NCBI GenBank assembly: GCA_020721225.1
Contig: DYNE01000028.1
Span: 1 to 32,024, forward strand
Length of the DNA: 32,024 bases
From: Pelodictyon luteolum
GTDB lineage: Bacteria; Bacteroidota; Chlorobiia; Chlorobiales; Chlorobiaceae
Reading direction: 5' to 3'
Below the pieces are notes generated by a model. It saw nothing but the letters and a program-made list of their open reading frames with translations, did not search any database and was not told where the DNA came from. Within the stretch, counting starts at the first letter, position 1. The number at the start of each line of letters is the position of its first letter. Positions 1 to 32,024 of the stretch are shown here, one piece after another. The translations under genes and the position numbers were made by a program.

Positions 1-92
1 CGAAGTTGAAACTATCGACTGGAGAGCCGTGTGCGGGAGAACCGCCTGCACGGTTCGGAGGGAGGGGAGGCGAGAGCCTTCCCTACCCCTAT
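1..92 (+). mobile_element. Group II intron, 3' end (domains V and VI); rest lies beyond the left edge
   Basis: Bases 24-56 fold as a group II intron domain V: GAGCCGTG pairs with CACGGTTC in an 8-bp stem with one G-T pair, followed by a two-base bulge (CT) and a short inner stem around a GAGA loop. Bases 57-92 fold as domain VI: GGGGAGGC pairs with GCCTTCCC around a GAGA loop, with an A in CCCTACCCC left unpaired as the likely branch point. The intron would end at the AT at 91-92, matching the usual AY end. Only this catalytic core end is visible; a maturase, if present, would be to the left. Domain V/VI pattern is established knowledge; the exact boundary is inferred. Confidence 0.85.
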
Positions 93-93
93 C

Positions 94-155
94 CATTCGC
101 GGAGCGAATGATACTCCCGGTCGTACCCGACCGATACTCCCGCGAAGCGATACTT
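94..155. repeat. Three mini-hairpins separated by a constant ATACTCCC
   Basis: Three small inverted repeats of different sequence are each followed by the same octamer. CATTCGC-GGA-GCGAATG (94-110) precedes ATACTCCC (111-118). GGTCG-TACC-CGACC (119-132) precedes G plus ATACTCCC (134-141). CGC-GAA-GCG (141-149) precedes ATACTT (150-155). A second set lies at 9258-9322. The block starts two bases after the group II intron end and finishes about 25 bases from the stop codon of the ATPase gene. Function unknown; a REP-like or RNA-level element is possible. Confidence 0.6.
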
Positions 156-182
156 GCATATTTGTATTGGAAATGGAATTAC
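156..182. repeat. Dispersed repeat, diverged copy
   Basis: This AT-rich stretch starts with GCAT and ends with GGAATTAC. It matches the element at 23371-23397 at 21 of 27 positions by eye, and a closer pair of copies exists at 9373-9410 and 23360-23397. As in the other two places it sits at the 3' end of a minus-strand gene; here it contains the stop codon of the ATPase gene. Confidence 0.45.
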
Positions 183-2848
183 TTGTCTTTCCGAATCACC
201 CCTTTGCGGATCAGAAGCTTCACCAGTTCGATGACAGGAACGATCGTGAGCGACGAAAGCAGCACGATAAGCCAGTCTTCGGCCGTAAGGCAGAAGGTGC
301 TGAAAGGTATCCGCAGAAAAGGAACCGCGATGATGAGAACCAGCAGGATAAGCTCCCAGACGATGGCCAGATTCAGCCACCGGTTGGTGAACGGTCTGGA
401 ATAGAGCGGACGGCTTTCGGAACGGAAACTGTAGGCCTTGAAAAACTGGATCAGCACTAGGGAGACGAAAGTCATGGTCATCGCCTCGCGCACAGGACGT
501 CCGGAGTGAAGGGCCCAGTTGAAAAGCGACATATTCACCACCGTGGACCAAATACCTCCGGCAAGCATGAGCGCAAGCACAGGTCGAGTGAAAATACCCT
601 GACGGGGATCGTTAGGGCGGCGTTTCATGATATCCTTTTCGGGCGGATCGACGGCGAGCGCCAGGGCGGGAAGACCGTCGGTGGCGAGATTGACATAAAG
701 GATCTGTACGGCGGTGAGCGGCAGCGGCATACCGAACAGCGAAGCGCCAGCCATAAGACCCAGTTCGCCGATGTTCGACGAGAGCAGGTAGGTCAGATAT
801 TTCCTGATGTTGTCGTAGATGCCCCTCCCCTCTTCAACCGCTGCAACTATCGAGGCGAAGTTATCGTCGGTCAGCATCATGGCCGAGGCCTCCTTGGAAA
901 CATCGGTGCCGGTAATACCCATGGAAATGCCGATATCGGCTTTTTTCAGCGCAGGGGCGTCGTTGACCCCGTCGCCGGTCATGGCTACGATCTCGCCATT
1001 TCGCTGCAGGGCCTCGACAATACGGAGCTTGTGTTCGGGAGCTACGCGGGCGAACACGCTGATGCCTCCTGCCGAACGGCGCAACTCCTCGTCGCTCATC
1101 TCCTGCAGCGCATTTCCTGCGACAACCCTGCCGTCCCGGAGAATGCCGAGTTCGCGTGCGATGGCTTCTGCCGTGACCGGATGGTCGCCTGTAATCATAA
1201 CCGGGCGGATACCAGCCTCGATACAACGCTGCACGGCTTCTGCGGCTTCGGGCCGCGGGGGATCGATCATGCCGGCGAATCCAAGAAAGGTCATGCCCAC
1301 GGAAGCAGTGTCGATCGAAACGCCTCGATTTTCGGCAATGGCGAGCACACGAAGTGCTTTTCGGCCCATGGCTTCGGCTTCGGCGTGCAGCCGTTCTTTC
1401 AAGGAGGAATCCAGAGGCTCGACTCCTTCTGGCGTCACCACCGTCGCACAGTCCTGAAGGATCACTTCCGGAGCGCCCTTGATGAAGGCATTCGAAACAC
1501 CGCCATCGTCATGCAGGGTGATCATACGCTTCGTTTCGGAGGAGAAGGGCTGCTCGTCGAGGCGGGGAAAACGTGCCTGAAGCTCCGCGATGTCGAGCCC
1601 GGCCTTCACGGCCGCCACCAAAAGTGCGCCCTCTGTGGGGTCGCCCTTGATATCCCACTCGCACTCTTCGTTTTTCATAAGCCGGGCGTCACTGCAGAGC
1701 ACGCCCGCCGTGAGAAAGCGGAACAGACTATCGGGAAGGGCCCCGGCGTCTGCCACAATAAAGGCTCCTTCGGGGATATAGCCCGATCCGCCGACTTCGA
1801 CCAAAGTGCCGGAAGTATAAAGCGCCCGGACGGTCATTTCGTCGCGGGTCAGCGTGCCGGTTTTATCTGAACAGATCACCGTGGTGCTGCCAAGCGTTTC
1901 GACTACCGGCAGCCTCCGCATGAGCGCATTACGCTTTACCATCCGCTGCACGCCAAGCGCCAGCGATATGGTAACAACGGCTGGAAGCGCTTCGGGCACT
2001 ACCGCCACGGCAAGCGCTATACCGAAAATGAGCATATCGATAAACGACTGACCACGGAAGAGGCCGAGTGAGACGATCACCAGCACAATCACCAGCGCTG
2101 CCCGGGCAAGCAACACGCCTACCTTGTCGAGATTTTTCTGCAACGGAGTTTTTTCCGTTTCGACCTGCTGGAGCAAAGCGGCTATCCTGCCGAACTCGGT
2201 CTGCATACCGGTAGCCACCACCACTGCCGATCCGCGACCATAGCTCACCGCAGTTCCGGCGAAAACCATATTCCTGCGATCCCCGGCTCCGGCATTTCCG
2301 GGAGAGAGCACACCGGCGTCCTTCTCGGAAGGCAGGGATTCGCCGGTCAGGGAGGCCTCCTCTACCTGCAGATTGACCGATACGACCAGCCGGGCATCGG
2401 CGGGTATTCGGTCGCCTGCGGCGAGCATCACCATATCTCCGGGCACGACCTCCGAGGCCGGAACGAGCTGTTCCCTGCCGTCGCGGATCACTCTGGCCTG
2501 CGGAGCCGCCATGCTCCGGAGCGCATCGATGGCTTTTTCCGCCCTGAACTCCTGAATGAAGCCGAGCAGCACGGCGAAAAGCACGATCACCGTAATCGCG
2601 ACAGCTTCGAGGCCGTGACCAAGAAAAGCCGACAGCACGGTGGCCAGAAGCAGGGTAAGAATCAGAACGTTTTTGAACTGGTCGAGCAGAAGCCTCCATG
2701 GGCTGACGCCCTTTTTCGACTGCAGGATGTTCAGGCCATACTCCCGAATACGGCGATCCGCCTCTGCTGAATCGAGCCCGGACGGAGTAACGCCGAGGCT
2801 GCCGAGCACAGCTTCTGAAGTCAGGGTATGCCAGAGTTGATTCGTCAT
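179..2848 (-). CDS. P-type (IIA-like) Ca2+-transporting ATPase
   Basis: An 889-residue cation pump of the inner membrane that would use ATP to export Ca2+ or a similar cation. Visible motifs in order: actuator TGES (168-171), TM4 PEALP (285-289), phosphorylation site DKTGTLT with Asp328, nucleotide-binding KGAPE (457-461), TGDHP (553-557), and hinge TGDGVNDAP (624-632). Residues matching the SERCA site II ligands are kept: Glu286 in PEALP, Asn692 and Glu695 in SSNIGE (TM5), and Asn720, Thr723, Asp724 in NLATDG (TM6). This supports Ca2+ over heavy metals, but Na+ or Mn2+ cannot be excluded. The start ATG has GGGAGTG a few bases upstream. It begins 53 bases after the stop of the dehydrogenase gene, so the two may be co-transcribed. 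Confidence 0.93.
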
Positions 2849-2901
2849 ACGTCACTCCCGATGCAGGTTGCTCAAGGTAAATGGCCGGCCCTTTTGGAAA
2901 A

Positions 2902-5900
2902 TCAGAAACTGACCGCCGTTGCCCGGATTGCCTGGACTCGCAGCTTTTCCTGCCACTTTTCGCCGGAATGCTTTTCGGCCAGCGCCACCACGAGATGTTT
3001 CGGCTCGATACCAAGATCGAGATTTCTGCCGAGTCCCTGGACACAGGAGGGACAGTTGGTAAGCATGACCGTTCTCTCCGATCCGTTCATAGCTTCACGA
3101 ATAGCCTCACGCTTGCGATGCAGCATGGCATCGGTGATGTCCGGCCGCGAAAGCGCAAGCGTTCCGGCTTCTGAACAACAGTGCGGAACAGGATCGATGG
3201 TTTCGAATCCTCCCAGCTTCCGAAGCGTTTCGAGTGCTTTTCCGCTTAGCGAATCGTGACAGGGAGCGTGATAGAGATACCTTCCGTTGCCATCGAGCTT
3301 GAGTCCTTTTTCAAGAACATATGCCGATGCGTCCATGATCCGGCCTCCGAAAAGTCTTCCGGTCTCGATGGAATCGAGGCCTTCAAGACATGTGCCGCAG
3401 GTTACGACGCAGGCATCGAAATCGAGATAAGAGAACATTTCGCGAATCTGGCTGAACAGCACTGTATTTCGCAATACAATATTCGAATACTGATCGCTCT
3501 TCGCATTGACGTGAGCGGGAAAACCGCAGCAAAGAAATGGCGGAGGAAGAACCACGCGTGTACCGATATCGAGCAGCACATGCAGAGCCGCCATCGAAAT
3601 GGTCGAGTTCAGGCGCTCCGAACCACAGCCCGGGAAATAAAAAACCGTAGAGTGAATCTCCCCCGAAGGTTCGAAAACCAGCACCTGGTCCTGACCGCAT
3701 TCGGGCAGAACGTCGCGCAGCGTCTTTTCGGGAACCGGCGGTACCGAAGAGCGCAAGAGCCTTAGCGGATAGAATGCCGGGGGATCGTCCTCGTGCTGCA
3801 GCGGCGCCGTAATCCGGCACCCGGCCCGCTGGACCGCACCGCCGAAACGCAGAACGGAGTTGCGGAACACCTTGTTGAATACCGAAGAACGGCTGTCGAG
3901 ATATTGCAGAGTCATCTCGGTTATGGGAGAGGAGTGCTTGAATCCCCTGCCGGCAAGCAGTTCGCGCTCAAGCACGGAAACCTCGCCGGTATCGATATCG
4001 ACCGGACAGGGTTTGAGGCATTTATGACAGATCGTGCAGTGATCGGCAACTTCATCGAGCCACTGGAGCAGCTCAAAATCGGTGGATCGCTCGCGCTGGG
4101 CATCGAAAAGCAGGGCCTCGATAAGCGAACCGATAGCAAGATTCTTGTTTCGGGGATGGTAAAACATGCCTCGGGCCGGATAGTACACACAACAGTCGGT
4201 CTTGCATTTGCCGCATCGGATGCAGTAATCGACTTTTTTGGATAACTCCTCGATCTTGGCCCGTTTAAGAATATGCGCTTCGAGTTCAAGCAGATTGAAC
4301 GACGGCGTGAAAATGTATCTGAGAGCATCAAAATCTTCAAGCTTTCCGGGATTCATGAGCCCTTGCGGATCGACTTTTTTCCGGTAACGGGCAAGTTCGT
4401 CAACGATGGCGGCATCCAGGTATTTCAGTTTGGTAACGCCGATACCGTGCTCTCCTGAAACCACGCCCCCAAGAGAAATAACCTTTCCCATCACCTGATC
4501 GACAACGTTATCGGCACGTTCGAGCATCACCCGGTCATTGGAGAGCACCGGAATGTTCACATGCACATTGCCGTCCCCTGCATGCATGTGAGTCGCAATC
4601 GCAATGCGGCTGTTACGAACGTACTGGTTCATCTGCTCGACGGCTCCCAGTATTTTCGGATACCCTTGCAACAGTTCGGCAAGTTCCCTGCCAAGCTCGT
4701 GCAGAATATCGAGAGAACGCACCAGATCATCCGGAGCGGCAAGCAGTTTCCGGCGGAACTCGCCGCATAGGCCAAGACCTGCAGGAACTTTTGAGGCGTA
4801 CTGGCCGCCATCTTCATGTACCGTTGCGGTTTTAAGTATCTCTTCCGCCCGTTCGATAAACCGAAGTTGCGAATAGCGCTCCTCGCCGGTATTGAGGTGA
4901 TCGATGAAACGTGCGAATTCAGCAAGCGCTTCGAGAGGAATAACGATATCCTCGTTAAGCTTGAATGCGTTGGTCCTTCGGGCAATAGCGCTGAGTTTCT
5001 TGCGATCGGCCCAGAATCGTACCGATTCGGCATTGTCGCGCGCCACGAACATGAGCGTATTCGGATATCGCTCAAGCAGCGCATCCACACGTTCGACACC
5101 GCGCTGCACCTCGGCAGGCGTCCGGGCGGCTATGTCGATAAGCAAAACCGCTTTGGGTGTCTGCGGACGCGGAGCCTTGACTTTATAGTCGATTGCCCTG
5201 ACGTATTCGTCATCGAAATGTTCAAGAGCAAGCAACGCCTCTTCATCGTTCAGGGGGAGAGGAAATATTCTTGACAACTCGACAATAACCTTGCTTGCCT
5301 CGTCCATATCGTGACCGAAAAACTCCAGACAGAGCGTCTTCTTTTCAGGGTATTTCGGGTACAGGACAAAGAGCGCCGATGTTATAACGCCATCAGTTCC
5401 CTCTTTCTGCAGACCCGGAACACCACCGAGCGCCTTGTTGGTAATATCCTTCCAGAGACCTTTTTTACGTATATCGGTACCGGTAAGTTCGATCCGTTCA
5501 AGACGTTTTCCTGCTTCATCGAGCACCTCGAAAGAGACCGTGTCCTCATGCAGAATTTTCCGAAGCTGGTGATCGGTCCTTCTGACCGTCCACCGTTCGC
5601 CTGAAGGCATGGCCATGTTCCATTCAAGCAGATTATCGATGCAGGTGCCCCACCGTACAGCCATTTTGCCTCCGGCATTTTCCGCAATATTGCCGCCAAC
5701 CGTGCACGACCATTCGCTTGTAGGATCGGTCGCGAAAACCAGCCCGTGTTCGTCGGCTTCATGCATGGCTTTCTCGGTTACCACTCCCGACTCAACGTCA
5801 ATGACGGAAGCCTGCCTCACCGAGCCGTCGGCAAGCCTGAAATCACGTACGGATAAGCCCTTTATGCGATTGAGCTTCTCCATATTGATAATGACGCAAC

Positions 5901-6558
5901 GGGAACGCAGCGGAACCGCTCCCCCGGTAAGTCCGGTTCCGGCACCCCTCGGAATGATCTTGAGCCCGAGATTGGCAATGGCCGTAACAAGAGGAGCTAC
6001 CTGGTGCTCCTCTGCAGGTGTAACGACGGCAACGGGAAGATGCAGCCTCCAATCGGTAGCGTCGGTTGCATGCGCTGCCAGAGAGAAGGGATCGTAAAGT
6101 ACATTTTTGACACCCACAACCGCCCCCAGTTCCCGCTTCAGCCGTCTGCGAAGCTCGGGAGTATTTTCAACGGCTGTCCTGAAACGGTCAAGCTGTTCGC
6201 GTACGGCGGCAACGACCGTTATGACTCTGGTTTCGCCGTTAGCGGTATTGGCAATAATATCGAGATCCTTTGCAGCCCTTTCGAACAGGCGCTGGCGGCG
6301 CTGGGACGAGTCGACAAGCTCCTGAAAAAGATAGGGATTACGGCGATGGATAAGAATTTCACCGATAATCCCCATGAGAAGGCGAGCAGAACGTCCGGTA
6401 ACCCGGTGCTCTCGAAGCTCGTCGAGCGTTCTTACAATATCGAGGCCAAGCAGCGAGGCAATCGCCTGCCGATCGTCAGCCGAAGTATAGTTGAATGGTA
6501 TTTCCCTTGGGACAGCATGCGAAACCTTCGCTGTTTCGGGGCCGGTAGTTAACATCAT
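2902..6558 (-). CDS. Large FAD/4Fe-4S dehydrogenase with DUF3683-like N-terminus (D-lactate/glycolate dehydrogenase type)
   Basis: A 1218-residue fusion that probably oxidises a 2-hydroxy acid and passes electrons through iron-sulfur clusters to a membrane carrier. From the N-terminus: a DUF3683-like domain (about 15-120, with REIPFNYTS and TGRSARLL); a FAD-binding PCMH domain with PRGAGTGLTGG (203-213); a FAD-oxidase C-terminal domain with HMHAGDGNVH (657-666) and SGEHGIG (701-707); two ferredoxin-like clusters, CIRCGKCKTDCC (779-790) and CTICHKCLKPCP (841-852); and two CCG domains with CC pairs near 1010 and 1127. It thus combines the jobs of GlcD/Dld and GlpC/HdrD-type subunits. The frame is open 50 codons further upstream, but ATG 6558 is preferred because AAAAGG precedes it and the family homology starts soon after. 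Substrate not determinable from sequence. Confidence 0.9.
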   Translation of the reverse strand: MMLTTGPETAKVSHAVPREIPFNYTSADDRQAIASLLGLDIVRTLDELREHRVTGRSARLLMGIIGEILIHRRNPYLFQELVDSSQRRQRLFERAAKDLDIIANTANGETRVITVVAAVREQLDRFRTAVENTPELRRRLKRELGAVVGVKNVLYDPFSLAAHATDATDWRLHLPVAVVTPAEEHQVAPLVTAIANLGLKIIPRGAGTGLTGGAVPLRSRCVIINMEKLNRIKGLSVRDFRLADGSVRQASVIDVESGVVTEKAMHEADEHGLVFATDPTSEWSCTVGGNIAENAGGKMAVRWGTCIDNLLEWNMAMPSGERWTVRRTDHQLRKILHEDTVSFEVLDEAGKRLERIELTGTDIRKKGLWKDITNKALGGVPGLQKEGTDGVITSALFVLYPKYPEKKTLCLEFFGHDMDEASKVIVELSRIFPLPLNDEEALLALEHFDDEYVRAIDYKVKAPRPQTPKAVLLIDIAARTPAEVQRGVERVDALLERYPNTLMFVARDNAESVRFWADRKKLSAIARRTNAFKLNEDIVIPLEALAEFARFIDHLNTGEERYSQLRFIERAEEILKTATVHEDGGQYASKVPAGLGLCGEFRRKLLAAPDDLVRSLDILHELGRELAELLQGYPKILGAVEQMNQYVRNSRIAIATHMHAGDGNVHVNIPVLSNDRVMLERADNVVDQVMGKVISLGGVVSGEHGIGVTKLKYLDAAIVDELARYRKKVDPQGLMNPGKLEDFDALRYIFTPSFNLLELEAHILKRAKIEELSKKVDYCIRCGKCKTDCCVYYPARGMFYHPRNKNLAIGSLIEALLFDAQRERSTDFELLQWLDEVADHCTICHKCLKPCPVDIDTGEVSVLERELLAGRGFKHSSPITEMTLQYLDSRSSVFNKVFRNSVLRFGGAVQRAGCRITAPLQHEDDPPAFYPLRLLRSSVPPVPEKTLRDVLPECGQDQVLVFEPSGEIHSTVFYFPGCGSERLNSTISMAALHVLLDIGTRVVLPPPFLCCGFPAHVNAKSDQYSNIVLRNTVLFSQIREMFSYLDFDACVVTCGTCLEGLDSIETGRLFGGRIMDASAYVLEKGLKLDGNGRYLYHAPCHDSLSGKALETLRKLGGFETIDPVPHCCSEAGTLALSRPDITDAMLHRKREAIREAMNGSERTVMLTNCPSCVQGLGRNLDLGIEPKHLVVALAEKHSGEKWQEKLRVQAIRATAVSF

Positions 6559-6666
6559 AGCTATTAAAACCTTTTCAAATCCTTGAACAGAGCGCAAAAA
6601 ACGCTTTCCGGTATCAATGACTGGAAAGTACGAATATTTTGAATTCCAACTCCAAAAAGGAGCCGG

Positions 6667-6700
6667 AAAGAAAATACCGGACTGCACCGCAGCCCGGTAT
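6667..6700 (-). terminator. Intrinsic terminator after the hydrolase gene
   Basis: ATACCGG (6674-6680) and CCGGTAT (6694-6700) form a 7-bp stem; on the minus strand it is followed by TTTCTTT. It lies 85 bases past the hydrolase stop codon and before the start of the FAD dehydrogenase gene, so it would end the dehydrogenase-peptide-hydrolase transcript. Confidence 0.6.
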
Positions 6701-6785
6701 CGTAACAAACCATTTTAACTTGCTGAGAATTCCGAAGAGATGAACTGCACGCCACATAAAGAAAGGGAGGGCCGAGATCGATCAG

Positions 6786-8024
6786 TCAGGGGCGGGCATA
6801 ATCGACATACTCTCCATCGGCAAACGGAACCAGACTGACACGTCCGTCAGGAGTCGGTTTGTTCAGCCACTGCATGAATTCACTACCCTTCCAGTCATTG
6901 AAATCGCCCTGAAACCCCTTCTCGTCTGGATAAAGCCTGATAAAGCGCTTGAACAGTTCAGCCGTAAAGGCCGTTTCAGCTCCCTTTGACGCATAGCTCT
7001 CGCCTTCGGGACAGAGAGTACATTCAGAGGGTTTATCGGCCTGATCGCAAAAAAAGCTCTCTTCGGTCAAATAACCGCAATGGCTTCCCTTTTCTACGCA
7101 TGCGATGGCTGACCAGCTCTTTGCGGATGCAAGCTGAGCGAACTGGGTTTCTGTATCGGAATCTGAAGACCATGCCGGTGGATTTGAGCTTTTCAGCGTT
7201 GCGCAGTCGCACTGCCCGATCACCATCAAAAGCGGCATCTCTCTTTCTGCAAGAATTTCCCGGTATGGCTGCATTCCCGGAGCAAGAACAGGCAACTTCA
7301 TATCGACCGGCGACAACTGAATCAATCCGACAGGATTGGCCCTGTCTTCGGGATCCCACTCTGCCATCCGGTCGGAATAGGCAGGGAGAAACTCCCGGTC
7401 GAAAATCACCGGATTGAACGGGCGGAAGTTCTTTCTGCCAAGTTCCCGCAGTTTCTCAAAGCCGACGGCGGCAACCTGGGCATGAGCACCGCCAACAGAG
7501 TGACCGGCAAAAATCACATTATTGCTCTTCATGAACCGGGTTTTGTCGAGTATTTCACGATCGTAAAACGATCGGTTACGGTTATGCTCGTCAATTTTAT
7601 AAAAATTATCGGTGGCACCATATTTGACAAGATATGATGCTGCGGCATAAGCGTCCTGGCCAACTCTTGGATTCCCGCCAAAATCAACCCAGGGCATGGC
7701 TACGGATTGCATGTGAGAAGCGGTAACGAACGCCATGGCCCAGTTTTTCTCGACAATGGCAGAGGTGTAGTTGTAGTAAGCTGACGGATTGATCCCGAAA
7801 AGCGGATTGTCGTTGATGAAAGATCCAATAATTTTTTTCGGGTAGAACAATATATCGTTACCGATCAGAAATCCGTGATTGAACATCACCAGTCCATTGG
7901 CATCCCTGTTAAGCGGATAAAACACTTCAATAACAAGTTCTACAAACTGGGGAATTTGCCAGTCATACTGAACCCAGATATGGACACGGTCAAAACAGTA
8001 ATTATTGATGCAGATGGGTTTCAT
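6786..8024 (-). CDS. Alpha/beta hydrolase (serine esterase/lipase type)
   Basis: A 412-residue protein with an alpha/beta-hydrolase layout. FNHGF (48-52) follows a hydrophobic strand and fits the oxyanion region. AGHSVGG contains the nucleophile elbow GxSxG with Ser176. Asp273 follows the strand PLLMVIG and His315 follows SAIACV, so a plausible Ser176-Asp273-His315 triad is present. Residues 309-345 hold several cysteines. There is no signal peptide, so it is likely cytoplasmic. It resembles the broad chlorophyllase/cutinase-like esterase group, but I cannot assign a substrate. It starts 67 bases after a Nif11-type peptide gene, with only a weak ribosome site, and ends before a terminator, so it is the last gene of that unit. 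It might act on the peptide or its product; that is inference. Confidence 0.8.
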   Translation of the reverse strand: MKPICINNYCFDRVHIWVQYDWQIPQFVELVIEVFYPLNRDANGLVMFNHGFLIGNDILFYPKKIIGSFINDNPLFGINPSAYYNYTSAIVEKNWAMAFVTASHMQSVAMPWVDFGGNPRVGQDAYAAASYLVKYGATDNFYKIDEHNRNRSFYDREILDKTRFMKSNNVIFAGHSVGGAHAQVAAVGFEKLRELGRKNFRPFNPVIFDREFLPAYSDRMAEWDPEDRANPVGLIQLSPVDMKLPVLAPGMQPYREILAEREMPLLMVIGQCDCATLKSSNPPAWSSDSDTETQFAQLASAKSWSAIACVEKGSHCGYLTEESFFCDQADKPSECTLCPEGESYASKGAETAFTAELFKRFIRLYPDEKGFQGDFNDWKGSEFMQWLNKPTPDGRVSLVPFADGEYVDYARP

Positions 8025-8091
8025 GGCTCAACAATTGAGGGTTGAAAAAGGCTGATTTCTTATTGGAAACGGACCATCGCAAACCATCGGC

Positions 8092-8355
8092 TCAATGCCA
8101 GAGGCCCCCTCCGCACCGTCTTCCGCGCATAACCGTTTTATCATTTTCAACGTCACAAAACCAGCCTGCCACATGGCCGAGAGCGCCGGGCGGCAGGACC
8201 GATTTTGCCGCTTCAAGTTCTTCTTCGGTAAAATCATATCCTGCAGCGCTGACCAACTCGCGACGTTTTTCGGCAAGCTGTCGCACCAGATTGTCACGAA
8301 AAGCCTCCTCCTCGGTCAGCTGTACAAGAAATTGCCTTGCGGATTCGATTGACAT
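8092..8355 (-). CDS. Nif11-type leader peptide (putative RiPP precursor)
   Basis: An 87-residue protein whose N-terminal half matches the Nif11/NHLP leader pattern: MSIESARQFL at the start, a helix with EEAFRDNLV, and AAGYDFTEEELEAA at 37-50. Nif11 leaders usually direct modification of a C-terminal core after a Gly-rich boundary. Here GALGHVAG (57-64) fits that boundary, leaving a 23-residue tail (65-87) with two cysteines (67 and 81), a GGG and two Trp (65 and 86). The start ATG has a strong AAGGAG site 8 bases upstream. No modifying enzyme such as LanM, YcaO or radical SAM is visible in the window. Alternatively it could be a small non-RiPP Nif11-domain protein. Confidence 0.8.
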   Translation of the reverse strand: MSIESARQFLVQLTEEEAFRDNLVRQLAEKRRELVSAAGYDFTEEELEAAKSVLPPGALGHVAGWFCDVENDKTVMRGRRCGGGLWH

Positions 8356-8363
8356 GCCTCTAT

Positions 8364-8369
8364 CTCCTT
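8364..8369 (-). promoter_or_regulatory. Ribosome binding site of the Nif11-type peptide
   Basis: AAGGAG on the minus strand, 8 bases before the ATG at 8355. It is one of the best Shine-Dalgarno matches in the window and supports this short gene being translated. Confidence 0.75.
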
Positions 8370-8456
8370 TTTAGGTTCGGGAAAAACAAACTGCCAGGGT
8401 TGCCGGTGCCACCTGTTGTCAATATCAGCAAAATACGGAAGTAATCATAACCCCGA

Positions 8457-9215
8457 CTACAGCCTTGCGCCCCCTGAAATCTCGAGAATCTGGCCGGTTA
8501 TGAAGGATGCGTCGTCAGAAGCGAGAAACAGGGCCGCTTTGGCAACATCGAGAGTGGTTGCGACCCGTTTGAGCGGATAACGGGAGGCGCACTCCCTGAC
8601 CAGAGCCTCCCAGAGCTCTGTACCGAGAGCTTTTCGGAAAACGGGCACATCGACAAGGGCAGGCGCAAGGGCATTGACGGTTATGTTGCTCTGTCCGAGC
8701 GACAGGGCGAGGGAACGGGTAAATGCGGCAATACCGCCTTTGGCGGCAGCATAGGAAAACTGATGATCGGCACCCCGGTAAACAAGGGAACTCATGTTGA
8801 CGATCCGTCCGTACTGCCGGGGTTGCATGATTTTGACAGCTTCCCTGCAGGAAAGCATACACGACTTCAGATTGAGCGCAAGATTCCGATCAATCGCCTC
8901 GCCGCTGATCGCATCAGCTCCGGAAAAAGGATCGAGATCGCCCCCTGCGATGTTTACCAGAATATCGAGCCGGCCCTCGGTTTTTCGTATGGCCGTAAAC
9001 AGATCGACAATCTGCTCTTCACTGGTCAGATCCGCACCAACAACCGAAGCGTTGCCGCCATGCTCCGTAATCTGGCGACAGAGCATTTCGCAACCGTCAA
9101 GATCGATATCGCTCAGTATCAGAGAGGCGCCCTCTTCGGCGAAGCAGAGCGCAGCAGCACTCCCGATGCCCCCTGCCGCTCCCGTAACGAGCGCTGTTTT
9201 ACCTCTGAGTCTCAT
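8457..9215 (-). CDS. Short-chain dehydrogenase/reductase (SDR)
   Basis: A classical SDR of 252 residues. Counting from the ATG at 9215, it has the Rossmann motif TGAAGGIG (11-18), acidic residues after strand 2 (SDIDLD) that favour NAD(H) over NADPH, the NxAG-type motif NIAGG (88-92), the catalytic Ser in NMSS, and YAAAK with Tyr155 and Lys159. The C-terminal GQILEISGG is typical of FabG-like reductases. The ATG at 9215 is chosen over the one at 9221 because GAGGAG lies 8 bases before it but only 2 bases before the other. It is first in a unit with the Nif11-type peptide (101 bases downstream) and the hydrolase. Substrate unknown. Confidence 0.88.
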   Translation of the reverse strand: MRLRGKTALVTGAAGGIGSAAALCFAEEGASLILSDIDLDGCEMLCRQITEHGGNASVVGADLTSEEQIVDLFTAIRKTEGRLDILVNIAGGDLDPFSGADAISGEAIDRNLALNLKSCMLSCREAVKIMQPRQYGRIVNMSSLVYRGADHQFSYAAAKGGIAAFTRSLALSLGQSNITVNALAPALVDVPVFRKALGTELWEALVRECASRYPLKRVATTLDVAKAALFLASDDASFITGQILEISGGARL

Positions 9216-9257
9216 GGTCATGTCTCCTCTCTTCCTGTGTGTTATTCCATCTTCTAC

Positions 9258-9322
9258 CGCGAAGCGATACTCCCAATGCGAAGCGAGCTATACTCCGCAA
9301 TGCAACAGCGAGCATACTCCCC
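9258..9322. repeat. Second set of mini-hairpin/ATACTCC units
   Basis: CGC-GAA-GCG (9258-9266) followed by ATACTCCC (9267-9274), then a 15-base GCGAAGCGAGC-containing spacer and ATACTCCG (9290-9297), then a similar spacer and ATACTCCCC (9314-9322). The first unit is identical over GCGAAGCGATACT to the unit at 142-154. It lies between the SDR start and the glycosyltransferase stop. Confidence 0.55.
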
Positions 9323-9372
9323 TGCCCCCGTAACACGATCTTCATCTTCCCATTCCCTCATCGTCCGCTCCT

Positions 9373-9410
9373 GGATTATAAGCGCATTACTGAAACAGAA
9401 TTGGAATCAC
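9373..9410. repeat. Dispersed 38-bp repeat, copy 2
   Basis: It begins GGATTATAAGCGCATTAC and ends GAATTGGAATCAC. It matches 23360-23397 at 32 of 38 positions, and all six differences are transitions. It contains the stop codon of the glycosyltransferase gene. Confidence 0.65.
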
Positions 9411-10249
9411 TCGTGGCTGGCGAACAGCTTGAAGCCCATGAGACTGGTCATGGACTGGACGGCGCAATTGATGCGGCCGATAAACATATCGAGGTCAGTT
9501 ACTTCATGGCGCTTGTCCGATGCCACATGTTCCATGAACTCAAGAAACTGCTGCTGACGCATCTCACCTATTCTCGACGACCAGGAAACATTTGAAATAC
9601 GAAAGGCGCAGAGCGGTTCGTCAATCATATAGAGATCACCGTGTTTGAGCAGTTGTATCCAGAAATCGAGATCGATGGTATAAGGCACAACGGCACTGTA
9701 CCCGTTTATTTTTCCGATGAGTTCCGCAGGATAGAGCCCGCATACCGGCTCGCCGATGATATTGGTGCCCATGCGGATCATTTTTCTGATCACGTCAACC
9801 GCTTCGTTACGGCCTTTGGCGACAAAGTTGACTTTTTTAATGAGCGATTTCCCTTCAGGATCGATGATGGTGCGGGGACAGCTCACAAGACTTATTCCTG
9901 CAGAAGCGGAACTGTCGAGAACAGCCACCTGCTTTTCAAGACATTCCGGAAAAAGAATATCGTCTCCGCAAACGAGCTTGACGTACCTGCCCCTGACATC
10001 GCTGATCGCCCGGTTCCAGTTTTGCTCGGGCCCGAGATTGACAGGGTTTCTGAAAAGCTTGATACGAGAATCGGAAAATGATGCCGCAATATCAAACGAG
10101 TCGTCGGTTGATTGATCGTCGTATATCAGAAGTTCAAAATCGGAAAACGACTGCCCGAGAATCGAACGGATGGTATCGCCGATAAAACGGGAGTTATTGT
10201 ACATAGGGACAGCGACCGAAACCAGTGGCCGGTTATTGGAAAACATCAT
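9407..10249 (-). CDS. Family 2 glycosyltransferase
   Basis: A 280-residue GT-A fold enzyme that would move a sugar from a nucleotide sugar to a lipid or polysaccharide acceptor at the cytoplasmic face. Motifs: [10 protein letters not shown] at the N-terminus, [13 protein letters not shown] (nucleotide binding), [11 protein letters not shown], and the metal-binding Asp pair in KLVCGDDIL. The C-terminal region has DEPLCAFRI, common in this family. The start ATG at 10249 has GGAGGT about 6 bases upstream; the frame extends further but overlaps the neighbouring gene without a ribosome site. It lies 38 bases after the pentapeptide-repeat gene and looks like the last gene of that operon. Donor and acceptor unknown. 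Confidence 0.9.
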
Positions 10250-10287
10250 AGAATACCTCCATAAAAACAGCTCTTGAGCCCTCGGGC

Positions 10288-11514
10288 TCACTCATGAATA
10301 AATACGGCATCATGCCGTTCGGCCCACTCCTGATTGGCCTTTTTGCCGGTATCGAGGATGGTAGAGGAGGAAACCTTAACGCCGTTAAGACGCGCCCGGC
10401 TGAGATTTGCCCGCCAGAGATTCACGCCGGAAAGATCGGCTCCTCCCAGATCGGCCTTTTCAAGATTCGCTTCGCGCATATCGCACCCCGAAAGATCGGC
10501 GTTGCGAAGGTCGGCATCGAAAAGATCGGCCTTCCTGAAACTCGCACCCTGCAGCCAGGCATGGGCAAGATCGGCGTAACTGAGATTTTTCTGATCGAAC
10601 TTCGCTTCACGGAGATTGACCTCCATGGCCCGGTCGCGCTTGCGCATGTCGTTCCAGGCAAATACCCCGGATTTCAGCTTTTTATAAAGCGCCCGATCAT
10701 AGACGACAGCGGCGCTGGAACCGGACATGCGCCACAGGTTCCCCTTCGATCCGCTTTTCCCCGACTCAGAATTTCCGACGTTTCCCGATACCGTCGGCAA
10801 AACCTGACCGGCACCAGCCATTCCGGCGACCGCGTGAACGGATTCAGGCGCATCGTCGAAAAACTCTGCACGATGCTCCGACGCCCACGTCTGCGAGGCA
10901 TAGCTGCCCGAAGCCAGCACCGTAGATGGCGAAACCCTGGTGCCGCTGACGTCCGACCTGCTCATGTCGGCCCGCCAGAGGTAGGCCGCTCGCAGATCGG
11001 CACCTGTAAGTCGTGCACCGACAAGCGTCGCTTCACGAAAATTCGTTTCCTGGAGATCGGCGCCGCTGAAGTCGGTGCCGGTGCAGTCTGCCTTCTTGAG
11101 TACCGCAGTCTGCATAAAGGCGTCTTTGAACGAAGCGGCCTCAAGCACCGCATCTTCAAGATCGGCATTATGGAGCCGTGCTTTATCAAGCGAAGCCCTG
11201 ACCAGCAAAACCGAACGAAGTACTGCCGAGTCCAGTCGGGCATGATCGAGCCGGGCTTTACTGAGATCGGAACTGCCGAGATCGGCACCGGAAAGATCGG
11301 CGTAGCTCAAGTCCGCCCCTCTCAGGTTCATGCCCTTAAGCTGCGCCCCGGAAAGATCCGCGACACGTCCGCCGAGCCCGGCCCTGTAACTGTTCCATGA
11401 TTTCACGCCGGTTTTCAGCGAATTGAAATCAGCGGTATTGAAGGCCGAGGCAGAAACAGGCAATGCCGGCACGAGAGCGCAGAAAAGAAGAATCGAACGG
11501 ATATTATTTCGCAT
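10288..11514 (-). CDS. Exported pentapeptide-repeat protein, internally duplicated
   Basis: A 408-residue protein with a signal peptide ([24 protein letters not shown], cleavage near residue 24) followed by two blocks of A(D/N)Lxx repeats, about 28 units in the first and 17 in the second. These should fold as right-handed quadrilateral beta-helices. Each block is framed by the same caps: LKxGVxxWNxxR before (about 33-44 and 280-291) and VSxSTxLxxGxxAxxxWAxxHxAxF after (about 194-219 and 380-405). A Gly/Ser-rich linker (about 225-268) joins them. ATG 11514 overlaps the upstream stop by 11 bases, suggesting coupled translation; GTG 11541 is an alternative. Pentapeptide proteins do not have a common biochemical role, so function is open. 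Confidence 0.85.
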
Positions 11515-12811
11515 GCGTCTCAAGTGTTGTAAGAGTTTCACCGTAGAGCTCAGGTTTCAGGTTTTTGATCAGATAGATGACGGCGAATCCGAACAGCATA
11601 CCTGCGCTCCCCAACAGCATGTCGTTATCAAGAAAAAACGCAAGCAGAACCGCCGTTGCTGAAAACAGAAGAACCGTCAGTTGCCGAAAGGCCTTTTTCA
11701 TGGTCGTATTATCGAGAAGAGCGGAGAGAGCACGGGCGCTTCTGAGATTTTCAAGCGACGCCGTTCGCATAATCGAAGGCATAACGATGTAGATAATGCC
11801 GATAAAAGAAAAGGTTATCCAGCCAAGCAGCGCGGCATGAGTGTGTGCATGATAGATCCACATCTTGTCGATACGGATCGGAGGATGATGTCCGAAAGGG
11901 ATCCCTTTAATGTAATAGATGTTGAGGATGCCGAACGCACTGGTCGCAAAAAGCAGAGCCAGACCGGTCAGCAGAAACGCGAGCGCCGGGTGGTGAAAAT
12001 TCTTTTTGAAAAAATTGTAGAGGTAAAGAGAAAATCCGCCGAGCATGATCATAACGCCAAAAAGCAGGATGTGGCTGATCAGCATCATGCCGAAATAATG
12101 GCCTATGAGAATAACGATAAGAAAAATCAGTACGCCACCGACAAAAATATAAAACCAGAGGCTGAAAAGCGTTTTCATCAGCTCCCTTCTGGATGAGCCC
12201 CTCCATGCGTAGGTATAGAGAAAACCCATGACACTGATGCTCAGAGGAAACGAAGAGCCGAGAAAGTAGGAGGATTGGGTAACAAAAAACGGAATGAGCG
12301 CCGTATCGGGAAAGGCCTCTTTCAAGCCGAGGGTAAAAAGACCGAGATTGGCATTGAGCAGAAACAGTACGTCGAATATATAGTAGCGTACGGAAACCTC
12401 TTTCCAGATTTTGCCGACGGAAAGCGTGGTAAAAATTTCCCGGAGAGGCCCTGTCACGAGAATCATGAGAAAAAGTCCTGTCGCGGCTTTCAGAAGGGGC
12501 CACTCCATAAAAACTGCAACCGTTATGGCTGCCAGAGCAAGCAGAACGGAACTGATATAGCGCATCTGTCTGGCTGGATCAATAGCAAGTTCAGGATAGA
12601 TGGCCGACGTCAGATAGCGGTTAAGCAGCAGGATGGCAAGATTGCCGAACCCGACAAAAAAAATATAGGGATGGAGACGATACAGAAAATGGTTCCCGGT
12701 AAAAGCTCCGGCAGCACCCAGAAATACAGCCGCAGCAATAATCGTTACCGAAACGGAAAAAAATCGTTTGACGACTGCCTGAAGCCCTGTATCGGAATGG
12801 TGAGGAGTCAT
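11504..12811 (-). CDS. Polytopic membrane protein with histidine-rich segment, possibly related to haem-copper oxidase subunit I
   Basis: A 435-residue, almost entirely hydrophobic protein with roughly 11-12 membrane segments. The segment YHAHTHAALLGWITFSFIG (about 320-338) resembles the H-x-H...LLGW pattern of haem-copper oxidase subunit I and NnrS-like proteins, and further histidines lie in GNHFLYRLHPY and IGHYFGMMLISH. I see no recognisable copper site, so activity as an oxidase is unproven and it could bind haem or metal for another purpose. ATG 12811 is preferred over TTG 12820. It starts 5 bases after the DoxX-like stop codon and its end overlaps the pentapeptide gene, so all are probably one operon. 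Confidence 0.7.
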   Translation of the reverse strand: MTPHHSDTGLQAVVKRFFSVSVTIIAAAVFLGAAGAFTGNHFLYRLHPYIFFVGFGNLAILLLNRYLTSAIYPELAIDPARQMRYISSVLLALAAITVAVFMEWPLLKAATGLFLMILVTGPLREIFTTLSVGKIWKEVSVRYYIFDVLFLLNANLGLFTLGLKEAFPDTALIPFFVTQSSYFLGSSFPLSISVMGFLYTYAWRGSSRRELMKTLFSLWFYIFVGGVLIFLIVILIGHYFGMMLISHILLFGVMIMLGGFSLYLYNFFKKNFHHPALAFLLTGLALLFATSAFGILNIYYIKGIPFGHHPPIRIDKMWIYHAHTHAALLGWITFSFIGIIYIVMPSIMRTASLENLRSARALSALLDNTTMKKAFRQLTVLLFSATAVLLAFFLDNDMLLGSAGMLFGFAVIYLIKNLKPELYGETLTTLETHAK

Positions 12812-12816
12812 ACTTT

Positions 12817-13209
12817 TCAATTATTTAACTTTTTCAATTCAACAAGCGCAATGAGAGAGAGGGCAATAAGCGAAACGTTAAGCGTCAGCGGATTGAACGG
12901 TTCGGTAAACAGAGCCGGTTCAAAGAGCAGCACATAGATCAAAAGAGAGAAGAGCGCGAAAATATTGAGCTGAAATACCCACATCTGATGGACTGCAAGC
13001 AGCAGCAGTCCGAAAACGATCTCTCCCGCGCCCATCCAGCCAACGGCAATGCATGCCCACTGGTAGACAGGAATGACGTGCCCGAGCAGTTCCGTCTCGC
13101 CCGAACTTCTGCAGACCAGCTTGGGCACGGCCCCTTGATAGATCCATGAAAATGCAAGCGCAAACCGGCTGAGAAGCAGAACCGGACTCTGTGTAAATAA
13201 TGATCTCAT
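12817..13209 (-). CDS. DoxX-like small membrane protein
   Basis: A 130-residue protein with four membrane helices. SRFALAFSWIYQGAVPKLVC near the N-terminus matches the DoxX-like (DoxX_3) family, in which an aromatic-rich first helix is followed by a Pro-Lys turn. ATG 13209 is preferred over TTG 13221; no strong ribosome site is visible for either. The gene leads a compact minus-strand run (5-base gap to the next gene). DoxX relatives are linked to quinone or thiosulfate redox, but the role of this subgroup is not established. Confidence 0.75.
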   Translation of the reverse strand: MRSLFTQSPVLLLSRFALAFSWIYQGAVPKLVCRSSGETELLGHVIPVYQWACIAVGWMGAGEIVFGLLLLAVHQMWVFQLNIFALFSLLIYVLLFEPALFTEPFNPLTLNVSLIALSLIALVELKKLNN

Positions 13210-13289
13210 GCTTGGACGCAACGGTCAAAATGTGATTCTTTTCAGACAAGATAACAGTTCACTCGTAAAGGTCGGGATGAAAGATAGGT

Positions 13290-13310
13290 AAAAAAAACAG
13301 GCCGTCCTGC
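13290..13310 (-). terminator. Intrinsic terminator after the RND pump gene
   Basis: On the minus strand GCAGG-ACGG-CCTGT forms a short GC-rich hairpin directly followed by eight T residues, only a few bases past the RND transporter stop codon. This separates the pump genes from the DoxX-like operon. Confidence 0.6.
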
Positions 13311-13312
13311 CC

Positions 13313-16300
13313 TCAGTCACGTACTTTCGGGTACCGCTTTTTCCTGATAGTCTCAATTCTCTCCCGAAGTTTATCAAAACCTGCATAGACAACAGGTATG
13401 ACAAGCAGGGTAAGAAACATCGAACTGCTGAGCCCGCCGATCAAGGCAACGGCAAGGCCGGATTTCCATTCAGAGCCGGAACTTCCCGACAGGGCGATAG
13501 GCATCAGACCGAACACAAGGGTAAACGTGGTCATAAGAATGGGGCGCAGCCGATCCCTGCCGGCTTCGAGAATGGCCTCATGAAGTTCCATCCCCTCCTG
13601 ACGGAACTTCGTAATAAAATCAACCAGCAGGATTGCGTTTTTGCCCACCAGACCGACAAGCATGATCATGCCGAGAATCGTGAAAATACTGAGCGATTTC
13701 CCGAATGATGCAAGTGCGAAAAGCGCCCCTATCACTGCAAGGGGAATGGAAAAAATCACCACCATGGGCCAGACGTAGGAGTCGTAAAGGGCCACCATGA
13801 TGAGATAGACAAACACTACAGCTACGAGAAACGCAACGAGAAGAGTGGAAAACGACTCCCCCTGACGCTTCAGGTCGGACTCATAGGCATGGGAAACAGT
13901 CTGCGGCATGGTGCCGTCTGCTTTCATATTGCCGATAACCCGTTCGATATCCTGACCGATGCTGCCGACCGGACGATCTACCACCTGCGCCTTGACCCAG
14001 ACAGCATTGTTGCGGTCTTTCCTCTGCAGCTTCGTATAACCGCGCTCAAGCCCAAACGTGACAAACTGGCCGAGACGTACCTGTTCTCCGCTCTGCGTCC
14101 GAAAAGTCAACTGTTCGATGGCACGGGTATCTTTTCGGAAATATTCATCGAGCATGACGCGTATATCGTACTCGTTACCGCCCTCCCGGTATTTCCCGGC
14201 TTCATCGCCGGCATAGGCCGTCCGCAACGCCGCACCGACATCGGCAATCGATAGTCCGAAGGATGCCATTTTTTCCCGGTCGATTCTCGCTCTCAACTCC
14301 GGATTTCCAACCGTAGAGGTGAGTTTGACATCCGCTGTTCCGGATATGGCTTTCAGGCTGTCGCGAAGGGCTTCGGCAGTACGGGAAACCTCGCTGCGGA
14401 AAGGTCCGCTGAAAATGACGATCACCGGCGTTTCGTTGGCTGTTCCGAATATCCCTATCGGATTGATACTTGCTTTCAGTCCCGGAATATCCTGCAGACT
14501 TCTGCGTATCTCTTTCATGAAATCGTCGGTGGAAACCGAACGGGCCTCTTTCGGAATGAGCCTGACGTTGAGCTCGGAGATGTTGTCGGCACTCTCGCTG
14601 AAAAACCCTTCACTCGAAGAACCTACGTTGACCAGTACGTTGTCGACTTCCGGCATGGACGAGATCCTGCGCTCGATCTGTCGGGTCTGACGATTGGTTT
14701 CATCGAGATTGGTCCCCGGTTCGTATTCCATGATAACAGAAAACTCTCCCCGGTCGGAAACCTCGATAAACTCTCCGCCGATAAACCCGAACACCAACAG
14801 GGAAAAAGAACACAGCAGCAGCAGCGTCGAAGCGGCAATTACCTTCCAGCCGTTCTTCAGGCTCCAGCAAAGCCCGGTGACATACCACTCTGTCAAACGC
14901 TTAAAGTACTGCTCGAATCCGATAGCGAAGCGTGAAAACGCATTGTCGGGATCAAGCCGTTCAGCCCTTGTAAAACGGGAAGCGAGAAGCGGCGTCACGG
15001 TAAAGGAAACGAAGAGACTGACCATGGTTGAAAGCACCATGACAATAGAAAATTCACGAAGAATATTGCCCACAATACCGGTGACAAGCGAGAGCGGAAG
15101 AAATACCACTACATCGACAAGGGTAATCGAAAGCGCGGTAAACCCGATTTCGTTCCGTCCCCTCAGCGCAGCCTCCCTGGGCTCTTCTCCATTTTCTATA
15201 TGACGGTAGATGTTTTCAAGCACCACAATGGAGTCATCGACGAGAATACCGACTACCAGCGATAACGCCAGAAGCGTCATGAGGTTCAGTGAAAAATCGA
15301 AAACATACATACCGATAAACGTGGTCACCAGCGACGTCGGAATGGAGACCATGACGATCAGGGAGTTACGCAGGCTGTGCAGAAACAGCAGCATGACCAG
15401 CGCCACAAGCAGAATCGCAATAATGAGATCATGCTGTACGGCCGTTACGGCTTCAATGGTGAAGGTTGAAGCATCCTGGGCAATTTCGAACCGGACGCCA
15501 TCTCTGTTGTAGAGGGTTTCGAGCTTTTTCAGCTCCTGGCGAACCAGACGGCTGACATCGACGGTATTGGCGTCGCTCTGTTTCATGATCATGAGCCCGA
15601 CAGCATTTTTGCCGTTGAGGCGCGTAAGCGTGGTAATCTCCCTGAACCCGTCGCGTACATCTGCAACATCTTTCAGATGTACCTGACTCCCATGGGCAGA
15701 TGCACGGAGCACAAGGTTTTTCAGCTCATCGAGGCCTGTGAATTTGCCTGCAAGCCTCACAACGAACTGACGGTCAGCAGCGTCAATCTTTCCGGTAGGG
15801 AAATCGAGGTTCGCCCTGTTGACCGCACCAAGAACGTCGATAACCGTAAACCCGTATGCCTGAAGCCGCTCAAGATCGAGATTAACCCTGATTTCCCGTT
15901 CGCGACCGCCGGTCAGATAGACCTGACCCACACCGTCGATACTCGACAGCTGCGGTTTGATATTATCTTTGAGCAGCTGATAGAAGTCAGTATCGGAAAG
16001 CGATGAGATCGCACCGATTCGAAGAACCGGCACTTCGTCAAGTGCAAATTTACTGATGACCGGATCTTTCGCATCATCGGGAAGCCGGTCGCGAATCTCA
16101 TTGACCTTGCGCTGAGCATCCTGAAGCGTCTGGTCGATATCGGCATCGTTGGAAAACTCCACGGTTACGACCGAAAGCCCTTCCGATGAGATCGATGAGA
16201 TGGTTTCGATTTTTTCAAGAGCGGAAACAGCCTCTTCAAGCGGTTTGGTAAGCGAGGTTTCCACTTCATCCGGAGCCCCGCCCGGATACTGAACAGCAAT

Positions 16301-16438
16301 GGAGACAACCGGCGGCGTCATTTTGGGCAGCAGTTCATACTGAAGCTGCAGATAACTGAAAAAACCAAGAATTCCGAGCACGGAGAAGAGAACGACAACA
16401 AGACTGGGCCGTTTTATGGAAAGTTCAGTAAGCGTCAT
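13313..16438 (-). CDS. RND efflux transporter, inner-membrane pump (AcrB/HAE1 type)
   Basis: A 1041-residue proton-driven pump that would export drugs or other amphipathic compounds through a tripartite complex. It has the usual two-fold layout: a first helix (about 10-30), a large periplasmic domain starting LLPKMTPPVVSIAVQYPG, six helices, then the second half. The proton relay is intact: Asp401-Asp402 in GILVDDSIVVLEN (TM4) and Lys933 in VGLVGKNAILLVDF (TM10). The start overlaps the adaptor stop by 4 bases (ATGA), showing translational coupling. No outer-membrane TolC-type partner is encoded in the window, so one must come from elsewhere. Heavy-metal CusA-type signatures are not apparent. 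Confidence 0.95.
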   Translation of the reverse strand: MTLTELSIKRPSLVVVLFSVLGILGFFSYLQLQYELLPKMTPPVVSIAVQYPGGAPDEVETSLTKPLEEAVSALEKIETISSISSEGLSVVTVEFSNDADIDQTLQDAQRKVNEIRDRLPDDAKDPVISKFALDEVPVLRIGAISSLSDTDFYQLLKDNIKPQLSSIDGVGQVYLTGGREREIRVNLDLERLQAYGFTVIDVLGAVNRANLDFPTGKIDAADRQFVVRLAGKFTGLDELKNLVLRASAHGSQVHLKDVADVRDGFREITTLTRLNGKNAVGLMIMKQSDANTVDVSRLVRQELKKLETLYNRDGVRFEIAQDASTFTIEAVTAVQHDLIIAILLVALVMLLFLHSLRNSLIVMVSIPTSLVTTFIGMYVFDFSLNLMTLLALSLVVGILVDDSIVVLENIYRHIENGEEPREAALRGRNEIGFTALSITLVDVVVFLPLSLVTGIVGNILREFSIVMVLSTMVSLFVSFTVTPLLASRFTRAERLDPDNAFSRFAIGFEQYFKRLTEWYVTGLCWSLKNGWKVIAASTLLLLCSFSLLVFGFIGGEFIEVSDRGEFSVIMEYEPGTNLDETNRQTRQIERRISSMPEVDNVLVNVGSSSEGFFSESADNISELNVRLIPKEARSVSTDDFMKEIRRSLQDIPGLKASINPIGIFGTANETPVIVIFSGPFRSEVSRTAEALRDSLKAISGTADVKLTSTVGNPELRARIDREKMASFGLSIADVGAALRTAYAGDEAGKYREGGNEYDIRVMLDEYFRKDTRAIEQLTFRTQSGEQVRLGQFVTFGLERGYTKLQRKDRNNAVWVKAQVVDRPVGSIGQDIERVIGNMKADGTMPQTVSHAYESDLKRQGESFSTLLVAFLVAVVFVYLIMVALYDSYVWPMVVIFSIPLAVIGALFALASFGKSLSIFTILGMIMLVGLVGKNAILLVDFITKFRQEGMELHEAILEAGRDRLRPILMTTFTLVFGLMPIALSGSSGSEWKSGLAVALIGGLSSSMFLTLLVIPVVYAGFDKLRERIETIRKKRYPKVRD

Positions 16439-17511
16439 CGTGCGCTTTCCATTTTTTTCTGCGGAACAAGCCTGACCTTCATACCGTCGCGTAGTTCATG
16501 CTGACCGCTCGTCACAACAAGTTCTCCCGCAGCGACCCCCTGAAGAATCTCGAGCATGTCGCCATACTCCTTCCCTGCACTGATCTGCCGAAGCCGGACA
16601 ACCCCCTTGTGAACCACATAGACTTCAGGGTTCATGATACTTCCGGCAAGTGCGGTTCTTGGAATCATAAGCGCTTCCCGCGATTCGTCTCCCGAAAGGA
16701 TGACCCGGACAAACATCCCTGCCCTGAACGGAACATCCGCACTATTCCGGAGAACAGCTTCTGCAGCATACGTATGGTCTCTGCCTGCCTTGTCGCTTAT
16801 CGAACTTACCCTGCCTTTCAGGAGCGCTCCGGGATGCTGATCGCTGCTAACCCTTACCGGATAACCGGGAAATATATTGGAAACCTCTTTTTCGGAGAGA
16901 AAAAACGTTATACGCAAACGTGAAAGATCAACGACGTTGGCCACCCTCATGCCGGGCTGAACCATTTCGCCCTCATCGACAATCTTCTCGGTGACCGTAC
17001 CGGAAACCGGAGTTTTTATTCTGGTATTCCGAAGGTTTCTGCGAGCTTCTATCATATCAGCTTCCGCCTCTTCACGTTTCAGGCGTACCAACTCGAGAGC
17101 GGATAGCGCAACAGCTCCCTCCCGGTGCAGATTTTCATAGCGAACATAATCGAGCGCTGCCTTTTCAAAAGAGGCTTCGGCCTTTTTAAAAGAGGTACTC
17201 TGCAGTTCATCATCGACGACATAGAGCACGGCCCCTGAAGCTTTACGGTCACCAACCTCGACCGGAGCCTTTCTGACCAGTCCGCCGGTTTCCGAAAAGA
17301 TTTCCACATCCCTGAAGGCTTCTGCCTTACCCGTTACAGCGATACTGTCCCGAATCGCTGTAACAACAGCTTCAACGGCTATTACCGGCATTTCCCGCTG
17401 ATAGGATGAATCCGGCTCAACCGGCCTGCTCCTCTGCTGATACCACCAGAACACTATTGATCCAACGGCAAGGAGCAGAAAAACAAGCGGAAGTTTTTTC
17501 GGTTTTATCAT
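16435..17511 (-). CDS. RND periplasmic adaptor subunit (membrane fusion protein)
   Basis: A 358-residue adaptor that links the RND pump to an outer-membrane channel. It has an N-terminal membrane anchor (about 8-25), a lipoyl-like half ending VEVGDRKASGAVLYVVDD, a coiled-coil hairpin (about 105-165, rich in Lys/Glu/Ala heptads), the second lipoyl half (TRIKTPVSGTVTEKIVDEGE) and a beta-barrel with LRITFFLSEKEV, followed by a membrane-proximal domain (GMFVRVIL onward). It has no lipobox cysteine, so it is held by the N-terminal helix. GAGAGAGAG lies just before the start. It is the first gene of the two-gene pump operon. Confidence 0.93.
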   Translation of the reverse strand: MIKPKKLPLVFLLLAVGSIVFWWYQQRSRPVEPDSSYQREMPVIAVEAVVTAIRDSIAVTGKAEAFRDVEIFSETGGLVRKAPVEVGDRKASGAVLYVVDDELQSTSFKKAEASFEKAALDYVRYENLHREGAVALSALELVRLKREEAEADMIEARRNLRNTRIKTPVSGTVTEKIVDEGEMVQPGMRVANVVDLSRLRITFFLSEKEVSNIFPGYPVRVSSDQHPGALLKGRVSSISDKAGRDHTYAAEAVLRNSADVPFRAGMFVRVILSGDESREALMIPRTALAGSIMNPEVYVVHKGVVRLRQISAGKEYGDMLEILQGVAAGELVVTSGQHELRDGMKVRLVPQKKMESAR

Positions 17512-17652
17512 ATTTTTCTCTCTCTCTGAGCGTATTTGTCCTGAGCCTCACAAGAAGCCCGAGCCTCTTATGGCAATGCTCTGCAACTCCTCTCCGCTGC
17601 ATGAAAAAACGCTCCTTCATCACAATCCTCGTCACAACGGAGCCGCTTAAAC

Positions 17653-17683
17653 GCAGAAAGCGGAACAATGCTCCGCCTTCTGC
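17653..17683 (-). terminator. Stem-loop downstream of the phoU-like gene
   Basis: GCAGAAAGCGGA and TCCGCCTTCTGC pair with one mismatch around a short loop, 26 bases past the phoU-like stop. On the minus strand it is followed only by GTTT, with a T run further on at about 17610, so it is a weak intrinsic terminator or an mRNA-end stabilising hairpin. Confidence 0.4.
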
Positions 17684-17708
17684 ATAAAAAACATGATACT
17701 CTTTTTTC

Positions 17709-18440
17709 TCAACAGAAATGGCGAGAAATCGAACAGGAGATTTCAGCGGAAACTTTAACATGGTCAAGAATCGAAAGAATACCGGTCAGGTTGGTGATGT
17801 TCTGATCGTTGACCGAAGATCTGATCTTGACAAGCGCCTTGTCATACAGATCCTGTATTTCCTTCATCATGTCAAGTGTTTCGCTGGCGTGTTTCGAATT
17901 TCCGCTCACAAAAGCCTCAACGGCTTTCTTGATCATCTCGGCCGTGATATCTCCCATCGGCTTGAGGCCATACTCATCCTTGTGCAGTTCCTGAACATTC
18001 GCAAACTGGACATGAGCTGCCTTTTCAGCTATATTGAGGGCAAACTGGGCGATTCTTTCAAGCTCCTGCATGATCATCCGGGCATTCCGGACAACCGCAA
18101 GATGCTCTTCGCCGAGATTCTGGAACGAAGCGTAGGCAAGGGTAAGATACTCGACTTCAAACTTGCCTTTCTGAATGTACTCCTCGTCGAATTTGAATGC
18201 CGAAGCGGCAAGCTCAACATTTTTTTTGGTCGACGCGCGAATGCTCAGCATCAGGTTGTTTTCCACATTAGAAGAGAGCTTGGTAAGCTTCTGCTTGAGG
18301 GACTCAAGCTGAATATGAACCGGGCCATCCGGCGTTGTTGAAAGATTGAACTTGACCGGATCGATCTGGATAGTAAATGCCTTTGGTGTTTCGGCGGCTT
18401 TGGAAGCATCTCCGAAAAACTTGCCTAAAAGATTTGCCAT
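17709..18440 (-). CDS. PhoU-like protein, divergent paralogue
   Basis: A 243-residue helical protein whose overall pattern (two three-helix halves, with RNARMIMQELERIAQFALNIAEKA near the middle) is that of PhoU-domain proteins. The metal-binding ExxxD of the first half is changed to Glu128-xxx-Gln132, and the second half has LDHVKVSAEI without a clear ExxxD. It carries a roughly 45-residue N-terminal extension absent from the canonical PhoU encoded just upstream. It lies 127 bases after phoU, beyond a possible terminator. It probably interacts with phosphate transport or another partner, but metal binding as in PhoU is doubtful. Confidence 0.75.
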   Translation of the reverse strand: MANLLGKFFGDASKAAETPKAFTIQIDPVKFNLSTTPDGPVHIQLESLKQKLTKLSSNVENNLMLSIRASTKKNVELAASAFKFDEEYIQKGKFEVEYLTLAYASFQNLGEEHLAVVRNARMIMQELERIAQFALNIAEKAAHVQFANVQELHKDEYGLKPMGDITAEMIKKAVEAFVSGNSKHASETLDMMKEIQDLYDKALVKIRSSVNDQNITNLTGILSILDHVKVSAEISCSISRHFC

Positions 18441-18525
18441 ATGTAATTCAATACCATGCTTGGGTTAAAAAACCGGATTTAAAAAAGTGCTATCAATTTA
18501 GTTTCCCGGAAGGGTTAATTCAAGG

Positions 18526-18556
18526 AAAAAAACAAATCCGCACCGGAGCCGGTTGC
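18526..18556 (-). terminator. Possible terminator between phoU and the phoU-like gene
   Basis: On the minus strand GCAACCG-GCTC-CGGTGC can form a short hairpin and is followed, after a few bases, by a run of seven T (18526-18532). It lies 12 bases past the phoU stop. Stem is short, so it may only attenuate. Confidence 0.4.
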
Positions 18557-18567
18557 AATAGCCCTGC

Positions 18568-19254
18568 TCAATCCTTGAGAGACTGGATAAGCTTTTCATA
18601 AGAGCTTTCCGAGTGTCTTGCAATTTCTCCGGTAACAAGATAGACAACTTCACCAGCTATTCTCGTAGCATGATCGGCCATTCTTTCGATATAACGGGAA
18701 ATGCTGAGCGCAGCGATGAGCTGATCGACATCGGCCTCACTGTCTTTCATCTGTCTGGCAACTTTTTTAAATACCGCGCTGTGCATGCCGTCAATCTCCT
18801 CATCCATGGCTTCAACATGGTCGGCAAGAATTCTGTCCTTGTTGACAAATGCCTCGATAGCTTTCGAAGTCATCTCGCCGGCATGATGCCCCATCTTCTC
18901 GAAATCGAACTTATCGAGCATCTCCGAGTTGATTTCAGGCATACGTTCGATGATATGTACCGCCAGATCCCCGACCCGCTCCAGATCGTCATTGATCTTC
19001 ATGATGGTCACGATGGTGCGCAGATCCCGGGCCACCGGCTGCTGCAGGGCAAGAAACGCAAGACAGCGCTCTTCAAGCCTCACTTCAGTCAGATCAATCT
19101 CGTCGTCAATAAGCCGGATCTCCCTTGCCTGCTGCTCGTCCTGGTTCCTTACTGCGGTAAGAGCATCGTAGAAGTTCTGTAAAACCTTATCGGAAAGCTG
19201 AACAAGCGCCTCGGACAGCTCTTTGATATGTTCGTGAACGGGTCGGTCGTACAT
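18568..19254 (-). CDS. phoU: Phosphate transport regulator PhoU
   Basis: A 228-residue cytoplasmic regulator expected to bind PstB and the phosphate sensor kinase and to limit phosphate uptake. Both PhoU halves carry the metal-cluster motif: Glu92-xxx-Asp96 in INDDLERVGDLAVH and Glu190-xxx-Asp194 in RYIERMADHATRIAGE. Length is typical of the family (about 220-240). It starts 19 bases after the pstB stop and belongs to the pstCAB-phoU operon. No PhoR/PhoB two-component genes are visible in the window. Confidence 0.95.
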   Translation of the reverse strand: MYDRPVHEHIKELSEALVQLSDKVLQNFYDALTAVRNQDEQQAREIRLIDDEIDLTEVRLEERCLAFLALQQPVARDLRTIVTIMKINDDLERVGDLAVHIIERMPEINSEMLDKFDFEKMGHHAGEMTSKAIEAFVNKDRILADHVEAMDEEIDGMHSAVFKKVARQMKDSEADVDQLIAALSISRYIERMADHATRIAGEVVYLVTGEIARHSESSYEKLIQSLKD

Positions 19255-19273
19255 GACAGATAAATTGGTTTCG

Positions 19274-20134
19274 TTAGCTGAATCTTCCGGTGATGTAATC
19301 TTCGGTCATCCTGTCTTTCGGATTGGTGAACAGCTGGGCTGTCGGCGCATATTCAACCAGTACCCCTTCATAAAAAAACATGGTGTAGTCCGATACCCTC
19401 GATGCCTGCTGCATGTTATGCGTGACGATCATGATGGTGTAACTGCCCCGCAACTCCTGAATGAGATCCTCGATCTTGGCTGTCGCTTTTGGATCGAGAG
19501 CAGAGGTCGGTTCATCGAGCAGCAGTATTTCAGGTTCGACGGCAAGCGTTCTTGCAACGCACAACCGCTGCTGCTGTCCGCCGCTGAGTCCCAGCGCATT
19601 TTTATCGAGCCGATCACTCACTTCATCCCACAATGCCGCTTTCCGCAGACTGCGCTCGACAATTTCCGAAAGCTGCTTCTTGTCGTTGATGCCGTGCAGT
19701 CTTGGCCCGTATGCGATATTGTCAAAAATGGATTTCGGGAACGGGTTCGGTTTCTGAAACACCATACCGATTTTTTTGCGAAGCAGCACCTCGTCGGTAA
19801 ATTTACCATAAATGTCCTCCCCGTCAAAAAGAAGTGCCCCGGTAGTATGGCAACTCGGTATCAGATCGTTCATCCGGTTTATAGCACGCAAATAGGTGCT
19901 TTTTCCGCAGCCGCTCGGACCGATAATCGCCGTAACGTATTTGGACAGAATATCGGCATTGACTTTTTTTACCGCCTCAAATTCGCCGTAATAAATAGAA
20001 AAATCCTTTGCCACAACGTGAGGGGTTCCGCCGCCCGATATTATCTTTCTTTCAGAAGGCAGGTAAATATCGCGCGTTGCCGTTGCGCCAGAAGCGCTCG
20101 TCGATACCTCACGTGCATCTGCTGTCATGTGCAT
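19274..20134 (-). CDS. pstB: Phosphate ABC transporter ATP-binding protein PstB
   Basis: A 286-residue ATPase that powers phosphate import through PstC/PstA. Walker A is GPSGCGKST (72-80), Q-loop lies in [11 protein letters not shown], signature is LSGGQQQR (183-190), Walker B is LLLDEP (204-209), and the His switch is in [11 protein letters not shown]. The PstB-specific VFQKPNPFP and YGPRLHG stretches are present. A Ser/Thr-rich N-terminal extension of about 35 residues precedes the ABC domain. The stop codon of pstA overlaps the GAGG ribosome site used here, a 6-base gap. An in-frame ATG two codons later is also possible. Confidence 0.97.
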
Positions 20135-20140
20135 TGTTCC

Positions 20141-21487
20141 TCAGCCTTTTAATTTTTTTGAAATACGTGCTCTCAGAAGAATTGCCGAAAGGTTCAGCAA
20201 CAGTACAATACTGACCAGGGAAAGCACCATGCCGTACTGGACATGCCGGATTTCAGCGGCAGCTTCATGTTCACTTGCAAGATTATAGATATTCCAGGAG
20301 AGCGCCGGAGTCGGCGACGAAAAAACATCGGCAAGACCGATTGCCGAACCGACACTGACCGCCGCCGTGAAAATAATCGGAGCAGTTTCACCGGCAGCCC
20401 TTCCGAGACTGATTACGCCGCCGGTAATGATGCCAGGCAAAGCCGCGGGAAGAATCACGGTCATGATGGTATTCCATTTTGTCGACCCAAGGCTCAGAGA
20501 GGCCTCCTTGTAGGTTTTCGGAACGGAAAGGATAGCTTCTTCAGCCGCACGGATAATGGTCGGAAGAATCATGATGGCAAGCGTCAGCGAACCGGCCAGA
20601 ACACTTTTGGATTCAGAAACCTTCAGGGTATTGATAAAAAAAGCCAGACCGAACAGACCGAACACGATGCTCGGAACACCTGCAAGAGTACTGTTGGCAC
20701 TGCGCAATATACTGTTGAAAAAACCCTCTCTCGCATATTCGGTAAAATACACTGCAGCAATCACGCCGAGAGGAAAGGCAAAAAGCATAGCTCCGACAGC
20801 GAGAAAAAATGTACCCTGTATTTCGGGCCAGATACCTCCGAAAATATGGGAATCGACAGAGCTGTCCGTCAGAAATCCCCAATAAACCGTAAACTCGGGT
20901 CGAAGCACATCCTCAAGATGCTCCTCGACAAAAGGAAAGAGTTTTACCAGAGAGGTACCTTCGAACTCCGTTGCCCGACTGACAAAATACTCCTTCGACA
21001 TGGCATCGGGATTGGAAAAGTCCCATTTGGTCTCATAAAGAAACTCATGCAGTTTTTCCTCCGCCTTGCCCCATCGGGTCTGCCCGTACTTATAGCGGGT
21101 AAGAATCGCTTCAGCCTCTCCGGGCAAAGGGCCTATCAGGGTCTGGAGAGCTGTTTTAACCGGTCCGTATTTTGAAAGATAATCCTGCTTTTTTTCGGCA
21201 TCCATCGTTTCGAGTTCAGACTCGAATGCAGAGAGCATTCCATAGATCTGCTGGCGATATACCTCCGATACGGCATTTTCCTTTACAAGCTCCTCCGTGT
21301 TTCCACGCCCGAACTCATTGAAAAGCATCTTCCGATGCTCGAGGGTACCGGTAAAAAATACCGAACCAACACCGTTGGTTATTATCGGCACCAGAACGAT
21401 GAGAAGCGCGATACCCATAACCGCAATCGAGCCGAAACCGACAGCGGTAAATGAACGGTCAAGTATTTTTCTTGTTCCGAGATTCAT
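20141..21487 (-). CDS. pstA: Phosphate ABC transporter permease PstA with a large insertion
   Basis: An inner-membrane permease of 448 residues, against about 290 in the usual family. TM1 is at about 18-37, then a hydrophilic region of roughly 150 extra residues (about 50-198, rich in Glu/Lys and predicted helical) before the typical GGIWPEIQGTFFLAVGAML (TM2). The permease core follows with LAGVPSIVFGLFGLAFF, the EAA-like loop LSVPKTYKEASLSLGSTKW, and GRAAGETAPIIFTAA. The insertion should lie outside the membrane on the periplasmic side, where PstS docks. The gene is 51 bases after pstC. Confidence 0.93.
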   Translation of the reverse strand: MNLGTRKILDRSFTAVGFGSIAVMGIALLIVLVPIITNGVGSVFFTGTLEHRKMLFNEFGRGNTEELVKENAVSEVYRQQIYGMLSAFESELETMDAEKKQDYLSKYGPVKTALQTLIGPLPGEAEAILTRYKYGQTRWGKAEEKLHEFLYETKWDFSNPDAMSKEYFVSRATEFEGTSLVKLFPFVEEHLEDVLRPEFTVYWGFLTDSSVDSHIFGGIWPEIQGTFFLAVGAMLFAFPLGVIAAVYFTEYAREGFFNSILRSANSTLAGVPSIVFGLFGLAFFINTLKVSESKSVLAGSLTLAIMILPTIIRAAEEAILSVPKTYKEASLSLGSTKWNTIMTVILPAALPGIITGGVISLGRAAGETAPIIFTAAVSVGSAIGLADVFSSPTPALSWNIYNLASEHEAAAEIRHVQYGMVLSLVSIVLLLNLSAILLRARISKKLKG

Positions 21488-21538
21488 GACTGCTGATTCT
21501 GATTACAAAAAACGACACACGCGCACATTACGCTTATT

Positions 21539-22705
21539 TTACTGTCCAGATAAAATCTTTCTCTGGCGCACAACAATTCGCTCGCTTACCAGATTGCTGA
21601 AAAAACTGATGACGAGAAGAAGCAGGCCCATGGCAAAAAGCACATGATAACGGGCTGAACCGGTCACCTGATCAGCTTCGCCCATATCGCCTGCGATGGT
21701 CGCGGTGAGGGTTCTGATCGCCTCCAGATAGTTGAACCAGGGTTCGGGAATATGCGAAGAGTTGCCGGAAGCCATCCAGACCACCATGGTTTCACCGAGA
21801 GCTCGCATGACGCCGAGAATAACCGCCGCAAGAATGCCGCTGCTGGCTGCCGGAAGCACGGTTTTAACGATGGTTTCGGCACGGGTTGCCCCAAGCGCAT
21901 AGCTCCCTTCGCGCATATCCCGTCCCACCGCCTGCAGCGCGTCTTCCGAAACGCTCACGATTGTAGGAAGCGACATAAAGCTCAGGATGATCGAGACGTT
22001 GAGCGCATTGGTTCCGGTAATGATTTCCATACCCTGCAGCACCGATCCTACCCAGTAGAGAAAGGCAAGCGCTCCAAGAGCGAAAACCGCAAGCAACACC
22101 AGAGACATCTGCTGACGACGATTCTGGTCTTCGATTTTTGCGGTAAGCAGATCGGCTATGACGATGACGGCCAGAAGAAGGAACGGAGCGGCAAGAACCC
22201 ACCAGGCCCACATGAGAATCGGCCCTCCATGAGTCTGGAGCAGCGGGGCAAAAATCACAAGCGCAAAAAATCCGAATGCCACCGAAGGAATGGCGGCAAG
22301 CATCTCGATAACCGGTTTGGCATACTGCCTGACTGAAAACGGAAGAATATCGCTGAGGCAGATTGCCGCGGCAATACCCATCGGTACGGAAAGCAGCGTA
22401 GAACCCAGCGTGACCATACCGCTGCCATAGATAATGGCCAGCGCGCCGAACTCTCCCGGCTCATCGGCAGGATACCAGTTACTGCTGGTAAAAAACTCCC
22501 TGAATCCCCGAAGCTGAAAGTAGGGCACAGCGTCAACGGCAACGAAATAGAAAATAAAGAGTACGACAATCGCAACGAACGACGCAATCAGCAGAAGAAT
22601 CGACTCCCCTGCTGTTTTGGAAAGTTTCTGCAGCTTTCTCTTTTTGGCGCTGACGATAAATGCACCTGAACGCCCGCTCTCTTTTACAATATCTTCACTC
22701 ATCAT
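21539..22705 (-). CDS. pstC: Phosphate ABC transporter permease PstC
   Basis: An inner-membrane permease of 388 residues. It has the PstC features IYGSGMVTLGSTLLSVPMGIAAAICLSD, AAIPSVAFGFFALV, the coupling loop DALQAVGRDMREGSYALGATRAET, and GVMRALGETMVVWMASGN. Between the core helices, residues of about 160-235 hold additional hydrophobic segments with a charged loop (AKIEDQNRRQQ), making it longer than the common ~310 residues. Two adjacent ATGs (22705 and 22702) could start it; no clear ribosome site. It is the first gene of the pstCAB-phoU run and is separated from the pstS genes by about 720 bases. Confidence 0.94.
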   Translation of the reverse strand: MMSEDIVKESGRSGAFIVSAKKRKLQKLSKTAGESILLLIASFVAIVVLFIFYFVAVDAVPYFQLRGFREFFTSSNWYPADEPGEFGALAIIYGSGMVTLGSTLLSVPMGIAAAICLSDILPFSVRQYAKPVIEMLAAIPSVAFGFFALVIFAPLLQTHGGPILMWAWWVLAAPFLLLAVIVIADLLTAKIEDQNRRQQMSLVLLAVFALGALAFLYWVGSVLQGMEIITGTNALNVSIILSFMSLPTIVSVSEDALQAVGRDMREGSYALGATRAETIVKTVLPAASSGILAAVILGVMRALGETMVVWMASGNSSHIPEPWFNYLEAIRTLTATIAGDMGEADQVTGSARYHVLFAMGLLLLVISFFSNLVSERIVVRQRKILSGQ

Positions 22706-22845
22706 GGTGGCAATTTATTACCGGATTATCCCGGAGCATCATTGCTCCAGCCCATCGTTATGACCGCCCTAATCTATACCCTTTCACTCAAGAAAAAAAC
22801 CGGATTATGTTACAACTTTGCAACAAATCGACTACAGAGCGCCAT

Positions 22846-22879
22846 AAAAAAAGCCGGAACCATAACTGTGGACCGGCCT
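22846..22879 (-). terminator. Intrinsic terminator upstream of pstC
   Basis: On the minus strand GCCGG (reading from 22877) pairs with CCGGC (22857-22853), with an inner CCA/TGG pairing, followed by seven T (22852-22846). It would end transcripts coming from the pstS side and implies that pstC has its own promoter between 22846 and 22706. Confidence 0.65.
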
Positions 22880-22969
22880 TATTCCATTTCCAATACAACT
22901 ATGCTGTTACCCGAAAATCCTCCCCACCAACAAACAGGCACCTGTTTCGAACCGAGAAACCCGCCATCC

Positions 22970-23345
22970 AGCCCACGGCTCACCGCACACCGCTATCCCC
23001 GTCTTCCCTGGCTACTGAATACCGACTTCCGGCCCATCACCCACGGCTAACGGCCCACAATCTTTCCATCCGTGAAAATCCGATTTCAATCAGCGGGAAC
23101 CGCGTTCTTCCTCTTCATGGCTGGATGGCGAGATAGCTGGATCGCTTAACACAATCCCCCGGTCAACCCTCATCCATCAATCTGTGCTAATCCGTGAAAA
23201 TCCGTGGGCAACTCTTCCTCTTCAATTCCCCCCGGCCCACAGTTAGCCGCTCACAGCCCACAATCTCCCCCCCTCGTCACATCGACACTTCTTCTCTGGG
23301 TTTTCCTGCTACCGGCTACTGAATACTGGCCCACCGCCAACCTCT
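22970..23345. repeat. Gene-free stretch of degenerate intergenic repeats between pstS2 and pstC
   Basis: No convincing gene is seen from 22706 to 23425. The section contains recurring motifs: CGGCTAACGGCCCACAATC (23045-23063), a variant at 23233-23262, two exact copies of TCCGTGAAAATCCG (23069-23082 and 23191-23204), and two of GGCTACTGAATAC. The GGCCCACAG/CGCTCACA words recur at 27088-27249. The composition is pyrimidine-rich on the plus strand and carries no coding signal. Confidence 0.55.
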
Positions 23346-23359
23346 CATCGCTTGGCCTT

Positions 23360-23397
23360 GGATTGTAAATGCATTATTGAAATAGAATTGGAATTAC
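23360..23397. repeat. Dispersed 38-bp repeat, copy 3
   Basis: It begins GGATTGTAAATGCATTATTG and ends GGAATTAC, 28 bases beyond the stop codon of the second pstS. It is 32/38 identical to 9373-9410. Confidence 0.65.
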
Positions 23398-23425
23398 ATA
23401 ACAGACAATAAAATCGACAGGCGAC

Positions 23426-24247
23426 TTACCTGGAAACAAAACCAAGCTCACTGATCATCCGCTTTCCATCCGGTGTTTTCGGCAGATCGACGAACTTTTT
23501 GAGCATCCCGACCGGCTGACCGTTCGTGTACATATAAAGAGGACGGGAAACCGGATAGGAACCGCTTCTCACCGACACGACGGAAGGAAGGACTCCATTG
23601 ACCGCAATCGGCTTGACCGAACGGTCAACAAAGCCAAGGCCGACAAAACCGATTGCCGAACGGGTCGAAGATACCCGGTTCTTGATAGCGCCGTTGCTCG
23701 CCTGTGTCTCGGCATTTTTTGAAATCTGCGCGGTTTTACCCATCACCAGCTCCTTGAAGGCCTCCTGGGTTCCGCTGTTCGACTCGCGCTGAATCACTAC
23801 GATCCTCGAGTTAGGCCCACCAACCTGATTCCAGTTGATAAACTTTCCCTTGTAGATGTCGGCGATCTGCGCTTTTGTCAGGTTCCTGACCGGATTACCG
23901 GGATGAACGATCATGGCAATGCCGTCGAGCGCCACCGTATGCACAACAGGATTGACCCCTTTCTTCTTCGCAGCGGACATTTCCTGGGGTTTCATCGCAC
24001 GCGACATGGTTGCGATATCGCAACTCTTGTTGAGAAGGCTTTTTGCTCCGTTGCCGCTCCCTGACTCACTGACCGTAACCTTGACGTTGTACTTTTTCGT
24101 AAAATAGGCAGCAAATGATTTTGCCAGGGGCCCGACCGTCGTCGAACCGTCCATGACAATGCTGTTGCCTGCAGCGAATACTGGTCCCGAAGCGGCAAAA
24201 AATAAAACCGCAAGCAGCAACAGTACATTTTTCATCGTTTTCATCAT
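23426..24247 (-). CDS. pstS: Phosphate-binding protein PstS, second tandem copy
   Basis: A 273-residue periplasmic phosphate receptor with a signal peptide (MKNVLLLLAVLFFAASGPVFAAG, cleavage after the Ala pair). Phosphate-contact stretches are MDGSTTVGP, SESGSGNGAKSL and QRESNSGTQ. It is roughly two-thirds identical to the copy encoded just upstream over the mature protein, with a distinct charge pattern in the middle. Several in-frame ATGs exist; 24247 is chosen because it leaves a normal signal peptide, and no ribosome site is visible. It lies after a strong terminator following the first copy, so it may be less expressed or read from its own promoter. Confidence 0.92.
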   Translation of the reverse strand: MMKTMKNVLLLLAVLFFAASGPVFAAGNSIVMDGSTTVGPLAKSFAAYFTKKYNVKVTVSESGSGNGAKSLLNKSCDIATMSRAMKPQEMSAAKKKGVNPVVHTVALDGIAMIVHPGNPVRNLTKAQIADIYKGKFINWNQVGGPNSRIVVIQRESNSGTQEAFKELVMGKTAQISKNAETQASNGAIKNRVSSTRSAIGFVGLGFVDRSVKPIAVNGVLPSVVSVRSGSYPVSRPLYMYTNGQPVGMLKKFVDLPKTPDGKRMISELGFVSR

Positions 24248-24313
24248 GATAGACATTGATTGAATATAAAGGTTCACCTGTCTTTAAACATATGAAAAGG
24301 GGACGGGAATAAG

Positions 24314-24360
24314 AAAAAGAGAAAAACTTAAAAGCCGCCATGGAGCTGGCGGCTTTTAAG
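24314..24360 (-). terminator. Strong intrinsic terminator between the two pstS genes
   Basis: CTTAAAAGCCGCC (24327-24339) and GGCGGCTTTTAAG (24348-24360) form a perfect 13-bp stem with an 8-base loop. On the minus strand it is followed by TTTTTCTCTTTTTC. It lies 34 bases past the stop of the first pstS. Confidence 0.9.
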
Positions 24361-24394
24361 GGAAATAAACGGAGAAGCAAACAGAGGAAAACAA

Positions 24395-25210
24395 TTACCG
24401 GTTTACATAACCAAGCTCACTGATCATGCGCTTGCCTTCAGGCGTATTTTTCAGATCGATGAACTGCTTGACAACGCCGGTAGCCTGACCGTTGGTGTAC
24501 ATGAAAAGCGGACGGGTGATGGGGTAAGTGCCATTCTTTACGGTTCTTTCGTCAGGCTCGACACCGTCAACCATCACGGCCTTCACAGCATTATCCACAA
24601 ACCCGAGACCGATAAACCCGATAGCTGCGGGAGTCGAAGCGACACGATTCTTCACGGCTCCATTGCTGGCCTGTGTTTCAGCCTTTTTTGAAATCGGGTT
24701 ATCCTTGCCCATAACAAGTTCCTTGAAGGAATCCTGAGTACCGCTGTTCGATTCGCGCTGTATCTTAACGATGGCAGCATTCGGACCGCCTACCTGGTTC
24801 CAGTTGGTAAACTTGCCATTATAGATACCGCGAATCTGGGCTTTTGAAAGCGCATTGACGCGATTGCTCGGATGAACCACAATAGCAAGACCGTCCATTG
24901 CAACGATATGCTCCACAGGCTTAACCCCTTTGCTCTTTGCAGCGGCAACTTCCTTGTCCTTCATTTCACGCGACATGTTGGCAATATCGCAGGTTCCGTT
25001 GATAAGGCTTTTCGCTCCATTGCCTGAACCAGACTCGCTCACTGTCACCTGAACACCTGTGGTTTTGGTAAAGTATGCGGCGAACGACTTGGCTATCGGA
25101 CCGACGGTGGTCGAACCGTCCATCACGATCTTGTTTGCAGCTTCAGCTGTTCCTCCGGCCATAAGACCGAGAAGCGCTGCTCCGAACACTATTTTCTTGA
25201 AGAATTTCAT
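24395..25210 (-). CDS. pstS: Phosphate-binding protein PstS, first tandem copy
   Basis: A 271-residue periplasmic phosphate receptor with a signal peptide (about 1-24, ending GGTAEAA). Phosphate-contact stretches MDGSTTVGP, SESGSGNGAKSL and QRESNSGTQ are present, and RPLFMYTNGQ lies near the end. It would deliver phosphate to PstC/PstA. There is no lipobox, so it is soluble. The start has no Shine-Dalgarno, only an A-rich stretch, as for the neighbouring porin and second copy. A strong terminator follows, so it could be transcribed at high level on its own, possibly with the porin. Confidence 0.95.
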   Translation of the reverse strand: MKFFKKIVFGAALLGLMAGGTAEAANKIVMDGSTTVGPIAKSFAAYFTKTTGVQVTVSESGSGNGAKSLINGTCDIANMSREMKDKEVAAAKSKGVKPVEHIVAMDGLAIVVHPSNRVNALSKAQIRGIYNGKFTNWNQVGGPNAAIVKIQRESNSGTQDSFKELVMGKDNPISKKAETQASNGAVKNRVASTPAAIGFIGLGFVDNAVKAVMVDGVEPDERTVKNGTYPITRPLFMYTNGQATGVVKQFIDLKNTPEGKRMISELGYVNR

Positions 25211-25353
25211 TTTTTTCAGATTGATTTGTTAAAACATTTTACAGTAAAAAAGACACACTTATCCGGTATACAGCAGGCTACCCCACACGAGCAGCCTGTC
25301 TGCAGAAAGAACATCCACACACCTAACAGAGAAAAAAACAACACACATAAATT

Positions 25354-26478
25354 TTAGAACTTCACCACTACGTCAGCCTGGAGCAGGTGATTGGTTGCTG
25401 TTTCGTCATCGATCTTGCTGAAGTTATAGTACGTCGCGCCAACCGTCATATTCTGTACGAGATGATAGGTCGCTCCAATCTTGAACCCCTCGAGGTCAGT
25501 GAAGCTGCCGCCATTACGATCGGAGTCGGTGATATCGGCAACAGCATCCTCTTCAATGCTGACATATTCGCCACTGACAGCCCACTGACCTGGACTCTTA
25601 GCATTACCGATCTGAAGACCGATCAGATATGAATCTCTTTTGGCATCATCAACAGCGCTGAAATCCGCATGCTCTGCTGTGTTGAAGGCATACTGGCCAT
25701 AAACCTTCCAGGGAAGCGTTTCGGTAATGGGACCACCCACGCTTGCAAAAAACTCGACGATATTGAAATCCAGACCCGGTTTGAAAGCAGAATCTGTCGG
25801 TTTCGATACCGCTGAAGTTGATACCGAGTAACCGTCAAGATGCACGAAATCATAGTAACCGGCACCGACCTTGAAACCCAGATCGTTCACTTCACCGGTG
25901 TAAGCAAGCTGACCGGCCACGATATAGGCATCCTGCTCTTTTGTTGTCAAGCTGCTGTTCTCATCGATCACATAGTAACCGGCAACTGCAGTGATACCGT
26001 CTTTCTCCTTGCCGTCAGCATCCTTGCCGTACTGCAGGGTAGCGCCCTCGAAAGTGAGATCGCCATCCCAGACAAGATCTTTCGTAACGATAAGCGTCTT
26101 GGCTACATCTCTTTTACCAAGAATGACATTGACCTGTCCATCGAGAAACATCGGATGGTAGTCGATGTATGCTTCGTTCAGATAGATGCCATCGGCAGCA
26201 AACAGATCGTCAAACGTTTCGTTACGAGAGGTCGGCTCAGTACCGCCGGTCGAAAGCTGTACACCGGCAGAAAGTTCCTCATTGATCCAGGGATAGACAC
26301 CAAAACGGACGCGCATACGGTGGCGGTCGCGACTGTGATCATTATCGTTGGCTTCTGTATCTTTAAACGTCGATTCGTAACGGTAGCGGATATCGCCTTT
26401 CCAGTTCCAGTCGACAGCTTCAGCGTTGTTGAAACCGAGAGCCGCTGCCAGACCGACCAGCAAAGTGACTTTTTTCAT
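25354..26478 (-). CDS. Outer-membrane beta-barrel porin (Porin_5-like)
   Basis: A 374-residue outer-membrane protein with a signal peptide (MKKVTLLVGLAAALGFNNAEA), alternating amphipathic beta strands, many Tyr and Gly residues, and the C-terminal Phe (VVVKF) typical of barrels inserted by BamA. It fits the Porin_5-like group. The ATG at 26478 is chosen because it gives a normal signal peptide; the frame extends 17 codons further. Its place just before two pstS genes suggests an anion or phosphate pore, as for OprP/OprO elsewhere, but this is inferred from context, not from pore residues. A 143-base gap separates it from pstS. Confidence 0.88.
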   Translation of the reverse strand: MKKVTLLVGLAAALGFNNAEAVDWNWKGDIRYRYESTFKDTEANDNDHSRDRHRMRVRFGVYPWINEELSAGVQLSTGGTEPTSRNETFDDLFAADGIYLNEAYIDYHPMFLDGQVNVILGKRDVAKTLIVTKDLVWDGDLTFEGATLQYGKDADGKEKDGITAVAGYYVIDENSSLTTKEQDAYIVAGQLAYTGEVNDLGFKVGAGYYDFVHLDGYSVSTSAVSKPTDSAFKPGLDFNIVEFFASVGGPITETLPWKVYGQYAFNTAEHADFSAVDDAKRDSYLIGLQIGNAKSPGQWAVSGEYVSIEEDAVADITDSDRNGGSFTDLEGFKIGATYHLVQNMTVGATYYNFSKIDDETATNHLLQADVVVKF

Positions 26479-26664
26479 AATTAGAATAAGATTGGTTAGT
26501 GTGATGCGTTCATGAATTCTCACATGCATTCCTGCATATTCCTGATTCGTGAGCTAATCTAACACTCCTTTTGTTGAGGAATTATTACGGAAGTGCTACA
26601 AGATTGCAAACAAAACCGGATCACCTGTGATCTGAAACGTTTAACCCCTGGGCGGCGCCCTTAC

Positions 26665-26925
26665 CTACAGCTTGATATCCGTCACGATTACTGCTCCGTG
26701 AAACCGGCCGTCAGGAAAAATCACTCTTCCCTTCGAGTTGATGACGATATGGGGAAAACTGTTTTTTTCAAGCATAACGAGCAGCTTTTTGAGATCTTTT
26801 CTCCCTGAAGGCTTGATGATCAAATCCGCAACGGCATTGACTTTATCGACTTCGTGGTGTTTGAGCTCATCATGAATAAAAAAATCCCCATCGATATCAG
26901 CCCGCAATTCGTCGAGACGCAGCAT
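26665..26925 (-). CDS. Short MurB-like FAD-domain fragment (86 codons)
   Basis: The protein resembles the first part of the FAD-binding domain of UDP-N-acetylenolpyruvoylglucosamine reductase (MurB): ADLIIKPSGRKDLKKLL (about 34-50) and PHIVINSKGRVIFPDGRFHGAVI (about 58-80) parallel the MurB segments ADLLVxPxxxEDL and the LGxGSNLLVxDxGFxGxVI signature. The Gly-Ser-Asn that contacts the cofactor is changed to NSKG. The reading frame stops soon after, so the rest of the enzyme is absent. GGGAGG precedes the second ATG (26925) by 6 bases, a good ribosome site, which argues for translation. It may be a decayed copy or a small stand-alone protein. Confidence 0.55.
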   Translation of the reverse strand: MLRLDELRADIDGDFFIHDELKHHEVDKVNAVADLIIKPSGRKDLKKLLVMLEKNSFPHIVINSKGRVIFPDGRFHGAVIVTDIKL

Positions 26926-26997
26926 AAGCATCCTCCCGTTGGTTTTGATTCAATTCCCTCCTGATCGCCAAACCGACGCATCTCTAAAAGACCCAAG

Positions 26998-27028
26998 GGA
27001 CAAAAAGGACCAATAGGACAAAAAGGAC
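26998..27028. repeat. Two direct copies of GGACAAAAAGGAC
   Basis: Exact 13-base copies at 26998-27010 and 27016-27028, separated by CAATA. They lie in the gene-free stretch 26926-27254. Confidence 0.7.
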
Positions 27029-27087
27029 TAAAATATCCCGATGCCTCCTCGATTTTCTCCCGCAATGCAAAGCAAAACCATCTTCTC

Positions 27088-27249
27088 CGCTCACCCCCTA
27101 CAATCTTCATCAATCTCCCTGCCCACCGCCTACTGCCTACCGCTCACAATCCCCCCTCTCACATCCTTCATCAATCCTCCGGCCCACAGCTAACGGCCCA
27201 CCGCTCACAATCTTCCTGCCCACCGCCCACAATCCCACCGCCCACATTC
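27088..27249. repeat. Degenerate CCCACCGCTCACAATC-type repeats
   Basis: This stretch is built from variations on GCCCACCGC-(C/T)CACAATC, with GGCCCACAGCTAACGGCCCA in the middle. It shares words with 22970-23345. No reading frame with coding character crosses it on either strand; it lies directly beyond the stop of the GNAT gene. Confidence 0.6.
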
Positions 27250-27254
27250 TTCTA

Positions 27255-27923
27255 TTACTGTTTCGTCATATCCGTCAGCAACTTTCTTCTTTTGCACTCG
27301 AGCAGCGAGTGTATCCCTTCGGTCAGTTCACGGTAGATACGGCTTCTGCTGTCCTTAACCCGGCTGTAGAGTTTCAGGATATCGAGTGTAAGGATGATTC
27401 TGGTGGAGCTGCAGTTCAGGTCACCGAACAGATGCCGGCCGATCACTTCGAATCCAAGTACTCTGGTATGAAAATTAAGCGGAGAGTGCGGCTCGTTTTC
27501 AAAAACATCGGTAATGAAATGAGTGTAATCGCGCCCGACGACCTCTTCGGTAGCCGCACGCATCAGGCGCAACGCTATGCGATGGTTCCGGCGGTATTCT
27601 CCGGCAATCATGAATCTGCCAATCTCGACATACTGACCAAGCTGTTTGAGATAATCGATATCGATACCCGGCATAAACGTAACCTGGTACTCATCAGGAA
27701 GCGCAAGGGGAGGGTCGTACAGCAGTCTGAGTACCCCAACCGGACGACCGTTGAGCCTGGCCAGAAACCAGGAAAACGGCTGTCCCTCGGATAGCTCTTC
27801 GGGAATCTGCGACTGAGCACTGCTGATCCAGTTTTTCTCGTTCTGGAAAACCTGCTCGATTACCGTAATAACCCCCTGGCGATCTTCGCTGTCCAACACC
27901 CGCTGAACGGTTATCGCTGACAT
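27255..27923 (-). CDS. GNAT-fold acyltransferase, FeeM/autoinducer-synthase-like
   Basis: A 222-residue protein with the acyl-CoA N-acyltransferase fold. The strand-turn PFSWFLARLNGRPVGVLRLLYD (about 49-70) is typical of GNAT, and the following VEIGRFMIAGEYRRNHRIALRLMRAA region resembles the E-x-x-R motif of N-acyl amino acid and homoserine-lactone synthases (FeeM-like). A C-terminal helix extension (about 183-222) is Arg/Lys-rich. AAGGAG lies 5 bases before the ATG. It follows a PlsC-type acyltransferase gene by 40 bases, so an acyl-lipid or N-acyl amino acid product is plausible. Substrate not determinable. Confidence 0.7.
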   Translation of the reverse strand: MSAITVQRVLDSEDRQGVITVIEQVFQNEKNWISSAQSQIPEELSEGQPFSWFLARLNGRPVGVLRLLYDPPLALPDEYQVTFMPGIDIDYLKQLGQYVEIGRFMIAGEYRRNHRIALRLMRAATEEVVGRDYTHFITDVFENEPHSPLNFHTRVLGFEVIGRHLFGDLNCSSTRIILTLDILKLYSRVKDSRSRIYRELTEGIHSLLECKRRKLLTDMTKQ

Positions 27924-27963
27924 GGCATCTCCTTTTGCGTTATAGGTTTTATGAACAGACTGA

Positions 27964-28728
27964 TCACGATACGGGAAGCGGTTCCCGATAGGTTTTACCG
28001 CAAAGACCGGAAAGCTGCCGCATCACGAAACAGGTTGTTTCAACCGCCAATGCGTGCAGTTGCCGACTGCTGTCGTTATTTTCAGGAGTTCCTGCCTTGA
28101 TGGCGCGATAGAGTTTTGAACTCTCGTGAAAATCAAGAGGCGCTCCGACATTGATCATCATTCGCCCAAAGGCGGGAACCCGCCCTTTTTTCCGTCTTGC
28201 AGCGAAGTCTATGCCAACTGGAATGACCGGCATGCCGGAGTTGAGAATGATATGGCCTACTCCCGGCTTTGCCCTGGCAAGGAATTGCGGATGCGGGTTC
28301 CGTTTTCCTTCGGGAAAAATGCCGATACTACCGCCGCTCTCAAGTTTCCGGCAGCAACGGTCAACGGTATTGAGAGGAAGTCGTGATGGGCGTTTTCGTT
28401 CGATCAACGGTATCGTCGAGCGCTTGTGATAGACGTAGAGCGGATCAATCATGTTCATCAACCATCCGATAACGGGAATCTTTCCGTACATCCAGTCGAT
28501 AACGAAACTTATTGTACGCCCTCCGAGATGAAACATGAGAAAAACAGGCACCAGAAGAGCTTCAAGGGAGTTGCTGTGATTAAAAACATAGATAGCCGCG
28601 CCTCTCCCGGCCGAAAGGTTATCAAGACCATCCGCCCTGATCAGAAAAAAATTCGGAACCATCAGCATTCTCAGAAGCAATGCTTTTCCGGAATTCAGAT
28701 AGGGAAGGGGTTTGAAGATGGTTTCCAT
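27964..28728 (-). CDS. PlsC-type lysophospholipid acyltransferase with altered HX4D motif
   Basis: A 254-residue member of the PlsC/LPLAT family that would move an acyl chain to a lysolipid in the inner membrane. Counting from ATG 28728, the catalytic block is NHSNSLE with His51 followed by four residues and Glu56 instead of the usual Asp. The second block is IGIFPEGKRNP (about 136-146), which binds the acceptor phosphate, and a third is VIPVGIDF. An in-frame ATG at 28752 would add a Lys-rich MKKGKEKN. It precedes the GNAT-fold gene, and the pair recalls the two-acyltransferase logic of ornithine-lipid synthesis (OlsB/OlsA), but neither is a clear orthologue. Confidence 0.85.
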   Translation of the reverse strand: METIFKPLPYLNSGKALLLRMLMVPNFFLIRADGLDNLSAGRGAAIYVFNHSNSLEALLVPVFLMFHLGGRTISFVIDWMYGKIPVIGWLMNMIDPLYVYHKRSTIPLIERKRPSRLPLNTVDRCCRKLESGGSIGIFPEGKRNPHPQFLARAKPGVGHIILNSGMPVIPVGIDFAARRKKGRVPAFGRMMINVGAPLDFHESSKLYRAIKAGTPENNDSSRQLHALAVETTCFVMRQLSGLCGKTYREPLPVS

Positions 28729-28934
28729 GTTTTTTTCTTTACCTTTTTTCATCGTGAAAAAAGCAGGCGGGGAGCTCCTGTACCTGTTTCAGGTAATAAA
28801 AAAAAACAGTGTTGGCGATTGGTTACGCTTGTGTGACGGTTGTGTAAATTCAGGTATTTCTGACGATCAAAAAGCAGAGCGAAAGGGCTGACGCAACGCT
28901 CCTGTATATTCTGTAACGTGAAGCTGCCGGCCCA

Positions 28935-30392
28935 ATGAACCTGCTTCAGAATGCGATAATCCTGACGACCGGTTTTCTGCTGTCGCAGATATTGATAGCC
29001 TCAAAAACACACTACCGGCTTATCGCCTTCATACTCCGGCATTCCGGCTCCGGGTTCAGGGCTCTTCTGACATCGGTACTGCTGATCGCCTATGGCCTTT
29101 CGATATTCCTCTCGAATACGGTCGTGGTACTGTCCCTTATTCCCGTTATAAAACGCCTTGTTGATTTTCTGCCGGAACCGGCATCGAAAAAAGAGGTGGG
29201 AACCCTCTTCTACCTTGCGCTGACTTTTGGAGCAACAACAGGAGGGTTTGCATCATTGACCGGCAACCCGCTCAATGTATTCGCGCTCAGCCTTGCGGAA
29301 CTCAATAAACTGGAAGGGTACGACAATCTGAACTTCTTCTCATGGCTGATGATCGGCCTGCCGACGTCAATGGTGCTTGTTGCGGCTGCCCGGTGGATCA
29401 TTCTGTACTTCGCGCGAAACTGCAGCGAGTCGATACTCGCCTATCCCGGAAGCGGTAAAACAGCCCTGCTCCCGCACCGTCCGCTGCTGTTTTTTGCCGC
29501 GAACATCTGTTTTATCACTGCCATGACCGGTATCCAGTTTTTTTTAAAACCGAAACCGGTTCTGCTCGGGTTTTCGTATGTGGATCTCCTCTTTCTGCTC
29601 TATGGCGCAGCCTTTCTTTTTTTCACCTTTATCTTGCCAAGAAAAAAAAGAATACAGGGCGGCATAAGAAAAAACGCGCTGTTTCTCCTCTTCTATCTTG
29701 CTGCGTTTCCGGTAATCCTTGTCAGTCGTATTTGCAGAGAAACCGAAACGCATCTGCACATCCCCATGGTTCGATTCTATGGTTTTCTTGACGCACTTCT
29801 GCTCAAAAGCCTGAATGCTCTATGGATTTTTTTCTTTTCCGAAACCATCGACTCACTTGAACGGCCGAACTTCAACGCTATTCTTTCGATCAACAGAATC
29901 ATCCTTGATATCCCCTATTTCGGACTGCTGCTGATAGCCGTATTCAGTTCACTGCTCTATCTTGCCGTTACAACCGGCGATAATCCGGCCACTCCGGATT
30001 CGGACGGCTACCTCATTACCTGGATAACCTCACTGATAGTCCGGATTCTGGAACCGCTGAGCAGCCCTCTGCTCTTTCTTCCGACACTCAATCTGGCTGC
30101 GGCATTCTCATCGGAACTGCTCAGCAATACCGCTATTGTCATTATTCTTGCGCCGCTCGTGATTTCCATGTCTCCACACACCTCGCTCAGCGCGCTGACG
30201 CTCCTGCTCTCGGTCACCATAGCTGCCAGTGCTGCGTTCATGACCCCGATGGCATCGCCCGCAAATACACTCGCATTCGGAGGCATCGATCATGTTTCCC
30301 TGAAAACCGTCATAAAAGCCGGTCTGATCATGAACCTCGTATCCGCACTCCTTATAACCACGCTTTTTCTTGCTCTTTCGTCGGTTCTATGA
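28935..30392 (+). CDS. DASS/SLC13-family divalent anion transporter
   Basis: A 485-residue inner-membrane carrier with about 11-12 helices, the only confident plus-strand gene. Two SNT signatures typical of the family lie at FLSNTVVV (60-62) and in SSELLSNTAIVIIL near the C-terminus, each with a partner loop: ASLTGNPLNVFALSL (about 106-120) and MTPMASPANTLAFG. Members use Na+ to import sulfate, phosphate or C4-dicarboxylates; which anion is not clear from the sequence. It is transcribed divergently from the PlsC/GNAT pair and ends 31 bases before the convergent LptF/LptG gene. No Shine-Dalgarno is visible before the ATG. Confidence 0.85.
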   Translation: MNLLQNAIILTTGFLLSQILIASKTHYRLIAFILRHSGSGFRALLTSVLLIAYGLSIFLSNTVVVLSLIPVIKRLVDFLPEPASKKEVGTLFYLALTFGATTGGFASLTGNPLNVFALSLAELNKLEGYDNLNFFSWLMIGLPTSMVLVAAARWIILYFARNCSESILAYPGSGKTALLPHRPLLFFAANICFITAMTGIQFFLKPKPVLLGFSYVDLLFLLYGAAFLFFTFILPRKKRIQGGIRKNALFLLFYLAAFPVILVSRICRETETHLHIPMVRFYGFLDALLLKSLNALWIFFFSETIDSLERPNFNAILSINRIILDIPYFGLLLIAVFSSLLYLAVTTGDNPATPDSDGYLITWITSLIVRILEPLSSPLLFLPTLNLAAAFSSELLSNTAIVIILAPLVISMSPHTSLSALTLLLSVTIAASAAFMTPMASPANTLAFGGIDHVSLKTVIKAGLIMNLVSALLITTLFLALSSVL

Positions 30393-30423
30393 ACAACAGG
30401 AATAGTGATATGGATAAAAGCGA

Positions 30424-31635
30424 CTATTTCGAAGCCCTGAGAACCGTTCCGCTCAAACGGTGGAGCAAAAATAATCCGAAAAGCCCTGTAACCGCATTTG
30501 CCGACCAGACCGACAGAAGCGGATCAAGAAAACCTCTTTCGGCAATTTTTTCTCCGCCGATGATCATCGACCAGTAAAGCACAAACAGAGCCAGCGAAAT
30601 CCCGGCGCCTACACCGAACCCTCCCCGTCTGGCCAGAACGCCAAGTGGTATGCCTGCAAGGGCAAAGACAAAACATGCAACAGAAATGGCATATTTCTTG
30701 TAATACTCAATCAGGTACTTGTTGTACTGCTTTTTATCCGCCTCAATACGCTCCTGTTCACGCTGAAGCGGTCCGACATCCGTAATCGACGCAGCACGCC
30801 GCTCAGCCGAAACGATATTGCGTTGCAATACCATCCCAGCCTCAAGCAGTTCTTCCGCAGAAAGTTCGGCGATTTTGCCGCGAATCCGATCGTTCGATGT
30901 CCGACTGAATCCGAACCCTGTTGTTTCAAAAACGAGCTGATGCCGCTGGAAACGCATTGCCCTGTACTTACGGTAATCGGACTGGTCTATCTGGTGGATC
31001 TCTCCGTTGAAAAGGGTCATGACAAGAAAACTATTATCGGGTGAAAACCTGATAACACCTCTCTCGGCGCTCATCATGGTTCTGGACTTGGGATTTCTCA
31101 AATCGTACAGCACCACCCCCCGTATCTCCTTCGAAGCCTCATCGGTTTTTCTGACAAAAATGGAATAACCGTCGATAAAACTTGAAAAAGCATTTTCCGT
31201 CAGGCCAAAGGTCGGTTTAGCCCTCGCAATATCAATCATAAGCGATTTTGAGCGGTAGTTCGCTTCGGGAATGACAACATTATTGAACCGTTCCACAAGC
31301 AGCGAAAGAAGCGCCGCCACAATAAGCACGGGAACGGCCAACCGGTAAAGCGACAAACCCGAAGCTCTGAAAACCGTCATTTCAGCAGCATTGGTCATGG
31401 CGCCATATGCCATGATCACCGCAACAAGCACCGCCATAGGCACAGCAAACACAACCATCCAGGCAGACTGAAACATGACCAGCTCGGCTATATCGGCTAT
31501 ATTAATCCCTTTGCCAAGAAAGCGATCCGAAAAACCGGCAAGAAACTGAAGAACAAGAACAAAAACGATTGTAATAAATGCGAGAATAAACGGCCCGATA
31601 TGGGACTTGAGGATATAGCGGTCGATAATCTTCAT
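30424..31635 (-). CDS. LptF/LptG-family lipopolysaccharide export permease
   Basis: A 403-residue YjgP/YjgQ-type permease that would help extract lipopolysaccharide from the inner membrane with LptB. It begins MKIIDRYILKSHIGPFILAF, the standard start of the family, with TM1 at about 12-35, TM2 and TM3 at about 55-115, a periplasmic beta-jellyroll (about 130-265), a charged segment with SITDVGPLQREQERIEADKKQ, and three C-terminal helices with AGIPLGVLARRGG. LptF and LptG cannot be told apart here. Its start overlaps the end of a small doubtful reading frame by 4 bases (ATGA). Confidence 0.92.
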   Translation of the reverse strand: MKIIDRYILKSHIGPFILAFITIVFVLVLQFLAGFSDRFLGKGINIADIAELVMFQSAWMVVFAVPMAVLVAVIMAYGAMTNAAEMTVFRASGLSLYRLAVPVLIVAALLSLLVERFNNVVIPEANYRSKSLMIDIARAKPTFGLTENAFSSFIDGYSIFVRKTDEASKEIRGVVLYDLRNPKSRTMMSAERGVIRFSPDNSFLVMTLFNGEIHQIDQSDYRKYRAMRFQRHQLVFETTGFGFSRTSNDRIRGKIAELSAEELLEAGMVLQRNIVSAERRAASITDVGPLQREQERIEADKKQYNKYLIEYYKKYAISVACFVFALAGIPLGVLARRGGFGVGAGISLALFVLYWSMIIGGEKIAERGFLDPLLSVWSANAVTGLFGLFLLHRLSGTVLRASK

Positions 31636-31943
31636 AAAAGGAATGGTCGCTCTGGATCGCAGTTTTTCTTAGGTTCAATACAATATAGTGCCAAAAAACC
31701 GATAAGACCGGCATACGGAGGGAAAAAAACCGATTGACGGGTTTCGCTCCGGTTAAAAAACAACAGAAGAACAAGCAACAGAATACGGGATAGCCGAAAC
31801 ATACCCGGAAGTCCTGGGCGGTATGATTCCGTTTTTCCGTAAAAGGTTATTCCCTGCTGTTCAATTTGCCTTTTCAGAAGGAATGCTGCCTGGGTTACAT
31901 TGACGCCTACCCCTCGAATATCAGACATGCGGCAATAAAGCAC
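31632..31943 (-). CDS. Doubtful small ORF with one or two hydrophobic segments
   Basis: A 103-codon frame starting GTG with an in-frame ATG at 31928 just after. It has two hydrophobic stretches, MFRLSRILLLVLLLFF and PYAGLIGFLALYC. Its stop shares ATGA with the start of the LptF/LptG gene, which hints at coupling, but I recognise no family and no good ribosome site for the ATG. Apart from it, 31636-31965 shows nothing I can identify. Confidence 0.25.
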   Translation of the reverse strand: MLYCRMSDIRGVGVNVTQAAFLLKRQIEQQGITFYGKTESYRPGLPGMFRLSRILLLVLLLFFNRSETRQSVFFPPYAGLIGFLALYCIEPKKNCDPERPFLL

Positions 31944-31970
31944 CCCCTGGATTCGCCCGTAGCTTACACT

Positions 31971-32024
31971 AGGGCACCTCTATTTATTATGGGGGAGCTT
32001 AAATTATTATAAAATATAAAAATA
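31971..32024. other. Possible outer end of an insertion sequence at the right edge
   Basis: After CTAG, the sequence AGGGCACCTC begins (31971-31980) and the remaining bases become strongly AT-rich, unlike the rest of the window. GGGCACCTC-like ends next to CTAG occur in IS5-type elements as far as I recall. The element, if real, would extend beyond the window, so this is weak. Confidence 0.2.

Follow-up and report, generated by a model that had tools for sequence, protein, structure and literature searches.

BOX elements of Streptococcus pneumoniae are modular repeats built as boxA-boxB-boxC. The RUP element of the same species is a 107-bp MITE that occupies TA sites and is thought to be moved by IS630-Spn1 (PMC2229807). 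REP palindromes moved by RAYT proteins carry a GTAG or CGTC tag at one end (PMC3733652), and the short palindromic repeats of Volvox carteri organelles fall into several hairpin classes, are often nested, and are regarded as selfish DNA (PMC2670323).

Here, we describe arrays of mini-hairpins in a 2.62-Mb Chlorobium-type assembly of 144 contigs (G000), beginning with contig C88, whose 32,024 nt are referred to as the window. The P-type ATPase encoded in the window is 93% identical, over the best segment, to its counterpart in Chlorobium sp. Tobar13m-G12. The explanation we favor, with a probability of roughly 0.8, is that the mini-hairpins serve as modules in the interior of a mosaic, nonautonomous MITE-like element that would be moved in trans and whose units would be turned over via their linkers. 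The element is 0.3 to 1.0 kb long, and most arrays lie inside it. The preliminary description of the hairpins missed this larger context, a transposable element. Among the titles and opening parts of abstracts listed from the open-licence literature, none concerned ATACTCC arrays or such an element in Chlorobium. The features of the window are as follows.

22 to 92, + strand: 3' end of a group II intron (Rfam RF00029, 53.9 bits, E = 4e-8)
94 to 110, + strand: palindrome A1, CATTCGC-GGA-GCGAATG, 17 nt, recognized from the sequence; first slot of the order A1-A2-H9
111 to 117, + strand: linker ATACTCC
118 to 133, + strand: palindrome A2, CGGTCG-TACC-CGACCG, 16 nt, recognized from sequence and fold
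134 to 140, + strand: linker ATACTCC
141 to 149, + strand: mini-hairpin H9, CGC-GAA-GCG, 9 nt, with 30 copies among 215 segments
156 to 178, + strand: R end of the window element, GCATATTTGTATTGGAAATGGAA, located by flank alignment
179 to 181: TNA site TTA, coinciding with the stop codon (TAA) of the P-type ATPase ORF (179 to 2848, - strand)
9258 to 9320, + strand: second array, consisting of H9, linker, B2-like palindrome, linker, B3-like palindrome, and linker, with weak stems
9384 to 9406, + strand: L end of the second element, GCATTACTGAAACAGAATTGGAA
22882 to 23393: third, complete element copy (R to L), without an ATACTCC array

The three palindromes joined by ATACTCC at positions 94 to 155 are real, as first described. 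Folded as RNA, this segment formed three hairpins with a free energy of -19.5 kcal/mol (z = -2.55), and 1 of 200 shuffles folded equally well. The linker that had been called constant is so over 7 nt, ATACTCC, while an eighth base, C, varies with the palindrome that follows; the third linker of this array is shortened to ATACTTG. The group II intron 3' end, which is the sole RNA family match at the gathering level in the window, directly abuts palindrome A1. Positions 60 to 93 are identical (34/34 nt) to G000:C82:7142-7175, a site next to an ORF encoding an RVT_1 plus GIIM maturase, and the intact target site of the intron would fall within an ATACTCC linker. Since the start of the contig cuts through the intron, just one side of the first element can be seen.

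Linker counts showed that the arrays are real and not a product of chance. The sequence ATACTCCC occurred 6 times in the window compared to 0.45 expected, with four occurrences within the two arrays and the remaining two (2738 and 6157) in long ORFs, and it occurred 238 times genome-wide compared to 42 for the reversed pattern. The genome-wide search proposed in the preliminary description, run with tandem linkers (ATACTCCN9-19ATACTCC), returned 195 matches versus 0 for the reversed pattern and revealed a feature dispersed through the genome. In 224 kb scanned for exact linkers, 140 of 192 successive same-strand steps had a spacing of 16, 23, 24, or 25 nt, and 36 were at least 60 nt. Tandem pairs exceeded chance in 2 of 64 other Chlorobium genomes, G080 (13 pairs) and G004 (11 pairs); the other 62 genomes held 24 pairs in total versus 25 in the reversed control, which is the level of chance. 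Spread beyond the genus was rejected, as 16 genomes outside Chlorobium gave one match (G039), with a spacer that was not palindromic by eye. Viral contigs were likewise set aside: they contained at least 120 linker-pair stretches, and among 93 segments from the loci examined, none had 80% or more mirrored pairing. One linker cluster, at C1:4952, which has a nonpalindromic spacer and no element end within 900 bp, is probably a coincidence.

A central claim at the outset was that the stems differ wholly in sequence and still pair. Over 65 distinct inter-linker segments (145 copies), 273 of 422 mirrored positions (65%) were Watson-Crick pairs, compared to 117 (standard deviation, 9; maximum, 146) in 1,000 shuffles, and when the register was slid, 15 to 30% of cells paired. 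Unrelated stems therefore do pair, well above the random rate given by shuffling. Scoring against seven module consensus sequences, which covered 186 of the 215 segments, yielded 44 pair-breaking, 21 G-T, and 6 compensated cells. Of the 44 pair-breaking cells, 23 came from slot A2, which commonly has either CGGGCG or CGGTCG, and the choice of A2 consensus affects this figure. Types B2 and B3 (AGCAATGCGAAGCGAGCT and GCGATGCGACAGCGAGC) pair through short outer stems only. Changes inside slots mostly break pairs, so the stems are not visibly repaired by compensation. The proposal that pairing rather than sequence is selected consequently survived in one respect, the pairing of unrelated stems, and not in the other, the upkeep of pairs at each copy (44 breaking versus 6 compensated cells). 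The differing stems are different modules, not one covarying stem.

Parsing of 89 arrays, with one mismatch tolerated per linker, resolved these modules into two ordered series. Subsets of A1-A2-H9 in that order accounted for 33 arrays (21 complete), and ordered subsets of B2-B3-B4 accounted for 40 (24 complete); in three of the remaining arrays, the B2 slot was occupied by a different palindrome, and the other 13 were composed differently. H9 stands before 23 of the 24 complete B2-B3-B4 arrays. Within those 24, the B4 slot was filled by B4a in 14 cases, by a one-base-shorter B4a in 3, and by B4b in 7, B4a (CGTTCGC...) and B4b (CGAGCAC...) being unrelated palindromes that share one slot. In composite elements, the A and B arrays face in opposite directions, separated by a spacer of very variable length that often contains GTTCTGA-like repeats.

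Comparison of orthologous places revealed differences of whole units. Between contig C80 of G004 and contig C1 of G000, where flanks are 89 to 90% identical, a one-unit gap of 25 nt corresponds to B2 plus linker, present in G000, and a three-unit gap of 63 nt corresponds to A1-A2-H9 plus linkers, present in G004; one ATACTCC is retained in G000 where G004 has the three units. Gaps of other sizes occur in the same alignment, including a 14-nt gap that clips the outermost B-array linker in G000, and the other odd-sized gaps lie outside the arrays. Between contig C12 of G080 and contig C43 of G000 (96.5 to 97% identity), a 16-nt gap corresponds precisely to a single H9 unit, 162 extra nt are present in G000 near the R end, and gaps of 7 and 3 nt lie in the spacer. 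In total, there were three whole-unit differences at two orthologous places, all unpolarised in direction, with unit loss and unit gain indistinguishable. Deletion between short direct repeats that a palindrome brings into contact is an established process, and it would give whole-unit differences of this kind.

These differences bear on an alternative in which each palindrome is itself a tiny mobile element that duplicates ATACTCC, with repeated insertion into the same linker building the array. Such an element would account for the constant linkers that flank unrelated palindromes, for the B4a/B4b slot swaps, and for the single linker without a unit in G000 C1. Independent insertions would hardly be expected to leave 73 of 89 arrays as ordered subsets of two series, however, and the empty state follows equally well from loss between direct repeats, making this alternative quite unlikely.

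At another place, an alignment of G080 contig C5 with window positions 26851 to 27400 covers only the gene on one side. The adjacent intergenic stretch of the window (26957 to 27271) is rich in CCCACCGCC-like repeats and contains CCGCAATGCAAAGCAAAACC, which resembles a decayed array module; G080 has linkers at that place. G080 and G000 are 96.5 to 97% identical at the C12/C43 locus (L565) and 72 to 73% identical at the locus pairing C5 with window positions 25676 to 28596 (L566), a contrast that may reflect either horizontal transfer or a mis-binned contig.

The element surrounding the arrays was delimited by aligning their outer flanks. Two shared ends emerged, designated R (...GCATATTTGTATTGGAAATGGAA) and L (...GCATTATTGAAATAGAATTGGAA); they are imperfectly inverted relative to each other (TTCCAATTCTATTTCA... 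and TTCCATTTCCAATACA...) and thus provide the terminal inverted repeats expected of a MITE. The merged R/L end pattern occurred 82 times in the genome and 0 times in reverse. Twenty-six end pairs were 238 to 1,033 bp apart, and a further 33 ends were unpaired. The longest ORF in any of the 26 copies was 139 aa, and as in MITEs, the element is multicopy and, judged by ORF length, free of a transposase gene. An equal triplet stood on both sides in 23 of the 26 pairs, always TNA (TAA, TTA, TCA, or TGA), whereas 20,000 re-pairings gave 9.4 matching triplets on average and never more than 18. The triplet was TCA or TGA in 2 of these 23, and the pairs with unequal triplets were those at C117, C27:48769, and C90. 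TNA followed 80 of 85 ends (TAA or TTA in 73 of 85), a count that leans on the search, since the end patterns, with 3 mismatches allowed, already included the first and last base of TNA, leaving its middle base as the sole independent evidence.

Target duplication in these 23 pairs is accompanied by one full empty site, a combination characteristic of MITEs. The site, for the copy on C4, was found in G001, where one alignment, 88% identical, continues across the junction and has a 1-nt gap located 2 nt past the TAA; a weaker empty site for the same copy is present in G048 (69%). In the search with joined flanks, C4 alone gave an empty site, and matches for C27, C62, and C63 covered one side of the junction and were uninformative. 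For the window copy, which is missing most of the ~60 nt usually separating the array from the R end, a relative (L112) reads ...GACAAG TAA at the aligned place and then continues with other sequence, constituting a one-sided empty site. The third window copy has TTA on both sides (22879 to 22881 and 23394 to 23396). The C4 copy that is the source of the full empty site has no array. Array-less copies (window 22882 to 23393; C4:6876-7830, locus L310) are filled with repeats of other kinds, CCGTGAAAATCCGTGGGC and GGCTACTGAATACCGACT among them, which in the C4 copy are partly in tandem by eye.

Because 7 of the 23 matching-triplet pairs contain no linker, the array is not needed for movement. 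Among 87 clusters of at least two exact linkers, both ends lay within 900 bp of 28, one end lay within that distance of 34, and none did for 25, some of the last group being near the edge of the examined stretch or beside an end too decayed to recognize. These numbers make it hardly credible that the element's transposase uses the arrays as subterminal binding sites, a role for which the inversion of linkers towards the two ends would be suited: linkers would not then be missing from 7 of the 23 pairs, nor ends from the vicinity of 25 of the 87 clusters.

In 15 of 85 cases, an end fell exactly on the stop codon terminating an open frame 60 or more codons long. Among other TNA sites within 300 nt of ends, 89 of 1,303 did so, an enrichment of about 2.6-fold. 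The 15 comprised 5 R and 10 L ends, so the element lies behind genes in both orientations. This answers the question of orientation relative to genes raised with the original observation, and it argues against a strand-specific RNA role. The second element of the window is one such case, with the TCA directly after its L end (9407 to 9409) forming the TGA stop of an ORF at 9407 to 10291 (- strand); no R end of this element was found. The spacers of its array, CAATGCGAAGCGAGCT and GCAATGCAACAGCGAGC, pair weakly, and positions 9258 to 9322 showed no more structure than their shuffled versions, 127 of 200 of which folded equally well (z = +0.44). The reported recurrence at this position was confirmed for the linkers and the module order and not for strong hairpins.

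A function of the arrays in RNA or DNA, whether as a bidirectional terminator, a protector of mRNA 3' ends, or a series of dyad binding sites at intervals of about 24 bp, is unlikely. It would be consistent with the fold of the whole element on C103, which as RNA reached -167.8 kcal/mol on one strand (z = -2.6; 1 of 100 shuffles equal) and as DNA gave z = -4.1 on the other; that other strand as RNA reached -129.5 kcal/mol, a value that has no shuffle control. The linker spacing of 16, 23, 24, or 25 nt and the position of some elements on stop codons would also fit. However, terminator- and promoter-like sites were at the shuffle level in the one element scanned, pair-breaking changes are common, both element orientations occur, and the second window array is unstructured. 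Four element loci gave no Rfam match up to an E value of 0.1, and membership in a known RNA family was rejected.

Similar ends were found around insertion sequences (ISs) of related genomes. In G019 and G023, like ends enclose an IS of 1.1 to 1.2 kb with two overlapping ORFs, and those of G019 match Pfam HTH_23, HTH_33, and DDE_3, identifying the IS as IS630-type. In both loci (L338 and L339), the transposase is split over the two overlapping frames between MITE-like ends. When L ends were compared to the IS 3' end, 25 of 26 copies beat all 500 shuffles (median, 39/52 nt identical), and 19 of 26 R ends did so against the IS 5' end (median, 30.5/52), indicating ends held in common with an IS630-type IS. 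This comparison of 26 copies supersedes one made with a composite L end, which matched 43/53 nt of the IS, and an R end that was not above the shuffle maximum. IS630 elements duplicate TA and are not known to duplicate TNA. Among the complete ISs of relatives, the one in G019 fits a TNA repeat and the one in G023 does not. Because the repeat here is a TNA triplet instead of the 2-bp TA duplication of the IS630/RUP type, we describe the element as a MITE whose ends are IS630-like and place it outside the IS630/RUP group that duplicates TA. No complete IS with such ends was found in the 144 contigs of G000, which contain four distant IS transposase matches of 28 to 58% identity (C58 in two pieces, C130, and C141); the three loci checked had no element-type end.

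Many palindromic units, five Y1_Tnp matches in G000, and a linker-plus-hairpin layout resembling tag plus stem could instead point to REP/BIME-like repeats, moved single-stranded by a Y1 (RAYT/TnpA-REP) transposase that recognizes a hairpin and its tag. We regard this as very improbable. Stretches around the five Y1 matches contained no adjoining array, the nearest being about 4 kb away on C27, where, as on C84, the Y1 gene is near a contig end and its flanks are partly visible. Of 41 genomes, 21 had Y1 matches, and 2 had arrays in excess of chance. In the arrays, which were located by their linker, the foot of the palindromes carries no GTAG or CGTC tag, ATACTCC/GGAGTAT standing beside each palindrome instead, and the units sit inside an element with a TNA triplet. 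CGTC repeats have been reported in Chlorobi, but the arrays described here are without that tag at the foot. Membership in REP/BIME was rejected on the missing tag and on the absence of an array adjoining the Y1 genes (two of them near contig ends), and membership in CRISPR was rejected because the spacers are palindromes recurring at many loci and the constant repeat is 7 nt. The initial judgment that this did not look like a known REP or CRISPR unit was supported: neither the tag and Y1 neighbor of the one nor the unique spacers and long repeat of the other were found.

A separate observation from the Y1 searches concerns a type I restriction HsdR frame of 1,331 aa (G000:C40; L232:860-4855, - strand) that contains a Y1 transposase domain at residues 408 to 483, in frame between HSDR_N and the SWI2_SNF2/ResIII motor, with repeated NGGLENPPPFQENG-like peptides around it. 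Y1 matches in open frames of more than 1,000 aa were also present in G004, G006, G010, and G033.

Under the preferred reading of a mosaic MITE-like element, an IS630-type transposase acting in trans would move the whole element, and a duplicated TNA would restore the stop, so insertion on a stop codon would be tolerated. Further DNA may be acquired in the interior, as the 162 nt at C43 suggest. The 7-nt linkers would serve as direct repeats brought together by a palindrome, and replication slippage or template switching could then remove, add, or swap whole units, yielding differences of the kind seen between relatives. The hairpins would in that case be substrates of unit turnover rather than a sequence-specific RNA signal. 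More tentatively, and less likely than not, the element could be viewed as a "bead-swapping" cassette, an IS630-like mosaic MITE with TNA duplication in which the 7-nt linker is an exchange point and beads are gained, lost, or replaced by unrelated palindromes. Any bead that folds back could bring two linkers together, and beads might be selected for foldability during replication and not for host function.

Unrelated palindromes in one slot, together with whole-unit differences at orthologous places, provide a bacterial case in which the idea of precise deletion, insertion, and replacement driven by hairpins between short direct repeats could be traced in natural populations. The element shows how the interior of a MITE can turn into a repeat mosaic, and it points tentatively to a TNA-duplicating, IS630-like group with copies that coincide with stop codons more frequently than neighboring TNA sites do.

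The known kind to which this element belongs is the MITE, and its mobile-element frame is ordinary; what is unusual is unit-wise turnover with unrelated palindromes in each slot. RUP is likewise a short, nonautonomous element of intergenic regions whose ends resemble those of an IS630-type IS, but at 107 bp with TA sites, it differs from the 0.3- to 1.0-kb element here, with its TNA triplet and mosaic interior of palindrome arrays. BOX shares the modular organization and variable number of internal units, whereas the present arrays join different palindromes by one linker within an element with inverted ends. REP/BIME repeats with RAYT are similar in having clustered palindromes in both orientations; the arrays here differ in their constant 7-nt linker, their location mostly inside a MITE-like element, the lack of a tag, and the lack of a cognate Y1 gene seen alongside. 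The Volvox carteri repeats also comprise several classes of short hairpins, but the constant piece there is the hairpin loop (TAAA/TTTA), while in this bacterium it is the linker between hairpins.
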